Origin: Pseudomonadota bacterium
Lineage (GTDB): Bacteria > Pseudomonadota > Alphaproteobacteria > Acetobacterales > Acetobacteraceae
NCBI GenBank assembly: GCA_018240405.1
Contig: JAFEFW010000620.1
Coordinates: forward strand, 1 to 64,000
Direction of reading: 5' to 3'
Length of the DNA: 64,000 nt
Shown here: positions 1 through 64,000 of the stretch, piece after piece
Layout of the letters: each line of letters starts with the position of its first letter
Numbering within the stretch: the first letter of the stretch is position 1
Translations under genes and position numbers: made by a program
Notes under the pieces: generated by a model
What the model saw: only the letters and a program-made list of their open reading frames with translations
What the model was told of the DNA's origin: nothing
Database searches by the model: none

Positions 1-1169
1 AGCCAGCATTCCCAGGCCAGCAGGTCTGCCGCCGGTTTCGCCCGCGCCTCCTGCACCAGTGTGTGTTCCAGCCGCTTGACCAGCGTGCCGGCAATGGTCG
101 CGGCCATGTCGTTCTCCGCTGCCTGCAGCCGGTCCAGCGGCAGGTCGAGGCGCTGCGACCATATGTGGCGGCCTTCCAGCGCATCCGTCAGTTCGGCCGC
201 CAGGCGAATCTGCGGTCCGCTACGGCGGAAGCTGCCGGTGAGCAGATAGCGGGCGCCGAGCCGTTCTGCGGCTTCGGCCGGGGACGCGCCGCTGCCGGCG
301 ACAGCGGCAGCCGATGCGGCGGCAATCACCCGCAGCACCCGAAAGCGGCCAAGCTCCGCGGTCAAATCTTCACTGAAGGCACGCGCCAGCCACGCCTGAT
401 CGGGATCGTCCGAAAGATTGGCAAACGGCATCACCGCAACGGTCGGCTGTGTCTCCGTCTCCGCCGGACGCGGTGCACGAATGCGCCGGTGCAAGGCCTC
501 GGTTTCCGGCGACGGCGCAACGCCCAGTTCACGCGACAGTGCCTCGCGGCAGCGCTCATATTGTCGCATCGCAGCGCCGAGGGCGCCCTGCGTGACATAC
601 AGGCGGATCAATGCCTGATGCGCGGCTTCCTCGGTGGGATCCAGCGTCAGCAGCGCGTTGGCCAGGATCGGGATGGCCTCGGCATCCGCCTTGGCAAGTC
701 CATCCTGCATCGCGCGGGTGGTGCGGTCGCGCAGCCGCGCGGCCTCGGCGCGCTGCCAGGCTTCGAATGGTTCGGCGCCGGAGTCGAAGCCGTCCAGCAG
801 GTCGCCGGCGTAGAGTCGCGCTGCCTCGGTTAATTGATCCGGCGCGGCGAGGCAGGCTTCCAGCCGTGCGACATCGCTGTCCACCTGCGCCGCGGACAGG
901 CTGATCATGTCGGAGTCGCTCTGGATCAGCGATGCCCCAGCCTCGCCCAGATCGCGGCGCAGTGCGGCCAGGCCCTGGCGGAGGCTGGTCCGAGCGGCGC
1001 TTTCGGCACTGTCAGGCCAGAGCATCGCACTCAGCCGTGCGCGTGAGACGGGCTTTCCCGGCTCGGTTGCGAGCAGGGCCAACAGGCCGGCGACCTTGCG
1101 GGTCGAAAAGCGCACCTGATGTCCCGCGCACGTCGCGCTGAACATCCCGAGCATGCGCACATGCAGCAT
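1..1169 (-). CDS. SARP/BTAD-type transcriptional regulator with TolB-like domain (partial, 3' end off window)
   Basis: Only the N-terminal ~389 residues are present; the frame runs open off the left edge. The ATG at 1169 is preceded by AAGGAG at good spacing. Residues ~10-90 look like the OmpR/AfsR-type winged helix of SARP regulators (motif LSAMLWPDSAESAARTSLRQ), ~95-235 like the helical bacterial transcriptional activation (BTAD) domain, with ELGVAPSPETEALHRRI at its end. From ~245 a TolB/FlgO-like domain starts (VAVMPFANLSDD, then GARYLLTGSFRRSG). This architecture is known from proteobacterial SARP-like regulators, often followed by TPRs; the missing part probably holds those. It is divergent from the creatininase gene 186 bp away, so it may control it, but nothing in the sequence proves this. 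The target is unknown. Confidence 0.85.
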   Translation of the reverse strand, partial: MLHVRMLGMFSATCAGHQVRFSTRKVAGLLALLATEPGKPVSRARLSAMLWPDSAESAARTSLRQGLAALRRDLGEAGASLIQSDSDMISLSAAQVDSDVARLEACLAAPDQLTEAARLYAGDLLDGFDSGAEPFEAWQRAEAARLRDRTTRAMQDGLAKADAEAIPILANALLTLDPTEEAAHQALIRLYVTQGALGAAMRQYERCREALSRELGVAPSPETEALHRRIRAPRPAETETQPTVAVMPFANLSDDPDQAWLARAFSEDLTAELGRFRVLRVIAAASAAAVAGSGASPAEAAERLGARYLLTGSFRRSGPQIRLAAELTDALEGRHIWSQRLDLPLDRLQAAENDMAATIAGTLVKRLEHTLVQEARAKPAADLLAWECW

Positions 1170-1355
1170 GGACGTCTCCTTGGCGGCGATGGAGGAGGCG
1201 GTGACTCAGCAGGATTAGGCCGGTTGTGCAACCCATAAGACCAGCCGGTTGCCTGTTGTCGCCAGCGTGGCGCGCAGCACCGGAACGGTTCATGGCGGCT
1301 CTGGCCAGACGGTCAGTCAGGCGCCATGGTCGGCCGAAACCCCGGAGCGATACAC

Positions 1356-2114
1356 ATGCTGCTACAACATCAGACCTGGCAGGAAGTCGAATCCTACCTC
1401 ATGCGCTCGACCGGCATCATCATGCCGATCGGCTCAACCGAACAGCACGGCCCGAACGGGCTGATCGGCACCGACGCGATCTGCGCCGAGGCGATTGCCC
1501 GCGGCGTCGGGGAAGCGGCGGATGCCATGGTCGGTCCGACGATCGGCGTCGGGATGGCGGTGCACCACATGGGCTTTGCCGGATCGATGACGCTGCGTCC
1601 GTCCACGCTGATGGCGATCATGCGCGACTATGTTCTGTCACTCGCCCGCCACGGCTTCCGCCGCTTCTTCTTCATCAACGGCCACGGCGGCAACATCGCC
1701 ACCTGCAGCGCAGCGTTCTACGAAATCTACGCCGAGTGGGAGGGCGCCATCGGCACCCGCCGTGCCGAGGGTGATGATCTGCGCTGCCGCCTCGCCAACT
1801 GGTGGGACGGCAAGGCGATGGGTGCGCTGTCGAAGGAGGTGTTCGGCGATGATGAGGGCAGCCACGCCACCGCCAGCGAGGTCAGCGTGACCCAATTCCT
1901 GCTGCCGGAGACGATCAAGCAGGCGCAGATCGACCCGCCGCGCGCGCCCGGTGGCCGGTTCCACGGACCAGCCGACTACCGCAGACGCTTCCCGGACGGA
2001 CGGATCGGGTCGAACCCGGGGTTGGCCTCGCCCGAGAAGGGACGGCGCTTCTATGAAACGTCAGTGCCGGAACTGGCGAAGACCTATACGGCGTTCCTGG
2101 AGGAAAAGGTCTAA
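1356..2114 (+). CDS. Creatininase-family amidohydrolase
   Basis: A 252-residue protein with the family's metal-binding motifs: GSTEQHGPN (E29, H31) with GTD (D40), HHMGFAGSMTL, and NGHGGN. Family members are cytosolic metal-dependent hydrolases of cyclic or linear amides (creatinine, mycofactocin or riboflavin-pathway intermediates), so the substrate cannot be named from sequence. ATG 1356 is preferred over the in-frame ATG at 1326 because GGAG lies 8 bases upstream and alignment with the family would begin near LLQHQTWQEVE. It is followed on the same strand by isocitrate dehydrogenase-like and nucleoside hydrolase genes, but the 213-bp gap to the next gene argues against tight coupling. Complete and of typical length. 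Confidence 0.88.
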   Translation: MLLQHQTWQEVESYLMRSTGIIMPIGSTEQHGPNGLIGTDAICAEAIARGVGEAADAMVGPTIGVGMAVHHMGFAGSMTLRPSTLMAIMRDYVLSLARHGFRRFFFINGHGGNIATCSAAFYEIYAEWEGAIGTRRAEGDDLRCRLANWWDGKAMGALSKEVFGDDEGSHATASEVSVTQFLLPETIKQAQIDPPRAPGGRFHGPADYRRRFPDGRIGSNPGLASPEKGRRFYETSVPELAKTYTAFLEEKV

Positions 2115-2327
2115 GCGCGCACCATCACCTGCGATCCGGCGTGTTTGCCGGAGCGCGGTGCCAACCCATCACCGAAGGAGGCCAACCCGAAGCCCTACGC
2201 TGCGCTCCATAGTGGCCCGCCCTGCGTGCTGCGATGCAATAACCAGTTCCGCTGCCGCCACAAACTTCGGTATAGACTGGCGTCTGCTACCGGCCCGCAA
2301 ATTCGTTGTGTTGAAAGTTTGTAGTTC

Positions 2328-3383
2328 ATGACCGCTCTGCCCACTGCCCATGGCAGCAACAAGCTTCCCTGCACCCTGATTCCCGGCGACGGGATCGGTC
2401 CGGAGATCGTGGAGGCGGTGATCCAGGTGCTGGATGCCATGGGCGCGCCATTCGCCTGGGAAACCCAGCTTGGCGGCATGGCCGGCATCGCTGAGGCCGG
2501 CGACCCGCTGCCGGGCGTGACCCTCGACAGCATCCGCAAGAACAAGCTGGCGCTGAAGGGCCCGCTGACCACGCCGGTCGGCGGCGGCTTTCGCTCCGTC
2601 AACGTACGCCTGCGCGAGGAGTTCCAGCTCTACGCCAACCTCCGCCCGGCCAAGACGCTGGTGCCGGGCGGGCGCTTTGAGAACATCGACCTGATCCTGG
2701 TGCGTGAGAACCTTGAAGGCCTGTACGTCGCGTTCGAGCACTACATTCCTGTCGGCGACGACGCCCACGCGGTGGCAATTTCCTCAGGCGTGAACACGCG
2801 CGAAGGCGCCCGCCGCATCGTCCGCTACGCCTTCGAGCACGCCGTCAAGCTCGGCCGCAAGAAGGTGACGATCGTGCACAAGGCTAACGTGCTGAAGGCG
2901 CTGACCGGTGTGTTCCTGGAGGCCGGCAAGGAAGTCGCGAAACAGTATGAAGGCCGCATCGCCTGCGATGACCGCATCGTCGATGCCTGCGCCATGCAAT
3001 TGGTGCTGAACCCCTGGCAGTACGACGTCATCGTCACCACCAACCTGTTCGGCGACATCCTGTCCGACCTGATCGCCGGCCTCGTCGGTGGCCTCGGCGC
3101 CGCGCCGGGCGCCAATATCGGCGAGAAGGCGGCGATCTTTGAGGCGGTGCACGGATCGGCGCCTGACATTGCGGGCAAGGGCATCGCCAACCCGACAGCG
3201 CTGCTGCTGGCGGCAGGGCTGATGCTGGATCATGTCGGCCTGACCCAGCACGCCACCGCGCTGCGCACGGCGATCGACGACGTGCTGAACCGGGACAACG
3301 TCCGCGCAGGCGACCTCGGCGGCAAGGCCTCGACGAAGGACTACGCCGCCGCCCTGGTGCAACGGGTCAGTTCGGCCCGGTAG
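2328..3383 (+). CDS. NAD-dependent isocitrate dehydrogenase (isocitrate/isopropylmalate dehydrogenase family)
   Basis: A 351-residue beta-decarboxylating dehydrogenase. Visible features: N-terminal LIPGDGIGPEI; substrate-binding arginines in SVNVRLREEFQLYANLRPAK; the lysine/metal region in VTIVHKANVLK; metal-binding aspartates in NLFGDILSDL; and the cofactor motif HGSAPDIAGKGIANP, which is the NAD-type version. The family oxidises isocitrate to 2-oxoglutarate and CO2 in the TCA cycle; the short homodimeric type resembles mitochondrial IDH3 subunits. 3-isopropylmalate or homoisocitrate dehydrogenase is the main alternative, and the YANLRPAK pattern fits IDH better. The ATG at 2328 lacks a clear ribosome site. 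A 56-bp gap separates it from the next gene, so the two could share a transcript. Confidence 0.85.
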   Translation: MTALPTAHGSNKLPCTLIPGDGIGPEIVEAVIQVLDAMGAPFAWETQLGGMAGIAEAGDPLPGVTLDSIRKNKLALKGPLTTPVGGGFRSVNVRLREEFQLYANLRPAKTLVPGGRFENIDLILVRENLEGLYVAFEHYIPVGDDAHAVAISSGVNTREGARRIVRYAFEHAVKLGRKKVTIVHKANVLKALTGVFLEAGKEVAKQYEGRIACDDRIVDACAMQLVLNPWQYDVIVTTNLFGDILSDLIAGLVGGLGAAPGANIGEKAAIFEAVHGSAPDIAGKGIANPTALLLAAGLMLDHVGLTQHATALRTAIDDVLNRDNVRAGDLGGKASTKDYAAALVQRVSSAR

Positions 3384-3439
3384 ACGGGTCCGCACCACGC
3401 CTTGCCGGCGGGGCGGCAGGGGTTCATGAGACATATCCC

Positions 3440-4381
3440 ATGATCCCCATCCTGATCGACTGCGACCCCGGCATCGACGATGCGGTCGCCCTCATGCTCG
3501 CTGCCAGTGCGCCGGACCGGTTCAGGCTGCTCGGCGTGTCGACCGTGTTCGGCAATGTCGGCGCCGCGCAGACGGCGGACAACGCCCGCCGCGTCCTGGC
3601 CTTCTGCGGGCAATCCACGGTCCCCGTCGCGAAAGGCTGCGAGCGGCCCCTGCTGCGACCGGTGCGCGATGCCGCGTTCATCCACGGAACCTCAGGGCTC
3701 GGCTCCGCCCTTTTGCCGGAGCCGGACGGCGCCCTCGACCGACGGCACGGCGTGGACCTGATCCTGGATGAGATCGTCCGCTCCGCCGATCCCGTGACGC
3801 TCGTCACGCTGGGGCCGTTGACCAACGTGGCGCTGGCGATCGTCAAGGAACCCGCGGTCATGGCCCGCCTGCAGCGGATCGTCATCATGGGCGGTGCGGT
3901 GCGGGAACTCGGCAATATGCCAAGCACGGCGGGGTTCAACCTGTATGCCGATCCGCATGCCGCCGAGATCGTGTTTCGCTCCGGCCTGCCGCTGGTGCAG
4001 ATGACGATCGATGCCACCCACCATGTCAGAGCCAGCCGCGACCACCTGGCAGCGCTGCGAACCGTGGGCAACCGCCACGCGGAGCTGGCGGCATCGCTGT
4101 TCGACGATTTCGCTACGGACGGGGCGCCCGAACCGGACTCGCCGGTGAATGGCTGCATGCATGATCCGTGCTGTATCGCCTACCTGCTGGACCCCACCAT
4201 TGCGCGCGGACGCGAGGCCTATGTGCAGGTCGAGACCGCCAGCGAGGTCTCAATGGGCCGCTCCGTCATCGATTGGTGGGGACGGTCCGGCCAGCCCGCC
4301 AACGCGTTCGTCATCAATGCCATAGACGGTGACGCGTTCTTCGCGCTGCTACGCCGGCAGCTGGCGAAGTTGCCGGCGTAG
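3440..4381 (+). CDS. Nucleoside hydrolase (inosine-uridine preferring family)
   Basis: A 313-residue cytosolic enzyme of the calcium-dependent nucleoside N-ribohydrolase family, which releases the base from ribonucleosides in salvage. The N-terminal signature DCDPGIDDA (residues 7-15) supplies the metal-binding aspartates; VIIMGGAVRELGN and FNLYADPHAAEIVF are the usual mid-protein motifs, and MHDPCCIAYLLDP carries the late histidine/aspartate pair near the active site. Length is normal for the family. Specificity (purine, pyrimidine or nonspecific) cannot be read. It lies 56 bp after the isocitrate dehydrogenase gene and is followed by 211 bp of AT-rich DNA with its own promoter-like element for the next gene. 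Confidence 0.88.
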   Translation: MIPILIDCDPGIDDAVALMLAASAPDRFRLLGVSTVFGNVGAAQTADNARRVLAFCGQSTVPVAKGCERPLLRPVRDAAFIHGTSGLGSALLPEPDGALDRRHGVDLILDEIVRSADPVTLVTLGPLTNVALAIVKEPAVMARLQRIVIMGGAVRELGNMPSTAGFNLYADPHAAEIVFRSGLPLVQMTIDATHHVRASRDHLAALRTVGNRHAELAASLFDDFATDGAPEPDSPVNGCMHDPCCIAYLLDPTIARGREAYVQVETASEVSMGRSVIDWWGRSGQPANAFVINAIDGDAFFALLRRQLAKLPA

Positions 4382-4532
4382 CAGGGCGTGGCAGCCTCTG
4401 CGCTCGATTTGCCGCGCCAGTTTCTCATCCGGCGCCAGCTACCCGGCGTTTGCAGGCCGAGCGAAATGATCGCAACAAATAAATTTCACAAAATTACAGA
4501 ATTGTGTCCGTAGTATAACGTCCGCGCTGGAT

Positions 4533-4562
4533 TTGACAGCAAGTTGTTCTTGTGTCGATATT
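4533..4562 (+). promoter_or_regulatory. Putative housekeeping (-35/-10) promoter for the PEP-CTERM genes
   Basis: TTGACA at 4533-4538 matches the -35 consensus exactly. After an 18-bp spacer, GATATT at 4557-4562 is a 4/6 match to the -10 consensus. It lies in an AT-rich stretch unlike the surrounding DNA. The predicted start near 4569 would leave a ~24-nt leader to the ATG at 4593 and rules out the longer frame beginning at 4533. Inference only. Confidence 0.45.
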
Positions 4563-4592
4563 TTATGGATCTGTAAAAGAGCGGCCACTCGG

Positions 4593-5699
4593 ATGTCACA
4601 GTTCAGGACTGCTGGCGGCATAGTGTCTTTGACGGCGGCTTTACTGGCCGGCACTTGTCTTGGCGCCGGTGAGGCGGCGGCCTATCCAAGTTGTACGCCG
4701 TCAAGCGGTGGGACACAGGGCGTCTACACAACACCGGGTGGTATCACTGCCTGTATTGTAGCCGCAACGGGTACCTATGAGCTCACAGTGACCGGCGGAG
4801 GTGGCGGTTCCGCCGTTGGAGCCGGCAGTGTTCCCGGTGGCGCCGGCGCCGGGGTCGATGTCACACTCCAGCTCCAGCAAAACACGGTGTTGGGCTTGTA
4901 TGTTGGCGGCGCCGGTGGCAACGCCTCAGCCTATGGTGGTGCCGGCGGCGGCGGCGCAAGTTTCGTCCTCTACGCCGGCCTGTTCGGAGGGACGACCCCA
5001 ATCCCACTGGTCATCGCCGGCGGCGGTGGCGGGTCCGCGTCGAACGGCGGTACATACGGTGGCGATGGGCTCGCGCCCGGCGCCACTCAGGGCGGTGGTG
5101 GCGGCGGTCAGACGCGAGGCGCCGGCGGCACCAATGGAAATGGTGGGACGCCGGGCACCGATGAATATGGCGGCGCCGGCGGCGCCGGCTACTTTACCGG
5201 CGGCAGTCCCAGCGCACATGCCGGTGGCGGGGACAGTCTGCATGGCGGGAACCCTCTGGGTGGGGCCGGGGGCGCCTATGCCGGGTCCGGTGGTCTCGGG
5301 GGTGGTGGCGGCGGTGGCGGTGGCGCGCTCAGCACGTTTGGCACACCCGCCGCGGGCGGTGGCGGCGGCGGTTATGACGGCGGCGGCGGTGGCGGCTACT
5401 ACATACTGGGTTATTCCGGCGGTGGTGGTGGCGGAACGTCGTTTGTGTGCGGCGCCGGCGAGTGTCCATTCATTGCGGGGTATTCGTCCGTCACCACCGG
5501 TGCTGCCGGCCAGAACGGCAGTATCGATATCTCTCTGATCGCCGGTGGAATTGCCGTGCCTGAACCGCCCGCCCTGGCTGTTGTAAGCCTCGCGACGCTC
5601 TGGCTGTTGCTGGCCCGTGCGATACGCCAGCGATCACCGCGACGGAACCGATCTGACCGGCAGGCTGCTCTGGCGTGGGAAGCGGAGTGCCAATCATGA
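4593..5699 (+). CDS. Secreted glycine-rich PEP-CTERM protein with ALK/LTK-type glycine-rich domain
   Basis: A 368-residue protein. Residues ~1-30 form a Sec signal peptide ending near GEAAA. The body is very glycine-rich but ordered: CIVAATGTYELTVTGGGGG, then GGGASFVLYAG, IPLVIAGGGGGSA, long GGAGG runs, YDGGGGGGYYI, and SFV near the end. The C-terminus is VPEPP, a hydrophobic helix, then ARAIRQR: a PEP-CTERM sorting signal, which in other bacteria is cut by an exosortase. No exosortase is visible here. The motif order resembles the glycine-rich domain of ALK/LTK receptors (inference). ATG 4593 is chosen because the signal peptide follows directly and the -35 box overlaps the longer frame. The stop overlaps the next start (ATGA), so translation is probably coupled. 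Role unknown, probably envelope or matrix. Confidence 0.8.
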   Translation: MSQFRTAGGIVSLTAALLAGTCLGAGEAAAYPSCTPSSGGTQGVYTTPGGITACIVAATGTYELTVTGGGGGSAVGAGSVPGGAGAGVDVTLQLQQNTVLGLYVGGAGGNASAYGGAGGGGASFVLYAGLFGGTTPIPLVIAGGGGGSASNGGTYGGDGLAPGATQGGGGGGQTRGAGGTNGNGGTPGTDEYGGAGGAGYFTGGSPSAHAGGGDSLHGGNPLGGAGGAYAGSGGLGGGGGGGGGALSTFGTPAAGGGGGGYDGGGGGGYYILGYSGGGGGGTSFVCGAGECPFIAGYSSVTTGAAGQNGSIDISLIAGGIAVPEPPALAVVSLATLWLLLARAIRQRSPRRNRSDRQAALAWEAECQS

Positions 5700-7741
5700 T
5701 GCGGACGGTGCGCCGGTTGGCGATTGCGTGCTTCGTCACCGCGATCCTGATCGCCATTGCCTGCACGCAAGCCGCCGCAACGCCCTTGCCTTGCCGCCCC
5801 GCTTTCATCCCGTACACCTATTCCGGCGCAATGGAGCAGTGCCTCATCGAGGGCAATGGCAACTATACGTTGACCGCGATCGGCGGAAACGGCGGCAGCA
5901 CGCCGTATGGACGCAATCCCGGCAGCGGGGCGCTGGTGCAGGCGGTGTTCAGCCTGACCGCCGGGACAGAGCTGGTGATCCTGGTTGGTGGCGCAGGCGG
6001 ACAAGGCAGCGAGCACATCTCGGGTAATCAGCCATCCGGCGGCGGTGGCGGAACCTTTGTCGCCATCAGGACGTCGCCGTTCACTTTGCAGCCGTTGATC
6101 GTGGCGGGTGGTGGTGGCGGGGCCTCACCTTCCTACGATGGCGGTCCCGGATTGGGCATCGGCACGGGCGGCGGCGCCGGCACCGGGACGGGTAACGGTG
6201 GTGCCGGCGGTACGGGCGGCCAGGGCGGGTTTGTCGGCAGTGACTCGGGCGGCGGTGCCGGCCCGGGCGGTGGCGGCTACAACGGCGATGGCGGCGATGC
6301 CGCCAATGGCAGTGGCGGACTGTCCTTTCTGGACGGCGGTGCTGGTGGCACCGGCCCGATCGCGGCGCCGGGCGGCTTTGGCGGCGGCGGCGCCAGCGGC
6401 TGCTGCACGAATGGCGGCGCCGGAGGCGGTGGCGGCGGCTACAGCGGCGGTGGGGGCGGCGGCGTGAATGCGCTGCCGATCGAGCACGGCGGCGGCGGTG
6501 GCGGCGACTCCTATGTCAATACGGATTACCTGGTGGACCTGCTCAGTGTGGTCTCCGGCTATGATCATCCCGGCGTCCTGAACGGCGCCGGCCAACTGAC
6601 GATCGGATTTCCTGCCAGCGTTGCAGTCCCGGAGCCGCGGACCTGGGTGCTACTGGCGTTCAGCGGGGCTGGCCTGTTGCTGCTGCGGCGCCGCGCCGGG
6701 CTGTGCGTGCGAATTGCCGCCGGGCTAGCCGGACTGACCATACCGGGCCTGGCCCATGCAGGATCCTGCCTCGGAAGCTTCGGGTCTACCGGAGCCTTGG
6801 TGCTGTGCACGGTTCCGTCGGCCGGAACCTACCAGTTCACTGTCGCCGGCGCGCAAGGCGGCACGTCCCGTTCGCAATATGTGAACTTTGGCGGCAACGG
6901 GGCCATCATTGATGTGGCGTATCAGTTGCCGGCTGGCCAGCAGCTTTGGTTACTGGTGGGCCAGGCCGGAGCTGATAGTACAACCAGCGGCGCTGGCGGT
7001 GGCGGCGGAAGCTTTGTCATCGGCTATCCGTCCTACACACCCTTGGTGATTGCCGGCGGCGGTGGCGGCGCGTCCGACAGTATTCAGAATCCGTTTCCGA
7101 GCCAGGGGCTTGGACCGGAGCTCATGAACGGCGTGACCGGCGGCGCGCCAGGCATTGGAATGAACGCCGGCGCGGGCGGGCAGCAGGGCTATGGGGGCGC
7201 GGCTGGAACCAATCTCTTTGAGGTGGGTGCCGGCGGCGGCGGATTTATCGGCAATGGTGGAAGTTTCAGCTCATCCGCCAGTGATGCGCAGGGCGGGGGC
7301 AGCTTTGTCAACGGCGGCAGCGGCGGTGCGGGTGCTGCCGACGGCGGCGGCGCTGGAGGCTTCGGGGGCGGTGGCGGTGGCGGCTTTGATGGTGGCGGAG
7401 GAGGCGGCGGCGGTTACAGCGGCGGTGGAGGTGGCGGCTACGACTTTTACCTTGGCGCTGACGGCGGCGGCGGTGGCGGCGATTCCTGGGTGATGCCGGG
7501 ATACCTGTCGCTATCCATCCCAAGCAGCGGCAACAGCGGCGACGGGTCCATCACCATATCGCTGCTCGAGGCCGTTCTGATACCGGAACCGCCCGCGTGG
7601 TTGCTCCTCATGCCGTCGGGGATCATCGGTATCGGTCTGCTCCATATGCGGCGGGCGCGCAAAGCGGCGGTGGCCGCTTCCGGCACCAGTACCAGCGCCC
7701 TGTGCCGCGCTACCCGTCCGGATGGCGGCGCAGGCCGCTGA
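5696..7741 (+). CDS. Double PEP-CTERM protein: in-frame fusion of two glycine-rich secreted modules
   Basis: A 681-residue protein. The start ATG overlaps the previous stop, with GGAG 9 bases upstream. Module 1: signal peptide (~1-28), glycine-rich domain with GGGGTFVAIRT and LIVAGGGGGASP, then VPEPRTW plus a hydrophobic helix and LLRRRAG (nt ~6626-6700), a complete PEP-CTERM signal. Directly after, without a stop, comes a second hydrophobic signal-like segment (RIAAGLAGLTIPGLAHA), a second glycine-rich domain (FTVAGAQGG, GGGGGSFVIG, PLVIAGGGGG, YSGGGGGGYDF) and a second PEP-CTERM (IPEPPAW, helix, RRARK). This looks like two ancestral neighbouring genes joined by loss of a stop. An in-frame GTG at 6707 could start the second module separately. 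Function unknown; a surface or matrix role is inferred. Confidence 0.78.
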   Translation: MMRTVRRLAIACFVTAILIAIACTQAAATPLPCRPAFIPYTYSGAMEQCLIEGNGNYTLTAIGGNGGSTPYGRNPGSGALVQAVFSLTAGTELVILVGGAGGQGSEHISGNQPSGGGGGTFVAIRTSPFTLQPLIVAGGGGGASPSYDGGPGLGIGTGGGAGTGTGNGGAGGTGGQGGFVGSDSGGGAGPGGGGYNGDGGDAANGSGGLSFLDGGAGGTGPIAAPGGFGGGGASGCCTNGGAGGGGGGYSGGGGGGVNALPIEHGGGGGGDSYVNTDYLVDLLSVVSGYDHPGVLNGAGQLTIGFPASVAVPEPRTWVLLAFSGAGLLLLRRRAGLCVRIAAGLAGLTIPGLAHAGSCLGSFGSTGALVLCTVPSAGTYQFTVAGAQGGTSRSQYVNFGGNGAIIDVAYQLPAGQQLWLLVGQAGADSTTSGAGGGGGSFVIGYPSYTPLVIAGGGGGASDSIQNPFPSQGLGPELMNGVTGGAPGIGMNAGAGGQQGYGGAAGTNLFEVGAGGGGFIGNGGSFSSSASDAQGGGSFVNGGSGGAGAADGGGAGGFGGGGGGGFDGGGGGGGGYSGGGGGGYDFYLGADGGGGGGDSWVMPGYLSLSIPSSGNSGDGSITISLLEAVLIPEPPAWLLLMPSGIIGIGLLHMRRARKAAVAASGTSTSALCRATRPDGGAGR

Positions 7742-7824
7742 CGGTGGGCCGGCACAGTGGCAAGACGTCGGAGGTACAACGCCTCTCGACAAAGGTGCTG
7801 GTTGGCTTGATCGAGCCATGCGTG

Positions 7825-7856
7825 CTGCCCCATGCGGGGCAGACCGCCCGCCGGTC
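7825..7856. terminator. Bidirectional hairpin between convergent genes
   Basis: CTGCCCC/GGGGCAG (7825-7831 with 7836-7842) forms a perfect 7-bp stem with a 4-nt loop, followed at once by GACCG/CGGTC (7842-7846 with 7852-7856). The site lies in the 122-bp gap between two convergent genes. No clear U-tract, so terminator function is inferred from position and stem strength. Confidence 0.5.
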
Positions 7857-7863
7857 TTGCCGC

Positions 7864-8721
7864 TTACCGCGCCAGCTTCTCGTCCAGCGCCAGGTACTCC
7901 GCGTTCCGCAGTGCCGTGCCGAGTTCCGCCGGGCTGGCCATCGGCGCACGCTGGCCGCTTTTCAGCCCGGCCAGCGCAGCGCGCACTGCCAGCACGGTCG
8001 AGGCCAGGATTTCCTGCGGATAGACCACCATCTTGATGCCGATGCCAGACAGCACGTCGTCGCCCGGCTTGAAGTGCTTGCCGCCAGGATTGGTCACCGC
8101 GATCGACGGCCTGCCCTGGCAGGCGGCGACGGCAGCGCGCATTTCGTCCTCGGTGGCCGGGGAGTCGAAGAACAGGATGTCGGCGCCCAGCTCCACGAAC
8201 GCTTTCAGCCGCGCGAGAGCCTCATCGAAGCCGCGGGAGGTACGGGCGTCGGTGCGCGCCAGCAGCAGGATGCCTTCCTCCTTCGCCGCGGCGATGGCGG
8301 CACGCAGGCGCAGGATCGCCTCATCGCGCTCGATCACCAGCTTGGCGTTGTTCTGGCCGAGGGGACGCGGCCAGGCCTTGTCCTCGATGAGGACGGCCGC
8401 GGCGCCGGCACGGGCGTAGCCGCGGATGGTCTTCTGCACGCTGATGGCGTTGCCGTAGCCGGTGTCGCCGTCGGCCAGCCAGCACACGTTGGGTGCGGTG
8501 GTCACCATCTGCGACACGGCGTCCAGCATGTCGGGGTAGGTCAACTGGTCCACGTCCGGCCAGGCCAGGCGCATCGCCGAGATCGACGACCCCGAGGCAA
8601 AGCCGATCTTGAAGCCGGCCTCCTCAACGAGGCGGGCCGCAAGACCGTCGCCGCAGCCGGGGACGACCTGGATGCCGGGTTGGGCGAGCACTGCCTTCAT
8701 GGCTTCGGCCTGTGGTCTCAT
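7864..8721 (-). CDS. Isocitrate lyase/PEP mutase-family enzyme (oxaloacetate decarboxylase-like)
   Basis: A 285-residue member of the PEP mutase/isocitrate lyase superfamily: ADGDTGYGN carries the Mg-binding aspartates, GAAAVLIEDKAWPRP follows where the active-site loop sits, and LLARTDAR and ADILFFDSP are family motifs. The classical KKCGH loop of isocitrate lyase and methylisocitrate lyase is absent (EDKAWPRPLGQNN instead), so a lyase acting on (methyl)isocitrate is unlikely. Members with other loops include oxaloacetate decarboxylases and C-C or C-P lyases; the substrate is open. ATG 8721 has GGGAACGTC just upstream. It lies downstream of hpf after 395 bp, in the place where ptsN is often found. 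Confidence 0.75.
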   Translation of the reverse strand: MRPQAEAMKAVLAQPGIQVVPGCGDGLAARLVEEAGFKIGFASGSSISAMRLAWPDVDQLTYPDMLDAVSQMVTTAPNVCWLADGDTGYGNAISVQKTIRGYARAGAAAVLIEDKAWPRPLGQNNAKLVIERDEAILRLRAAIAAAKEEGILLLARTDARTSRGFDEALARLKAFVELGADILFFDSPATEDEMRAAVAACQGRPSIAVTNPGGKHFKPGDDVLSGIGIKMVVYPQEILASTVLAVRAALAGLKSGQRAPMASPAELGTALRNAEYLALDEKLAR

Positions 8722-9116
8722 GACGTTCCCTTTCCGTGTTTATGAGGAGATGACAGGCTTCCTTGTGCGAGGGGCGGCCTGGTTAATCAAGCGCAGCCGC
8801 CGTTACGCAACGGGTTTGCGGCGTTCGCCAGCGACGATCCGAAAGTATCGGCCAGTGCCGACGGCACTGGCTCACGACCGTGACCGCGAGCGGAGCCGCG
8901 CCATCCACGCTGTCGCTGCAACGGCGCGGCCTATGGCTGGGATTTCAACCACGGGGCGTAACCGGCGGCCCTGCGCCTGCCGGGGCACAAGATCGCCAAG
9001 GCGACCAATCACAGGCCGATGTCAACGCCACAGGACCAGATCGGCCACGACAGAGACGGGCTGCCGCAGTTCGTGCGGCTTCGTTTCAGCAAACCGTCGC
9101 CCGACTGTATAAATCC
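8722..9116. other. Intergenic region between hpf and the PEP mutase-family gene
   Basis: 395 bp without a supportable gene. Overlapping plus-strand open frames here have no ribosome sites and run into the antisense of hpf. A perfect 6-bp hairpin (9063-9068 with 9074-9079) lies 38 bp past the hpf stop and could be its terminator, although no U-run follows. The rest should contain the promoter of the downstream gene; I cannot point to it. Confidence 0.5.
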
Positions 9117-9707
9117 TTAATCGCCCGGATCGATCCAGCCGATATGCCCATCCGGCCGGCGATAGACCACGTTCAGCACGCCCGAGGTGCTGTTGCGGAA
9201 CATCATCACCACCTGATCGGCGAGGTCCATGCGCATCACCGCCTCGCCCACTGTCAGCGAGGCGATCTCGGTCTGCGTCTCGGCGACCACCGTCGCGTAG
9301 GCCTCGGCCAATGTACGGGTTTCTGGCTCTGCCGCCTCGTGCTCCGGGTGCTCTTCCTCACGCAGGATGATCTGCCGAGCCTTTTCGGGGCGGGCCCGGT
9401 GCGCCATATCGCGGGCGTGATCGTTCACGCGGCGGCGATAACGGCGCAGGCGCTTGGCGATGTGCTCCGCTGCGTCATCGAAGGCGGCATTGGCGTCGGC
9501 CGCTTCGCCTTCACCCCGCAGTTGCAAGCCGCGGCCCGCGTGCACATTGATGTCGCACGTAAAGAAGCTCCGCGCCCGGCTGAAGGTCACATGCGCCTCG
9601 AGCGCGTGGTCGAAATACTTCGAGGAGATCGCCTCCAACTGGGTGGAAACCCGCGTCCGTAACGCGTCCGACAACTCGACCTGTTTGCCGGAGACCGTGA
9701 TCTGCAT
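9117..9707 (-). CDS. hpf: Ribosome hibernation promoting factor, long form
   Basis: A 196-residue long-form HPF. Residues 1-~105 are the ribosome-binding domain (MQITVSGKQVELSDALRTRV at the start, basic RRYRRRVNDH at its end). A charged linker follows, and ~150-196 are the dimerisation domain (VGEAVMRMDLADQVVMMF, then GHIGWIDPG). Long HPFs bind the 30S decoding region and join 70S ribosomes into inactive 100S dimers in stationary phase. The start at 9707 is chosen because AGGAGAGAGGT precedes it and the family begins at this methionine; upstream in-frame codons are dispensable. It follows rpoN by 170 bp, the classical rpoN-hpf order, but ptsN, usual as third gene, is missing. Confidence 0.93.
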   Translation of the reverse strand: MQITVSGKQVELSDALRTRVSTQLEAISSKYFDHALEAHVTFSRARSFFTCDINVHAGRGLQLRGEGEAADANAAFDDAAEHIAKRLRRYRRRVNDHARDMAHRARPEKARQIILREEEHPEHEAAEPETRTLAEAYATVVAETQTEIASLTVGEAVMRMDLADQVVMMFRNSTSGVLNVVYRRPDGHIGWIDPGD

Positions 9708-9877
9708 ACCTCTCTCCTGACCGTTCAGCGGGCCGCTTTTGGGGCGGTCCCTCGCCACGCGGCCCGCAGCTATTTGGGCACCCCTGTTACGTGGTGTCCA
9801 CTAGGATATTCCCGTAGTATGCACGGTGCCGCAAACCTGGGTGACAGGGTAGCAGGTCAATTGCGGATGCGCGAACG

Positions 9878-11380
9878 TCAGCCCGCGCCAGCCTTATCCC
9901 GGCGGCGCTGCACCGAGTTCGGAATGCGCATGGCCTCCCGGTATTTGGCGACTGTTCTACGCGCGATATCAACGCCTTCCTTGCGCAGGACGGTGACGAT
10001 GGAATCGTCCGAGAGGATGTCGTTCGGTGGTTCGCCATCGATCATCGTGCGGATGCGGTGGCGCACGGCCTCTGCGCTGTGCGCATCGCCGCCATCCGTG
10101 CCCTGTATGGCGGTGGTGAAGAAGTATTTCAGCTCAAAGGTGCCGCGCGGGGTGGCAATGTACTTGTTGGCGGTGACCCGGCTGACGGTGCTTTCGTGCA
10201 GCTCCACCGCCTCGGCGATGTCGCGTAGGATCAGCGGGCGCAGGAACGCCACACCTTCGCGCAGAAACCCTTCCTGCTGGCGGATGATTTCGGCGGCGAC
10301 CTTCAGGATGGTCTGCGCCCGCTGCTGCAGCGAACGCACCAGCCAGTTGGCGTTGGCCAGCCGCTCCGTCAGGAAGACCTTGTCCTCCTTGCGCGCATTC
10401 GGCGCGACCTTGGCGTAGAACCGCTCATTCACCAGCACACGCGGCATGGTGTCAGGGTTCAATTCGATCAGCCAGGATCCGTCGGGTGCCTGGCGCATCA
10501 GCAGGTCCGGCACCACCGGCGGCGCAGGGTTGATATCGTAGGTCGCTGCCGGCTTCGGATCGAGCGCGCGGATCTCGGCAATCATCTCCGCCATGTCTTC
10601 GGCATCGACGCCGCAGATCGTCATCAACCGCTTGGTGTCGCGCTTGGCCAGCAGGTCCAGGTTGTCCAGCAGCGCCTGCATTGCCGGGTCCAGCCGGTTG
10701 CGGTCCGCCAACTGCACGGCGAGGCATTCCTTCAGGTCGCGGGCAAACAGGCCGACCGGGTCGAAGCGCATCATCCGTGTACGAACGGCTTCGATCCGCT
10801 CCAGCGGCAGGTTCATCGCCTGGGCGATGGCCGCAGGATCAGCGGTCAGGCGGCCGGCGGGGCAGAGCAGGGCGATCAGGTGTGCGCCGACGATGCGGTC
10901 GACCGGGTCGTCGAAGGTCAGGCGCAACTGCTCACCCAGATGATCGCGCAGCGGCGGCAGCGCATCAGCAAAATCGTCGATGCCACGGTCGTCGCTTTCG
11001 AAGCTATGCGAACCGCCGCTGCCTTCCATCCGTCCCGGCAGCGGGGCACCGTCCGCGGCGCCGCCGGCATCGAAGGTGTTGCCGAGGTCGGCATCGAGCG
11101 GTGTAGAGGCTTCGCTCGGCAGGCGGTCGGCAGCAACCGCCTCGGCCGTGTCCATCGGGCGTTCCGTGCGCGGCTCGATCTGGTCGAGCGCGGCCCGTTC
11201 AGCGGGCGGTGCGTCGGAGGTCTCGTCGCGTTCCAGCAGCGGATTGCGTTCCAGCTCCTCCTCGACGAAGGAGGCGACTTCCATATTGGAGTATTGCAGC
11301 AGCTTGATCGCCTGACGCAGCTGCGGCGTCATGACAAGCGTCTGGCTTTGGCGTAGGTCGAGGCGTGGAGCAATCGCCAT
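9878..11380 (-). CDS. rpoN: RNA polymerase sigma-54 factor
   Basis: A 500-residue RpoN. Region I is LRQSQTLVMTPQLRQAIKLL, followed by the acidic region II, the core-binding domain, the HTH and, near the C-terminus, the RpoN box ARRTVAKYRE that reads the -24 element. Sigma-54 transcribes only with an AAA+ activator; one such activator and a matching promoter occur at 57.9-59.9 kb. ATG 11380 fits the family start (MAIAPRLDLRQ), though no strong ribosome site is visible. In most alphaproteobacteria rpoN follows lptB directly. Here lptB, on the same strand, ends at 34325, so about 23 kb separate the two. Confidence 0.95.
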   Translation of the reverse strand: MAIAPRLDLRQSQTLVMTPQLRQAIKLLQYSNMEVASFVEEELERNPLLERDETSDAPPAERAALDQIEPRTERPMDTAEAVAADRLPSEASTPLDADLGNTFDAGGAADGAPLPGRMEGSGGSHSFESDDRGIDDFADALPPLRDHLGEQLRLTFDDPVDRIVGAHLIALLCPAGRLTADPAAIAQAMNLPLERIEAVRTRMMRFDPVGLFARDLKECLAVQLADRNRLDPAMQALLDNLDLLAKRDTKRLMTICGVDAEDMAEMIAEIRALDPKPAATYDINPAPPVVPDLLMRQAPDGSWLIELNPDTMPRVLVNERFYAKVAPNARKEDKVFLTERLANANWLVRSLQQRAQTILKVAAEIIRQQEGFLREGVAFLRPLILRDIAEAVELHESTVSRVTANKYIATPRGTFELKYFFTTAIQGTDGGDAHSAEAVRHRIRTMIDGEPPNDILSDDSIVTVLRKEGVDIARRTVAKYREAMRIPNSVQRRRDKAGAG

Positions 11381-11905
11381 GCCAACGCGAATATCGACAC
11401 CGGTCGGCGGGGTCAATTGTTTTACGGCATGATACGAAATTTTCTATGCAAAAACCGTGCTAGAGTTGTATGCGGGCGCCTGATATCGCCCCTGGCGACG
11501 TCCCAAACCTTGTCGGCCTGGGGAAACTAGCACCCAGGGGCCGTCGCCCGGCCGGGTCTCGAAACCGTGGACGCGGCACTCGCCTCAGGCCTGTTGTTGC
11601 GTGGCGGAAGCTGATCAGGACGGCAGCAGCGCCATTGAAGGCGTGCGCTGCACGCCGGCCTGACACCCGCGCACGCAGCGCCATCGCCATCATCCCGCCG
11701 GTGTCGCTAAGCTTACCGTATACTGGATGCGCGCGTGTTGGGCGCGAGCCAGGCACATATGCCCGCTGAGCGTGCGCCGTGCCAGCAGCGCGGCCGGCGC
11801 TGCCGCTCAGGTCTCGATGGCGAACCCGCCGCTCAGGTCGATCACTCGTCCTGGCGTCCCGCGCGTGGAGTGATCCAATGTGCGTGCCGGCGGGCCGACA
11901 GGCGC
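11381..11905. other. Intergenic region upstream of rpoN
   Basis: 525 bp with no supportable gene; the open frames on both strands are arginine/proline-rich shadows without ribosome sites. An AT-rich stretch at ~11415-11470 is the likely rpoN promoter region. The remaining ~430 bp carry no recognisable repeat, tRNA or transposon end. This is the right-hand (rpoN) junction of the accessory block. Confidence 0.5.
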
Positions 11906-12676
11906 CTATTGCGCCGTCATGCCGCCATCGATGACCAGTTCGGAGCCGGTGACCCAGGCTGATTCGTCGGAGGCCAGGAACAGCACACCGTTGGCGATGT
12001 CTTCGGCGGTGCCGAGCCGGCCCATGGGGGTCCGGTCGATCAGTTGCTGGCGGATGGTCGGGTCGCTGAAGCGCCGCATGGTCAACGGCGTGTCGGCGTA
12101 ACCCGGGTGCACCGAATTGATGCGGATATTCTCCTTCGCGTATTGCAGCGCGGCTGACTTGGTGAAGATCGCGATCGCGCCCTTGGCGGCGGAGTAGGCC
12201 GGCGAGGTGGGGCTGCCGACGAGGCCCATCACCGAGGAGGTGTTGATGATCGAGCCGCCGCCGCCCTTGCGCATGGCTGGAATGGCGGTGCGGGTGCCGA
12301 GGAAGACGCCCTTGGCGTGGGTGTTCAGCTCGCGGTCCCAGGTCTCGGTGGTGATGTCCTCGACCTTGCCGGGAAAGGAGACGCCGGCGTTGTTGAACAG
12401 GATGTCCAGGCGGCCGTGCGCCGCCATGACGGCGTCGACGACCTGGGTCCAGTTCCCTTCGTCGGTGACGTCGAGACGCATGTAGCGTGCGTCGTGGCCC
12501 TCGGCGCGCAGGGCGGCGGCGGCACGCTCACCGAGTTCGTCGCGGATGTCGGTGAGCACGACTTTGGCGCCCTCGCGCACGAACAGGTGGGCGGCGGCGC
12601 CGCCGAAGCCCATGAGCTCGCCTTTGATGGCCGCTGCCGCGCCGGTCAATAAGGCTACTTTGTTCTGCAACCGCAT
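11906..12676 (-). CDS. SDR-family NAD(P)-dependent oxidoreductase
   Basis: A 256-residue classical short-chain dehydrogenase. Visible are LDILFNNAG (structural NNAG), the catalytic serine in INTSSVMGLVGSP, tyrosine and lysine in AYSAAKGA, PGYADTPLT, and the C-terminal GSELVIDGGMTAQ. The cofactor motif is odd: TGAAAAIKGELMGFGGAAA, where the family has TGxxxGxG, so the loop appears lengthened by about five residues. An aspartate in VVLTDIRDE after beta-2 suggests NAD preference. Substrate unknown. The gene has a ribosome-like AGGAGG upstream. It stands divergent from two exported unknown proteins at one end of the accessory block. Confidence 0.88.
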   Translation of the reverse strand: MRLQNKVALLTGAAAAIKGELMGFGGAAAHLFVREGAKVVLTDIRDELGERAAAALRAEGHDARYMRLDVTDEGNWTQVVDAVMAAHGRLDILFNNAGVSFPGKVEDITTETWDRELNTHAKGVFLGTRTAIPAMRKGGGGSIINTSSVMGLVGSPTSPAYSAAKGAIAIFTKSAALQYAKENIRINSVHPGYADTPLTMRRFSDPTIRQQLIDRTPMGRLGTAEDIANGVLFLASDESAWVTGSELVIDGGMTAQ

Positions 12677-12833
12677 GGTGGTTCCTCCTGTCGTTATTGT
12701 CCCTCGCCACTATGCACTGGTCCGGCCACAGCCTCCAGGGTTGAACTGTGTCGCTGACGAGCAAACTCCGTAGTATTGCCGCACTACGACACACGTGTTA
12801 CAACCGCAATGACAGCGAAATGGAGTGGCTGTG

Positions 12834-13457
12834 ATGAATCCGCCAGTCGGCATGATGATCGGCCTCGGATTACTGCTGCTCAGCAATTTCGCGTTTGCCG
12901 ATAATCGATGCTCCTGTCCCAGTGTGGCAGCCATAGGTGTGGGAGACAGTAGTTGTTCTGCTCATGAGAGCGACAAGCGATGTACAGTTGACTTCAACCT
13001 GTTCGGTGCTGAGCGAGAGCGGCGGGCCATAAGCCTGCTGGCACCGATTATTCAGCCGCTATCCGTGCCCGATCCGTCGCTCAGCTCCGTTGACGCACTT
13101 GTAAGGGGAAGGCCGGATCAAGTGCCCGACTTCATTCTGATATACCTGACCGTAGCCCTTGCGGATAGCGTGGCGCTCGATCGGGTGTCACTCGGTACGG
13201 CGACAGAGTTTCTGAGGAATTTGACACAGTTCAGGACTGACCTTGGCGGGATCGTCGTGGACATGTTCCAACGTGGCGATCTCTTGCCGTCCAATCCGTC
13301 GCCCGGGGATGTGCGGGCGGTCGAGCGGCGGGTCGGCAATGCGCAGGCAATTCTTTCTCCGGGTTGCATAGAAGTTGCCTCAAGGGACGTTTGGGTCATG
13401 TTCAAAACGCCCTGGTCGCAGGCACGCTCCGCACCCCGCTGCGGACCCGCCCGGTAG
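12834..13457 (+). CDS. Exported cysteine-containing protein of unknown function (first of a pair)
   Basis: A 207-residue protein I do not recognise. Residues 1-~23 form a Sec signal peptide (hydrophobic GLGLLLLSNFAFA, cut near FADN). The mature start is cysteine-rich (NRCSCPSVAAIG, SSCSAHESDKRC), suggesting disulfides in the periplasm. The rest is mixed alpha/beta without a motif I know. ATG 12834 is preferred over GTG 12825 because TGGAG lies at the right spacing. The next gene begins 6 bp after its stop, so the two form an operon. Base composition is visibly less GC-rich than the flanks, suggesting later acquisition. Upstream is an inverted repeat around 12769-12788. Confidence 0.6.
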   Translation: MNPPVGMMIGLGLLLLSNFAFADNRCSCPSVAAIGVGDSSCSAHESDKRCTVDFNLFGAERERRAISLLAPIIQPLSVPDPSLSSVDALVRGRPDQVPDFILIYLTVALADSVALDRVSLGTATEFLRNLTQFRTDLGGIVVDMFQRGDLLPSNPSPGDVRAVERRVGNAQAILSPGCIEVASRDVWVMFKTPWSQARSAPRCGPAR

Positions 13458-13463
13458 GTATTG

Positions 13464-14165
13464 ATGATGACGAAGGCATTTTGGGCAATCGTTTGCATGT
13501 TTGCCATCGCGGCAGCGGCTTATGCCTATGTTGTCTATTGGACCAATCCGCGCCCCTTGCCGGAGGTAGTCGCGTGCACGCAAGCGCTGCCAAATGCAAA
13601 GGACATCGGCATCAGCTTTGACATCACGAACGGCAAGGAAGTAACGGCAAAGTTCGGGCAAAGCATAACGCCGGGTAGCCGAAGAGCGGAAGACGCGGTT
13701 GCCATTCTTGATGCAATGTCACGTTGTGTCACGGCAGTCCGAGGTGCCACGTTTGCAGTTGAGCGGGGCAGTGCAATTGTCTCTGAGGAGGCGCCGATCG
13801 GTGCCCTGGCATCAATCTGGCAAGCAGATCAATCAGGCGCGGTAGCAATATTCAGCCTGAATTCGGAGGGCGACCGTCGCCCCCTCAATAACCTCCGGAT
13901 TGGACCGGACGCTGGTCCGAAATCCGACATTCTAAGCAGGTGGTGTGCGTCAAATCGCGCCTGCGTACAGTGCAAAGAGACAAGGCTGTCCCCCAATCTG
14001 GTCAGCTTCAACATTTCGCTAAAACCTGACGCGAAGATCAAGGAAGTGCCCATGGCGAAGCAACCATGGCCAATTCCGGCGCCGGGCAGCAAGCCAAGTG
14101 ACTGGAACCTGGTCGATGCCAGCGGCCGCCGCACAATCTACCAATGCGTCAATGACGCCGGCTGA
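13464..14165 (+). CDS. Membrane-anchored protein of unknown function (second of a pair)
   Basis: A 233-residue protein not recognised. A single hydrophobic segment near residues 5-25 (FWAIVCMFAIAAAAYAY) is an uncleaved anchor or signal, placing the rest in the periplasm. The mature part has five cysteines (VVACTQ, SRCVTAV, WCASNRACVQC), again suggesting disulfides. It follows the first unknown by 6 bp and shares its lower GC content. Its N-terminal part could mimic a small alpha/beta sensor domain, but this is guesswork. The start is ATG 13464 or 13467. A 363-bp gap follows. Confidence 0.55.
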   Translation: MMTKAFWAIVCMFAIAAAAYAYVVYWTNPRPLPEVVACTQALPNAKDIGISFDITNGKEVTAKFGQSITPGSRRAEDAVAILDAMSRCVTAVRGATFAVERGSAIVSEEAPIGALASIWQADQSGAVAIFSLNSEGDRRPLNNLRIGPDAGPKSDILSRWCASNRACVQCKETRLSPNLVSFNISLKPDAKIKEVPMAKQPWPIPAPGSKPSDWNLVDASGRRTIYQCVNDAG

Positions 14166-14528
14166 AGCTTGGAGCGAATACTTCGCCGGTCTGCAACCGA
14201 CCTGCGTGACCTCAAACGGATTTTCCGCTGCACGACGTCACTCATCACTGATGCCGTCCTATACGGCATCGGTGCCTGCCGTCACGCTCCAACTCTCGTA
14301 AGGCGCGATACCAGGAGGCGCCTCCCGATCGATCTCATATAACCAGCGCTCATGCCTCGCGGGCAATTCGGGCCGGACCTGGGGGCGCCTTTGGCTCGAT
14401 GTGGGCGCGGCCTGGCTTATGGCGTATCCATGCCCGCCAAACGTCCGGTGGGAAGCCCCGACGGTGGTTGTCTGGCCATCGCCCGCCGCTTGTGCCACTG
14501 TCATGCTCACACAAATTGGAGGAAAGCC
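14166..14528. other. Intergenic region with a perfect inverted repeat
   Basis: 363 bp without a supportable gene. GATGCCGT (14250-14257) and ACGGCATC (14263-14270) form a perfect 8-bp inverted repeat with a 5-nt loop, either a terminator for the unknown pair (no U-tract) or an operator for the oxygenase gene downstream. A strong ribosome site (GGAGG) precedes ATG 14529. Confidence 0.5.
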
Positions 14529-15809
14529 ATGACCCAGCTCGGCGTTGCCGACAACAACGTTGCGGCCGGAACCATCGGACCCCTGTCGCCCTACGTGCCG
14601 CCATTGCAGCGCACCGCGGGGCAGCCGCCGCCGATCGCCGCGAATGACGGCATTTCCTACATGGCGTTCGACCAGAACGGCGACGCAGGCACGTTAAAGG
14701 CGATTGAGGACGCGCTCGCCGAGATCGCCGGCGGCGAAGGCCAGCGCGTGATCGACATGATCGAGAAGGCCCCGCCCGGCCCGATCAAGACGAAGTGGGG
14801 GCCGGCCTTCCGCGATTGGGACGAGTGCGTCGCCTACATCCGCAGCTCGAACAGCCTGAAGGCGCCCGAAGGCGGCGTGGTGCTGCCGTTGCCCTACACG
14901 GTCTATGAGCGGCCAACCTATTCCATCGTGCCGTCCAATGCCGTCTGGCGCGACCCGGCGCGCGCCGACGTCGCGGCGGTGCTGCGGAAGAATGAGCAGG
15001 ACGCGCGAAAGCGGAACCTGTTCTTCCCGCATGTGCTGCGCGACGCGCGGCGGATCGGCGAGTACTATCCCGGCCTGTCGCCAACGAGCCCGGAATGCAT
15101 GGACAAGCTTGGCGTCTCACTGGCACATCTGGAGTCCAAGCTGACGAATATCTATGACTCCGAGGAGGTGGAGCGCGTCTTCTATCCGGAGATCGAAAAG
15201 CTTCTGTTGGAGTTTTTCCCGGACGCGACGGACGCGCTGGTGTATAATCACGATGTTTTCGACAAGGACTACACCGGCGACCGCACAGAGAACCAGGACG
15301 CCAAGAACCCGGGCGTGAACGCCAACTACGCCATGCTGGTGCACAATGACCTGAACGATAACAGCGGGCGTGTCCGCTGCCGCGAGTTGCTGACGAAGAA
15401 CCTGCGGAATTTCGGGCGGCAGCAGAACTACACTGAGGAAGAGGCCGACGCGAAGATGTCGCGGCGGTTCATGTCGATCAACCTCGCCAAACCGATCGAA
15501 ACGATCGAGCAGTATCCGTTCGTGCTGTGCGCCTGGCCGTCCTTCGCCGACCAGCCCTACATCAACAACTACCGCATCTACGATGACCGTGTTGGCGAAA
15601 CGACCCGGTTTACCTATCGTCCGGACCATGAGTGGTACTGGTTCCCACAGCAGAAGCCGAACGAAATTTCGATGCTGAAGTGCTATGATTCGGTGACCGA
15701 CGGCTCCGTCTCGCGTTGGTCGTTCCATACTGCCTGCATTGATCCCACCGCACCCGCCAATGCCCGGTGCCGCAAGAACGTCGTCGTCCGGTCTTACGTC
15801 TTCTTTTGA
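14529..15809 (+). CDS. CmcJ/NvfI-family putative Fe(II)/2-oxoglutarate oxygenase
   Basis: A 426-residue protein resembling the CmcJ/NvfI (also GA4 desaturase-like) family, whose fungal members act as non-heme iron oxygenases in natural-product pathways. Telling stretches are VHNDLNDNSG (H272, D274), NLAKPIETIEQYP, MLKCYDSVTDGSVSRWSFH (H400) and a C-terminal VVVRSYVF (R421). H272, D274 and H400 would form the metal triad and R421 could bind 2OG; this reading is inference. It has no signal peptide, so it is cytosolic. ATG 14529 follows GGAGGAAAGCC. A Baeyer-Villiger monooxygenase gene follows on the same strand after 169 bp, suggesting a shared oxidative pathway. It is longer at the N-terminus than many relatives. 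Confidence 0.72.
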   Translation: MTQLGVADNNVAAGTIGPLSPYVPPLQRTAGQPPPIAANDGISYMAFDQNGDAGTLKAIEDALAEIAGGEGQRVIDMIEKAPPGPIKTKWGPAFRDWDECVAYIRSSNSLKAPEGGVVLPLPYTVYERPTYSIVPSNAVWRDPARADVAAVLRKNEQDARKRNLFFPHVLRDARRIGEYYPGLSPTSPECMDKLGVSLAHLESKLTNIYDSEEVERVFYPEIEKLLLEFFPDATDALVYNHDVFDKDYTGDRTENQDAKNPGVNANYAMLVHNDLNDNSGRVRCRELLTKNLRNFGRQQNYTEEEADAKMSRRFMSINLAKPIETIEQYPFVLCAWPSFADQPYINNYRIYDDRVGETTRFTYRPDHEWYWFPQQKPNEISMLKCYDSVTDGSVSRWSFHTACIDPTAPANARCRKNVVVRSYVFF

Positions 15810-15978
15810 CAGGGCGGGGCGGTGCTGGCTGGCAGGGTGGCCGTGATCCGGGCTATCCTGCCGCCAGCTGTAACCCAACTGTAAACGATGCCCGGCTGCC
15901 GGCTCCCTGGTGGGAGCACAGGCGGCCCAAGAACAAGATTAAGAACGCCAGACCGCTTATCAGGGAGAAGAGGTTCGT

Positions 15979-17619
15979 ATGAACGACAGTGTGCAGATCG
16001 CGCGGGAGCCGGCCAGCAAGGCGGGTACTGATTTTGATGCGATCGTCATCGGCGCCGGGGTTTCCGGGCTGTATCAGCTGTACCGCCTGCGCGAACTGGG
16101 GCTGACGACGCGCGTCTTCGAGGCCGGCTCGAACGTCGGCGGCACCTGGTACTGGAACCGCTATCCCGGCGCTCGCTTCGACTCCGAAAGCTGGACCTAC
16201 GGCTATTCGTTTTCCAAGGAACTGCTCGACGAGTGGCACTGGGATGAGCATTTCTCGGCCCAGCCAGAAACGGAACGGTACCTGAACTATGTCGCTGACA
16301 AGTTCGATCTGCGGCGCGACATCCAGTTCAAGACCACGGTGACCGCGGCACATTGGCAGGAAGACAGCCGCAGCTGGAAGGTCATGCTGCACGATGGCAC
16401 GTCCTGCACAGCGCGCTTTCTGGTTACGGCCATCGGCGTGCTGTCGGCGTCCGTGCTGCCGCGCATTCCGGGCATCGAGAGTTTCAAGGGCCAGTCCTGC
16501 CACACGCATAACTGGCCGAAGGAGCCGGTGAGCTTCGAAGGAAAGCGCGTCGCCGTGATTGGCACCGGCGCTACCGGTATCCAGGCGATCACGGAAATCG
16601 CCAAGACCGCGGGCCACCTGACCGTGTTCCAGCGCACGGCACAATGGTCGGCGCCGCTGCACAACTCCAAGGTCACCAACGAGGAAATGGCCGAGATCCG
16701 CAAGAACTACACGGACATCTTTGCGCGGTGCCAGGAGACCGTCGGCTGTTTCATCCATGCCGCCGATCCGCGCTCTGTGTTCGAAGTGACGCAGGAGGAG
16801 CGGGAGGCGTTCTGGGAGAAGCGTTACGGGGAACCAGGCTTCGGCATCTGGATGGGCAATTTCCGCGACGTGCTGCTGGATCGCGAGGCCAACAAGCTGA
16901 TGTCCGACTGGCTCGCCGGCAAAATCCGCTCACGGGTAAAGGACCCGGTGGTGGCGGAAAAGCTGGTACCCAAGACTCACGGTTTCGGCACGCGGCGGGT
17001 GCCGCTGGAGAGCGGCTATTTCGAGGTCTACAACCAGCCGAATGTGAAACTGGTGGACCTGAGCGAGACGCCGATCGAGCGCATCACGCCGGAAGGCATC
17101 CGCACCTCGGACGCCGACTACCAGTTCGACATGATCATCTACGCAACGGGCTTCGACGCCATCACCGGCGCATTCGATCAGATCGACATCAGGGGCGTGG
17201 GCGGCGTGTCGCTGAAAGAGAAGTGGGCGAACGGGCCGGTGACGCTGCTCGGCATTCTGGTCGACGGGTTCCCGAACTTCATGATGGTGATGGGCCCGCA
17301 TGCCGGCCTGGGCAACTTCCCGCGCGCGGTCGAATACACCTCTGACTGGGTGACGGCGCTGATCCGCCACGCATGCGAGAATGGGATCACGCGCGTGGAC
17401 GCGACGCCGGAGGCGGCGAAGAAGTGGACGGACCACGTCATCGAAACGAACGAGGGGCTGCTGTTCACCGAAGTCGATTCCTGGATGACCGGAATCAACC
17501 GCAACCTGGAGGGCAAGCAGGTCCGGCGGGTCATGCGCTACAGCGGCGGTCACCCGGCGTTCCGGCAGCACTGCGACGCGGTGTCGGGGAGCGGCTATCG
17601 GGAATTGTCGATGGCCTGA
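15979..17619 (+). CDS. Type I Baeyer-Villiger flavin monooxygenase
   Basis: A 546-residue FAD/NADPH enzyme. GAGVSGLYQLYRLRE is the FAD Rossmann motif (~residues 27-41), VGGTWYWNRYPGARFDSES the typical flavin-site stretch, FKGQSCHTHNWP the BVMO fingerprint (FxGxxxHxxxWP), and GTGATGIQ the NADPH Rossmann motif. Type I BVMOs insert oxygen beside a ketone to give esters or lactones, as in cyclohexanone or steroid oxidation. The ketone here is unknown. ATG 15979 has AGAAGAGG upstream. It sits after the CmcJ-like gene on the same strand and before the Hint-domain giant gene. Complete, normal length. Confidence 0.9.
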   Translation: MNDSVQIAREPASKAGTDFDAIVIGAGVSGLYQLYRLRELGLTTRVFEAGSNVGGTWYWNRYPGARFDSESWTYGYSFSKELLDEWHWDEHFSAQPETERYLNYVADKFDLRRDIQFKTTVTAAHWQEDSRSWKVMLHDGTSCTARFLVTAIGVLSASVLPRIPGIESFKGQSCHTHNWPKEPVSFEGKRVAVIGTGATGIQAITEIAKTAGHLTVFQRTAQWSAPLHNSKVTNEEMAEIRKNYTDIFARCQETVGCFIHAADPRSVFEVTQEEREAFWEKRYGEPGFGIWMGNFRDVLLDREANKLMSDWLAGKIRSRVKDPVVAEKLVPKTHGFGTRRVPLESGYFEVYNQPNVKLVDLSETPIERITPEGIRTSDADYQFDMIIYATGFDAITGAFDQIDIRGVGGVSLKEKWANGPVTLLGILVDGFPNFMMVMGPHAGLGNFPRAVEYTSDWVTALIRHACENGITRVDATPEAAKKWTDHVIETNEGLLFTEVDSWMTGINRNLEGKQVRRVMRYSGGHPAFRQHCDAVSGSGYRELSMA

Positions 17620-18089
17620 CGCAGCAGCCGCGCCCCAGCCTTTCCGGGCCGATGCGCGGCCGGAGGGGCGGCGGCCACACGTTGCGTCCCCGCCGGGTCC
17701 GACCATCCAATCCACGTGCACCCGATCGAAGCTGGGTAACGGCGCGCGGCGGGCAGCCCTCGCGGATGGCCGGGAGCGGGACCCCCCTGCCGCGCCAACG
17801 ACCGGCCGCCTGCTGGGCAGCGCCCCGTAGCTCCGTCACCCGTGCGGCCATTACCCCCTGCGGCAGTCGTTTACGCGTCCGTTACCCTTACGTCCGTCAC
17901 CGGGGCGCGCGGCGGCGGGCGCCATGGCCGCGGGCGGCCGCCTTTTGGCTGGACGCAGGCGCACCAGTCGTCGGAATGTAGGCCCCATCACAACTGTCCA
18001 AAACGGCCGGCTGACGCGTCCGGACGTCCGCACCCGTCGGTCCGCGCGCGTCTGTCTGCGCCCGTGTCCAACGCCGAGCGGAGCCCTTG
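17620..18089. other. GC-rich intergenic region upstream of the Hint-domain gene
   Basis: 470 bp between two same-strand genes. Frames on both strands are arginine/proline/alanine-rich and lack ribosome sites or recognisable domains. It presumably holds the promoter for the large downstream gene; I see no clear -35/-10 or -24/-12 element. No repeat or tRNA seen. Confidence 0.5.
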
Positions 18090-21000
18090 ATGACGCAGAC
18101 GAGCTTTGCTGTCGCCACCGAGACGCAACTTAACGATGCCATCCGCTCGATTGATGCCGGCGGCGCCAATGCGGCGGTCAACACGCACTATGCCATCGCG
18201 GTCACCGCCTCCATCGCGTTGAGCCAGGATCTGCTGGCGCTCAACCTCGATAGCGGTTCCTCGCTAACAATCGGGGGCGTCACCGGCGGCGGCTCGACGC
18301 CGCAGATGCGGACCATCGACGGCGGCGGCGCCTATCGTGGCTTCTTCGCCTATGCCGGCACGCTCACGCTGCAGCACCTTGCCATCCAGAACGCTCTGGC
18401 GGCCGGCGGCGCCGGCGGGACGGGCCGCAGCGCGGGCGCCGGCGGCGGCGGTGCAGGTCTGGGCGGCGGCCTGTTCGTCGCGACGGGCGCCAGCGTCACG
18501 CTCAGCGCTGTCAGCTTCAGCGGCAACGCGGCGCTGGGCGGCGCCGGTGGCACCGTGGTGGCCCCCGGCGGCACCAGTGCGGCGGGCGGGGGCGGCGGTC
18601 TGGGCGGTGCGGGCGGGACCGCGCAACCCCAGACATTCAGGGACGCCGGCGGCGGCGGCGTCGGATCGGGCGCCAACGGCCAGAGCGGAGCGGGCAATGC
18701 GGTTGCGGGGTCCGGCATCATCCCGGGTGCTGCCGGTGGCGGCGCCGGTGATCAGGGCGGCGCCGGCGGCGCTTCGGCCGGGGGTGGCGGCGGCTCCGCA
18801 TGGAACGGCGCCGGCGGCGGCGGCGGTGGGGTCGGCGGCGGCGCGGGGACCGGGACCGCCGGTGGCGGCTTTGGCGGCTTCGGCGGCGGTGGCGGCGGCG
18901 GCATCGTGGCCGGCGAAGCCGGTTTCGGCGGCGGTGGCGGCGGTTCCAACAACGGCTTCGGCGGTCCCGGCGGCTTCGGTGGCGGTGGCGGCGGTGGCGG
19001 CGTCGTAACCGGCGCCCAGGGCGGCTTGGCCGGTTTCGGCGGCGGCAACGGCGCTGCCCCTCATGGCGCCGGCGGCGGTGGCCTGGGGGCCGGCGGCGAC
19101 ATCTTCGTGCAGGAGGGCGGCCGCCTGACGATTGCCGGCGGTTCCGTGCTAAACCAAGGCAGCGTGACCGCCGGTGCCGCGGGCGGATCGGGCGCCCAGG
19201 CGGGTCAGGCTTATGGCGATGGCCTGTTCATCCAGGGCACGCTGCAGACTGTCACCCTGGTGGCGCTGGCCGGCGAGACCGTTTCGATCGCCGGCGCGAT
19301 CGTCGACATGACCAGCGCCCGGGATCCGAGCGGAAGCACCGGCGTGGGTAATTTGGACCTCGACGGTGAGGGCACGATCGCACTCGGCGGATCGGTGGCG
19401 CTGGCCGGGACCATCGCCTTCGATCCCGCCGCCGCCGCCACGCTGCATCTGGCCGCTACCGCGCTGAATGGCGGCACGCTGAATGCAACGCTGGCCGGGC
19501 TGACATTCGATGACCAGATCGACCTCGCCAGCCTCGCCTATACCAGCGGCGCGCAGGCCTCGGTCGATGCCAGCGGGCGGCTGACCGTCATCGCCAACCG
19601 CTCGACCACCACGCTGCCGACCGCGGACCTCGCCGCCGGCACGCCGTTCGTTGTCGCCGGCGACGGCAAGGGCGGCACGTTGGTGCGCTTGCAGCAGATC
19701 AGCGTCGCCACCGAGGCGGATCTCAACGCGGCGATCCGCCTGCTCGACCTGGGCGTCGCGCCTGGAGCCTATGTCATCCGCCTGACCGCCTCGATCACGC
19801 TGACGCAGGACCTGCTGGCCCTGAACCTGGCGAACGGCACGTCCGTGACCATCGAGGGTGACGACGGCGCCGGGCATGCCGCGGTGCAGACGATCGACGG
19901 CGGCGGCCGGTTCCGTGGCGTCCTTGCCTATGCCGGCGCCGTCACGCTGCAGGACCTGACGATCCGGAACGCTCGGGCAGTGGGCGGCGACGGCGGGTCC
20001 GGTGGGCCGGGTTACGGCGCGGGTGGCGGCGGCGCGGGCCTCGGTGGCGGCCTGTTCGTCGCGTCCGGCGCCAATGTCACCCTGTCCAACGTCACCTTCA
20101 GCGACAATGCGGCCACCGGCGGCGCCGGCGGCGGGGCCGTTGCCGGCGGCGGTGGCGGTGGCGGCGGTGGATTGGGGGGCGTCGGCGGCAGCGGCATTGC
20201 CGGGGCGCCGTATGGCGGCGGCGGCGGTGTGGGCGTCACGGCCGGCGGACAATACGGGCCCGGCAATGCTGGGCCCGGTGCCGGCATTGTCCCCGGCGCA
20301 CCCGGCGGCGGGACGGGGGATCTCGCCAATGGCGCCGGCGGGGCGTCCGGTGGCGGCGGCGGCGCGGGTGCTCTCATCGTCGCCGGGGGCGGTGGCGTGG
20401 ACGGCGTCAGCCAACCCGCCGGCTATGGCGGCTTCGGCGGTGGCGGCGGCGCCGGCGCGGGGATCGGCGGCAATGGCGGCCTGGGCGGCGGCGGCGGCGG
20501 AGGCCCCCCGCTTGGCATCGGCGGCAACGGCGGCTTCGGCGGCGGTGGCGGCGGTGGCGCACAAACCACGGGCAATGGCGGGTTCGGCGGCGGCCAGGCC
20601 GCGGCGGCGAACGGTGGGGCTGGAATCGCCGGCGGCGGCGGCCTTGGCGCCGGCGGCGACATCTTCGTGCAGGAGGGCGGCGTCCTGACCTTGGCCGGCG
20701 GCGTCCTGCTGAACCAGGGCACTGTCACGCCGGGCGCCGGCGGAGCGGGTGGGCAGCCCGGTAGAGCCTACGGCGAGGCGTTGTTCATCCAGGGCAACCA
20801 GAGCGTGACGCTGGCGCCGCCGGCGGGCCAGACGCTCACCATCGCCGGCACGGTCACCGACATGACCAGCGCGCAGGACGCCAGCCGGCAGCAGGGTGCC
20901 GGCACACTGCTGCTGACCAGCGCCGGCACCGTGGCGCTGAATGGGCCGGTTGCCTTGGCCGGCGGCATCGGCTTCGGCCCGACCGCCGCGGCAATGCTGC

Positions 21001-23519
21001 AGCTTGGCTCGATCGCCCTGGCCGGCGGCACGCTGCATGCCCCGCTGAGCGGGTTGAACTTCGACGACCTCCTCGACCTGACGGACCTGCCCTACAGCAA
21101 GGGCGCCCAGGCCGCGGTCAATGCCGCCGGGCAGATCACCGTGGCTGCCGGCGGCACCACCGACGTGCTGCCGACCACCGACCTCGCCGCCGGTACACCG
21201 ATGCTGACGTCGCCGGATGGCAAGGGCGGCACGCTGGTGCGGGTGGGGCGGGTCAGCGTCAGCAGCCAGGCCGAACTGAACGCGGCCATCCGCTCGATCG
21301 ACACCTCGACGGTGATCGGCGCCTACGTGATCGATCTGACCGCCTCGATCACGCTGACCGAGGATCTGCTCGCGCTGAACCTGCCGACCGGCTCCTCGGT
21401 CACGATCCAAGGTACTGACGGCGCCGGCAACGCCAAGGCACAGGTCATTGACGGCGCCAACACGTATCGCGGCTTTTTCGCCTTCGCCGGGACGGTAACC
21501 CTGCAGGATCTGACCATCCAGCATGCGCGCGCCGTGGGCGGAGCCGGCGGCACGGCGAACAATGCCGGCGCCGGCGGCGGCGGGGCCGGGTTGGGCGGCG
21601 GTCTGTTCGTCGCGTCCGGCGCCGCGGTGACCCTGACCAATGTGACCTTCAGCGGCAACGCGGCGACCGGAGGCGCCGGCGGGCAGGCATTCGACTCATC
21701 CTGGCAGGGTGCCGGTGGCGGTGGCGGCCTTGGCGGTGCGGGCGGTTCCACCCTACCGAACGTCCATCGCGACGGTGGCGGCGGCGGAGTGGGCGTAGCC
21801 GCCACCGGGCAGACCGGACCGAACAATGCGGCTGCCGGCGTCGGGATCATCCCCGGTGTGCCCGGCGGCGGTGTGGGCGATGACGGCGTGGTTCCCGGCA
21901 CCGGCCAACCGGGCGCCCCGTCCGCCGGGGGCGGCGGTGCCTCCGGGACGACCGGGCAGGGCGGCGGCGGCGGCGGCATCGGCGGCGGCAGCCTGGCCAA
22001 TGGCGTGGGGGTCGGTTTCGGCGGCTTCGGCGGCGGTGGCGGCGGCGGCATCTTCGCCGGCGACGGCGGCTTCGGCGGCGGCGGCGGCGGGCGTATTGCC
22101 GACCCCGGCGGCCATGGCGGCTTCGGCGGCGGCGGCGGCGGCGGGGTCTCCACCGGTCCCTTTGGGGGGCTGGGCGGCTTCGGCGGCGGCAATGCCGCCG
22201 GCTACGGCTTTGCCACCAACGCCGGCGGCGGCCTGGGTGCGGGCGGCGACATATTCATCCAGGAAGGCGGCCGCCTGACGATTGAGGGCGGCTCTGTCCT
22301 CAACCAGGCCGTCGTCAACCCGGGTGGCGCGGGGGCTGGCGCGCAGCCTGGCCGAGCCTATGGCGACGGCGTCTTCATCCAGGGCAACCAATCGCTCGTT
22401 CTGGCGCCCGCGGCGGGGCAGAGCCTGTCGATCAACGGGGTCATCGCCGATATGACCGGATCGAAGGATCAGAGCGGCGAGACCGGCGCGGGCAGTGTCG
22501 TCGTCGACGGCGGCGGGGTGGTCGCGCTGGCGGCGGACAACACCTTCACGGGGGGCGTCGTGCTCCAGCACGGCACGCTGTCGCTGCACGGTGCGCCGCA
22601 GGGCGCCGGCAGCGGCACGATCACCTTCGCGCCCGCCGTCGATAGCGTGCTGGTGGTGAGCGCGGGACCAACCGCGGTGGCCAACCCGATCACCGGCTTC
22701 ACGACGGGTGACCGGCTGCTGTTCGACAATATCGGTTTCGTGGCCGGACAGAGTACCGCGGTCATTAGCAAGGGCACGCTGACCTACACCGCGCCGTCCG
22801 GTCATGCGTCGCTGCTGCTGAACGGAATTGCCGATGGCACGGCCTTCGCCGCGTCGAGCGCAGGCGCCGGCGGGTCGTTTGTCGAACTGTCGGCAGCGCA
22901 GCCCGCGCCCTGCTTCCTGCAAGGCACCCGCATCCTGACGCCGGACGGCGAGGTGGCGGTGGAGGATCTGCGGTTTGGCGATCTCGTGCTGACGCATGAC
23001 GACACACCGGCCCGCGTCATCTGGGTGGGCCAGCGAACCGTGTCCTGTGCGGCGCATCCGCATCCGGAACGGGTCTGGCCGGTTCGGATCAGCGCCGGCG
23101 CCTTCGGGCGCGGACGGCCGCGGCGCGATCTGTTCCTGTCACCGGATCATTGCCTGTATCTGGATCAGGTGCTGATCCCGGTGAAGTGCCTGATCGACGG
23201 TCAGGCGATCGCGCAGGTGAAACTGGACGCCCTGACATATTATCATGTGGAACTACCGCGGCATGGCGTCCTGCTCGCCGAGGGGCTGGAGTCGGAATCG
23301 TACCTGGATTCCAACGGGCGCAGCAATTTCGGCAACGGTGGTACGGTGCTGCGGCTGTTCCCGGATTTCGCCTCGGTGTCGGACGATGCTGCTCTGCTGT
23401 GGGAGGCGTTGGCCTGCGCTCCGCGGCGCGTCACCGGCCCCGAGGTCGCCGCGGTGCGCCGGCGCCTGAGCCGCCGGCGCCGTGCCGCGGGCGGGACAGG
23501 GCGGCGCCGCAAGGCCTGA
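18090..23519 (+). CDS. Giant three-repeat glycine-rich surface protein with C-terminal Hint domain
   Basis: A 1,809-residue protein. Three tandem ~520-residue units cover ~1-1480. Each opens with a parallel beta-helix-like part (ATETQLNDAIRSID, SIALSQDLLALNL, TLTLQHLAIQNA), continues with GGGGAGLGGGLFVASGA, a FSGNAATGG step and long glycine runs, and closes with GLGAGGDIFVQEGG and a beta segment. After a beta-rich linker, residues ~1605-1755 form a Hint_2-type Hint domain: cysteine in PCFLQGTRILTPDGE, VEDLRFGDLVLT, histidine in FLSPDHCLYLD. Hint domains are self-processing protein modules. I see no cysteine before the Hint domain, and no N-terminal signal, so type I export is possible (inference). 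The tail is arginine-rich. ATG 18090 has GGAG at 7-nt spacing. Function unknown; surface or biofilm role inferred. Confidence 0.82.
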   Translation: MTQTSFAVATETQLNDAIRSIDAGGANAAVNTHYAIAVTASIALSQDLLALNLDSGSSLTIGGVTGGGSTPQMRTIDGGGAYRGFFAYAGTLTLQHLAIQNALAAGGAGGTGRSAGAGGGGAGLGGGLFVATGASVTLSAVSFSGNAALGGAGGTVVAPGGTSAAGGGGGLGGAGGTAQPQTFRDAGGGGVGSGANGQSGAGNAVAGSGIIPGAAGGGAGDQGGAGGASAGGGGGSAWNGAGGGGGGVGGGAGTGTAGGGFGGFGGGGGGGIVAGEAGFGGGGGGSNNGFGGPGGFGGGGGGGGVVTGAQGGLAGFGGGNGAAPHGAGGGGLGAGGDIFVQEGGRLTIAGGSVLNQGSVTAGAAGGSGAQAGQAYGDGLFIQGTLQTVTLVALAGETVSIAGAIVDMTSARDPSGSTGVGNLDLDGEGTIALGGSVALAGTIAFDPAAAATLHLAATALNGGTLNATLAGLTFDDQIDLASLAYTSGAQASVDASGRLTVIANRSTTTLPTADLAAGTPFVVAGDGKGGTLVRLQQISVATEADLNAAIRLLDLGVAPGAYVIRLTASITLTQDLLALNLANGTSVTIEGDDGAGHAAVQTIDGGGRFRGVLAYAGAVTLQDLTIRNARAVGGDGGSGGPGYGAGGGGAGLGGGLFVASGANVTLSNVTFSDNAATGGAGGGAVAGGGGGGGGGLGGVGGSGIAGAPYGGGGGVGVTAGGQYGPGNAGPGAGIVPGAPGGGTGDLANGAGGASGGGGGAGALIVAGGGGVDGVSQPAGYGGFGGGGGAGAGIGGNGGLGGGGGGGPPLGIGGNGGFGGGGGGGAQTTGNGGFGGGQAAAANGGAGIAGGGGLGAGGDIFVQEGGVLTLAGGVLLNQGTVTPGAGGAGGQPGRAYGEALFIQGNQSVTLAPPAGQTLTIAGTVTDMTSAQDASRQQGAGTLLLTSAGTVALNGPVALAGGIGFGPTAAAMLQLGSIALAGGTLHAPLSGLNFDDLLDLTDLPYSKGAQAAVNAAGQITVAAGGTTDVLPTTDLAAGTPMLTSPDGKGGTLVRVGRVSVSSQAELNAAIRSIDTSTVIGAYVIDLTASITLTEDLLALNLPTGSSVTIQGTDGAGNAKAQVIDGANTYRGFFAFAGTVTLQDLTIQHARAVGGAGGTANNAGAGGGGAGLGGGLFVASGAAVTLTNVTFSGNAATGGAGGQAFDSSWQGAGGGGGLGGAGGSTLPNVHRDGGGGGVGVAATGQTGPNNAAAGVGIIPGVPGGGVGDDGVVPGTGQPGAPSAGGGGASGTTGQGGGGGGIGGGSLANGVGVGFGGFGGGGGGGIFAGDGGFGGGGGGRIADPGGHGGFGGGGGGGVSTGPFGGLGGFGGGNAAGYGFATNAGGGLGAGGDIFIQEGGRLTIEGGSVLNQAVVNPGGAGAGAQPGRAYGDGVFIQGNQSLVLAPAAGQSLSINGVIADMTGSKDQSGETGAGSVVVDGGGVVALAADNTFTGGVVLQHGTLSLHGAPQGAGSGTITFAPAVDSVLVVSAGPTAVANPITGFTTGDRLLFDNIGFVAGQSTAVISKGTLTYTAPSGHASLLLNGIADGTAFAASSAGAGGSFVELSAAQPAPCFLQGTRILTPDGEVAVEDLRFGDLVLTHDDTPARVIWVGQRTVSCAAHPHPERVWPVRISAGAFGRGRPRRDLFLSPDHCLYLDQVLIPVKCLIDGQAIAQVKLDALTYYHVELPRHGVLLAEGLESESYLDSNGRSNFGNGGTVLRLFPDFASVSDDAALLWEALACAPRRVTGPEVAAVRRRLSRRRRAAGGTGRRRKA
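18105..22540 (+). repeat. Three ~1.55-kb tandem coding repeats
   Basis: Unit starts are near 18105 (ATETQLNDAIRSID), 19699 (ATEADLNAAIRLLD) and 21252 (SSQAELNAAIRSID), giving periods of about 1,594 and 1,553 bp. Each unit repeats the same order of beta segment, glycine-rich section and closing IFVQEGG/IFIQEGG section. The third unit ends near 22540 where the pre-Hint linker starts. Units differ mainly in length of the glycine runs, as expected from slippage and recombination. Confidence 0.85.
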
Positions 23520-23710
23520 GGGCGGGCGGCAGCACGGTCATGGCGAAGTAATATCATATGGTATGGTTTTATAGGAGCCGACGGTTGCCGGCCCGGACGG
23601 GCGGGGCATCACGATAACCGTGCCGGCACGCTTCGGCGGCACTTTCGGCATGATCCTCTGACGCCGGCAACGGACACACCGCAACGAGGCGTGTAGATTC
23701 CGATCAGGCT

Positions 23711-24520
23711 CTACGGTACCGGCACGCCGATCGCCTTCAGCCTTGCATTCGCCCGTCCGGCGCGCGCTTTCAAGCCATCCAGATAGGTGCTGACATCGGT
23801 GCCCGGGAGGTTCAGCACCCGGCAGCCGAGGTTCCAGTATTCCTCGATCTGCGCCTCGGTCTCCGCCGATCCGCGGCATAGTTTGCCATGCGCCGCGCAG
23901 GCCTCGGCAATCCGGCGCACGGCCGCTCTGAAGGTCGGATGCTCCAACTGCAGGTGCACGCCAAGCCGGGCGCTGAGGTCGGAGTGGCCGTAGGCGATCA
24001 TGTCGATGCCGTCCACGGCGGCGATGGCCTCGACATTCTCCAACCCTTCGAGCGATTCGATCGAGACACAGGTGATGATATTGGCGTTGGCCCACGGCGC
24101 ATACTCGGTGGCATGGCGTGCGCCGTAGCCGCGATAGCCGGTGTGCATGCCCTGGCCGGAGATGCCGCGATTGCCCAGAGGCGGATATTTCGCCTCCCGC
24201 ACGATAGCGTGGGCCTCCTCCACCGTGTCGACGTCCGAAACCTGGATGCCCATGATCCCCTGGTCGAGGATCGCCGGGATCAGGTTGGTGAAGGATTTGT
24301 GGATGCGCACGATGGCCGAGACATCCGTCGCCTGAAACCATCCGGCGAGATCGGCGATCGTTTCCAGATCGAAGGCGCCGTGCTCGTGGTCGATCATGCA
24401 ATAGTCGAAGCCGGAGGCTTCGATGATCCATGGCACGCCACGTGACGCGAACTCCTTCAGCCCGGTGCCGAGCGCGGCACGGCCTTCGCGGACGGCCCGG
24501 TGGATGCTGTTGTCTTTCAT
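23711..24520 (-). CDS. HpcH/HpaI-family aldolase
   Basis: A 269-residue class II aldolase of the HpcH/HpaI/citrate-lyase-beta superfamily, which cleaves 2-keto-hydroxy acids to pyruvate plus an aldehyde using a divalent metal. Visible motifs: MIDHEHGAFD (base and substrate region), GIMGIQVSDVDTVEEA, IESLEGLENVEAIAAVDGIDM (metal-binding Glu and Asp). The start at 24520 (MKDNSIHRAVREG) is preferred over the ATG at 24589, because the extra N-terminal residues would be encoded by a dispersed palindromic repeat at 24549-24580. The natural substrate cannot be named. It lies downstream of the GMC oxidoreductase on the same strand, 177 bp apart. Confidence 0.85.
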   Translation of the reverse strand: MKDNSIHRAVREGRAALGTGLKEFASRGVPWIIEASGFDYCMIDHEHGAFDLETIADLAGWFQATDVSAIVRIHKSFTNLIPAILDQGIMGIQVSDVDTVEEAHAIVREAKYPPLGNRGISGQGMHTGYRGYGARHATEYAPWANANIITCVSIESLEGLENVEAIAAVDGIDMIAYGHSDLSARLGVHLQLEHPTFRAAVRRIAEACAAHGKLCRGSAETEAQIEEYWNLGCRVLNLPGTDVSTYLDGLKARAGRANARLKAIGVPVP

Positions 24521-24548
24521 GGAGTGTATGGCCCTCCCCAATTCTTCT

Positions 24549-24653
24549 GTCATGGCAGGCGCGGGACTGCCATCCACGTCTAGTGCCATTCATGTAGGCT
24601 AAAACAGCGATCGGCGGCGAAGGCGTGGATGGCGGGCCTGCGCCCGCCATGAC
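24549..24653. repeat. Inverted pair of REP-like palindromic elements
   Basis: Copy A (24549-24580) and copy B (24622-24653) are 32-nt near-identical sequences in opposite orientation; the shared core reads GTCATGGC, a variable GC arm, then GCCATCCACG. Each copy is itself palindromic around GGC/GCC arms. A related partial core occurs at ~63530-63546 beside cynS. Paired inverted copies between genes are typical of bacterial interspersed mosaic elements. Confidence 0.65.
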
Positions 24654-24697
24654 GGTTGTCATGTGGTCTGCGGACCTTGCCGCCGCCCCAACGACGA

Positions 24698-26311
24698 TTA
24701 CGCCGCCAGGCGCTCCCGTGCCGAGGCCCTGATCATCTGCGCGCCTTTTTCCGCGATCATGATGGTTGGCGCATTGGTGTTGTTCGACGTTACCGCCGGC
24801 ATAATGGAGGCGTCGATCACCCGCAGCCCGTCCATTCCGTGCACCCGCAACTGGTCGTCCACCACAGCCAGCGGATGCTGCCCCATCATGCAGGTGCAGC
24901 TTGCATGATAGCACGTGCCGCCGTAGCGCCGAGCGTAGTCGAGCAATTCGTCGTCGGTCTGGACGTCCTTGCCGGGGAGGCTTTCGGCCTGCACGTACGG
25001 CGCCAGCGCCGGCGTCTCGAACATCTTTCGCGCGAAACGAAGGCCGCCGAGCAGTGCCATGCGGTCGGTCTCGTCCGACAGATAGCGCGGATTGATCAGC
25101 GGCATGTCCTCGGGCCGGTTCGACGTGGCCTTCACGTACCCGCGTGACAGCGGCCGCATCTGCCAGGCGCCGGCGCTGACGCCAGGAGTTTCCTCCAGTT
25201 CGCCGATCTGCCCGTTCTTGAAGCTGCCGGGCGCGAAGGTGATCTGCATGTCGGAGGTGGCCGAGGACTCCAGCACCTTCACGGACGCTGCAACCAGCGA
25301 TGGGCTGTAGGTCAGGATGCCCTTGCCGGTCGCCAGCCAGCGCAGCACCTCCATCGCCAGTGGAATGCCGCGCGACTTTTCGTTCGCCGTCGGCAGGCCC
25401 TCCACCGGGTGCGAAATGCGCGCCTGGAAATGATCCTGCATGTTGCGGCCGACACCCTTCAGCTCGTGCACGACCGAAACGCCGATTTCTCCCAGATGCT
25501 CTGCATCGCCGACGCCAGAGAGTTGCAGGATGTGCGGCGAGCCGATGGCGCCCGCCGACAGGATCACCTCACGCGTCGCCGTGGCACGATCAATGGCGCC
25601 GTGGCGGGCGAATTCCACGCCAACCGCACGCTTGCCTTCGAACACCACGCGGCGGACCATGGTGTCGGTGATCAGTTGCAGGTTCGGTCGCGACAGTGCC
25701 TGCGCCAGGTAGGTGCGCGCTGCGCTGGCGCGCCGGCGTCCATTGCGGGTCTGCTGGCACCAGCCGATCGTGTTCACCGAGTTATGGCCGATGCCGTTCA
25801 CGTCCTCCTGGTATTCCAGGCCGAGTTGCTTGCCGGCTTCCACCACCGTTGCGCAGAGCGGCGAGCGGTCCATGTTTGATGTGGTCAGCGGGCCACCCTT
25901 GCCGCGGACCGCGTTCTCCCGCCCTTCCCAATTCTCGGCGGCCCTGAACAGCGGCAGGCAGTCGTCCCAGCTCCAGCCGCGGTTGCCCTGCTGCGCCCAG
26001 TGGTCGTAATCCTCGGGCTGGCCGCGGATGTAGACCAATCCGTTGATCGAGGACGACCCGCCGACGACGCGGCCGCGGGTGTAGACGATCGCCCGGCCGT
26101 TCGTTCCGGCATCCGGTTCGGAGCGGTATTTCCAGGTAAGCTTGTCGTGGTCGAGCATCTTGAAGAAGCCGGCCGGCACATGGATCAGCGGATTATGGTC
26201 CTTGCTACCGGCCTCGATCAGGATGACGCGCGTGCTGGGGTCCTCGGTCAGCCTTGTCGCCAGGACGCAGCCCGCCGATCCGGCGCCCACGATCACGTAG
26301 TCTGCTTGCAT
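24698..26311 (-). CDS. GMC-family FAD oxidoreductase (choline dehydrogenase-like)
   Basis: A 537-residue flavoprotein. The N-terminal Rossmann motif [14 protein letters not shown] lies at ~7-20, followed by [15 protein letters not shown] (GMC signature 1) and [17 protein letters not shown] (signature 2). The active-site histidine is in [12 protein letters not shown] and the second polar residue in [13 protein letters not shown] enzymes oxidise alcohols to aldehydes or ketones; choline, glucose and aryl alcohols are known substrates. The substrate is not readable. ATG 26311 is chosen over upstream in-frame codons because AGGAAACC precedes it and the Rossmann fold starts six residues later. The HpcH/HpaI aldolase gene follows 177 bp downstream, consistent with a catabolic pair. 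Confidence 0.9.
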
Positions 26312-26616
26312 GGTTTCCTGCCTGCGGTCGTTGATTGTCCCGAGTGTGCATCGCGCTTGCCGCCTTGTCCAAGCCGCGGAACGATGCCGGCGCATGTTGA
26401 CGCGGTGTACGCCGGCGACGCGGGCGGTGGAGCCGAAGACGCACCCGCTGCCACCGGCCAAGGATTTCATTTGCGCCACCGTTGCGTCAGACTGTTTGGC
26501 GGCGTGCCGGCGCGGAAAGCCGGAGGTTCAAGTCCAGGCGTTGATCAGGCGATCAGCGCGTACCGCGGCTACCGTCGCAGAACGGTCGCAGGATCAGTCA
26601 ACAAGGGAGAAAACGC
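26312..26616. other. Divergent promoter region between GMC oxidoreductase and cupin genes
   Basis: 305 bp between divergently transcribed genes. It must hold promoters for both, but no clear consensus element is visible. A strong ribosome site (AAGGGAG) precedes the cupin ATG. No repeat or RNA gene seen. Confidence 0.5.
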
Positions 26617-26994
26617 ATGAAGGTCGTCACGCTCAAGGATATCCCTGAACTCCCCGCACCCGGAGCGGCCGAACCAACCGATGGCTATGCCGGACCCGTA
26701 CACCGCACGCGCCAGACCATCATCGAGTCCGGCGAGTCGGAGAATTTCAACTGCAGCATTGTGAACTTCAGCAAGGGCTGCAATACCGGCTGGCACGTGC
26801 ACGACTGCGATCAGATCCTGATCGTCACGTCTGGCAGCGGCTGGGTTGCGACGGAAACAGAGCGGCACGAGATCAAGGTCGGTGACGTCGCCCACGTCAA
26901 GGCCGGCGAGCGCCATTGGCATGGCGCCAAGGCCGACACCACGATGGGCCACATCACCATCACGCTGGCAAGCGGCAAGGCAGTCTGGGGCTGA
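26617..26994 (+). CDS. Small cupin-domain protein
   Basis: A 125-residue single cupin. The two cupin motifs are clear: GWHVHDCDQILIVTSGSG (metal histidines) and VGDVAHVKAGERHWHGA. Cupins of this size are often involved in sugar or aromatic-compound metabolism, or act as small metal-dependent dioxygenases or isomerases; the sequence does not tell which. Close relatives are found fused or next to carboxymuconolactone decarboxylase genes. It has no signal peptide. The ATG 26617 follows AAGGGAG. It is divergent from the GMC oxidoreductase and convergent with the BNR-repeat gene. Confidence 0.85.
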   Translation: MKVVTLKDIPELPAPGAAEPTDGYAGPVHRTRQTIIESGESENFNCSIVNFSKGCNTGWHVHDCDQILIVTSGSGWVATETERHEIKVGDVAHVKAGERHWHGAKADTTMGHITITLASGKAVWG

Positions 26995-27087
26995 GTACAG
27001 AGGGAAATATCCGCTGGTCGTTTCCCGGCGGATACTTCTGCCTCCCGATACCGGTGCAGCCAGTGCTCTGCTTTGGCAAAGCCCCGA

Positions 27088-28056
27088 TCAGTTCGGCACC
27101 CACACCGCAGTCCGGATCTCGCCAAACTCACGCGCAATCTTGCGCCAGGACGCACCCGCGTCCTCGCTGACATAGACCTCCCCGAACAGCGTGAACGCCA
27201 CGATGCGATCGGCATTGGCCGGATGCACGGCGAGACCCCATAGCGTTGCGTTGGCTGGCGTCGGCAGGGACAGGACTTCCCAGCGCTGGCCGAAGTCCGC
27301 GGTGCGCAGCACATGTCCAGCCTCGCCGGTCGTCGTCTCGCCGCAGCCGGCGAACAGCACGCGCGGATCGTCGGGCTTGACCGCCATGCCGCGTGCATAG
27401 GGCAGGGGCCATTTCTCCTTGATCCCCAGGACCTGCCACGTGTCGCCCAGATCGTCGCTCATGAACATGTCGCGCGCGGTGCTGACGAACAGGCGCTTGG
27501 GCCGCGTCGCCGCGATCGTCATGTCGTGGACGTCCAGGTCGTACATTCCGTCCTTGAGATGCGTCCAGGTGTCGCCGCCATCCAAGCTGCGGAAGACGCC
27601 GTCGATTTCCACGCCGGCCCAGACGATGCGGGGATTGTCGGGGTCGATCGCCAGCGCCGTGACGAACGGCACGCCGATCACGCACGTCGGCGCGATGTCG
27701 ACCGGCAGCTTTTCCCAATGCTGCCCGCCGTCGCGCGAGCGATAGACCCCAGCCGGACGGGTGCCGGCGAAGAGGGTTTGGGGATCAACAGGATCAATGG
27801 CCAGCGACCAGATGGTCGGCAAATCGCCCTGGCTGCCGATACGCTGCCATTGCGTGCCGCCATCATGACTGACGAAAAGTCCGGTATCGCCGCCGGCGTA
27901 GATGGTCCGGCTCTGTGTCGGGTGCGCGACCAGGGCCTGGATCCGGGTATTGAGGGGGAATGGCGCTCTATGGCGTGTCCATGATGCGCCCGCATCCGGA
28001 CTGTGCCACACGCCCCAGCCGGCCGTGCCGAGGCAGATGCTGTAATCGGCTGCCAT
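27088..28056 (-). CDS. BNR/Asp-box repeat beta-propeller protein
   Basis: A 322-residue cytosolic or unanchored protein with at least five Asp-box motifs of the S-x-D-x-G-x-x-W type: SPDAGASW, SHDGGTQW, SRDGGQHW, SLDGGDTW, SEDAGASW. They mark a beta-propeller of the sialidase/sortilin/YCF48 type. No sialidase catalytic arginines or glutamate could be assigned, so catalysis is doubtful. The start at 28056 (MAADYSICLGTAGWG) is chosen because GGGAGGAACAG precedes it. It is divergent from the octaheme cytochrome gene (176-bp gap). Function unknown; such proteins often act as scaffolds or sensors. Confidence 0.8.
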   Translation of the reverse strand: MAADYSICLGTAGWGVWHSPDAGASWTRHRAPFPLNTRIQALVAHPTQSRTIYAGGDTGLFVSHDGGTQWQRIGSQGDLPTIWSLAIDPVDPQTLFAGTRPAGVYRSRDGGQHWEKLPVDIAPTCVIGVPFVTALAIDPDNPRIVWAGVEIDGVFRSLDGGDTWTHLKDGMYDLDVHDMTIAATRPKRLFVSTARDMFMSDDLGDTWQVLGIKEKWPLPYARGMAVKPDDPRVLFAGCGETTTGEAGHVLRTADFGQRWEVLSLPTPANATLWGLAVHPANADRIVAFTLFGEVYVSEDAGASWRKIAREFGEIRTAVWVPN

Positions 28057-28232
28057 GCGCTGTTCCTCCCTCTTCTTGGTTCCGGTGCAATTCGGTGGTC
28101 GGGAAGTCTCGCACGAGCCGAACACCGATGCCATTCGCGTCACGCGCGGAAGGTGGCGGTGCTGCAAGACTGGTTACAGCATGCAGTTTCAGCAGTATTC
28201 TCCGGGGCACAGGATAATAGGCTGCCGGCATC

Positions 28233-30509
28233 ATGAGACTTCGCCGAAACAGTGTTGTGGCAGTCATCGCCCTGTTCATCCTGATCGGGCAGATGCCGGT
28301 GCTTGCCGCTGATCCAGCCAGCTATGCAGGCGCCCAGGCCTGCGCATCCTGTCATCCGGCACAAACGCGCGCCTGGCAGGGATCGCATCACGCGCGGGCA
28401 ATGCAGCCTGCCAGACCCAGTGCAGTCCTCGGGGATTTTTCCGGCGCGACGCTGCAGCACGCCGGCGTCACGACGACTTTCTTTCGCGACGGCGACCGCT
28501 ACATGGTCCGTACCGATGGTACGGACCGCACGCTGCACGACTACCAGATCGCCTATACGTTCGGCGTCTATCCATTGCAGCAATACCTGATTCCGTTCCC
28601 GGATGGCCGCTATCAGGCACTGGGGATCGCCTGGGACAGCCGGAAGCGCGAGCAAGGCGGCCAACGCTGGTTCTCGCTATATCCAGCCCAGGCGCTGCGT
28701 GGCGGCGACCGGTTGCATTGGACCGGGCGCGATCAGACCTGGAACTACCAATGTGCCGATTGCCACTCAACCGGTCTGCGTAAGAACTTCGACCTTGCGG
28801 CCAATACCTATGCAACGACCTACTCCGACGTGAATGTCGCGTGCGAGGCGTGCCATGGGCCCGGGTCCCGCCACATCGCCTGGGCCACGCTCCCGACGCC
28901 CGATCCGCAGAAGGGCTTGGTGGTCCCGCTCACTGCTGGAAATCGCGGCACCTGGGTCATGAACCCGGTGACCGGGATCGCGCAGCGCACCGATCCAGCA
29001 TCCGGCGCCGAATTGAATGCCTGCGGCGGCTGTCACGCGCGGCGGTCGGTCATCGCCAGTGGAACGACCGGCGCCACGCCGTTCCTGGATGCCTATCGGC
29101 CGGCGCTACTGGAGCCTGGCCTTTATCACGCCGACGGACAGATCGACGGCGAGGTCTTCGAGTATGGCTCGTTTGTCCAGAGCAAGATGTTCAAGGCCGG
29201 CGTCACCTGCACGAACTGCCACGAACCCCATGCAGCAACCTTGCGCGCAGAGGGCAATACTTTGTGTGTCCAATGCCACGCGCCGCAGGTCTTCGATACG
29301 GCTGCGCACCACCACCATCGGGCGGGCGGTGAGGGCGCGCAATGTACCGCCTGCCACATGCCGGCGAAAACCTACATGGAGGTCGATGTTCGGCGCGATC
29401 ACAGCTTTCGCGTGCCGCGTCCCGATCTCAGCTTGAAGATCGGTGTGCCGAATGCCTGCAGCCAGTGCCATCAAGACAAGCCACCGCAATGGGCTGCGGG
29501 TGCCGTTGCCGCCTGGTATCCGCTCGGCCGGCAGACGACTGTACACTACGGAATTGCATTGGACGCCGGCCGGCGCGGGGCGCCGGATGCCGAGGCACGC
29601 CTCGACGCCCTGATTCAGGACAAGTCAGCGCCGGCAATTGCGCGCGCTACAGCCCTCCAGGTGCTTCTGCCCTACGTATCAGGCGCATCCCAGGCTGCGA
29701 TCCTCACCGCGCTGCGAGACCCTGAACCCCTGGTCCGGGAGGCGGCGCCGTTTGCCCTGAATGGGTCGTCATCGCAACAAGTGCTCGACGGCGTTGCGTC
29801 GCTGCTGGACGACCAGCTGCGCGGCGTACGAATTCAAGCCGCGCGCACACTGGCGGACGTCGATCCACAGATGCTGACGGCGCATCAGCGTGACGCCCTG
29901 GCATCGGCAACCCGGGAGCTGACCGAAGCCGAAATGATCAACGCTGACCGTCCGGAAGCTCATCTCAACCTTGGGCAACTGGCCGTCCGCCGCGGGGACG
30001 CAGCCGAGGCCGAGGCGCAGTACCGAACCGCGCTGCGGCTCGACCCCAATTTCGTACCGACACTGATCGATCTTGCGGATCTGTATCGGATGCGCGGCAT
30101 GGATCAGCAGGGTGTGCCGTTGCTACGGCAGGCGATCACCGTGGAGCCGGGCAATGCCGATGCCCATCATGCGCTGGGCCTGCTGCTGGTCCGCCAGCGC
30201 GATCCATCAGCAATGGACGAACTCCGCCAGGCCAATGCGCTGGCACCTGATAATGCCCGTTATGCCTACGTCTATGCCGTGGCGCTCCATTCCAGCGGCT
30301 CTGCGGCTCCTGCCATGACATTGCTGGAGCAAACCCATCAGCGTCATCCAACCAACCGCGACGTGCTCGGCGCGCTCATATCGTTTTCGCAACAGAAGGG
30401 CGATGCGCAAACCGTGCTGCGCTACGCCCAGGAACTTCTGGCGCTCGAGCCGGGCAATGTTCAGCTTGAGCGTTTCGTGCGGCAGTTGCGGTCCGCGATG
30501 CCGAAGTAG
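28233..30509 (+). CDS. Octaheme c-type cytochrome fused to TPR repeats
   Basis: A 758-residue periplasmic protein with a Sec signal peptide (~1-25). Eight CxxCH heme-binding motifs are visible, in order CASCH, CADCH, CEACH, CGGCH, CTNCH, CVQCH, CTACH and CSQCH, all within residues ~37-420; none deviates from the canonical spacing. The region ~440-550 looks like HEAT-type helical repeats (DPEPLVREAAPFAL) and ~560-750 like TPRs (AHLNLGQLAVRRGDAAEAEA). Related proteins occur in the cytochrome c554-like group and transfer electrons between respiratory partners; the partner is unknown. It ends 33 bp from a convergent sulfatase gene. No cytochrome c maturation gene is present in the window. Confidence 0.85.
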   Translation: MRLRRNSVVAVIALFILIGQMPVLAADPASYAGAQACASCHPAQTRAWQGSHHARAMQPARPSAVLGDFSGATLQHAGVTTTFFRDGDRYMVRTDGTDRTLHDYQIAYTFGVYPLQQYLIPFPDGRYQALGIAWDSRKREQGGQRWFSLYPAQALRGGDRLHWTGRDQTWNYQCADCHSTGLRKNFDLAANTYATTYSDVNVACEACHGPGSRHIAWATLPTPDPQKGLVVPLTAGNRGTWVMNPVTGIAQRTDPASGAELNACGGCHARRSVIASGTTGATPFLDAYRPALLEPGLYHADGQIDGEVFEYGSFVQSKMFKAGVTCTNCHEPHAATLRAEGNTLCVQCHAPQVFDTAAHHHHRAGGEGAQCTACHMPAKTYMEVDVRRDHSFRVPRPDLSLKIGVPNACSQCHQDKPPQWAAGAVAAWYPLGRQTTVHYGIALDAGRRGAPDAEARLDALIQDKSAPAIARATALQVLLPYVSGASQAAILTALRDPEPLVREAAPFALNGSSSQQVLDGVASLLDDQLRGVRIQAARTLADVDPQMLTAHQRDALASATRELTEAEMINADRPEAHLNLGQLAVRRGDAAEAEAQYRTALRLDPNFVPTLIDLADLYRMRGMDQQGVPLLRQAITVEPGNADAHHALGLLLVRQRDPSAMDELRQANALAPDNARYAYVYAVALHSSGSAAPAMTLLEQTHQRHPTNRDVLGALISFSQQKGDAQTVLRYAQELLALEPGNVQLERFVRQLRSAMPK

Positions 30510-30541
30510 CGACAACGCATCGCGACCAAGCATGGGCCTGA

Positions 30542-33070
30542 TCAGTTGGCGTCCTGTGCTTTCCGATACGCCTCCTGCAGCTTCGCTCTATCGGCCTCCG
30601 TCACCACCGGCGGCTCGATCTCGAAGACAAGCTTGTCGATCGTGCCGTTGAAGGCGAACGGCACCCGGTAATCCTTGTCGTCAATCGGCGTGCCGGTATC
30701 GGCGCCTATGTCGAACGTCTCATCCCAGGGCAGGGTCAGCGGCACCGTGTGCGGCAGCGTGATAGTGCCGACCACCTTGCCATCCACTTTGAATGTGCCC
30801 GTGCCGGGCCGTCCGATGCCGCTGATGTTGTTGAACGCCAGCGTGGCAAAGCCAAGACCGTCATACCTGAACTCGTATTCCAGCCGGTGCTTGCCAGGCG
30901 ACAGCACCTGCTCGGCTTCCCAGCGGACGCGCTTCAGATCCAACAGGTTCCACACGAACACCGGCTTGCCCTTCAGCAGATAGAGTCCATAACCGCCGAA
31001 CCGGCCGCCATCGGTAACGATCATGCCGTCGCCGCCGCCCTGGGGCACGTCGATATCGGCCGTGATCTTATAGGATGTATTGAGCAGATCAGGTCCCGTG
31101 CCGCGCGGCAGGCCAGTGACCGGCCTGCCCGAGAAGGTGAACACTTTGCGGCCGCCGTTGATGGATGGCCGCGGCGTGACCATGCGCGTCGCGACGGAGG
31201 CATCGAGCGGCAGCACCTGGTACTTGGCGAACTCGGCGAACATCAGGTCGCGCATCTCCTGCATCCTGGCCGGGTGCTGCGCGGCGACGTCCGTAGTCTG
31301 CGTCCAGTCATTCCTGACGTCATACAGCTCGAACTTATAGGCGCTGGCCGGGTCCTGTATAGTCGCGCCAAGCAGTTCCCACGGCGGCCGGACCGGGACG
31401 GCGCTGAGCATCCAGCCGTCGTTGTACAGACCTTGCAGGCCCATCATCTCGAAATACTGCAGCTTACGTGTGGATGGCTTGTCGGTGTTCGCCTTGTCGA
31501 AGGTATAGGCCATGCTGACACCCTCGATCGGCTTCTGCGCAACACCGTCCACCATCACCGGCGCCGGAATGCCGGTCGCCTCCAGCAGTGTTGGAACGAT
31601 GTCGATCACATGGTGGAACTGCGTGCGGATGCCACCTTTGTCGGTGATGTGGCCCGGCCAGGAGATCGCCATGCCCTGCCGGGTCCCGCCGAAGAAACTT
31701 GGAACCTGTTTGGTCCATTTGAACGGCGTGTCGAACGCCCAGGTCCAGGCCACCGCCATGTGATTGTAGGCGTACTGTGTGCCCCAGGCGTCGTAGAACT
31801 TCATCTGATCCGCGACGGGCAGTTCGATACCGTTGAACTGCAGCACTTCCGATGGCGTCCCGTTCGGCGACCCCTCGGCAGAGGAGCCGTTGTCGCCGCT
31901 GATGTAGATGATCAGCGTATTGTCCAGCTTGCCCATCGTCTCGACCGCCTGGATGACGCGCCCGATCTCATGGTCGGTGTAGGCGAGGTAGGCAGCGTAA
32001 ATGTTGGCCTGGCGGATGAAGAGCTTCCTCTCTTCGTCATTCAGCGTGTCCCAGTGCCGCAGCAGCTTGTCCGGCCATGGTGTCAGCTTTGACTCCTGCG
32101 GAATGACGCCAAGTCGCTTCTGATTGGCGAAGATCTGGTCGCGCAGCGCGTTCCACCCTTTGTCGAACAGGTGCATGTCGCTGATCTTCTGCACCCATTC
32201 CGGCGTCGGGTGGTGCGGCGAGTGAGTGCCGCCGGGCACGTAGTAAACGAAGAACGGCAGGGCAGGATTGATGTCGTTCAACTGGTTCATCCAGTGAATC
32301 GCCTCATCCGCCATGGCGGTTGTCAGGTTCCAGCGGCCCTCCTGCCCGACAAAAGGATAGATTGGCGTCGTGTTACGGAACAGGTTCGGTTCCCACTGGC
32401 TCGCGTCGCCGCCGACGAAGCCGTAGAAATATTCAAAGCCCATGCCAGTCGGCCACTGGTTGAACGGGCCCGCCTGGCTCGCAGTCCAGGTCGGCGTGTT
32501 GTGGTCCTTGCCGAACCAGGACGTGCGGTAACCGTTCTCCAGCAGGATGCGGCCGATTGTCGCATTCTCCGGCCCGATGGTGCTGTTATACCCGGGGAAG
32601 CCGGTCGCCGCCTCGGAGATCACGCCGAAACCGACGGAGTGGTGGTTGCGACCCGTGATCAGCGCCGCGCGCGTCGGCGAGCAAAGCGATGTTGAGTGAA
32701 AGTTGGTATAGCGCAGGCCGCTTTGCGCGATGCGATCGAGCGCCGGCGTCGGGATGACGCCGCCGAAGGTCGACGGCGCGGCGAAACCCACGTCGTCGGT
32801 CATGATCAGCAGGATGTTGGGTGCGCCCTTCGGCGGCACCACGCGGGCCGGCCAGGCCGGCGTCGACTGTACCGCGTTCAGTCCGATACTCCCGGTAAAC
32901 GGCTGATTGGGTGGCGGAAGGTAGCGGCCATCGATTGTGGTGGTCGCATCAGGCGCGCCCGGCCGGCCGGAGACCTGCTGGGCAGCCGCCTGGCCAAAAG
33001 ACAGCAGCACGACAAGCGCCAGAAAGGTGGCAAAATAGGCTGTTACGGCGCCGCGCTGCACACGAATCAT
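30542..33070 (-). CDS. Exported arylsulfatase (type I, formylglycine-dependent)
   Basis: An 842-residue sulfatase. Residues ~1-31 are a signal peptide, so it acts in the periplasm. The catalytic motif LCSPTRAALITGRNHH puts the cysteine converted to formylglycine at C130 and the conserved arginine in the C-x-P-x-R context. Metal ligands are D92/D93 in IMTDDVGF and ISGDNGSSAEGSPNG. Type I sulfatases hydrolyse sulfate esters. The substrate is open, and the C-terminal ~200 residues form a beta-sandwich-like extension (GKHRLEYEFRYDG). ATG 33070 is preceded by GGGG at acceptable distance; longer in-frame ORF starts lack support. An AraC gene is divergent, 201 bp away, and probably regulates it. Confidence 0.9.
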   Translation of the reverse strand: MIRVQRGAVTAYFATFLALVVLLSFGQAAAQQVSGRPGAPDATTTIDGRYLPPPNQPFTGSIGLNAVQSTPAWPARVVPPKGAPNILLIMTDDVGFAAPSTFGGVIPTPALDRIAQSGLRYTNFHSTSLCSPTRAALITGRNHHSVGFGVISEAATGFPGYNSTIGPENATIGRILLENGYRTSWFGKDHNTPTWTASQAGPFNQWPTGMGFEYFYGFVGGDASQWEPNLFRNTTPIYPFVGQEGRWNLTTAMADEAIHWMNQLNDINPALPFFVYYVPGGTHSPHHPTPEWVQKISDMHLFDKGWNALRDQIFANQKRLGVIPQESKLTPWPDKLLRHWDTLNDEERKLFIRQANIYAAYLAYTDHEIGRVIQAVETMGKLDNTLIIYISGDNGSSAEGSPNGTPSEVLQFNGIELPVADQMKFYDAWGTQYAYNHMAVAWTWAFDTPFKWTKQVPSFFGGTRQGMAISWPGHITDKGGIRTQFHHVIDIVPTLLEATGIPAPVMVDGVAQKPIEGVSMAYTFDKANTDKPSTRKLQYFEMMGLQGLYNDGWMLSAVPVRPPWELLGATIQDPASAYKFELYDVRNDWTQTTDVAAQHPARMQEMRDLMFAEFAKYQVLPLDASVATRMVTPRPSINGGRKVFTFSGRPVTGLPRGTGPDLLNTSYKITADIDVPQGGGDGMIVTDGGRFGGYGLYLLKGKPVFVWNLLDLKRVRWEAEQVLSPGKHRLEYEFRYDGLGFATLAFNNISGIGRPGTGTFKVDGKVVGTITLPHTVPLTLPWDETFDIGADTGTPIDDKDYRVPFAFNGTIDKLVFEIEPPVVTEADRAKLQEAYRKAQDAN

Positions 33071-33271
33071 GTTTCGACCCCTGCTGGTACATCGAACGAT
33101 CCAGCACCGTCGCATAGCGCCGCTGCCTCTGATACGACTATGCAAAAAGTGACATCTTCGGAAGACGGAGGTGGCCGGATTTGGTAGCTGACCAAGCCGG
33201 TGACGCGGCGCCAAGTTGCCCCGTTCTGCAAGCCTCTGATCGATCTGCTGCGAAACCGCCGGAAAGGCAGG

Positions 33272-34285
33272 ATGTTACAAGACCGCCAGGATGAAGCGAC
33301 GGTGCCGGACACTGCGGACGCGGCGATCGTATCGCCTTTGCCCGGGGCGCTGTTGTTCGATGACCCGGACCGTTTCGGATGCCATCTGCAGCAGGTTCAT
33401 GCGGAAATAACCATTGTCGGAGGCGGACGCTATCGAGCAGGTCTTCAGATCGTCCCGGTAGGGTCCGTGGTCCTGCAGCGCGGCTGGCAGTTGCCGGCAC
33501 ATATCGGCCGCGTTTCCATGCCAGCGGACCGGTGCCTGTTGCTGTTCTCACCGCGTGCGGATCAACCGCCGTCCCACGTCGCGCGCTCCGCAGTCGCCTT
33601 CACAGACATGGTTTACGCACCCGGTGGGTCGCAGGAGTATTGCCGCGGCGCCCGTGACACGCAGTGGGAGGCCCTGTCGCCCTCGTTCGACGCTCTGACG
33701 AACGCCGCCGAAACCCTGATCGGCACCGATCTCAGTCGATTGCGAAGCACGCGTGTCATCAGCCCCGACCTGTCCGCGGGCTTGCACCTGCGCGACCTGA
33801 CGCGGCGCGTCGCCACGCTCGCCGCAACCACGCCGCAGGTACTGGCACACCCAGAGGTCGTGCGTGCTATCGCGGATAGTCTGCTGCGAGCGATGACGGC
33901 CTGCCTGAGTGGCGCCGAGGACCGGCACCGCGAAACGCGGGTTGGGACCGGTCGCGGCGCGGCCATTATCCGGAGGTTGGAGGCGTTTCTTGAGGCCAAC
34001 GCAGACCGGGCGGTGCATCTGACGGAACTCTGCATGGCAACCGGCGTGAAGGCACGTGCTCTTCGCTATTGGTGCAACGACTACCTCGGTGTCGGCCCGG
34101 TGCGCTATCTGCATCTCCGGCGCATGCATCTGGCGCGGCGGGCGCTGCTTCATGGCAACACAGCCGCCACATCCGTTACCCGCGTAGCCAGCGACTTTGG
34201 TTTTGCTGAACTGGGCCGGTTTGCTGTGGGCTACCGCAGGCTGTTCGGTGAATCGCCTTCGGCGACACTGCGGCGATCGGTGTGA
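33272..34285 (+). CDS. AraC-family transcriptional regulator
   Basis: A 337-residue regulator. The C-terminal ~100 residues carry the two helix-turn-helix motifs: HLTELCMATGVKARALRYWC and ATSVTRVASDFGFAELGRFA, ending in FGESPSATLRR. The N-terminal ~200 residues are a probable cupin-like ligand-binding domain without a recognisable signature. ATG 33272 is used because GGAAAGGCAGG lies just upstream. The gene is divergent from the sulfatase, so that is the likely target, but the neighbouring cytochrome and BNR genes could also respond. It ends 39 bp from the convergent lptB stop, at the lptB-side edge of the accessory block. Confidence 0.88.
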   Translation: MLQDRQDEATVPDTADAAIVSPLPGALLFDDPDRFGCHLQQVHAEITIVGGGRYRAGLQIVPVGSVVLQRGWQLPAHIGRVSMPADRCLLLFSPRADQPPSHVARSAVAFTDMVYAPGGSQEYCRGARDTQWEALSPSFDALTNAAETLIGTDLSRLRSTRVISPDLSAGLHLRDLTRRVATLAATTPQVLAHPEVVRAIADSLLRAMTACLSGAEDRHRETRVGTGRGAAIIRRLEAFLEANADRAVHLTELCMATGVKARALRYWCNDYLGVGPVRYLHLRRMHLARRALLHGNTAATSVTRVASDFGFAELGRFAVGYRRLFGESPSATLRRSV

Positions 34286-34324
34286 GGCCCCGGCGCCGCG
34301 CATGGGCCGCCGGCCGACAACGCG

Positions 34325-35101
34325 CTACAGGCTGAACTTCTCGCCCAGGTACACCCGCCGCACATCCTCATGTGCGACGACTTCCTCGGGGCTGCCTTCC
34401 ATCAGCACCTGCCCATCGTGCATGATGTAGGCGCGGTCGATGATGTCGAGCGTCTCACGCACATTGTGGTCGGTGATCAGCACGCCGATGCCGCGGTCCT
34501 TCAAGTGCTTCACCAGATCGCGGATTTCGCCGACGGCGATCGGGTCGATGCCGGCCAGCGGTTCGTCCAGCAGGATGTAGGAGGGTTGGGTGGCCAGCGC
34601 GCGAGCGATCTCGCAGCGCCGCCGCTCACCACCCGACAGCGCCAGCGCCGGGGTGCGGCGCAGATGGCTGATGCCGAACTCGGCCAGCAGTTCCGCCAGC
34701 ATCATGTCGCGCGTGGCAGCGTCCGGTTCCACCACCTCAAGCGCCGCCATGACGTTCTGCTCGACGTTCAGGCCACGGAACACGCTGGCTTCCTGTGGCA
34801 GGTAGCCAATGCCCATCCGGGCCCGCCGGTACATCGGCAGGCGGGTGATGTCGGCGCCGTCCAGGTTGATCGCGCCGGTATCCGGCTTCACCAATCCGAC
34901 AATCATGTAGAACGTGGTTGTTTTGCCGGCGCCGTTCGGGCCCAGCAGCCCAACCGCCTCACCACGATGCAGCGTCACCGAGACGTTCCGCACCACCGGC
35001 CGGCCCTTATAGGTCTTGCCGACCGCCGTCGCGGTCAGGCCGCCGCCCCCGCGCTGCACGCGGATCGGCGCGGCCGGGCGGGCGGCGCGCATTTCGTTCA
35101 T
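34325..35101 (-). CDS. lptB: LPS export ABC transporter ATP-binding protein LptB
   Basis: A 258-residue ATPase: Walker A GPNGAGKTT, the Q-loop at YLPQEAS, signature ALSGGERRRCE, Walker B YILLDEPLAGID and the H-loop in VLITDHNVRE. LptB powers LptFG, extracting LPS from the inner membrane and passing it to LptC. The start ATG overlaps the lptA stop by 4 bp, so coupling is likely. It carries a ~20-residue N-terminal extension. In related genomes rpoN follows immediately; here 39 bp later the convergent AraC gene ends and rpoN lies 23 kb away. Confidence 0.95.
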   Translation of the reverse strand: MNEMRAARPAAPIRVQRGGGGLTATAVGKTYKGRPVVRNVSVTLHRGEAVGLLGPNGAGKTTTFYMIVGLVKPDTGAINLDGADITRLPMYRRARMGIGYLPQEASVFRGLNVEQNVMAALEVVEPDAATRDMMLAELLAEFGISHLRRTPALALSGGERRRCEIARALATQPSYILLDEPLAGIDPIAVGEIRDLVKHLKDRGIGVLITDHNVRETLDIIDRAYIMHDGQVLMEGSPEEVVAHEDVRRVYLGEKFSL

Positions 35102-36120
35102 GGCTTCGGCCCTGCCGCGCCGGCCGCCGGCGGCGCGCTGGCCGGCGGCCCGCCGGGAATGGTCGAATCCCGCGCCAGCGATTTGCTGCTCTCATCATTG
35201 GGCAGTACCAGGCCGCTGACACGCCCAGCCTGCGATGCAATCAGCCGAGCGATGCCGGTCTTCATGTTGACGTCGGCTTCCTGGCCGTTGAGCTGGTTCT
35301 GGCCGCGCGTGATGCGGACTTTGCCGGCCAGCCGCGCCATGCCGGTGTCGGGCACATAGACCCCGCGCTCGCCGGTCACCATGTCGGTCGGCGTGCGGAT
35401 GGTCACGTTGCCGAAGGCCTCCACCCGGTCCACCTTGCCGGATGACGCCAGCGGATCGTCGCCGGCATTCGGCTTTGCGGTTGCTGGTTGCGTGCCGGTG
35501 GACGGGGGGTTGGGTGCCTCACGCATGTAAGCGACCAGGGTATCGGCGGACACGCGTTTGGCGTCGTTGGTCACGACCACAGCGTTGCCACGGGCCACGG
35601 CCATCCGCTTCTGCGGCCAGTACTCCAGGTCATCGCGCGCCGTCAGCGTGTCATTCGGTGTGGTCAGCTTCAGGTTGCGCCCGGTTAGCACCAGGACGGC
35701 CTGATCCAGGTCGTAAACCGCCTTGTCGCCCTCGGCCTTGTCCGTCTGGGTGAAGATCCGGACATTGCCATCGGCCTGCAGCCGGTAGATTTCATTACCT
35801 TCGGACGAGCTGTCCGAGTCGAGGCCGACTGATGCAGGCTGTGCCGGCTTCGACCCGGCCTGTGGCCCTCCGGCCTTCTTACGGTACCAGGCGGTAAGCC
35901 GGTCCGCGCTGACGGTGACACCGCCCCGTATCGCCTTGGCGTCGCCCCGGGCAATCACCTGCTTTTCCGCCTGCCGCCATTCGATGCCGTCGCGCGCGGT
36001 GACCTCGATCGGGCCGCCGCGCGTCAGGTCGAGCTGTTGCGCGCCGGCCGGCAGGGTGCCGGCAGCCATCCAGACGCCGAATGCCGCGGCGGTCAGATGG
36101 AGCCAGCCGCCGCGTGTCAC
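35098..36120 (-). CDS. lptA: LPS transport periplasmic protein LptA (OstA-like, extended)
   Basis: A 340-residue periplasmic bridge protein with a signal peptide (~1-27). Repeating beta-jellyroll strands of the OstA type are visible: VIARGDAKAIRGGVTVSADR, GNVRIFTQTDKAEGDKAVYD, GNAVVVTNDAKRVSADTL, GNVTIRTPTDMVTGERGVYV. It is clearly longer than the usual ~180-250 residues, with two serine/proline-rich inserts (~85-105 and ~205-230) and a proline/alanine-rich tail. LptA polymers carry LPS across the periplasm. Its stop overlaps the lptB start, and its start overlaps the lptC stop (ATGA), so three genes form a tight operon. Confidence 0.9.
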   Translation of the reverse strand: MTRGGWLHLTAAAFGVWMAAGTLPAGAQQLDLTRGGPIEVTARDGIEWRQAEKQVIARGDAKAIRGGVTVSADRLTAWYRKKAGGPQAGSKPAQPASVGLDSDSSSEGNEIYRLQADGNVRIFTQTDKAEGDKAVYDLDQAVLVLTGRNLKLTTPNDTLTARDDLEYWPQKRMAVARGNAVVVTNDAKRVSADTLVAYMREAPNPPSTGTQPATAKPNAGDDPLASSGKVDRVEAFGNVTIRTPTDMVTGERGVYVPDTGMARLAGKVRITRGQNQLNGQEADVNMKTGIARLIASQAGRVSGLVLPNDESSKSLARDSTIPGGPPASAPPAAGAAGPKP

Positions 36121-36800
36121 GGATTTGTCCCGTTCAACACGAGACGCGCGGGGCCGGGAAAATCGACGGCAGCCCCCTTGTCCATCAGCATGAAGCCCTG
36201 CGCATCCAGCACGCCAAACGGGCCTTCCGCGTGGACCGCGCTCGATCCGGCGGCCGCGCCCGCCTTCATGTCAATGGTTGCGGCCTCGGTGTGCATCGTG
36301 GTGCCATCGTCGCGATACAGCGTCACGTCGTGGGTCAGGTCCAGCTGGCTGCCCTTCTGGATGTAGGTGCCCTTGCGGGCTGTCAGCATCATCCAGGTGC
36401 CGTTCTCCAGCGTGATGTCGCCCTTCGGCATGGTCAGCGCGATGCGATCGGGCTCGAGCTGCTTCGCCGTCTCCGCCGTCAGCGTGTAGGGCCGGCCCTT
36501 CTCGTCGATGCCCTTGTAGCGAAGGTCGATCATCCGGCCGCCTTCCACCTCGCCCGTCAACTGACCGGCGCCGATGCGGGTGCTGATCGTCGTGCGTTCG
36601 AGCTCCGGCCACAGCGCGATCAGCGCCAGCAGCACCATGGCGCCAGCGGGCAGCAGCCACTTGGTCAGGGTGATCAGGATGCGGCGGCGGGCGATCCGGC
36701 CCGGTGTGTGTCGGACGCGGCCGCGGGATCCGGAGCCTGGAATCAGGTAACCGCCGGTCCGGCGGTCCGGCTGGCCGCTGGTGAGGGGCGGCGCGCTCAT
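36117..36800 (-). CDS. lptC: LPS export protein LptC
   Basis: A 227-residue protein. A basic N-terminus is followed by one transmembrane helix (~58-78, KWLLPAGAMVLLALIALWP), then a periplasmic OstA-like beta-jellyroll with ITLENGTWMMLTARKGTYIQ and LTHDVTLYRDDGTTMHTEAA. LptC sits on the LptBFG complex and hands LPS to LptA. The unusually long N-terminus (~55 residues) is common in this lineage but unverified here. The gene overlaps kdsD upstream and lptA downstream by 4 bp each. Confidence 0.9.
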   Translation of the reverse strand: MSAPPLTSGQPDRRTGGYLIPGSGSRGRVRHTPGRIARRRILITLTKWLLPAGAMVLLALIALWPELERTTISTRIGAGQLTGEVEGGRMIDLRYKGIDEKGRPYTLTAETAKQLEPDRIALTMPKGDITLENGTWMMLTARKGTYIQKGSQLDLTHDVTLYRDDGTTMHTEAATIDMKAGAAAGSSAVHAEGPFGVLDAQGFMLMDKGAAVDFPGPARLVLNGTNP

Positions 36801-37813
36801 GCCAGCCCCGCGCGCAGCAGGTCGTGGACGTGCAGGATGCCAACCGGGCGGCTGTCGGTGTCCACCACGAACAGCGCGGTGACCGGACGATCGGGCGCAT
36901 TCATGATATGCAGCGCCTCGACCGCAAGGGCATCGGGCCCGATGGTGCGCGGAGTCAGCGTCATGATGTCCTTGACCCGGCGCGACAGCAGGTCGGGGCC
37001 CATCGACCGGCGGAGATCCCCATCGGTCACCATACCGATCAGCGCATTGTCCGGGGCCTGCACGCCCAGACAGCCGAAGCGCTTTTCGGTCATCAGCACC
37101 AGGGCCGCCGCCATCCGCATATCCGGATCAGCCAGCGGCATGGCGGTACCGGTGTGCATCAGCTCCCGCACGCGGCGCAGCCGGGCGCCGAGGCGGCCGC
37201 CGGGGTGGAAGGATCGAAAATCGGCGGCAGTGAAGCCGCGCCGGGTGAGCAGCGCCACTGCCAGCGCGTCGCCCAAGGCAAGCTGCATCGTTGTTGACGT
37301 CGTCGGCGCCAGGCCCATCGGGCAGGCCTCGGCCGCCGCTGGCAGGATCAGCGCGACATCTGCCGCCTGCGCCAGCGCCGATTGCGCTCGGGCGGTGATG
37401 GCGACCAGTGGCAGCGCGAAACGCCGCGCATGGGCGACAAGGTCAGCGAGTTCCGCCGTCTCCCCCGAATTGGACAGCGCCAGCACCGCGTCGCCCGGCA
37501 CGATCATGCCGAGGTCGCCATGCGATGCCTCGGCTGGGTGGACGAACAGGGCGGGGGTGCCGGTGGAGGCGAGGGTGGCGGCAATCTTGCGGCCGACATG
37601 GCCGGACTTGCCCATGCCGGAGACGACCACCCGTCCGGTGGCCACCGCCAGCCGGCCGACGGCATTGGCGAAGGCCGCGCCCAGACTATCGGCAAGTGCG
37701 GTCAGCCCGGCGGCTTCGGTGGCCAGGACCTCACGCGCCACGCGCAGATCGTCTTGCTCCGTTGCCTGCGGGCGTGACGGAGGTTCGGCGGTCAGGGTAG
37801 CGGGGTCGCTCAA
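36797..37813 (-). CDS. kdsD: Arabinose-5-phosphate isomerase KdsD/KpsF
   Basis: A 338-residue enzyme that converts ribulose-5-phosphate to arabinose-5-phosphate, the first step to Kdo for LPS. The SIS domain holds SGMGKSGHVGRKIAATLAST and HPAEASHGDLG, and NSGETAEL. Two CBS domains follow (~205-335: DIMTLTPRTIGPDALAVEA for the second one). The start is TTG 37813 with GGAAGAAGAA upstream; no ATG fits the N-terminus. The gene heads the kdsD-lptC-lptA-lptB operon (all overlaps ATGA). Confidence 0.93.
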   Translation of the reverse strand: MSDPATLTAEPPSRPQATEQDDLRVAREVLATEAAGLTALADSLGAAFANAVGRLAVATGRVVVSGMGKSGHVGRKIAATLASTGTPALFVHPAEASHGDLGMIVPGDAVLALSNSGETAELADLVAHARRFALPLVAITARAQSALAQAADVALILPAAAEACPMGLAPTTSTTMQLALGDALAVALLTRRGFTAADFRSFHPGGRLGARLRRVRELMHTGTAMPLADPDMRMAAALVLMTEKRFGCLGVQAPDNALIGMVTDGDLRRSMGPDLLSRRVKDIMTLTPRTIGPDALAVEALHIMNAPDRPVTALFVVDTDSRPVGILHVHDLLRAGLA

Positions 37814-37977
37814 GATCGATTCTTCTTCCGTGCTGTCCGTAAACTCTATGGGCCGGCCGGGTTCCGCAGGTCAACCGTTGAACTTTATCAAGCCGTTTCG
37901 GTGTTACGTCTCACCTTGCCGCGAGCCTGCCGCGGAAATGTGCCGCGACGATGGCAGCATACGTCGTTGCGGATCTG

Positions 37978-38637
37978 TCAGGACTGGTGGGCGAAAATAT
38001 CCGGCTGCTCATAGCCCAGCAGGTCGAGGCGGCCACGCGCCGGCAGAAACGCGAAGCACGCTTCGGCAAGGTCCAGTCGGTGCTCGCGGATCAGCAGCAC
38101 TTCCAGCTTCGCCCATAGTGCATGCAGGTGCAGTACGTCCGAGGCGGCGTAGGCGAGCTGCTCCGGGGTCAGCTCCATCGCGCCCCAGTCGGAGCTTTGC
38201 TGCTGCTTCGACAGCTCGACGCCCAGCAGGTCCTTGCACAGATCCTTCAGCCCGTGCTTGTCGGTGAAGGTGCGGACCAGTTTGGCCGCAATTTTCGTGC
38301 ACTTCACCGGGCTGACCGTAATGCCAAGGTAATGTTGCAGAACGGCCACGTCGAAGCGGGCGAAGTGCATCAGCTTCACCACGCCGGGATCGGACAGCAA
38401 GCGCTTCAAATTCGGACAGGCAAAGCCCAGGCCGCCGCGCTCCGGCGGGATCAGTTGCACGATGTGGCTATGGCCATCGCCGGCGGAGAGCTGGACGAGA
38501 CACAGCCGGTCGCGGTGCGGGTTCAGCCCCATCGTCTCGGTATCGACCGCGACCATCGTGCCAAGGGCGACGGTTTCCGGCAGGTCGTTCTGGTGCAGGT
38601 GGATGGTACCGCTGGGCATGAATTGCGTGAATCCCAC
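37978..38637 (-). CDS. rnd: Ribonuclease D (short form, exonuclease domain only)
   Basis: A 213- to 219-residue DEDDy 3'-5' exonuclease. Exo I is VDTETMGL (D and E), Exo II is MHFARFDVAVLQ (D), and Exo III is YAASDVLHL (Y and D). It stops after the exonuclease domain, so the HRDC domains of E. coli RNase D are lacking; this is common in alphaproteobacteria. RNase D trims 3' ends of tRNA precursors. The start is uncertain: GTG 38637 or ATG 38619 (MPSGTIHLHQND), the latter more family-like. It lies 134 bp downstream of the tRNA-Leu gene on the same strand. Confidence 0.88.
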   Translation of the reverse strand: MGFTQFMPSGTIHLHQNDLPETVALGTMVAVDTETMGLNPHRDRLCLVQLSAGDGHSHIVQLIPPERGGLGFACPNLKRLLSDPGVVKLMHFARFDVAVLQHYLGITVSPVKCTKIAAKLVRTFTDKHGLKDLCKDLLGVELSKQQQSSDWGAMELTPEQLAYAASDVLHLHALWAKLEVLLIREHRLDLAEACFAFLPARGRLDLLGYEQPDIFAHQS

Positions 38638-38770
38638 CGTTGGCCTGTCCGCTCCTGAAGACCGCCCGCTGGGCGGCTGCGCCGTATGCGTCTTCCTGGC
38701 TCACGCCATGTTGGCGTCTGGCCCGGCTTCGGTCATGCGGCCGGGGCTCCGGTCGTACTGCCGCCGGTGA

Positions 38771-38857
38771 TGGTGCCCAGGAGAAGACTCGAACTTCCAC
38801 GACATTGCTGCCACAGGTACCTGAAACCTGCGCGTCTACCAATTCCGCCACCTGGGC
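38771..38857 (-). tRNA. tRNA-Leu (anticodon CAG), CCA encoded
   Basis: Read on the minus strand, the gene starts GCCCAGG and ends CCTGGGCACCA, so the acceptor stem pairs seven for seven and CCA is encoded (38771-38773). The anticodon stem CAGGT/ACCTG encloses loop TTCAGGT with CAG (read from 38823 to 38821). The D-loop TTGGTAGA and T-arm GTTCGAGT are normal, and the long variable arm (TGTGGCAGCAATGTCG region) marks a class II tRNA-Leu. It would read CTG codons, which dominate leucine usage here. Confidence 0.93.
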
Positions 38858-39037
38858 AAGGAGGGGACCGCCGCGCCGTGAGGCCTCGGCAGGGCGCGGC
38901 ATGTAGCCTTGGCCCGGTGCGGCGTCAACACCCTGTTTGCGTTTGCAGCGCTTTTCTGTCTCGCCTGCCTTGAGGCAAAGCCGCATGAGGCTTATCAGGC
39001 GCCGCGGCGATCAGCGTATCTCGGGAGATCAGCGGAC

Positions 39038-40000
39038 ATGGCGACGCGCAGGGTAGCGACGGTCTTCGGCGGTTCCGGCTTCATAGGCCGCTATGTGGTC
39101 AAGCGGCTGGCGCAACGCGGCTATGTCGTGCGCGTGGCGGTGCGTGATCCGGAGGGTGCGCTGTTCCTAAAGCCGATGGGTGCTGTCGGACAGATCGTGC
39201 CGCTGTTCGCCCCGCTGACGCGCGAGCCCCTTGTCCGCCGCGCGGTGGAGGATGCCGAAGTGGTGGTGAACGCCGTCGGCATCCTGGTCGAAACCGGCGG
39301 GCGGACCTATAGCGGGGTCCACACGGAAGGGGCGCAGCATATCGCCAAGGCCGCTGCGGAGGCCGGCGTGCAGCGTCTTCTGCATGTCTCGGCCATCGGC
39401 GCCGATCCGAACAGCCCCAGCCGTTACGGCGCGTCCAAGGGCCTGGGCGATCAGGCGGTGACGGCAGCGTTCCCGCGGGTGACGATCCTGCGGCCGTCGC
39501 TGGTGTTCGGGCCCGAGGACAATTTCTTCAACCGCTTCGCCGAGATTGCGCGCCTGTCGCCGGTGATGCCAGTGATCTCGGGCGATACGAAGATGCAGCC
39601 GGTCTATATCGGCGACGTGGCTGACGCGGTGATGGTGGCGCTGTCCGACCCGTCGACAGAGGGCAAGATCTTCCAGCTTGGCGGCCCCGAGGTGCTGACC
39701 TTCCGCGAGATACTGAAGCTGATCCTGAAGTTCACCAATCGCGACCGCACACTGTTTGAGGTCTCGCCTGGCCTGGCCAGCCTGCAGGCGTCGATCATGC
39801 AGCATTTGCCGGGCAAGCCGCTGACGCCGGACCAGTTGATCATGCTGGGGCAGGACAACGTGGTCCCCCAGGGCGCGCTGGGCCTGTCGGATTTGGGCAT
39901 CATCCCGACGCCGATCGAGCTAATCGTGCCCACCTATCTGTCGCGCTACCAGCCGGGCGGCGGCCGCCGGCCAGTGGTGCCGGCGCCTGAGCGGGGATAG
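39038..40000 (+). CDS. NDUFA9-like complex I-associated NAD(P)-binding protein
   Basis: A 320-residue protein of the extended short-chain dehydrogenase superfamily, most like the group related to mitochondrial complex I subunit NDUFA9. The Rossmann motif is VFGGSGFIGRYVVKRL; YGASK carries the Y-x-x-x-K pair, and LRPSLVFGPEDNFFNRFA and MQPVYIGDVADAV are group motifs. In bacteria such proteins are often of unknown or NADH-dehydrogenase-related role. ATG 39038 follows GGGAG at proper distance; the longer frame from 38909 would overlap the tRNA leader and lacks a ribosome site. It is divergent from tRNA-Leu/rnd and convergent with a histidine kinase gene. Confidence 0.85.
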   Translation: MATRRVATVFGGSGFIGRYVVKRLAQRGYVVRVAVRDPEGALFLKPMGAVGQIVPLFAPLTREPLVRRAVEDAEVVVNAVGILVETGGRTYSGVHTEGAQHIAKAAAEAGVQRLLHVSAIGADPNSPSRYGASKGLGDQAVTAAFPRVTILRPSLVFGPEDNFFNRFAEIARLSPVMPVISGDTKMQPVYIGDVADAVMVALSDPSTEGKIFQLGGPEVLTFREILKLILKFTNRDRTLFEVSPGLASLQASIMQHLPGKPLTPDQLIMLGQDNVVPQGALGLSDLGIIPTPIELIVPTYLSRYQPGGGRRPVVPAPERG

Positions 40001-40143
40001 TTGCGGCATTCCTGGCTGCTTTGGCGCAGCCTTCGTTTGCCGGTCGATGAGTTCCGGCAGCGAACGGTCTTGGCACCGCCCTCTTGGCGCCTTGGCGGTT
40101 CAGTACGCAGGCCATCCACACGTCGGCCTCTGACGCCTCGCGG

Positions 40144-41466
40144 CTACACTGGCAGCCGGATAGAGGCCCGCAGGCCGCCGAGCGGGCTGTCTTCAAGGAC
40201 GATCTCGCCGCCATGGGCGCGGACGATATCGCGGGCAATCGTCAGTCCCAGGCCTGTGCCGCCGACGGAGTCACTTTCGAACGGCCGGAACACGCTTTCC
40301 CGCCGGTCCGCCGCAATGCCTGGCCCGTCATCGTCCACCGTGACCAGCACCGCCCGGCCCTGTTCCACCGCGGCCAGGACAACGTGGTGGGCATGGCGGC
40401 GGGCGTTGTCGACCAGGTTGGTGATCGCCCGCTTCACCGCGTCGGCGCGCAGCTTCAGCGTCAGATCCGCCGGCACCTCCAGATCCAGCTGCGTGCCGGC
40501 ACGCCGTGCGCCGGCGGCAATGTCGTCCAGCAGCGTGGCGAGGTTGACGGGCTCCGCCTGTTCGGTGCCCTCGCCGCGGGCAAAGGCGAGGTAGCCGGCG
40601 ATCATCCGGTCCATCTCCTCCACATCCGCCGTCATTTCGGCAACGTCCGGTTCGAGGTCCGGCGTGCGCGGCAGCATCGCCAGCGCGAGGCGCAATCGGG
40701 TCAGCGGCGTGCGCAGATCGTGCGACACGCCAGCCAGCATTTCGGTCCGCTGGGCCAGGAAGCGGCGGATACGCTCCTGCATCCGGTTGAAGGCCGCCGC
40801 CGCCTGTCGGACCTCCGACGCACCCTCCGGCCGGATCGGGCCGACGTCGCGGCCGATCCCGAAAGCTTCGGCTGCTCGGGCGAGCCGGCGAATGGCACGC
40901 ACCTGGTTGCGCATGAACAGCGCGGCAATGGCGAACAGCAGGCCCGCAGTGCCAACCAGCCAGCCGACGAACAAATAGATCGTGCCGGTTGCGAGGCGCT
41001 TACGCGGTGCCTCCACGTCCAGCACGCCGTCAGGCAGTTGCAGCCGGATCAGCACAGTGCGCGGGTCGTAGCTCCAGTCCATGGTGAAGGGAATTTTGAA
41101 CTTTTCCCGCAGCGCCGCTTCCAGGTCGTCGTCCATGGGCCCCAGGACGTTGATGCGCTTGTACGGCTCCAGCGTCGCGCCGGGCTCCAGCTTCATCGTG
41201 GTGACGAACTGGTTCTTTGACAGTTGCAGGATCATGTCCCGATCCTCGGGCAGCCGGTTCATCAGGTCGATGACGAAGGCGATCTCGCCGGCGATCGAGC
41301 CCGACAGGCGGCGCGACACCAGGCCGAGATGGCTGCCATAGAAGATCTGCAACGCCACAGCCTGTACCAGCACCAACGGTACCAGCATGATCAGCAACGT
41401 CCGCCCCAGCAACGACTGGGGCATATAGCGCTTCATCCGATCGCCGAACGGGACGCGGATGCGCAC
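40144..41466 (-). CDS. Two-component sensor histidine kinase (EnvZ-like)
   Basis: A 440-residue membrane sensor. Two transmembrane helices (~19-41 and ~163-185) flank a periplasmic sensor domain; HAMP follows (~188-240), then the H-box AGVSHDLRTPLTRLR with phospho-acceptor H249. The N-box is NLVDNARRHA, the G1/G2 motifs are DDGPGIA and GGTGLGLTI. It phosphorylates an OmpR-type regulator, almost certainly the adjacent one, whose gene ends 3 bp before this gene's start. GTG 41466 or ATG 41436 starts it. The signal sensed is unknown. It completes the three-gene MarR-regulator-kinase operon. Confidence 0.9.
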   Translation of the reverse strand: MRIRVPFGDRMKRYMPQSLLGRTLLIMLVPLVLVQAVALQIFYGSHLGLVSRRLSGSIAGEIAFVIDLMNRLPEDRDMILQLSKNQFVTTMKLEPGATLEPYKRINVLGPMDDDLEAALREKFKIPFTMDWSYDPRTVLIRLQLPDGVLDVEAPRKRLATGTIYLFVGWLVGTAGLLFAIAALFMRNQVRAIRRLARAAEAFGIGRDVGPIRPEGASEVRQAAAAFNRMQERIRRFLAQRTEMLAGVSHDLRTPLTRLRLALAMLPRTPDLEPDVAEMTADVEEMDRMIAGYLAFARGEGTEQAEPVNLATLLDDIAAGARRAGTQLDLEVPADLTLKLRADAVKRAITNLVDNARRHAHHVVLAAVEQGRAVLVTVDDDGPGIAADRRESVFRPFESDSVGGTGLGLTIARDIVRAHGGEIVLEDSPLGGLRASIRLPV

Positions 41467-41469
41467 GGG

Positions 41470-42171
41470 TTAGACCCCCGGCTTGAGAATGTAGCCGCGG
41501 CCCCGCACCGTGTGCAGGAAACGCGGCTCCTTCGGGTCGACCTCGATCTTGCGGCGCAGGCGGACGACCTGCACGTCGACCGCCCGCTCACCGGAATCGT
41601 CCATCTGCAGCGCTTCGGCGATCTCCTCGCGCGACAGCACTTCATTCGCCTTGCGGGCCAGCGCGGTCAGCAGCGCGGCCTCACCGCCGGTCAAACGGAT
41701 CGGGCCGGCGGCGTCGCGCAGTTCGCCGCGCTCGACGTCGAATTCGGCTGTCCCGATGCGGATTGGGCCAGATGGCGCCTCGGGCACCGGTGGCGGCGTG
41801 GCCCGGCGCAGCAGCGCGCGGATGCGCAGCACCAGCTCGCGCGGCTCGAACGGCTTGCCAAGGTAGTCATCCGCGCCCGCCTCAAACCCAGCGATGCGGT
41901 CCTCCGGCGCGCCGCGGGCGGTCAGCAGCAGCACCGGCAGATCGGTGTACTGACCCTCGGCCCGCAACGACTGGATCAGGTCGAGGCCGCTTTCGCCCGG
42001 CATCATCACGTCCAGCACCATCAGGTCGGGGTTGATCGCCCGCAGTTTGGCCCGAGCGTCGGCGGCGTCGCCCGAGGCGGTGACGCGAAATCCCTCACTG
42101 GCGAGGTAGCGGGCGAGACGCTCCCGCAGGCGGGCATCGTCCTCGACAACCAGGATGAGCGAGTCGTCCAC
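41470..42171 (-). CDS. petR: OmpR-family response regulator (PetR-like)
   Basis: A 233-residue response regulator. Receiver domain (~1-125) has acidic ED/DD (residues 10-12), phosphorylated D54 in LMVLDVMMP, T and K in LLLTARG and LGKPFEPRELV. A C-terminal winged helix (~135-230) has ERAVDVQVVRLRRKIE, typical of OmpR/PhoB. The start GTG 42171 overlaps the MarR-type gene's stop by one base, so translation is coupled. PetR-PetP pairs are known from Rhodobacter, where they affect cytochrome bc1 and c synthesis. The name is taken from that gene order, not from function shown here. Confidence 0.85.
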   Translation of the reverse strand: MDDSLILVVEDDARLRERLARYLASEGFRVTASGDAADARAKLRAINPDLMVLDVMMPGESGLDLIQSLRAEGQYTDLPVLLLTARGAPEDRIAGFEAGADDYLGKPFEPRELVLRIRALLRRATPPPVPEAPSGPIRIGTAEFDVERGELRDAAGPIRLTGGEAALLTALARKANEVLSREEIAEALQMDDSGERAVDVQVVRLRRKIEVDPKEPRFLHTVRGRGYILKPGV

Positions 42172-42719
42172 TATGCGTCCTCGGCCGAACCGGTGCCATC
42201 CACATAGGCCCTGGCGCCCTGATCCATCAACGCCCGCATCACCGCCCGAAACCCCTCCACTGCCTCCGGCCCGGCCTGCAGATAGGCTTGGCTCAGCAGG
42301 TTACGCTGCGACTCGAACAGGCGGCGTTCCAGCGCCTTGCCCTTGTCGGTCAGGGTCAGCAGCCGCAGCCGCCGGTCCTCGTAACCCGGCGCCTGGGCGA
42401 CGTAACCGTCCTCGACCAGCAGGTTCAGCACGCGGGCGAGCGATTGCTTGGTGATACGAAGAATATGCAGCAGCGCCGAGACGGTCAGCCCAGGATTTCG
42501 TCCGATGAAGTGCAAAGCACGATGATGTGCCCGGCCCAGGCCCAGCTCCTCCAACACCTTATCGGCGACGTTGGTAAAGTCGCGGTAGGCGAAGAACAGC
42601 AGGTCCTGCGCCTGGCGCATCTGTGCCTCGCTCAGGTCGAGCGGCGGTGCCGCCGGCGGCAATTTCGGCGGCGGCACGAAACGGTCGGCCCCGGGCTTCG
42701 GCTTCAGCATGGCAGCCAT
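42171..42719 (-). CDS. petP: MarR-family transcriptional regulator (PetP-like)
   Basis: A 182-residue MarR-type winged-helix protein. The recognition region is LTVSALLHILRITKQSLARV followed by the wing GYVAQAPGYEDRRLRLLTLT. A conserved N-terminal SEAQMRQAQDLLFFAYRDFT is seen in PetP-like proteins beside PetR. The start is uncertain between ATG 42719 and ATG 42710. It is divergent from ilvE with 102 bp between, so it may regulate both itself and ilvE. Downstream, its stop overlaps the response regulator start. Confidence 0.82.
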   Translation of the reverse strand: MAAMLKPKPGADRFVPPPKLPPAAPPLDLSEAQMRQAQDLLFFAYRDFTNVADKVLEELGLGRAHHRALHFIGRNPGLTVSALLHILRITKQSLARVLNLLVEDGYVAQAPGYEDRRLRLLTLTDKGKALERRLFESQRNLLSQAYLQAGPEAVEGFRAVMRALMDQGARAYVDGTGSAEDA

Positions 42720-42821
42720 TCCGGGGGCGGAGCGGCAAGATAGGTCAGCATTATTGACTTAACGGTCACTTCGCTTTAAACCGACCATGCTGCACGAAAG
42801 AAAATTGCGGAGGAGTTGACC

Positions 42822-43721
42822 ATGGCGTTGCTTCCTTTCGACGATCGCGACGGATGGATCTGGCTGGACGGCTCATTGATTCCCTGGCGAGAGGCACGAC
42901 TGCATGTTCTATCGCACGGTCTGCACTATGCCAGCGCGGTATTTGAGGGTGAGCGCGCCTATCGCGGCAATATTTTCCGTCTGCGCGACCACACCAATCG
43001 CTTCCTCAATTCCGCGCGCCTGCTGATGTTCCAGATTCCGTACTCAGCCGAACAGATCGATGCCGCTTGCCTGCAGGTGCTGGAGGCGAACGGGCTGACT
43101 GACGCCTATGTCCGGCCGGTAGCGTGGCGGGGGACCGAACAACTGGCCGTCTCGCCGTCCGGTACAACTATTCACACAGCGATCGCCGCCTGGTCGTGGC
43201 CGAGCTATTTCGAAGGCGAACGGATGGATGGCATCCGGATGATGGAGGGGACGTGGCGGCGCCCGTCACCGGAAACCGCACCGACCGACGCCAAGGCTTC
43301 GGCGCTCTACATGATCGGCTCGATGAACAAGCTGCAGGCGGAGCAGGCGGGCTATGCCGACGCGCTGCTGCTGGACTGGCGCGGTTACGTGGCCGAGGCG
43401 ACCGGCGCCAATGTGTTCCTGGTGTTCGACGGCGAACTGCACACGCCGTTGTGCGAGGGGTTCCTCAATGGGCTGACGCGCCAGTCGGTGATCAGCCTGG
43501 CGCGTCGGGCCCAGATGAAGGTGGTGGAGCGGCATATCGAGCACGGTGAGTTAGCCACTGCGACCGAGGTGCTGGTCACGGGCACGGCGGCGGAGGTGAC
43601 GGCGGTGCGGGAGATCGGGCCGCATCGTTACACGCCCGGGCGGATCACCGAGACGTTGATGAAAGCGTTCGACGACCTCGTGATGCGGCCGCCGGCGGAG
43701 GTGGATCGCATCTGCGCCTGA
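42822..43721 (+). CDS. ilvE: Branched-chain amino acid aminotransferase
   Basis: A 299-residue PLP enzyme, class IV aminotransferase fold. WLDGSLIPWREARLHVLSHG is the N-terminal family motif; GVFEGERAY-type region appears as VFEGERAYRG; the PLP lysine is in DAKASALY, and GYVAEATGANVFLVF carries the conserved glutamate. It interconverts branched-chain 2-oxo acids and Leu/Ile/Val with glutamate. D-amino acid aminotransferase is less likely in this context. ATG 42822 follows GGAGGAG. The hairpin CCGGCC/GGCCGG at 43745-43761 lies past its stop. Confidence 0.93.
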   Translation: MALLPFDDRDGWIWLDGSLIPWREARLHVLSHGLHYASAVFEGERAYRGNIFRLRDHTNRFLNSARLLMFQIPYSAEQIDAACLQVLEANGLTDAYVRPVAWRGTEQLAVSPSGTTIHTAIAAWSWPSYFEGERMDGIRMMEGTWRRPSPETAPTDAKASALYMIGSMNKLQAEQAGYADALLLDWRGYVAEATGANVFLVFDGELHTPLCEGFLNGLTRQSVISLARRAQMKVVERHIEHGELATATEVLVTGTAAEVTAVREIGPHRYTPGRITETLMKAFDDLVMRPPAEVDRICA

Positions 43722-43787
43722 GACTATAGCGTGTAGGATTGTACCCGGCCGCTTTGGCCGGAGCCAACCACGCGCGACGGGGGCTGC

Positions 43788-45080
43788 TTGAGCGACACCG
43801 ACATCGTCATCATCGGCGCGGGACTGGCCGGCCTGGGCGCCGCCGCCGCGGTGCGAGAGGCGGGACTTCGCTGCGTGGTGCTGGAAGCCGCGGATCGGGC
43901 TGGCGGCAGAGCCTGGACGACGCAGCCGGCGGCACTGGGCGGCGTGTGGTTCGACATGGGCGCGGTGTGGTTCCATGACGCTGAGCACAACCCGCTGGTC
44001 GATATCGCCCATGCTGCCGGCGACAGGCTGCTGCGGTCTGACGAGTTGCGGCGCGAAGTCACCTTTGTCGGCAACCGGCCGGCGACCGATGCCGAACTCG
44101 ATGACTATGCCGGCGCCTGGAGCCGTTACGAAGCGAAGGCAGCCGAGGTCCTGGCGGCGGGGGACGTGCCGTTGTCCGAGATCGCACGCCGCATGCCGGG
44201 CGATCGCTGGGCGGCAACGATTGAGGCGTGGGAGGGGCCGGTAATCTGCGCCGTCGACGCTGACCGGTTCAGCGCGCTGGATTGGCGCCGCAACGCTCTC
44301 GGCGGCAGCAACCTTGTGCCGGACGGTGGCATCGGCGCCTGGGTGCAGCGGCGACTGACGGCCGGGGTGGACATCCGGCTGTCGACGCCTGTGCGGACCA
44401 TATGGTGGGGTGGTCCCGGCGGCCGGGTAAGGGTGGAGACGGACCGCGGTGTGGTGAGCGCCGGAGCCTGCATCGTCACGGTTTCGACCGGCGTGCTGGG
44501 GGCAGGCGCTTTGCGCTTCGATCCCGTGTTGCCGCCGCGGGTGGTGGATGCCGTGCAGGCGCTGCCCATGGGGCTGGCAATCAAGGTGGCGCTACGCGCG
44601 GTGGGGCCGGATCGGCTCGGCCTGGAAACGCATTCGTCGGTCGATTGCTGCGTGCCGGCAAGCGGTGCGCCATTGATGCCGTTCCAGTGCTGGCCGTTCG
44701 GGCGGGACTACGTCCAGGGCTGGATTGGCGGGTCGGTCGCCTGGGAGCTGGCGGCCCAGGGGGACGAGGCGTGCGTTGACTTCGCCCTTGGCTACCTGCG
44801 TGGGCTGTTCGGCGGCCGGGTGGATCGGCTGTTTGCCGGCGGTGAATCGTTGGTCACGCGGTGGGACGCCGATCCTTGGGTGCGGGGTGCGTATTGTTAC
44901 GCTACGCCGGGGAATGCCACGGCGCGTGATGTGCTGGCGGAGCCGGTGGCTGATGGACGGCTGATGTTCGCGGGGGAGGCGTGCCATGTCGGCTTTGCCG
45001 GTACCGTCGCTGGGGCGTGGATCAGCGGGCAGAAGGCAGCCGAGATTGCGGTGCGGGCGATTGGTGTTCGGCATAGTTGA
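43788..45080 (+). CDS. FAD-dependent amine oxidase
   Basis: A 430-residue flavoprotein of the monoamine oxidase family. The N-terminal Rossmann motif IIGAGLAGLGAAAAV is followed by EAADRAGGRAWT (GG doublet with R), and the C-terminal GRLMFAGEACHVGFAGTVAGA is the FAD-closing motif. Family members oxidise amines or polyamines to aldehydes and H2O2. The substrate is unknown. It starts with TTG at 43788 (SDTDIVIIGAG), with GGGGG upstream. No signal peptide. It follows ilvE by 66 bp, so the two may be cotranscribed unless the hairpin between them terminates. Confidence 0.85.
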   Translation: MSDTDIVIIGAGLAGLGAAAAVREAGLRCVVLEAADRAGGRAWTTQPAALGGVWFDMGAVWFHDAEHNPLVDIAHAAGDRLLRSDELRREVTFVGNRPATDAELDDYAGAWSRYEAKAAEVLAAGDVPLSEIARRMPGDRWAATIEAWEGPVICAVDADRFSALDWRRNALGGSNLVPDGGIGAWVQRRLTAGVDIRLSTPVRTIWWGGPGGRVRVETDRGVVSAGACIVTVSTGVLGAGALRFDPVLPPRVVDAVQALPMGLAIKVALRAVGPDRLGLETHSSVDCCVPASGAPLMPFQCWPFGRDYVQGWIGGSVAWELAAQGDEACVDFALGYLRGLFGGRVDRLFAGGESLVTRWDADPWVRGAYCYATPGNATARDVLAEPVADGRLMFAGEACHVGFAGTVAGAWISGQKAAEIAVRAIGVRHS

Positions 45081-45572
45081 GTCGGCCAAGCCAGTAGCCT
45101 TGGCGGGATGAAGTGTGGGCTGGCGGGGTAGCCGCCGTCGGCTTGTGCTGGTGGAGAGGGGGATCATCAAGCCGACACGGAGGGCACGAAGGACACGCGG
45201 AGTTGCGCTGAGGAACGCCCGAGGCGTTCGCAATGCCTGTCGGCGGTTATTCCGGTATTAATAAGTCAGGAAAGACGCGCTCGTGCCGGGTCTGGCATTA
45301 CATGGCGCATGGCGTGGCAATTTCCATTACTTGATCGATCGGTAAATTATATTTCGAATCCGTTAGGATAGGCGAGGGAGCGCCGGAATGCGTTGATCCC
45401 GCATTTGAATAAGCTTCTCGCCGGCTTGCGCAGCGTCATTGATGAGCGCGAAGGCGGGACGGCCAAATCGGCGCTTTCGGCGGGCATGTATCGGTTCGTA
45501 TTGTTCTGGACAGAGCAGCCTGAACATTCCGCAGACAAATGCGCGGCATTGGTGGGCCAGGCCGCGCCGGCG
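45081..45572. other. Intergenic region, partly AT-rich
   Basis: 492 bp between convergent genes. The part at ~45240-45420 is clearly AT-richer than the flanks. A short plus-strand frame from 45393 runs into the antisense of ptsI and has no ribosome site; a 63-residue minus-strand frame at 45347-45538 also lacks support. A sequence starting CACGGAGGGCACGAAGG (45176 on) is of the type often dispersed between bacterial genes. Nothing else recognisable. Confidence 0.45.
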
Positions 45573-47420
45573 TCACTCTGCCGGGCGGCCGAAACTGGTC
45601 AGCATGGACCGGATCGTTTCCGGATCGCTCTGTTCCATCACACGCCGCGCCAGGCGCACGCACTCATCGATCTCCACCGTCCGCACCACCTGCTTCACCC
45701 GCGGCACGGCGGCCGCGTTCATGCTGAAGCTGCGCACGCCCAGGCCCAGCAGCAGCGGCGTGACCTTGGGATTGGCGGCCAGTTCGCCGCAGATCGACAC
45801 TGGCATGCGCAGGCGCAACGCCGCCTCGGCGGCAAACTGGACGAGGCGCAGCACGGCCGGATGTGTCGGATCATACAGTTCCGCAAGGTCTGTCTCGGCC
45901 CGGTCGACAGCCAGCGTGTAGGCGGTCAGATCGTTGGTGCCGATGGCGAAGAAGTCCGCCTCCAGTGCCAGCGCGTCGGCGGACAGCGCAGCGCCCGGCG
46001 TTTCGATCATGATTCCCAGCGGCGGCAGCTTCTCCGGCAGGCGCTCGCCGCGACGGCGCAGGCGGCGGGCGACGCGTTCAAAGGTTTCGCGCGCCGCGCG
46101 CACCTCCTGCACGGTCGTGACCATCGGCAGGATCACCCGCACCGGACCGGCGGTGGCGGCACGCAGTATGGCCGCAAGCTGGGTTTCGAACAGTTCCTGC
46201 CGGCGCAGCAGCAGGCGGATGCCGCGCAGGCCCAGCGCCGGATTTGGATCCGCTGCCTCCGGCACGATGCCGGCCGCTGACAGCGCCTCGATCTCCTTCT
46301 CGCCGCCCCAGTCCAGCACACGGATGCTGACGGGGTCGCCGTGCATCGCCTCGACAATGGTGCGGTACGACTCGGTCTGGGTACCTTCGTCCGGGATGGT
46401 CTCCCGGTTCATGAACATGAATTCGGTACGCAGCAGACCAATGCCGACGGCGCCGGACTGCACGATCAACGGCAACTCGATCGGCAGTTCGAAGTTTGCC
46501 TGCAGCTCGACCAGTTCACCGTCCTGGGTCTCGGCCGGGAGGCGGCGTAGCCGGGCATATTTCTGCCGCTCCCGTGCAAACGCGGTGACGCCACGGCGAG
46601 CGGCAGCCACGGTCGCCGGGTCCGGGTTCAACGTGACGACACCCGATAGTCCATCCACCACCGCAACGTCACCCGGCTTCATTGAGTGCGCCAGGCCCGG
46701 CGCGCCCAGCACCGCCGGCACGCCCAGGGCGCGTAGCATCACGGCAGTATGGCCGTCGGCGCCGCCCTCCTCCGTGGCGACGCCGGCCAGCCGGGACGGA
46801 TCCAGCAAGGCAGCATCGGCTGGCCGCAGCGATTCGCTGATCAGGATGGCACCCGACGGCAGGCCGGCAAAGCTGCGGAACGGGGAGCGGGTCAGATTGC
46901 GCACCAGTCGTTTGCCAATCTCATGGATTTCATCCGCCCGCCGCTGCAGACCCGCCTGATCGTCGCCGTTCGCCTGCGCCATGATGGCTTCTGCCAGCGC
47001 CTCCGACTCGGCCACGACCGCGGTCTCCGCGGTCACCAGCATGTCCTGGATACGTTGACGCACGCCACGCAGCAGGCGGGACGGGCCGAGCATACGCATA
47101 TAGGCATCGAGGAGCGGTTCGAGCTCCTCCTGGCTCTCCTCCGGCAGAATCGCCAGGCGCGCTTTCAGCTTTGCAAGCTGCTTGCGGGATTGGGCGATAG
47201 CGGCATCGAGGCGAGCGCTCTCGGCGGCAATGTCGCTTGCGGCAATCTTCTGATGGGTGACAATCGCGTCCGGTTCCGTAACGCCGAATACCGGGCCGAT
47301 GGCGATGCCGGCGGATACCGGGATGCCGGTGAAGCGGCGTTCCGCCCGCTGCTGGTCGCCAGCGGGATCGGGTCTGGCCAGGCGTTTATGCTGGGGTGGC
47401 GGCGGGTCAGTCCTGTTCAT
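45573..47420 (-). CDS. ptsI: PTS phosphotransferase enzyme I
   Basis: A 615-residue EI without the GAF domain of EI-Ntr. The phosphorylated histidine is H224 in GGADGHTAVMLRALGVPAV. The PEP-binding barrel shows LLRTEFMFMNR, RGIRLLLRR, ILPMVTTVQEVRAA, GIMIETPGAAL, FAIGTNDLTAYTLAVDR, and the acid-base cysteine in SICGELAANP. EI passes phosphate from PEP to HPr. Since no sugar-specific EIIC/D is encoded nearby, this is a regulatory PTS. ATG 47420 overlaps the ptsH end by 14 bp. Confidence 0.93.
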   Translation of the reverse strand: MNRTDPPPPQHKRLARPDPAGDQQRAERRFTGIPVSAGIAIGPVFGVTEPDAIVTHQKIAASDIAAESARLDAAIAQSRKQLAKLKARLAILPEESQEELEPLLDAYMRMLGPSRLLRGVRQRIQDMLVTAETAVVAESEALAEAIMAQANGDDQAGLQRRADEIHEIGKRLVRNLTRSPFRSFAGLPSGAILISESLRPADAALLDPSRLAGVATEEGGADGHTAVMLRALGVPAVLGAPGLAHSMKPGDVAVVDGLSGVVTLNPDPATVAAARRGVTAFARERQKYARLRRLPAETQDGELVELQANFELPIELPLIVQSGAVGIGLLRTEFMFMNRETIPDEGTQTESYRTIVEAMHGDPVSIRVLDWGGEKEIEALSAAGIVPEAADPNPALGLRGIRLLLRRQELFETQLAAILRAATAGPVRVILPMVTTVQEVRAARETFERVARRLRRRGERLPEKLPPLGIMIETPGAALSADALALEADFFAIGTNDLTAYTLAVDRAETDLAELYDPTHPAVLRLVQFAAEAALRLRMPVSICGELAANPKVTPLLLGLGVRSFSMNAAAVPRVKQVVRTVEIDECVRLARRVMEQSDPETIRSMLTSFGRPAE

Positions 47421-47718
47421 CGAAGCCGGCCTCGACCAAGTCCGCCAGAGCGTCCAGCGCTTCCTTGGCGTCCCAGCCCTCGGCCCGCAGCTCGATCTCG
47501 GAGCCCTTGCCGGCGCCGAGCATCATCAGACCCATGATGGAGCGGGCTGACACGGTCTGGCCGTCGCGCACCACATCAACCGAGGCACCAAAACGCTCCG
47601 CCATTGTGACGAAGCGGGCTGCGGCGCGTGCGTGCAGGCCACGCTTGTTGCAAATGACCACAATCCGGGTCAGTACCGGTGCGCTCGGCGGCGGATCGGC
47701 CGGCGCCGGCTCGCTCAT
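47407..47718 (-). CDS. ptsH: Phosphocarrier protein HPr
   Basis: A 103-residue HPr with an N-terminal extension of ~15 residues. NKRGLHARAAARF carries the EI-phosphorylated histidine (H29). SARSIMGLMML carries the HprK-target serine (S60). ATG 47718 is chosen because it overlaps the EIIA stop (ATGA); an upstream in-frame start would extend it by three residues. HPr relays phosphate to EIIA-Man and is switched by HprK serine phosphorylation; the genes of both partners are in the same cluster. Confidence 0.93.
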   Translation of the reverse strand: MSEPAPADPPPSAPVLTRIVVICNKRGLHARAAARFVTMAERFGASVDVVRDGQTVSARSIMGLMMLGAGKGSEIELRAEGWDAKEALDALADLVEAGFDEQD

Positions 47719-48167
47719 CCGCCGCAAGTCCGGCCGGAGCCGTTCACCTCGCCGGTGCCGTTGATCTTGCAGCCGTGCAGCACGTGGGAGGCCGCGGCAA
47801 TGTATTTCCGACCGGCTTCCTCGGCGAAGTTCACCGCCTGAGCGAGCGGCTGGCTGGAGCGCACCTTGGCCAGCTTGACCAGCATCGGCAGGTTGACCCC
47901 GGCGATGACCTCAACGCCCTTCCGCTCCATCATGGAGATGGCGAGGTTGCAGGGCGTGCCGCCGAACATGTCGGTTAGCAGGACGACGCCATCACCGGTG
48001 TCGCAGCGGCCGATACAGTCCTCAATGTCGGCCCGCCGGTTCTCCACGTCGTCTTCCGGACCGATGCAGACGGTTTCAACGTTCCGCTGCGCGCCGACGA
48101 CGTGTTCCATGGCGGATCGCAGCTCTTCCGCGAGCCGCCCATGGGTCACCAGGACCATGCCGATCAT
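47715..48167 (-). CDS. PTS EIIA component, mannose family
   Basis: A 150-residue EIIA-Man-like protein. VTHGRLAEEL contains the phospho-accepting H9; VVLLTDMFGGTPCNLA is the family's second motif. The C-terminal ~20 residues extend beyond the usual domain and are glycine-rich. In alphaproteobacteria such a lone EIIA-Man has a regulatory role, since no transporter partners (EIIB/C/D) are encoded beside it. It overlaps ptsH by 4 bp and follows rapZ by 75 bp. Confidence 0.92.
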   Translation of the reverse strand: MIGMVLVTHGRLAEELRSAMEHVVGAQRNVETVCIGPEDDVENRRADIEDCIGRCDTGDGVVLLTDMFGGTPCNLAISMMERKGVEVIAGVNLPMLVKLAKVRSSQPLAQAVNFAEEAGRKYIAAASHVLHGCKINGTGEVNGSGRTCGG

Positions 48168-48242
48168 AGGCGGCCCGAGGAATCCCGGAGCACGACCAGA
48201 CCGGCAGGTCCGTTACCTTGGGGTACCACCATTGTAATGCCT

Positions 48243-49280
48243 TCAGGCCTCCTGCGGATGAACCGTCAAGGTTCCCGCACTATTGTCTAAATCCGAATCC
48301 GGTTCGGACGCAATCGGGCGCTCCGTGAGAAGCCCTGCCGCGATGCCTTCCCGGGCCAGTTCCCGATGGGTGACCTGCACCCGCCAAGCCGCGCCCGCCT
48401 CTAAGCCACCCGATGCTGCTGCCATACGGCCTGTCAGATAGGTTGCCAATTTCTCGATCAGATACACGGAGCGGTGCCGCCCGCCCGTGCAGCCGATCGT
48501 AATCGTAGCGTATTTTTTACCTTCTTGCACAAAACGCGGCAAGATAAGGTCCACGATTCCCACCAAGGCAGTAAAGAACCGCGAAAAGTCAACATCTTCC
48601 TCGATGTAGGCGGCAACCGCGGGGTCTAATCCCGTTTGGGGCCTCAAGATGGGGTCGTAATGGGGGTTACGCAAAAAGCGTGCATCGAATACCAGATCTG
48701 CTTCCGGCGGCAGGCCGCGGGAGTAGGCGAAGGAAATCAGCGACACCACCATCCGCGCCTGCGCGCGATCCACCGCGCCGCCGAAATGCTGCTCGATCAG
48801 CCGGCGCAGGCCGGCCAGAGGTAAATCTGACGTGTCCACCACCAGATCGGCCTGCTCCCGCAGTTCCGCGGTCAGGATCTGTTCAGCACTGATGCCGTCC
48901 AACACGCGTCCCTGCGGCGCCAACGGATGGCGCCGGCGGGTTTCGGTAAAGCGCCGCAGCAGCGCCGCCTCATTGGCCCAGGCATAGACAAGGTCGACGC
49001 GCAGCCTGGGACGCGCTCGCAGGCGGCGCAGCGTCTCCAGCACCTCAGCCGCGGAAAACCCCCGGGTACGCGCGTCGATGCCCACGGCCAGCCTGGCATC
49101 GCCGTGCGCCACCATGCGCTCGAGCATCTCCAGCGGCGGATTGTCGACGGCTTCGTAGCCCACATCCTCCAGCGCCCGCAGAACCGATGCCTTGCCGCCG
49201 CCCGACAAGCCGGAGACGACAACAACCGAGAGCGGGGTGGTGCCGTCCGGTTCCGCTGGCGCGGGATTGGCTTCTGTCAT
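48243..49280 (-). CDS. rapZ: RNase adapter/nucleotide-binding protein RapZ
   Basis: A 345-residue RapZ/YvcJ-family P-loop protein. The N-terminal loop is VSGLSGGGKASVLRALEDVG, followed by YEAVDNPPLEML. The C-terminal domain has TITIGCTGGRHRSVYLIEKL, the diagnostic ligand-binding motif. The P-loop has Ala where most have Ser/Thr after the lysine. In E. coli RapZ controls GlmZ decay and amino-sugar synthesis; in alphaproteobacteria its partner RNA is unknown. Its start overlaps the hprK stop (ATGA). Confidence 0.92.
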   Translation of the reverse strand: MTEANPAPAEPDGTTPLSVVVVSGLSGGGKASVLRALEDVGYEAVDNPPLEMLERMVAHGDARLAVGIDARTRGFSAAEVLETLRRLRARPRLRVDLVYAWANEAALLRRFTETRRRHPLAPQGRVLDGISAEQILTAELREQADLVVDTSDLPLAGLRRLIEQHFGGAVDRAQARMVVSLISFAYSRGLPPEADLVFDARFLRNPHYDPILRPQTGLDPAVAAYIEEDVDFSRFFTALVGIVDLILPRFVQEGKKYATITIGCTGGRHRSVYLIEKLATYLTGRMAAASGGLEAGAAWRVQVTHRELAREGIAAGLLTERPIASEPDSDLDNSAGTLTVHPQEA

Positions 49281-49708
49281 AGCACGCAGAACCCGGCGAC
49301 CTGCGGCACAGAGCCAAGAACGCAGTCCAGCGCAAGCGCCACCCGTTCCGGCGCCGAGGCGGCGGCGGGGTCGATGTGCACGACCGGCAGGCCAAGATCC
49401 GGATGAACCGCCGGCTCCGGCAACCGATCAGACGCTGTGCCGAGTTCCGCCACCAGCGCCAGGTGCGCGGGCGTGCGGTAGGGCAGGCGTACGATCCCCA
49501 GGCCACGGACCTCGAGCAGTCCTGCCAATCGGTCAGGGCATGAGACCATGCCGTTGTCGATCTCCACCTGATCGTCCGCAACGAGTTCAAAGCCGCGCGC
49601 TAGCAGGCGCAGCACGAGGTCTGATTTGCCGGCCCCGGCAGGGCCGACAAGCAGAACCGCTTCGCCGTTCCTGGACACGCAGCTGCCGTGCATGCGCCGC
49701 TGGCTCAT
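49277..49708 (-). CDS. hprK: HPr kinase/phosphorylase, short alphaproteobacterial form
   Basis: A ~143-residue HprK consisting only of the C-terminal kinase domain: P-loop GPAGAGKSDLVLRLL, then LVADDQVEI. The N-terminal domain of Firmicutes HprK is absent, which is normal in alphaproteobacteria. It phosphorylates HPr at serine (S60 here). Start 49708 (MSQRRMHGSC) or 49693 (MHGSCVSRNG) is chosen since the P-loop lies soon after; the 49828 frame start would overlap the divergent dehydratase. In many alphaproteobacteria chvG directly precedes it; here 2.7 kb intervene. Confidence 0.9.
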   Translation of the reverse strand: MSQRRMHGSCVSRNGEAVLLVGPAGAGKSDLVLRLLARGFELVADDQVEIDNGMVSCPDRLAGLLEVRGLGIVRLPYRTPAHLALVAELGTASDRLPEPAVHPDLGLPVVHIDPAAASAPERVALALDCVLGSVPQVAGFCVL

Positions 49709-49787
49709 AGATGTGCTTCGATCTCGCGAGGCGGGAAACCGGCGTAGCTTGTCGAAACCTTGGAGAGCGTGCAAGCGTCCCTTTGTC

Positions 49788-50735
49788 ATGATTGATCGCC
49801 AGTCCATCGCAGAAGCCGCTGCCCGCATTCAAACCTATGTCCGGCATACGCCAGTGCTTTGCGTCACCGGATCTGACCTGGGATTGGGCGACGGGGCGGA
49901 CCTGCCGGTCGCCTTGAAACTGGAACTGACTCAGCATACCGGCAGCTTCAAGCCGCGTGGTGCCTTCAACCGCATGCTGAGCGAGCCGGCGCCGTCTGCC
50001 GGCGTCATCACCGCATCGGGCGGCAACCACGGCGCTGCCGTCGCCTATGCCGCCCGCGCCCTGGGGTTCAACGCCGAGATTTTCGTGCCGGAAACCACCC
50101 CACAGGCGAAGGTATCACGCATCGCCGGTTATGGTGCGCGGGTCATCCGCACGGGCACTGCCTACGCCGAGGCGCTGGCTGCGTGTCAGGCTCGCCAGCA
50201 AGAGACCGGGGCGATGGAAGTGCACGCGTACGATCACGCTGACGTGCTCGCGGGACAAGGCACGGCCGGACGGGAATTCGAAACCGACGTGCCGGATCTG
50301 ACGCACATTCTGGTGGCCACGGGCGGCGGCGGGCTCATCGGGGGCGTGGCCGCGTGGTACGCCGGTAGTGCCCGTGTGGTCAGCGTCGAGCCGGAAGGCT
50401 GCCCGGCACTGCACGACGCGCTGCGCGCCGGCCAGCCGGTGCCCGCCCCGGTCGGCGGCTATGCTGCCGACAGCCTGGGCGCGCGACAGGTTGGCGCTGA
50501 GATGTTCCCGTTGGCGCAGCGGTATGTGGACGAGGCCGTGCTCGTCTCGGATGCCGCAATCCGGCAGGCGCAAGCGCTGCTATGGGACCGTTTCCGGATC
50601 GTCACCGAACCCGGTGGCGCGACTGCGACCGCGGCGCTGATATCGGGCCGCTTTCGTCCGCCGGCCGGTGCCCGTGTCGGCATCCTGGTGTGCGGCGGAA
50701 ACACCGACCTGGGCAAATTTCCCGCTGGCGGCTGA
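49788..50735 (+). CDS. PLP-dependent threonine/serine dehydratase
   Basis: A 315-residue fold-type II PLP enzyme. TGSFKPRGAFN carries the cofactor lysine, ASGGNHGAAVAYAAR the substrate loop, and ATGGGGLIGG the phosphate-binding glycine run. It removes ammonia from threonine or serine to give 2-oxobutanoate or pyruvate. No C-terminal ACT domain is present, so it is the catabolic, isoleucine-insensitive type, or a racemase-like relative. ATG 49788 is preferred over the 49626 start, since the family begins at RQSIAEAAARI. It is divergent from hprK (80 bp) and followed 95 bp later by an enoyl-CoA hydratase gene. Confidence 0.87.
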   Translation: MIDRQSIAEAAARIQTYVRHTPVLCVTGSDLGLGDGADLPVALKLELTQHTGSFKPRGAFNRMLSEPAPSAGVITASGGNHGAAVAYAARALGFNAEIFVPETTPQAKVSRIAGYGARVIRTGTAYAEALAACQARQQETGAMEVHAYDHADVLAGQGTAGREFETDVPDLTHILVATGGGGLIGGVAAWYAGSARVVSVEPEGCPALHDALRAGQPVPAPVGGYAADSLGARQVGAEMFPLAQRYVDEAVLVSDAAIRQAQALLWDRFRIVTEPGGATATAALISGRFRPPAGARVGILVCGGNTDLGKFPAGG

Positions 50736-50830
50736 GGATCAGGCCGCGGCCGGCTGTTCTTGCCTGTTGCATCCACCAGAGCGCATTGCACTCTGGAGTA
50801 CCATTGAGGACCGAACCGACAGGAGACGTC

Positions 50831-51625
50831 ATGTCCCAGCCGCCTGTACTGCTCGAAATCGATGCCCGCGGTGTTGCGACCGCCACACTCAATCGCCCTG
50901 AAGTCGGCAATGCCTACAATGCGGCGATGCTGGACGCGCTGATCGACGGGCTGCCGAAGCTCGCGGCCGATCCGGCTGTGCGCTGCCTGGTCATCCGCGG
51001 CGCCGGGAAGCACTTCCAGGCCGGGGCGGATATTCGCTGGCTGAATGAGGTGGCCGCCTACCCGCCACCGGAGAACTACGCGGCATCGGTCGCCACGACC
51101 AAGGCGATGCAGTTGTTGAATGAGTTGCCCAAGCCGACGATCGCGCTGATCCATGGCGCCTGCTTCGGCGGCGGCGTCGGTATTGCCTGCTGCACCGACG
51201 TGGTGTTCGCGACGCCGGACTCGCAGTTCGGTATTACTGAAATTCGCGTCGGTGTGGCGCCGACGCCGATCTCCACCCACATGATCAACGCCATCGGCCT
51301 GCGACACACGCGCCGCTATGCGCTGACCGGCGAGCGCTTTGATGCGCAGGAAGCAGCGCGGATCGGTTTGATCCACGAAGTGGTGCCGGCCGACCAAATG
51401 GAGTCGCGACTCGCGCAGGTGCTGGACGCGATCTTCCTGGGTGGCCCGACTGCCATAGCCATGACCAAGCGCAGCTTTCTCGGCGCCAACGGGCTGCTGC
51501 TGGATGACCGGCAGGTGTCACTACTGGCGCACGAAGGCTGGACGCAGCGTCACTCGCCGGAAGGGCGGGAAGGCACCAGCGCCTTCAAGGAAAAGCGGAC
51601 TCCGGCCTGGTACAGGCCGGCCTAG
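50831..51625 (+). CDS. Enoyl-CoA hydratase/isomerase-family protein
   Basis: A 264-residue crotonase-fold enzyme. The oxyanion-hole loop is GAGKHFQAGADIRWL, the second loop HGACFGGGVGIACCTD, and the catalytic glutamate lies in FGITEIRVGVAPTP. It could hydrate enoyl-CoAs in fatty or branched-chain acid breakdown; a methylglutaconyl-CoA hydratase role is possible but not shown. ATG 50831 follows AGGAG at 6-nt spacing. It lies between the dehydratase gene and a convergent small gene (25 bp apart). Both it and the dehydratase interrupt the chvG-hprK neighbourhood. Confidence 0.88.
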   Translation: MSQPPVLLEIDARGVATATLNRPEVGNAYNAAMLDALIDGLPKLAADPAVRCLVIRGAGKHFQAGADIRWLNEVAAYPPPENYAASVATTKAMQLLNELPKPTIALIHGACFGGGVGIACCTDVVFATPDSQFGITEIRVGVAPTPISTHMINAIGLRHTRRYALTGERFDAQEAARIGLIHEVVPADQMESRLAQVLDAIFLGGPTAIAMTKRSFLGANGLLLDDRQVSLLAHEGWTQRHSPEGREGTSAFKEKRTPAWYRPA

Positions 51626-51650
51626 TCTCCGCCCACCCGGTGGCGCCGCG

Positions 51651-52091
51651 CTATGCGTGGCGTGAGGCCCGGGTGATTGCGTCGTCGAACGCTGACAGCA
51701 CCTGCCGGTGCGTCGAGTTGTCGTTCATGCTCTCGATGTCGTTGAACCCGCGCCCCATAGCGACGGACAGCAACACGGCATTGGCGCCCGACTGCGTGGT
51801 CGGGACGTTCAGCATACGAGCGGCGCCGCGCAGCGCGCCCACAGCGCAACGGCGACCGTCACGCGTTTCGTAGCGACGCTGGACCCAGTCCTTGCGATCC
51901 TCAATCAGCGCCCTGCCGATGGTCAGCACCTGCAAGGTCAGCGCGTCCGGCTGCGTTGCCGGTACCGGCTGAAACAGATGTGCGGGCACAGATTTCGCAA
52001 CGGGCGGGACACCCATCACGTAGTTTGTTAGCCGCGTCCACATGGAGGGCTTGGTGGCGGGAGCGAGGTAGTTAAGTCCATCAAACGGCAT
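51651..52091 (-). CDS. Small protein resembling DUF6197
   Basis: A 146-residue protein of unknown function. The middle (DWVQRRYETRDGRRCAVGAL) and the end (GFNDIESMNDNSTHRQVLSA, then FDDAI) follow the pattern W-x(n)-R-x-C-A-x-G-A-L ... ND-x(n)-T-H-x-x-V-L that I associate with DUF6197-type proteins of actinomycetes and proteobacteria; no role is known. No signal peptide or membrane helix. ATG 52091 has GGGAGG upstream. It is convergent with the enoyl-CoA hydratase and downstream of chvG on the same strand, 287 bp before the chvG stop. Confidence 0.6.
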   Translation of the reverse strand: MPFDGLNYLAPATKPSMWTRLTNYVMGVPPVAKSVPAHLFQPVPATQPDALTLQVLTIGRALIEDRKDWVQRRYETRDGRRCAVGALRGAARMLNVPTTQSGANAVLLSVAMGRGFNDIESMNDNSTHRQVLSAFDDAITRASRHA

Positions 52092-52378
52092 GGGTGCCTC
52101 CCATGGTGTTAGAGACCGGGCAGGAGTTAAACATGGAATTCCGTCGAATGTTTAATCCGCACGATAATGTGCCCGACATGAAGTCGTGGGCTGGCTCCGG
52201 TCGGATTAGGTCAGGAGTTCATCCCGCTCAGCGGGCGTGCGCCCGCTTTGGGCGACAGGCGTTCCGTGTCAGGTGTACTTACTGGTCTTGATTGGCGCGG
52301 CTCTGGGTCCGGAACTCAGGCGGACCCGGCATCCGCTTGCTCGCCTTCGCACCGGAGCCAATCAGTACAACGCAGACA

Positions 52379-54055
52379 TCATGCCAGCGGCAGGCGGACG
52401 ATGAACCGTGCGCCGAGGATCGAGCCATTGCTGTCGCGCCGGTTCTCCGCCGAAATCTGCCCGCGCAGCGCCTCTATTATCTGTCGGCTGATCGACAACC
52501 CCAGACCGGAATGGCTCCCGAAGCGTTCGCCGCTCGGCCGCTCCGAGTAGAAACGGTCAAAGATATGCTCCAAATTCGCGTCTGGAACGCCCGGCCCTTC
52601 GTCCTCTACCGACAATTCAGCCATGCCGTTCGCCTCGCGTACCCGCACAGTAATACGGCCTCCGGGAGGGCTGAAGGACTGCGCATTCCCAATCAGGTTG
52701 CGCAGCACCTGCACCAGGCGATCCTCCACCGCCCACACCACCATCCCGGCCGGGGGTGCAATAACCTCCAGCCGCGGATCAGCCTCGTGCTGGCGCGTTG
52801 CCTCATCCAGTTCCTGCAGCGTGCGCAGGATTGGCACCACATCCACCGCCTGCGCCGAAACGCGCGACAGTTCCGCGTCCAGTCGTGACGCATCGCTGAC
52901 GTCGGTGATCAGCCGGTCCAGCCGCATCACGTCCTCGGCAATAATCGTCAGCAACTGGCGCTGTCGGGCGGGATCCTCGATGCGGCGGAGGGTTTCGATG
53001 GCGGAGCGAATTGATGACAGCGGGTTCTTGATTTCATGCGCAACATCAGCTGCGAAGCGCTCGATCGCGTCCATCCGCTCCCATAGCGCCGCCGCCGAGT
53101 CCGACAAGGCCGAGGCCAGGGCGCCAATTTCATCCCGGCGGGTCAGCAGCGAGGGTGGCACGCTTCCCGAACGACCCTTCCCCTCCCGCATGTCGGCGGC
53201 GGCGACAGCAAGGCGCAGAATGGGGCGGGCGATGGTGAGTGACAGATACCAGGACAGCAGCACGGTCAGCGCCAGCGCCATGCCGAACAGGGCCAGGATT
53301 GAGATGCGGACGGTAAAGAGGCTTTCGTCGACCTCCCGCGCCTCCCGCGTCAGCGAGATGATGCCAACTGTGTGCTTGTCGCGTTCGACCGGTACGGCGA
53401 CCGTTACCAGCAGGCGGTTGTCGCGGGTGCGGCGGATATAGGGCGGTGTCTGGTTGCTTTCGCCAGCACTTTGCAGCCGCAGCTCCTCCTTCACATTTGG
53501 CTGCCAGTCCGTACCGCCGGCGGCCGGGTTGAGGTCTATCGGCGTCGACGGCCCGCTATGCGGCAGGAATGACAGGATAGCGTCATAGATTTTGCCGACG
53601 GCGGCGACGAAGGTGCCGTGGGTGATGGGTGGTGGCAGCGGTTCCCGCGTCTCCTGCCCATCGCGTCCCGGCCGCAGCCGCGAGTCCGCGAGGATGGTGC
53701 CGTCCGGGCCGTACAGCTTGGCGTCGGCATCCGGCGTGGGTTCGGTCAGGCGGCGCAGCAGGGAGGACGCGACGACCTGTACCAGTTTCGGATTATCCGG
53801 ATCGCCGGTCGACACCGCGCTTTCACCTAACGCCCCCGCAAACACGCGCGCCTGCTCCCGTAGCGCGGCGACCTGCGCTTCCAGCAGGCCGTTCTGGTAC
53901 TGGTCGAGATACAGCAGCGCCACCACCAGCAAGGCCAGCGGCAGCGCATTGACCATGAGGATGCGCCGCAGTAGCGGCGACACCCAGCGCTGGCGGAAGC
54001 GCTGTGCCTCAGCTGGCGCGTAGTGCCGGCCGATCGGGCGGGAGCCGTCTGGCAA
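52379..54055 (-). CDS. chvG: Envelope-sensing histidine kinase ChvG/ExoS-like
   Basis: A 558-residue sensor kinase. TM1 ~33-51, a ~190-residue periplasmic domain, TM2 ~250-270, then HAMP, H-box AADVAHEIKNPLSSIRSA with phospho-acceptor H340, N-box NLIGNAQSFSP and G-box HSGLGLSISRQI. The H-box with SSIRSAIETLRR is characteristic of ChvG. ChvG senses acid or cell-envelope stress and controls exopolysaccharide and virulence in rhizobia. It lies 18 bp after chvI on the same strand. The usual hprK neighbour is displaced by 2.7 kb. Confidence 0.92.
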   Translation of the reverse strand: MPDGSRPIGRHYAPAEAQRFRQRWVSPLLRRILMVNALPLALLVVALLYLDQYQNGLLEAQVAALREQARVFAGALGESAVSTGDPDNPKLVQVVASSLLRRLTEPTPDADAKLYGPDGTILADSRLRPGRDGQETREPLPPPITHGTFVAAVGKIYDAILSFLPHSGPSTPIDLNPAAGGTDWQPNVKEELRLQSAGESNQTPPYIRRTRDNRLLVTVAVPVERDKHTVGIISLTREAREVDESLFTVRISILALFGMALALTVLLSWYLSLTIARPILRLAVAAADMREGKGRSGSVPPSLLTRRDEIGALASALSDSAAALWERMDAIERFAADVAHEIKNPLSSIRSAIETLRRIEDPARQRQLLTIIAEDVMRLDRLITDVSDASRLDAELSRVSAQAVDVVPILRTLQELDEATRQHEADPRLEVIAPPAGMVVWAVEDRLVQVLRNLIGNAQSFSPPGGRITVRVREANGMAELSVEDEGPGVPDANLEHIFDRFYSERPSGERFGSHSGLGLSISRQIIEALRGQISAENRRDSNGSILGARFIVRLPLA

Positions 54056-54073
54056 TCAACGCTCCTGTGGCTA

Positions 54074-54775
54074 TCACTGCTCCTTGTAGCGGTAGCCGAT
54101 GCCGTACAGCGTCTCGATCTGAGTGAACTCCTCCGTCCCGACGCGGAACTTCTTGCGGATGCGCTTGATGTGGCTGTCGATGGTGCGGTCGTCGACGTAG
54201 ATGTTCTCGCCATACGCCGCGTCGATCAGCTGATCGCGGCTCTTCACCATGCCCGGCCGAGCGGCGAGGGCCTTGACGAGCAGGAACTCAGTCACGGTGA
54301 GTTGGATGTTCTGGCCGCGCCAGGTGCACTGGTGCTTAGTCTCATCCAGCACCAGGTCGCCGCGCACCATGACACCGCCGGGCGTGGCGCCGGACGCCTC
54401 GGCCTTGCTCGCCTCATTCCGCCGCAGCAGGGAACGGATGCGCTCGATCAGCAGACGCTGGCTGAACGGCTTGGTGATGTAGTCATCGGCGCCCATGCGG
54501 AGACCCATCAGCTCATCCACCTCCTCATCCTTCGAGGTGAGAAAGATCACTGGCATGGTGGAGCGCTGGCGCAGGCGCTGCAGCAGTTCCATGCCGTCCA
54601 TGCGCGGCATCTTGATGTCCAGCACGGCGAGGTCGACCGGCTTGGCGGTCAGGCCCTGCAACGCGCTTTCGCCGTCCGTGAAGGTGCGGACGTTGAAGCC
54701 TTCCTGCTCCAGCGTCATCTGCACGCTGGTCAGGATGTTGCGGTCGTCGTCAACCAGGGCAATGGTCTGCTTCAT
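54074..54775 (-). CDS. chvI: Response regulator ChvI-like
   Basis: A 233-residue OmpR-family regulator. The receiver has D9-D11, phospho-acceptor D53 in [12 protein letters not shown] in [10 protein letters not shown] and K in [10 protein letters not shown]. The C-terminal winged helix has [14 protein letters not shown] and [17 protein letters not shown], nearly diagnostic of ChvI. ATG 54775 is chosen over upstream frame codons since AAGGAG precedes it. It is cotranscribed with chvG (18-bp gap) and divergent from the HugZ-like gene. Confidence 0.94.
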
Positions 54776-54884
54776 CGCACGCTCCTTGTCGTTGCGCGGG
54801 GGCGGTTCGACTGTTGTCCTCTCTAACATAGACAACGCGAATGCGGGATGATTGTGGCGGATTCGGAGAAGGAGTGACCTGGCG

Positions 54885-55598
54885 ATGGCGGAGGACGGTT
54901 TCGACCCGGCGGTTGAGGCCCGGCGCCTGTTGCGGGCGGCGCGGTCAGCCACGCTGGCGACGAGCGCCAAGGGTCAGCCTTTTGCGTCCCTGGTAACGCC
55001 GGCCTGTGCGCCGGACCTGTCGGTGCTGCTGCTGCTGTCGTCGCTGTCGGAGCATACCCGGCATCTGGTCGCTGATCCGCGCTGCTCACTGCTGGTGAGC
55101 GGTCCGGCGGCTGGAGCCAACCCGCAGACGGCGCCGCGGCTGACGGTGACCGGCGTGGCGGAACAGGTGGCGGAGCCGGCGTTGAAGGCGCGGTTTCTGG
55201 CGGTGCACCCCTATGCGTCACTGTACGCCGATTTCGGCGATTTCGGCATCTGGCGGATCAAGCCGGCGGCGGGCCTTTATGTCGGCGGTTTCGCACGGGC
55301 CCATCGCATCGCGGCCCGGGACCTGCTGCCGGACCCTGACGCCGTGGCGGCAGTTGCTGCGTCCGAGGCCGGCATTCTTTCCCATTGCAATCAGGATCAC
55401 GCCGACGCGATAGCCTTGATCGCCCGGGCTGCCGGTGCGGCCGATGGGCCGTGGCGCATGGTGACGGCGGACGTCGATGGGTTCGATATGGCGCTGGAGG
55501 AACGCGTCGTGCGCATCCCCTGGACAGGCCCCGTGAAGGACGCCGGCGATGTGCGGCGGGAATTGGTGGCGATGACGAAGGCGGCGCGGGGCGGGTAG
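54885..55598 (+). CDS. HugZ-like heme-binding/pyridoxamine-phosphate oxidase-fold protein
   Basis: A 237-residue protein. The N-terminal split-barrel of the pyridoxamine 5'-phosphate oxidase type ([20 protein letters not shown]) is followed by a DUF2470-like domain with [20 protein letters not shown], the histidine motif seen in heme oxygenase HugZ. HugZ proteins degrade heme to release iron; other members act on flavins or are of unknown role. ATG 54885 follows AAGGAG. It is divergent from chvI (109 bp). No heme uptake genes are nearby. Confidence 0.8.
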
Positions 55599-55759
55599 TC
55601 CCTGCTTGTTCTGACCTGATGGTTAGTGGCCGGCATTGCGATCTGGCCGCGCTCGCAGCCGCGCTGCTATTGACAGATAGGACCGCCTCCATCGTGGCCT
55701 GCCAAAGTGGCACCACCGGAAGCGATAAGCCGCCTCCGGTGGCGGATACGAGCCTCTCG

Positions 55760-57514
55760 TTACGGATGAATCCAGAAGGCCGATTCGGCGAACTGTACGT
55801 TCTTGAACCAATCGAGCTGGCCGGTCCCGCGGGCAAAGTTGATGGCGCCGGCCTGGCTCTGAAGTGGTGCGATCACTGCGCCAGACGAATTCCGTCGCGC
55901 CTGGTCGTCGTTCATTTCAGGAATAACAATAACGATGTGACCTGAGCGGCCATCCTCCTTACGGCGCGCCACGATAATGGCAATTGCTCCCAGGTCAGCC
56001 GCCTGCTGCAGTTCATCCAGCGACACCCCGCGACGCCACCCAAAGGAGGGGCCGAAGTCCCGCAGCCAACGGAACAGGTCGTTGGCCCGCACCTCATTGA
56101 TTGTATCGCCCAGGAGCGGCGCCACCTGCTTCCCTGCAGCGATATCGAGCAATGCCCGCGAACTCCACCACACGCGGGGCAAATAGACGCCGGCCAGGAA
56201 GCAGAAGTCGTGAGCGTAAATGTTGCAGAAGGTCAGACCGTTCCGCGGCTGGTATCGCTGGTGCTCAGGACGGTCCACGCCCAGCCAGTCAATGATCTTC
56301 ACAATACTTACCACGAGTTCGGCCGGCGTGCCGCCGCTGCGGGTCGGCTGGCTGGGTTCATTAAGCGAATGAGCACCGGCCGGCGCCGACCGCGGTGTCA
56401 ACGCATTGCCTTTGCGGGGCATAAACACGGCCGGGATCGACGGTCCGGCGGCTGCAGGCATCGCTACGACAGGCGTCGCGTCGGTGGTGATCGACGGTGC
56501 GGCTACCGGCGTTTCCAGAGGGATTGGCGCCGGGCGCGTCAGTGGCACAAGGAATTTTGTCGAGGCGAACCCACGCATCACCCCGCCGGAGAGGCTTGCC
56601 TGCACCTCAAGCCATGCCTCGTTGACCGGCGTGCCCGTGACTGACTTCACAAGCTGCCCGTCTGCAAGATGGCCGATAACGTTCTTCGTGGGCGGATTGC
56701 TGATCTTCGGCTCGCTGCGCAGGCGCAGCATCGAGTCTTCGATGGCGACACGGAAGTCGGCGTCGCCCTCGATGGCTTTCGGTGGCGGCAAGGGCGCCTG
56801 GTTGTCGGCCGGCGGTGGGATCGCCGGCGTCGCTCCAGCAACTTCCACGGTGCGCGACAGGTGAACGAAGCCGAATACCTCCTCACCATAGAAGCGGCCG
56901 ACATCGTTCTTGAAGCCCTGCTTGAGTCCTCGCTTGGGATCGAAACCGCCGGTGTTGTACGCGATCGCCACGCAGGCAAACTCGAAGTCGGATATCTGGC
57001 TCCGGTTCTCGAGTTTGAGCTTCCGCAGGCCTCGCTTCAGCTCCGCAAGACAGTGAGCCAGCGTATCGTCGAAGTCTTCATAGCGCCGGTCCAGGAAGTA
57101 ATCGGGATCGTCCACGAAGAACTGCAGGTCGCGCTGGAACATGCCGAACCCGTGGCAGAATTTGTTCGGCATGGCCGCTGCGGCCTTGTAACTCTTGACA
57201 TGCTTGGCCATGTCGACGAGCGCCTGTCGGGCGATGTCGAACATGATCTGGCCGCGCGGTTTGGACAGCAGATCGGTCTTGGTCTGCGGGAACGCCGAGC
57301 GGCCCCTGTCGGCATCAAGCGTGTCGCCGACGCACAGCGCCAGGATCTGGTTCACCGGCAGTCCAGCCCGGCGCAGGATCGGCCACACCTCGCCTGTCTC
57401 CTGGCAGGCGATGGCCGCGATCATGTCGGTGTCGAAAGGGGTATTTTTGGTCGCTGCGCGGATGCGGTCCTGGAATTGCTCCTTGAACCACCGGATGTCC
57501 TCGGCGTTTGGCAT
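55760..57514 (-). CDS. Signal-less modular cell-wall hydrolase: lysozyme-like, SH3 and CHAP-like domains
   Basis: A 584-residue protein without signal peptide or membrane helix. Residues ~25-215 look like a lysozyme/lytic transglycosylase: IAAIACQETG (catalytic glutamate E39 likely), CHGFGMFQRD (GMFQ where many have GLMQ) and VAIAYNTGG (the AYN-G motif). Residues ~254-325 resemble a bacterial SH3 domain (FRVAIEDSMLRLRSEP, then WLEVQ). After a proline/alanine-rich linker, ~395-584 look like a CHAP/NlpC-type cysteine peptidase or amidase: GLTFCNIYAHDFCF with C430 and SGHIVIVIPE with H526. It could thus cut both glycan and peptide. Lack of signal suggests export by T6SS, phage-like lysis, or other routes; no such genes are in the window. 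Confidence 0.7.
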   Translation of the reverse strand: MPNAEDIRWFKEQFQDRIRAATKNTPFDTDMIAAIACQETGEVWPILRRAGLPVNQILALCVGDTLDADRGRSAFPQTKTDLLSKPRGQIMFDIARQALVDMAKHVKSYKAAAAMPNKFCHGFGMFQRDLQFFVDDPDYFLDRRYEDFDDTLAHCLAELKRGLRKLKLENRSQISDFEFACVAIAYNTGGFDPKRGLKQGFKNDVGRFYGEEVFGFVHLSRTVEVAGATPAIPPPADNQAPLPPPKAIEGDADFRVAIEDSMLRLRSEPKISNPPTKNVIGHLADGQLVKSVTGTPVNEAWLEVQASLSGGVMRGFASTKFLVPLTRPAPIPLETPVAAPSITTDATPVVAMPAAAGPSIPAVFMPRKGNALTPRSAPAGAHSLNEPSQPTRSGGTPAELVVSIVKIIDWLGVDRPEHQRYQPRNGLTFCNIYAHDFCFLAGVYLPRVWWSSRALLDIAAGKQVAPLLGDTINEVRANDLFRWLRDFGPSFGWRRGVSLDELQQAADLGAIAIIVARRKEDGRSGHIVIVIPEMNDDQARRNSSGAVIAPLQSQAGAINFARGTGQLDWFKNVQFAESAFWIHP

Positions 57515-57851
57515 GTTGCGGTCTCCCCGTCCTCAGAATTACTTGGTGCTTATCAGGTTATTCGAGTGGAGATCCGTAGCACGCGGTACGATCGATCCAT
57601 ATGTAATACTTCACAGGTGGTCTCGCGAATAAACCTGCTGAAGCGTCGTCGGTGGGACTTTAGCCACTATAGGTCCCGGCGTGGAGGCGGACGCTCTGAA
57701 CCGCTCCCGTCGTAGCATGTGATGACGTGCCGGAGCTCACGTGGCATCCGGCTGTAATGTTGCAACGATGCGGAATCTTCATGGTTGAGTTTCCACCTGC
57801 ACCAGACATGACGGAACTGCGCGCGGAAACTGTGCCCCTGACTGGCGGCCG
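57515..57851. other. Intergenic region upstream of the cell-wall hydrolase gene
   Basis: 337 bp. The ~100 bp nearest the hydrolase gene are AT-richer and should hold its promoter; I cannot assign -35/-10 boxes. No gene is supported; open frames here continue as antisense of the sigma-54 activator gene. No repeat seen. Confidence 0.45.
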
Positions 57852-59756
57852 TCAGCGGATTCCCAGCGCCTTGATCCGTGATGCCAGCGTCGTCGGTTTC
57901 ACGCCCAGTAGTTCTGCGGCGCCGCCGGGGCCGCTGACCTTCCCCCCGGCACGTTCCAGTGCTGCCCGAATGGCTGTTCGGTCGCGCTCCCGCCGTTCCG
58001 CCTCGGTCATCAGCGGCCCGGCCTCAGCCGGTCGCGGGGGCAGTGGTGGCGCGCGCCTTCCATCCGGGAGGTCGATGAACAGCCGTCCGTTCCGCGCCAG
58101 GATCGCCGCCCGCTCGATCACGTTTTGCAGTTCCCGGACGTTACCGGGCCAGTCGTAGGCGGTCAGTCGAGCAACATCGCCCTCGCTCAGCGTCAGGTCC
58201 TGCGTGCGCAGTTTGCGCCGCGCGGCGTCGAGGAAGTGCAGTGCCAACGGCGGGATATCTTCCGGCCGCTCGCGCAACGGCACCGAGACGATGGGAAAGA
58301 CGTCGAGGCGGAAATACAGATCCTCGCGGAAGCGTCCTTCGCGCACCTCGCGCCGCAGGTCGCGGTTTGTTGCGGCAACGATGCGGACATCGACGTGGCG
58401 GGTGCGCTCCTCGCCCAGGCGCTCGAACTGTCCCTCCTGTAGCACGCGCAGCAGCTTGCCCTGCAGTTCCAGTGGAATCTCGCCGACCTCATCGAGGAAC
58501 AGGGTGCCGCCGTCGGCCAGTTCAAAACGGCCGATGCGGTCGCGCAGTGCGCCGGTGAACGCACCCTTCACGTGGCCGAAGAACTCGCTTTCAAACAACT
58601 CGCGCGGGATCGCTGCGCAGTTGACGCGGATCAGCGGCCGGTGCCGCCGTTCACTGGCCTCATGGATGGCGGTGGCGATCAGCTCCTTGCCGGTGCCCGA
58701 TTCGCCCGATACCAGAACCGCCGCATCAGTGCGCGCCACGAGTTCGACCTGGCTCAGCACTTTTCGTATCGCGGCGGAGCGCCCGATGACGCCGTCGTAG
58801 TTGCGCTCCAGCCGGATTTCCTCCTGCAGGTAGGCGTTTTCCTGCTGCAGGCGTTCGCGCAGGCTGTCCACCTCGGCCAGTGCGGCACGCAGGCGCTCCT
58901 CCGCTTCGCGCCGCTGGGTGATATCGCGGAAGATGATGACGGCGCCGATCAGGCGGCCCCGGTCGCGGATTGGCGTCGAGGTGTATTCGACCCAGAAGCT
59001 GCTGCCGTCCTTGCGGAAGAACATCTCGTTTTCGACGGTATGCACCGTGCCATCGCGGAATGCCGCGTAGATCGGGCACTCGGCGTGCGGATAGGGACTG
59101 CCGTCGGGGCGGTGGTGATGCACAGCGGCGTGCATGTTGCGCCCGATCAGCTCGCCGGGATTCCAGCCGAGCATGGCCTCGGCGGCGGGATTGACGAAGG
59201 TGGTGCGGCCGTCTGCGTTGACGCCGAAGATGCCCTCTCCGGCGGCACGTAGGATCAGTTGGCTGCCGCGCTCGATCTCCTGGAACAGCCGTTCGGTGCG
59301 CCGCCACTCGGCAAGGCCGCCGCGGATATAATCCTCGGCTTCGGCGTCGAGATCGCGGCGGTGGCGGGCATCGAGGTCGTAGAGCGTCAGCAGGATGGCC
59401 GGGCCGGTATCCCGGCCGAGCCGCGTTCCGGCGATTTCTACATGGGGCTGATTGCCGTCTGCGCAGAGCGGGGTCAGGCTTCGCGTCCAGTAGCGGCCCT
59501 GGTCCAGCACAGCGTCGGTGAACACGGTCAATGCCGCGGCCTGGTTCGGAAACAGGGAAATGATCGAGCGGCCGGCCAGGCCCTCGGCTCCGCCTGCCAG
59601 CAGGCGGTTTGCCTCGTGGTTGGCGTCCTGAATACGGCCCGACCGGACGTCCACGGCGAGCACCGCGTCGGCGAGGCAGTCGAACACATGGGCGGGCGAG
59701 GCGGCGGTCAACACGCCGGATTGACGAAAAACCGTAACATCATAACGAAATATCAT
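57852..59756 (-). CDS. Sigma-54-dependent PAS-domain transcriptional activator
   Basis: A 634-residue bacterial enhancer-binding protein. N-terminal PAS domains (~20-130 and ~165-300, with NADGRTTFVNPAAEAMLGWN) probably sense a small molecule or redox state. The AAA+ domain has Walker A GESGTGKE, the sigma-54 contact loop GAFTGA, Walker B GGTLFLDEVGEIP, and YDWPGNVRELQNVIERA. A Fis-type HTH closes it (GGAAELLGVKPTTLASRI). It is divergent from the cyn operon and probably activates it; a palindrome covers its start codon. ATG 59756 is used; GTG 59714 is an alternative that leaves the palindrome in noncoding DNA. Confidence 0.92.
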   Translation of the reverse strand: MIFRYDVTVFRQSGVLTAASPAHVFDCLADAVLAVDVRSGRIQDANHEANRLLAGGAEGLAGRSIISLFPNQAAALTVFTDAVLDQGRYWTRSLTPLCADGNQPHVEIAGTRLGRDTGPAILLTLYDLDARHRRDLDAEAEDYIRGGLAEWRRTERLFQEIERGSQLILRAAGEGIFGVNADGRTTFVNPAAEAMLGWNPGELIGRNMHAAVHHHRPDGSPYPHAECPIYAAFRDGTVHTVENEMFFRKDGSSFWVEYTSTPIRDRGRLIGAVIIFRDITQRREAEERLRAALAEVDSLRERLQQENAYLQEEIRLERNYDGVIGRSAAIRKVLSQVELVARTDAAVLVSGESGTGKELIATAIHEASERRHRPLIRVNCAAIPRELFESEFFGHVKGAFTGALRDRIGRFELADGGTLFLDEVGEIPLELQGKLLRVLQEGQFERLGEERTRHVDVRIVAATNRDLRREVREGRFREDLYFRLDVFPIVSVPLRERPEDIPPLALHFLDAARRKLRTQDLTLSEGDVARLTAYDWPGNVRELQNVIERAAILARNGRLFIDLPDGRRAPPLPPRPAEAGPLMTEAERRERDRTAIRAALERAGGKVSGPGGAAELLGVKPTTLASRIKALGIR

Positions 59757-59777
59757 GATTCACGATATTTCGTCAAT
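59720..59777. promoter_or_regulatory. Probable activator-binding palindrome and third half-site upstream of the cyn operon
   Basis: ACGAAATATC (59745-59754) and GATATTTCGT (59764-59773) form a perfect 10-bp inverted repeat around a 9-nt spacer. ATTGACGAAA occurs at 59720-59729 on the plus strand and again on the minus strand at 59777-59768, so there are three half-sites. The palindrome's centre lies ~88 bp upstream of the predicted sigma-54 start site, the usual place for enhancer-binding proteins, and overlaps the activator's own start codon. Confidence 0.7.
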
Positions 59778-59820
59778 ACGCTTGGCCGGGGGATTGGCGG
59801 AGGACCGTCGCGCTGCGTCT

Positions 59821-59836
59821 TGGCCCGTCGCTTGCT
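59821..59836 (+). promoter_or_regulatory. Sigma-54 (-24/-12) promoter of the cyn operon
   Basis: TGGCCCGTCGCTTGCT has GG and GC separated by 10 bp and matches TGGCAYRNNNNTTGCW at all but one position (C for A). The predicted start near 59847 gives a 35-nt leader to the GTG at 59882. An activator gene with a GAFTGA loop lies divergently next to it and rpoN is in the window. Confidence 0.75.
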
Positions 59837-59881
59837 TACCACAGGTAAACGACATCGTTCCTCCTACCGGAGAAGAAGCGC

Positions 59882-61240
59882 GTGGCCCCGTTCAAGAACC
59901 CTTTCGATCGCACCCGACGCCTGCACCGCGGGTGCCCCTGCGGCCAGCACGCCAGTCAGGCGGAGCACGATGCCGTCGATACGCCGGCCTCCGACGAAGA
60001 CAACTATGGTCGTGTCGTCGAGACCGCGGTCATCCGGGCCCTGTTTCCGCAGGACGCCCAGCGCCGCCTGTTTCTGAAGCAGGTCGGGGCATCCACAGCG
60101 CTGGCTGCCATTTCCGCAATCCTGCCACTTGGCGCGGCAACCGAGGCCTTTGCCCAGGCGGCGCCGGAAAAGAAGGACCTCAAGGTCGGCTTCATCCCGA
60201 TTACCTGCGCCACGCCGATCATCATGGCTGCGCCCATGGGCTTCTACGCAAAGCACGGGCTGAACGTGGAGGTGATCAAGACCGCGGGCTGGGCGGTGAT
60301 CCGCGACAAGACACTGAACAAGGAATACGACGCCGCCCACATGCTGTCGCCCATGCCGCTGGCGATCTCGCTTGGAGTCGGCTCCAACCCGGTGCCGTAC
60401 ACGATCCCGGCCATCGAGAACATCAACGGCCAGGCTATTACCCTGGCGATGAAGCACAAGGACAAACGCGACCCGAAATCATGGAAGGGCTTCAAGTTTG
60501 CCGTGCCCTTCGACTACTCGATGCACAACTACCTGCTGCGCTACTACCTGGCGGAGAATGGCGTCGATCCGGATGCTGATGTGCAGATCCGTGCCGTGCC
60601 GCCGCCGGAGATGGTTGCAAACCTGCGCGCTGACAACATCGACGGGTTCCTCGCGCCGGACCCGGTGAACCAGCGCGCGGTGTTCGACGGCGTCGGCTTC
60701 ATCCATCTGCTGTCGAAACAGATCTGGGACGGGCATCCATGCTGCGCCTTTGCAGCGTCGAGGGAGTTCGTCACGACAACGCCGAACAGTTACGCGGCGC
60801 TGCTCAAGTCCATCATCGATGCCACGGCCTATGCTGCGAAAGCAGAGAACCGCAAGGCAATCGCGGAAGCCATTGCGCCGGCCAACTACCTGAACCAGCC
60901 CCTGACGGTGGTGGAGCAGGTGCTGACCGGCACCTATGCCGACGGCCTTGGTTCGGTGCAGCGCGATCCGAAGCGGATCGACTTCGATCCGTTTCCGTAC
61001 GATCAGTTCGCGGTCTGGATTCTGACGCAGATGAAGCGCTGGGGGCAGATCAAGACGGACATCGACTACGCCGCCGTTGCGAAACAGGTGTTTCTGGAAA
61101 CCGACACGACGAAACTGATGAAGGAAGCTGGCTTCACGCCGCCGTCGCCGTCATCCAAGACCATTGTCGTTATGGGCAAGCCGTTCGACGCGTCGAAGCC
61201 GGACGACTACCTGAAAAGCTTTGCCATCAAGCGGTCCTGA
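59882..61240 (+). CDS. ABC transporter substrate-binding protein (NrtA/CmpA family), putative cyanate uptake
   Basis: A 452-residue Tat-exported binding protein. An N-terminal leader of ~60 residues with GCPCGQHASQAEHD precedes a twin-arginine signal (RRLFLK, then hydrophobic GASTALAAISAILPL). The mature domain resembles NrtA/CmpA (VGFIPITCATPIIMAAPMG, YDAAHMLSPMPLAISLGVGS). NrtA-type proteins bind nitrate, bicarbonate or cyanate; cyanate is inferred from cynS three genes downstream. The GTG start 59882 has GGAGAAGAAG upstream. First gene of the operon driven by the sigma-54 promoter. The 12-bp gap to the permease gene shows cotranscription. Confidence 0.85.
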   Translation: MAPFKNPFDRTRRLHRGCPCGQHASQAEHDAVDTPASDEDNYGRVVETAVIRALFPQDAQRRLFLKQVGASTALAAISAILPLGAATEAFAQAAPEKKDLKVGFIPITCATPIIMAAPMGFYAKHGLNVEVIKTAGWAVIRDKTLNKEYDAAHMLSPMPLAISLGVGSNPVPYTIPAIENINGQAITLAMKHKDKRDPKSWKGFKFAVPFDYSMHNYLLRYYLAENGVDPDADVQIRAVPPPEMVANLRADNIDGFLAPDPVNQRAVFDGVGFIHLLSKQIWDGHPCCAFAASREFVTTTPNSYAALLKSIIDATAYAAKAENRKAIAEAIAPANYLNQPLTVVEQVLTGTYADGLGSVQRDPKRIDFDPFPYDQFAVWILTQMKRWGQIKTDIDYAAVAKQVFLETDTTKLMKEAGFTPPSPSSKTIVVMGKPFDASKPDDYLKSFAIKRS

Positions 61241-61252
61241 GAGCAGGGCGTC

Positions 61253-62098
61253 GTGGCCGTGTCCCTCAACCTCAGAGCGATGCTGCTGTCGGTGCTGATC
61301 TTCGCAGCATTCGTGGCGGTATGGCATCTGGCCACGCAATCGGGCGCCGGCGGGGCCGCGGCGAACATCGATCCGGAATACGCCAAGCTGATGGGCCAGC
61401 AGGTAACGCAGGGCAAGTCGCCGATGCCCGGTCCGCTGGATGTCGCGCAGACCATCTGGGGACACCTGAAGGACCCGTTCTACAACAAGGGGCCGAACGA
61501 CAAGGGCCTGGGAATCCAACTGGCATTTTCGCTTGCCCGTGTGCTGACCGGCTATCTGCTGGCCGTGCTCGTTGCGGTGCCGCTGGGCTTTCTGATCGGC
61601 TTGTCGCCACTGATGTCGAAGGCACTCGATCCGTTCATCCAGGTGCTGAAGCCGATCTCGCCGCTGGCGTGGATGCCGCTGGCGCTCTATACGATCAAGG
61701 ATTCCAGCGTCTCCGCCGTGTTCGTTATTTTCATCTGCTCGGTGTGGCCGATGCTGCTGAACACGGCCTTCGGCGTGTCGGCGGTGCGCCGGGAGTGGGT
61801 GAACGTGGCGCGCACGCTGGAAGTGGGGCCGCTGAAGCGCGCCTTCACCATCATCCTGCCGGCCGCCGCTCCGACGATCCTGACGGGCATGCGCATCTCC
61901 ATCGGCATCGCCTGGCTGGTGATCGTTGCTGCCGAGATGCTCGTTGGCGGCACCGGCATCGGCTATTTCGTCTGGAACGAGTGGAACAACCTGTCGATCA
62001 CCAATGTCATTGTCGCCATCACGGTGATCGGTGTGATGGGCATGCTGCTGGACCAGACCCTGGCGCGCTTGCAGCGCGCCGTCACCTATCCGGACTGA
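61253..62098 (+). CDS. ABC transporter permease (NrtB/SsuC-type), putative cyanate uptake
   Basis: A 281-residue inner-membrane permease. An N-terminal helix (~8-27) is followed by a periplasmic segment, and helices in the range ~95-270. The BPD-type EAA region reads VNVARTLEVGPLKRAFTIIL, which contacts the ATPase. Last helices include LVIVAAEMLVGGTGIGYFVW. It moves the ion delivered by the substrate-binding protein. GTG 61253 starts it after a 12-bp gap, and the ATPase gene begins 4 bp after its stop. Confidence 0.88.
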   Translation: MAVSLNLRAMLLSVLIFAAFVAVWHLATQSGAGGAAANIDPEYAKLMGQQVTQGKSPMPGPLDVAQTIWGHLKDPFYNKGPNDKGLGIQLAFSLARVLTGYLLAVLVAVPLGFLIGLSPLMSKALDPFIQVLKPISPLAWMPLALYTIKDSSVSAVFVIFICSVWPMLLNTAFGVSAVRREWVNVARTLEVGPLKRAFTIILPAAAPTILTGMRISIGIAWLVIVAAEMLVGGTGIGYFVWNEWNNLSITNVIVAITVIGVMGMLLDQTLARLQRAVTYPD

Positions 62099-62102
62099 TG
62101 CC

Positions 62103-62987
62103 ATGACCGACCGGTTCATTTCGATCGAAGGCATTGCGCGCCGCTATCCGGCCACCGGCGGCGGCGTCACCACGGTGTTCGAGGATCTGTGGTTCTCCAT
62201 GGCGAAAGGCGAATTTGCCTGCATTATCGGCCATTCCGGCTGCGGCAAGACGACGGTGCTCAACATCCTGGCCGGGCTCGATGCGCCGGATGATGGCGCC
62301 GTGATCGTGGACGGCCGAGCGATTGACGGCCCGTCGCTCGATCGGGCGGTGATCTTTCAGGGACACTCGCTGCTGCCTTGGCGGACGGCGTTGGGGAACG
62401 TCGCCTATGCCGTGGCGGCCAGGCACCGTGACTGGCCGAAGGCAAAGGTCACGGATCATGCCCTGCGGTTTATCGAGAAGGTCGGGCTGAAAGGATCGGA
62501 GCATAAGAAACCATCGGAACTGTCCGGTGGCATGAAGCAGCGCGTCGGCATCGCCCGGGCCCTGTCGATCGAGCCGAAGATCATGCTGATGGACGAACCC
62601 TTTTCGGCGCTGGATGCGCTGACGCGGGGCACGTTGCAGGACGAGGTGCGGCGGATCTGCCTGGAGACGGGGCAGACCGGCTTTATGATCACACATGACG
62701 TCGATGAGGCGATCTACCTTGCCGACCGTATCGTGCTGATGACCAACGGCCCGCAGGCAATGATCGCCGAGATTGTCGAGAACCCGCTGCCGCGCGACCG
62801 CCAGCGAACCGAGATGCACCACCATCCAGACTTCTATGCAGTCCGCAACCACCTGATCGATTTTCTGGTCGCGCGGTCGAAGACGTTCCGCGATGGCGTC
62901 CCCGCCGACCACGACCGCCGCCGTCCGCCGGTGGTGCGGCCAGTCGCCGGACCGTCCCCTGTCGCCGGCGCCCGCAAGGTGGCCTGA
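62103..62987 (+). CDS. ABC transporter ATP-binding protein (NrtD/SsuB-type), putative cyanate uptake
   Basis: A 294-residue ATPase. Walker A is GHSGCGKTTVLN, the Q-loop IFQGHSLLPWRTAL, the signature LSGGMKQRVGIARAL, and Walker B IMLMDEPFSALDAL, with MITHDVDEAIY as H-loop. This is the NrtC/D, SsuB, TauB group. It powers the permease encoded 4 bp upstream. The C-terminal ~40 residues are an extra proline/arginine-rich tail. The cynS ATG lies 29 bp downstream with its own strong ribosome site. Confidence 0.92.
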   Translation: MTDRFISIEGIARRYPATGGGVTTVFEDLWFSMAKGEFACIIGHSGCGKTTVLNILAGLDAPDDGAVIVDGRAIDGPSLDRAVIFQGHSLLPWRTALGNVAYAVAARHRDWPKAKVTDHALRFIEKVGLKGSEHKKPSELSGGMKQRVGIARALSIEPKIMLMDEPFSALDALTRGTLQDEVRRICLETGQTGFMITHDVDEAIYLADRIVLMTNGPQAMIAEIVENPLPRDRQRTEMHHHPDFYAVRNHLIDFLVARSKTFRDGVPADHDRRRPPVVRPVAGPSPVAGARKVA

Positions 62988-63016
62988 CCCTGCATTTTCA
63001 TAAGGAGGATCAAGAG

Positions 63017-63505
63017 ATGAAGCGTGAGGAACTGACTGAGAAGATTCTCGACATCAAGCGCGAGAAGGGCTGGACCTGGAAGCACATTACCACCGAGATC
63101 GGTGGCATGTCCGAAGTCCTTGTTGTCGGCGCTCTGCTCGGACAGATGAAACTGGTCAAGCCGTTGGCGAAGAAGGCGGCGGTGCTGTTCGGACTAAGCG
63201 AGGTTGAGGAGAGGATGCTGAACGAAGTGCCGTACCGCGGCACCGGCACGCCCATGCCGCCGACGGATCCGCTGATCTATCGTTTCTATGAGATGGTGAT
63301 GGTCAACGGCCCGGCGTGGAAGGCGCTGATCGAGGAGGAGTTCGGCGACGGAATCATGTCGGCCATCGACTTCGATATCGCGATGGAGCGGGAGCCCAAT
63401 CCGAAGGGCGATCGGGTGCGGATCAGCATGTCCGGAAAGTTCCTGCCGTACCGGTATTACGGCGCCGAGCAAGGTGTGCCGGAGTACGGGTATAAGGAGG
63501 ACTAG
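63017..63505 (+). CDS. cynS: Cyanase (cyanate hydratase)
   Basis: A 162-residue cyanase. The N-terminal helix-turn-helix-like domain (residues ~1-85) precedes the catalytic motif: PLIYRFYEMVMVNGPAWKAL (R and E) and FGDGIMSAIDF (S), the known Arg-Glu-Ser set. It converts cyanate and bicarbonate to ammonia and CO2 as a decamer in the cytosol. ATG 63017 follows AAGGAGG at 8-nt spacing. It is the last gene of the sigma-54 operon, so cyanate probably serves as a nitrogen source. No carbonic anhydrase gene (cynT) is found beside it. Confidence 0.95.
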   Translation: MKREELTEKILDIKREKGWTWKHITTEIGGMSEVLVVGALLGQMKLVKPLAKKAAVLFGLSEVEERMLNEVPYRGTGTPMPPTDPLIYRFYEMVMVNGPAWKALIEEEFGDGIMSAIDFDIAMEREPNPKGDRVRISMSGKFLPYRYYGAEQGVPEYGYKED

Positions 63506-63555
63506 GCGAGGGCAAATACCACCCCGGCCCATCGCCCGCCATGACGGAAAAGTAA

Positions 63556-63587
63556 TGGACGGCGCCGGCAAGTGCCGGCGCCGTCCA
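63556..63587. terminator. Perfect 15-bp hairpin between convergent genes
   Basis: TGGACGGCGCCGGCA (63556-63570) pairs fully with TGCCGGCGCCGTCCA (63573-63587) around a 2-nt loop. It lies between cynS and a convergent oxygenase gene. On the minus strand it is followed by TTACTTTTCC, a fair U-tract, so it probably ends the oxygenase transcript, and cynS's in reverse by stem alone. Confidence 0.8.
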
Positions 63588-63589
63588 CC

Positions 63590-64000
63590 CTATCTTACGC
63601 TGATCGGCCGGTTGGGAAACGAAAGCTGCTCCCGCCGGCGCCAGTTCGGGCGGACGTAGTTGATCTCCATCAGCCGTCGGACACCGACGATCTTCCGCTT
63701 CTCGAACCCGTGCCAGGTGTTCGGTCCCGCAATGAAGATCGTGGCCGAGTTGAAGTCCCCGGGAGACCGCCCAATCCACCGCTTCTGGTCATCGTAGATA
63801 TCGGTGCCCCACTCCACGGAGTCTGGCCCGTAGAACAGGTAGATCACCATGGAGAAGATCTTCTCGTAGATATCGCAGTGCGGCTCGAGCCAGCTTCCGT
63901 CGATATCCTGGATGTACTCCATGCGCAGGTAGCTGCCCTCGACATCGGTATTCAGCGTGTCGGCGAGCAGCCGAGCGGTGGCGGGGCGCTGCAGCGCGTC
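63590..64000 (-). CDS. 2OG-Fe(II) oxygenase-like protein (partial, 5' end off window)
   Basis: The last 136 residues of a protein whose start lies beyond the right edge; the frame is open to base 64000 without a stop. LEPHCDIYEKIFSMV carries a likely H-x-D metal pair and TWHGFEKRKIVGVRRLM a distal histidine with arginine, the pattern of Fe(II)/2-oxoglutarate oxygenases (prolyl-4-hydroxylase-like). Such proteins with SMVIYLFYGPDS-type strands occur near sugar or lipid modification genes, but the function here is unknown. The stop codon sits 3 bp from the strong hairpin. Confidence 0.6.
   Translation of the reverse strand, partial: DALQRPATARLLADTLNTDVEGSYLRMEYIQDIDGSWLEPHCDIYEKIFSMVIYLFYGPDSVEWGTDIYDDQKRWIGRSPGDFNSATIFIAGPNTWHGFEKRKIVGVRRLMEINYVRPNWRRREQLSFPNRPISVR

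Follow-up and report, generated by a model that had tools for sequence, protein, structure and literature searches.

Two putative exosortase substrates of an acetobacterial genome carry glycine-rich modules that appear homologous to the ALK/LTK receptor module

ALK and LTK, two animal receptors, share a glycine-rich module that is unusual among receptor domains and, to our knowledge, of unclear origin. In the window, the whole 64,000-nucleotide stretch of DNA from a member of the Acetobacteraceae analyzed here, two overlapping genes encode glycine-rich proteins whose motif order had been likened to that of this receptor module. Does the likeness reflect homology or glycine content, and what would such proteins do in a bacterium? 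We consider it probable that the two genes encode exported proteins made of three units, each with a signal peptide, a TNF-like/polyglycine II module homologous to that of ALK/LTK and a PEP-CTERM signal, which would be processed by an exosortase and displayed at the surface or in the matrix as an adhesive head.

Two genes and three glycine-rich modules

Both genes and all their parts lie on the + strand. Gene 1 (4593..5699) has an ATG start and encodes 368 residues, comprising a signal peptide (4593..4682, with cleavage predicted by eye after GEAAA), a single ALK/LTK-like glycine-rich module (module 1, 4683..5549) and a weak C-terminal PEP-CTERM signal (5556..5618). Its profile domain covers residues 42-316 (E 7e-46, family profile). 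The ATG start of gene 2 (5696..7741) shares nucleotides with the gene 1 stop codon (ATGATG). Gene 2 encodes 681 residues in a single reading frame, in which the family profile finds two full domains, residues 37-307 and 359-625. A signal peptide (5696..5779, predicted by eye to be cleaved after TQAAA) precedes module 2 (5780..6619) and an internal PEP-CTERM signal, VPEPRTWVLLAFSGAGLLLLRRR (6626..6694). There follow a signal-peptide-like segment made up of a possible GTG start, RIAAGLAGLTIPGLAHA and then GS (6707..6760), module 3 (6761..7576) and a C-terminal PEP-CTERM-like signal, IPEPPAWLLLMPSGIIGIGLLHMRRARK (7577..7669), read by eye. Module limits were taken from the predicted mature start up to just before the PEP motif. 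The flanking genes have metabolic functions and do not hint at a role. Upstream of gene 1, in 4382-4592, no sigma-54 site of the consensus TGGCACN5TTGCW was found with up to two mismatches. Such a site is not class-defining, since Haft et al. (PMC1569441) give the sigma-54-type motif pair for 99 of 167 proteobacterial PEP-CTERM genes. A sigma-70-like pattern, a consensus match only, lies at 4533-4562.

The preliminary description had placed one module in gene 1 and two in gene 2 with a shared motif order, and this was borne out in all three: [TN]YxxT[VA]xGxxGG, [LI]xVGxAG, GGGG[AG][ST]FV and PL[VI][VI]AGGGGG are followed by GG[FL]GGGG, GGGY[SD]GGGG and GGG[TD]S[FYW]V. Glycine makes up 38.4%, 35.0% and 34.2% of modules 1, 2 and 3, respectively, and 31.6-40.5% across 14 bacterial modules, three of them from the window. 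The 14 modules behind the family profile scored 140.9-211.5 bits with it, values that are high by construction, while the same modules reversed reached at most -16.4 bits. Residue shuffles (2,800) stayed at or below -14.7 bits, and 2,800 shuffles keeping 10-residue blocks stayed at or below 36.8 bits. A profile built without the window sequences, which is the fair test of the motif order, gave 151.9 bits for module 3, 130.0 for module 2 and 81.5 for module 1. The shared motif order is far beyond chance.

Relationship to ALK and LTK, distribution and permutation

The 14-module profile was compared with 177,635 PDB sequences. Nine matches were obtained at E<=10, all of them LTK, ALK or worm scd-2 (E 1e-19 to 2e-13). 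An 8-module forward profile retrieved the same nine chains and nothing else at that threshold, and the profile of these eight modules reversed retrieved none of the nine (best E, 8). Even the three modules of the window alone sufficed: of ten matches, an S-layer chain (E 0.46) was the only one from outside the ALK family, the other nine having E 8.4e-6 to 9.8e-4. Among single-sequence matches, the strongest was to human LTK (E 4.8e-4); it falls in the glycine-poorer N-terminal part and was also obtained with the first 75 residues alone (E 2.6e-4). Because this match lies in the glycine-poorer part, the forward profiles find only the ALK family (apart from the S-layer chain) and the reversed control fails, the resemblance goes beyond glycine content and, at the level of sequence profiles, is one of homology. 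The ALK/LTK-like order proposed earlier thus stands at the profile level.

Detection with the existing Pfam model of the ALK_LTK glycine-rich domain, suggested as a check in the preliminary description, gave a mixed picture. PF12810 was not matched in a Pfam scan of the gene 1 and gene 2 proteins, in which Pfam found nothing besides a weak PEP-CTERM match; two of eight fetched relatives that were scanned nevertheless pass its cutoff of 24.5 bits (a permuted gene, L072, 26.6 bits; L065, 24.9 bits). Against the 14 modules, PF12810 matched three at E<=10 (best, 6.4e-5). A genome search with it found none in the own genome and none in 249 genomes of the phylum, a result uninformative on absence as control genomes were silent too.

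Most of the module aligns with the TNF-like and glycine-rich module of the receptors (PDB 7nx0, 7lrz and 7lir; PF12810), starting in the first beta part, continuing across the glycine blocks and keeping the same order, with LTK and ALK carrying about 27-31 residues between the two aligned parts. For the solved LTK/ALK chains 7NX1 and 7N00, polyglycine helices are reported in a 2026 paper, which also models PE_PGRS-type polyglycine as PPII bundles (PMC13243192). Unlike the receptors, the products of both genes lack a Pfam-detectable EGF-like domain or tyrosine kinase, and a PEP-CTERM tail stands where the receptors have their stem. By these comparisons, genes 1 and 2 share a module with ALK/LTK and encode no receptor kinase.

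A profile search located the module in 43 of 299 genomes of the host's bacterial family, where it occurs alone, in tandem or in circularly permuted form, and in some cases joined to Hint_2, SdrD_B or PATR. Three intact genes have the halves swapped, the break falling at profile position 87/88, and permutation in three genes argues for a compact fold. With at most six first-look candidates per genome, the own genome alone scored in samples of the phylum (1 of 398 at E<=1e-10) and of the class (1 of 385 at E<=1e-8). Two scans of genome contigs returned no relative; low-complexity filtering and degenerate glycine patterns were perhaps unsuited to them. Matches interrupted by stops were seen in two genomes, G039 (E 1.9e-4) and G040 (E 3.1e-4).

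Sorting signals and putative role

The genome encodes exosortase A (XrtA; TIGR03109, 285.6 bits against a cutoff of 208), and the gene adjoins one for an XrtA-system glycosyltransferase (TIGR03087). The PEP-CTERM model TIGR02595 finds 42 sites over its cutoff of 16 bits in this genome; being a short motif model, it also matches in 12 of 14 control genomes at E<=10, in two of them over cutoff. The internal signal of gene 2 scored 24.9 bits, and 18.9 in another scan, also over cutoff. The end of gene 1 reached 14.2 bits, and the terminal signal of gene 2 is called degenerate because it is absent from the TIGR02595 matches up to E 10. By a simple, approximate pattern, a PEP-CTERM-like tail is present in 42 of 52 untruncated related open reading frames (fetched loci and window). 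The claim of exosortase sorting signals is thus upheld by the internal signal and by XrtA, the signals at the gene ends being weak. Like known XrtA (EpsH) substrates, the two products have a signal peptide, PEP motif, hydrophobic helix and basic tail; the signal peptides and the terminal signals were read by eye. Unlike them, gene 2 has one internal and one terminal signal: 40 of the 41 other over-cutoff sites were checked, and each of the 40 is followed by a stop no more than 24 residues on.

From these features a path to the surface can be proposed. Sec export would remove the signal peptide, and the module would fold in the periplasm into a beta jelly-roll holding a packed glycine-helix lattice, as its homology to solved ALK/LTK chains suggests. 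Exosortase A, as expected from what is known of PEP-CTERM proteins, would then cut at PEP and send the protein on to either the outer surface or the exopolysaccharide layer. In the least certain step, the lattice would form a rigid head with variable loops for binding polysaccharide, other cells or another protein. The most likely role, by analogy, is a putative adhesive one. In one report, a PEP-CTERM protein of another bacterium is involved in floc formation and not in biofilm formation (PMC9850573). Another proposes the TNF-like and glycine-rich domains of phage Pam3 gp24 as host-receptor binders and compares them with C. elegans ALK (PMC9608196). The Pam3 gp24 tail fibre and the adhesin tip gp38 of Salmonella phage S16 have a glycine-rich lattice like the one predicted for our modules, and Pam3 gp24 also has a TNF-like domain, but Pam3 gp24 is a trimeric fibre made with a chaperone.

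An ALK/LTK-like fold could also serve as a passive building block in the exopolysaccharide layer, where it would be stiff, resist proteases and have a role related to ice or desiccation, with no specific binding. Several copies and tandem arrays in some genomes would suit such a material. On the other side, conservation in three arrays is lowest in the glycine-rich middle of the module (identity, 74%, 57% and 78%, versus 86%, 60% and 83% in the first half). This is a weak pointer to variable loops, although turnover of low-complexity sequence fits equally well. We regard the passive alternative as possible yet the less likely one.

The double unit of gene 2 and the origin of the module

Overlooked in the preliminary description were the internal PEP-CTERM signal and the second signal-peptide-like segment of gene 2, the latter predicted from its charge, hydrophobic core and AxA site. 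Because both lie mid-gene, gene 2 appears to be two complete units joined, and it looks like a fusion. The internal PEP-CTERM helix and the second signal peptide might form a membrane hairpin, and the product could be cut into two surface proteins. Haft et al. (PMC1569441) consider that PEP-CTERM sequences with much longer tails, of which there are very few, may lack function, a doubt that would cover the internal signal. Gene 2 might likewise be two tandem genes joined by an error of assembly or sequencing, or a decayed, non-functional read-through: it is the sole double-module frame among 55 distinct related open reading frames, the tandem copies at three loci (L062, L063 and L064) are separate genes, and a GTG at 6707 could be a start. 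Both modules, the internal PEP-CTERM signal and the second signal-like segment nevertheless share one frame without a stop, and the internal signal is the top-scoring of the three, which is unlike decay. Artefact or decay is unlikely in our estimate, and a fusion remains our reading.

Another scenario has the modules captured from phage tail-fibre tips and acting in phage-host contact, either as decoys or as receptors. The 14-module alignment found at least one locus in viral contigs, L023, where a module protein lies among tail-fibre genes, and PHROG 22713 (function not known) matches 13 of the 14 modules. The viral contigs yielded no locus with module 2 and only identical copies with L023. 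A tblastn search of module 3 against 50,697 phage records gave nothing at E<=1e-3 and one against plasmids gave no match, results weakened by the low-complexity filter. The ordinary metabolic neighbours of genes 1 and 2 also speak against capture, which we judge improbable. At E<=10, the chains that the bacterial profiles (14 and 8 modules) matched in the PDB included no phage fibre. The N-terminal part of the L023 protein has no phmmer match to a MAM structure, which leaves one sub-cutoff Pfam match in favour of a MAM reading there.

That these are low-complexity, disordered secreted proteins, ALK/LTK-like by composition only, would accord with their glycine content and nearly blank Pfam scan, but it is rejected by the reversed and shuffled controls and scarcely credible given an LTK match outside the glycine runs, three genes permuted at one conserved point and a profile that, over at most six first-look candidates per genome in the phylum and class samples, does not respond to just any glycine-rich protein.

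In the open-access literature, a scope that leaves most subscription papers outside, nothing joined exosortase with anaplastic lymphoma kinase, PEP-CTERM with glycine-rich led only to GlyGly-CTERM/rhombosortase work, and circular permutation was absent from the matches listed for it together with ALK, LTK or polyglycine. PF12810 appeared in a fungal paper only, which states that no function is known for it.

The ALK/LTK ligand-binding module may, as a speculation we hold with some doubt, belong to an older mobile module for surface binding in prokaryotes and phages, which in the host's bacterial family was duplicated in tandem, fused, circularly permuted and placed on several export systems, gene 2 being a polyprotein that yields two exosortase substrates. 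The internal sorting signal of gene 2 offers a direct test case for exosortase action mid-chain. The bacterial exported module, available in single, tandem and permuted form, would be a simple system for learning how a one-third-glycine protein folds and binds, and a route to asking where the animal ALK/LTK module came from.

Relationship of the modules to the ALK/LTK glycine-rich domain

Gene 1 (4593-5699, +) carries one glycine-rich module (module 1, 4683-5549), and gene 2 (5696-7741, +), which overlaps gene 1, carries two (module 2, 5780-6619; module 3, 6761-7576). A phmmer search of PDB sequences with module 3 returned nine sequences at E ≤ 10, led by human LTK (E = 4.8e-4) and followed by one unrelated glucosaminidase chain (E = 0.18) and seven ALK sequences (E = 0.21-0.39). 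The stretch best matching LTK was residues 4-78 of module 3, outside the glycine runs, and the first 75 residues alone matched LTK at E = 2.6e-4, with weaker matches to five glucosaminidase chains (E = 0.026-0.17), a tail-fibre chain (E = 0.68), and scd-2 (E = 1.7).

To obtain relatives for an alignment, module 3 was searched in 60 genomes, 13 of which matched at E ≤ 1e-3, the source genome included; in two of the 13 (G039 and G040) the matches were interrupted by stops. The alignment comprised 14 modules, the window's three plus eleven taken from loci of relatives (L004 and L006-L015), and bore out the module order and motifs given in the preliminary description. Left out for stops were L016, L017, and L020 (split by a stop); also left out were L018, an intact second G026 copy with a Hint tail, and L019, L021, and L022, each the second piece of a gene that was already represented. 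Searched against 177,635 PDB sequences, the 14-module profile gave 9 matches at E ≤ 10 (E = 1.1e-19 to 1.9e-13), all of them LTK, ALK, or scd-2. When eight modules were reversed, leaving composition, runs, and conservation unchanged, the resulting profile gave no ALK-family match in the PDB, its sole match being a haemoglobin linker (E = 8), while the identical eight modules read forward gave the nine ALK-family chains at E ≤ 4.8e-13. A profile of the three window modules alone found the nine ALK-family chains at E ≤ 9.8e-4 together with an S-layer chain (E = 0.46), and adding one phage module to this set yielded eight matches, all ALK/LTK, scd-2 not being among them. The 14-module scores for LTK (74.5 bits), ALK (62.4-69.3 bits), and scd-2 (54.0 bits) all exceeded the best among 2,800 block-shuffled members of the bacterial module family (36.8 bits). 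From these comparisons we take the ALK/LTK likeness, rightly noted in the preliminary description, to be homology. Judged from sequence, the module belongs with the TNF-like/glycine-rich module of ALK/LTK, but the proteins are not receptor kinases.

Similarity to the Pfam ALK_LTK model itself (PF12810) held for some relatives and not for the window: hmmscan of the window proteins gave no PF12810 match, whereas two of eight fetched proteins scanned passed the 24.5-bit cutoff (26.6 and 24.9 bits). Both passing matches are confined to the N-terminal portion of the model (positions 5-72 and 7-72 of 243), and 3 of the 14 modules match at E ≤ 10. Because the matches are few, near cutoff, and partial, PF12810 looks like a poor detector of the bacterial group.

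Sorting signals and the two-signal gene

The gene pair is flanked by a nucleoside hydrolase gene (3440-4381, +) and, on the other side, by a convergent PEP mutase-family gene (7864-8721, -). The ribosome hibernation factor gene (S30AE; 9117-9758, -) adjoins the sigma-54 gene rpoN (9878-11416, -), an ordinary arrangement. By eye, each module start is preceded by a signal-peptide-like segment with an AxA end, and a PEP motif, hydrophobic stretch, and basic residues lie directly C-terminal to each module. Identity to module 3 is 45% for module 2 and 46% for module 1 (alignment tool figures), so the duplication is not recent. All three modules have a cysteine near the start and a second just ahead of the TY strand (CIV, CLI, CTV; 4683-4760, 5780-5850, 6761-6815); L010 has the same pair, and L007 and L008 have two cysteines at slightly shifted positions. 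The pair could form a disulfide in the exported protein.

The only exosortase matched in the source genome is exosortase A (TIGR03109, 285.6 bits), and its gene adjoins one for a glycosyltransferase from that system (TIGR03087). The PEP-CTERM model TIGR02595 found 53 sites in this genome at E ≤ 10, and 42 passed the cutoff; the same search matched 12 of 14 control genomes, with matches over cutoff in 2, so that sites below cutoff carry little weight. Of the three signals at the locus, the one inside gene 2 scored highest (24.9 bits); that of gene 1 scored 14.2 bits, and the C-terminal end of gene 2 was absent from TIGR02595 matches up to E 10. The internal signal is followed by 348 residues, compared with 0-24 residues to the stop codon in 40/40 other over-cutoff sites of the genome (40 of 41 compared; C660 was not in the set). 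Haft et al. report fewer than 10 residues past the domain in 87% of PEP-CTERM proteins and raise the suspicion that the rare long-tailed ones may be non-functional (PMC1569441). Shortly past the internal signal, gene 2 encodes a signal-peptide-like segment, RRRAGLCV-RIAAGLAGLTIPGLAHA-GS, with a candidate GTG start at 6707. Rather than a dead tail, this segment resembles a fresh export signal, and we therefore favour gene 2 as a probable fused pair of units.

Distribution, architectures, and circular permutation

The module profile matched 11 of 34 genomes of the genus (E ≤ 1e-8) and 43 of 299 genomes of the family, in 25 of 102 genera, own genome included in both. Evenly drawn samples gave the own genome only, 1/398 for the phylum (E ≤ 1e-10) and 1/385 for the class (E ≤ 1e-8), with at most six candidates scored per genome, so that thin or diverged copies might escape; among the genomes listed, 5 and 4 others of the same family had no match, and 377 and 364 genomes lay outside these. 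The own genome has modules in five places, the three in the window and one each on C444 and C620. For the last (G000:C620:14960-15529; L045), the profile match ends at position 191 of 253; by eye the GYSGGGGG block is absent, although what follows still includes the last strands and a PEP-CTERM over cutoff.

In a census of fetched loci and the window, covering part of the family's matching genomes, 55 distinct ORFs matched the profile at E ≤ 1e-8, split-gene pieces and the phage protein included. Of these, 52 were untruncated, 42 of the 52 having a PEP-CTERM-like tail; gene 2 alone held two full modules, and three ORFs were permuted. In other genera, separate module genes stand in tandem, numbering four in L062, three in L063, and two in L064. 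The module is also fused, over Pfam cutoffs, to Hint_2 (L034, L041), SdrD_B (L066), and a PATR protein (L068), all components of secreted or surface proteins. In the L034 fusion (335-1984, -), a partial copy of roughly the first 34 profile positions precedes the full module, an apparent internal duplication. The L066 frame (2853-6170, +; 1106 aa) has the module, then SdrD_B domains and a long repetitive region; the 951-aa L068 protein (436-3288, -) has the module near its N-terminus, a PATR repeat, and, by eye, an autotransporter-like C-terminal end. The same module lies at the C-terminus of a viral-contig protein encoded amid phage tail-fibre genes (L023:1171-2685), and a MAM-like Pfam match below cutoff (17.0 versus 26.4 bits) precedes it; phmmer of the pre-module part found no MAM structure. 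Animal ALK likewise has N-terminal MAM domains, as described in PMC10605310.

Three intact genes from two genomes of one genus (L065:1834-2751, L072:519-1481, and L073:549-1478, all -) align to the profile in the order 88-249/250 then 3/4-87/88, each in a single open frame. The cut falls between GGGGGSFV (the SFV strand) and PLVIAGGGGG, and the permuted module sits between a start that by eye resembles a signal peptide and a PEP-CTERM that passes the Pfam cutoff; a fourth copy, in L065, is split across two frames. Such natural permutation is expected when a domain is compact and its ends are close together, and it fits poorly with a disordered linker. Circular permutation usually arises by way of tandem duplication, which is present in this family.

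Proposed mechanism

The sequence analysis shows homology, order-specific conservation, sorting signals, XrtA, several architectures, and permutation. The proteins would be exported by Sec, the module folding as a jelly-roll with polyglycine helices; XrtA would cleave the proteins, which may end up at the surface or in the matrix. In the weakest step, variable loops of the module may mediate adhesive binding. This is proposed because the TNF-like and glycine-rich domains of phage Pam3 gp24 are suggested to contact the host receptor and have been compared with C. elegans ALK (PMC9608196), because a PEP-CTERM protein of another bacterium is described as having a role in floc formation, not biofilm formation (PMC9850573), and because in three tandem arrays the glycine-rich middle has diverged somewhat more than the rest, an effect that turnover of low-complexity sequence might equally produce. 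The apparent novelty lies in a bacterial form of the module sorted by exosortase, in the tandem and permuted versions of it, and in a gene with two sorting signals.
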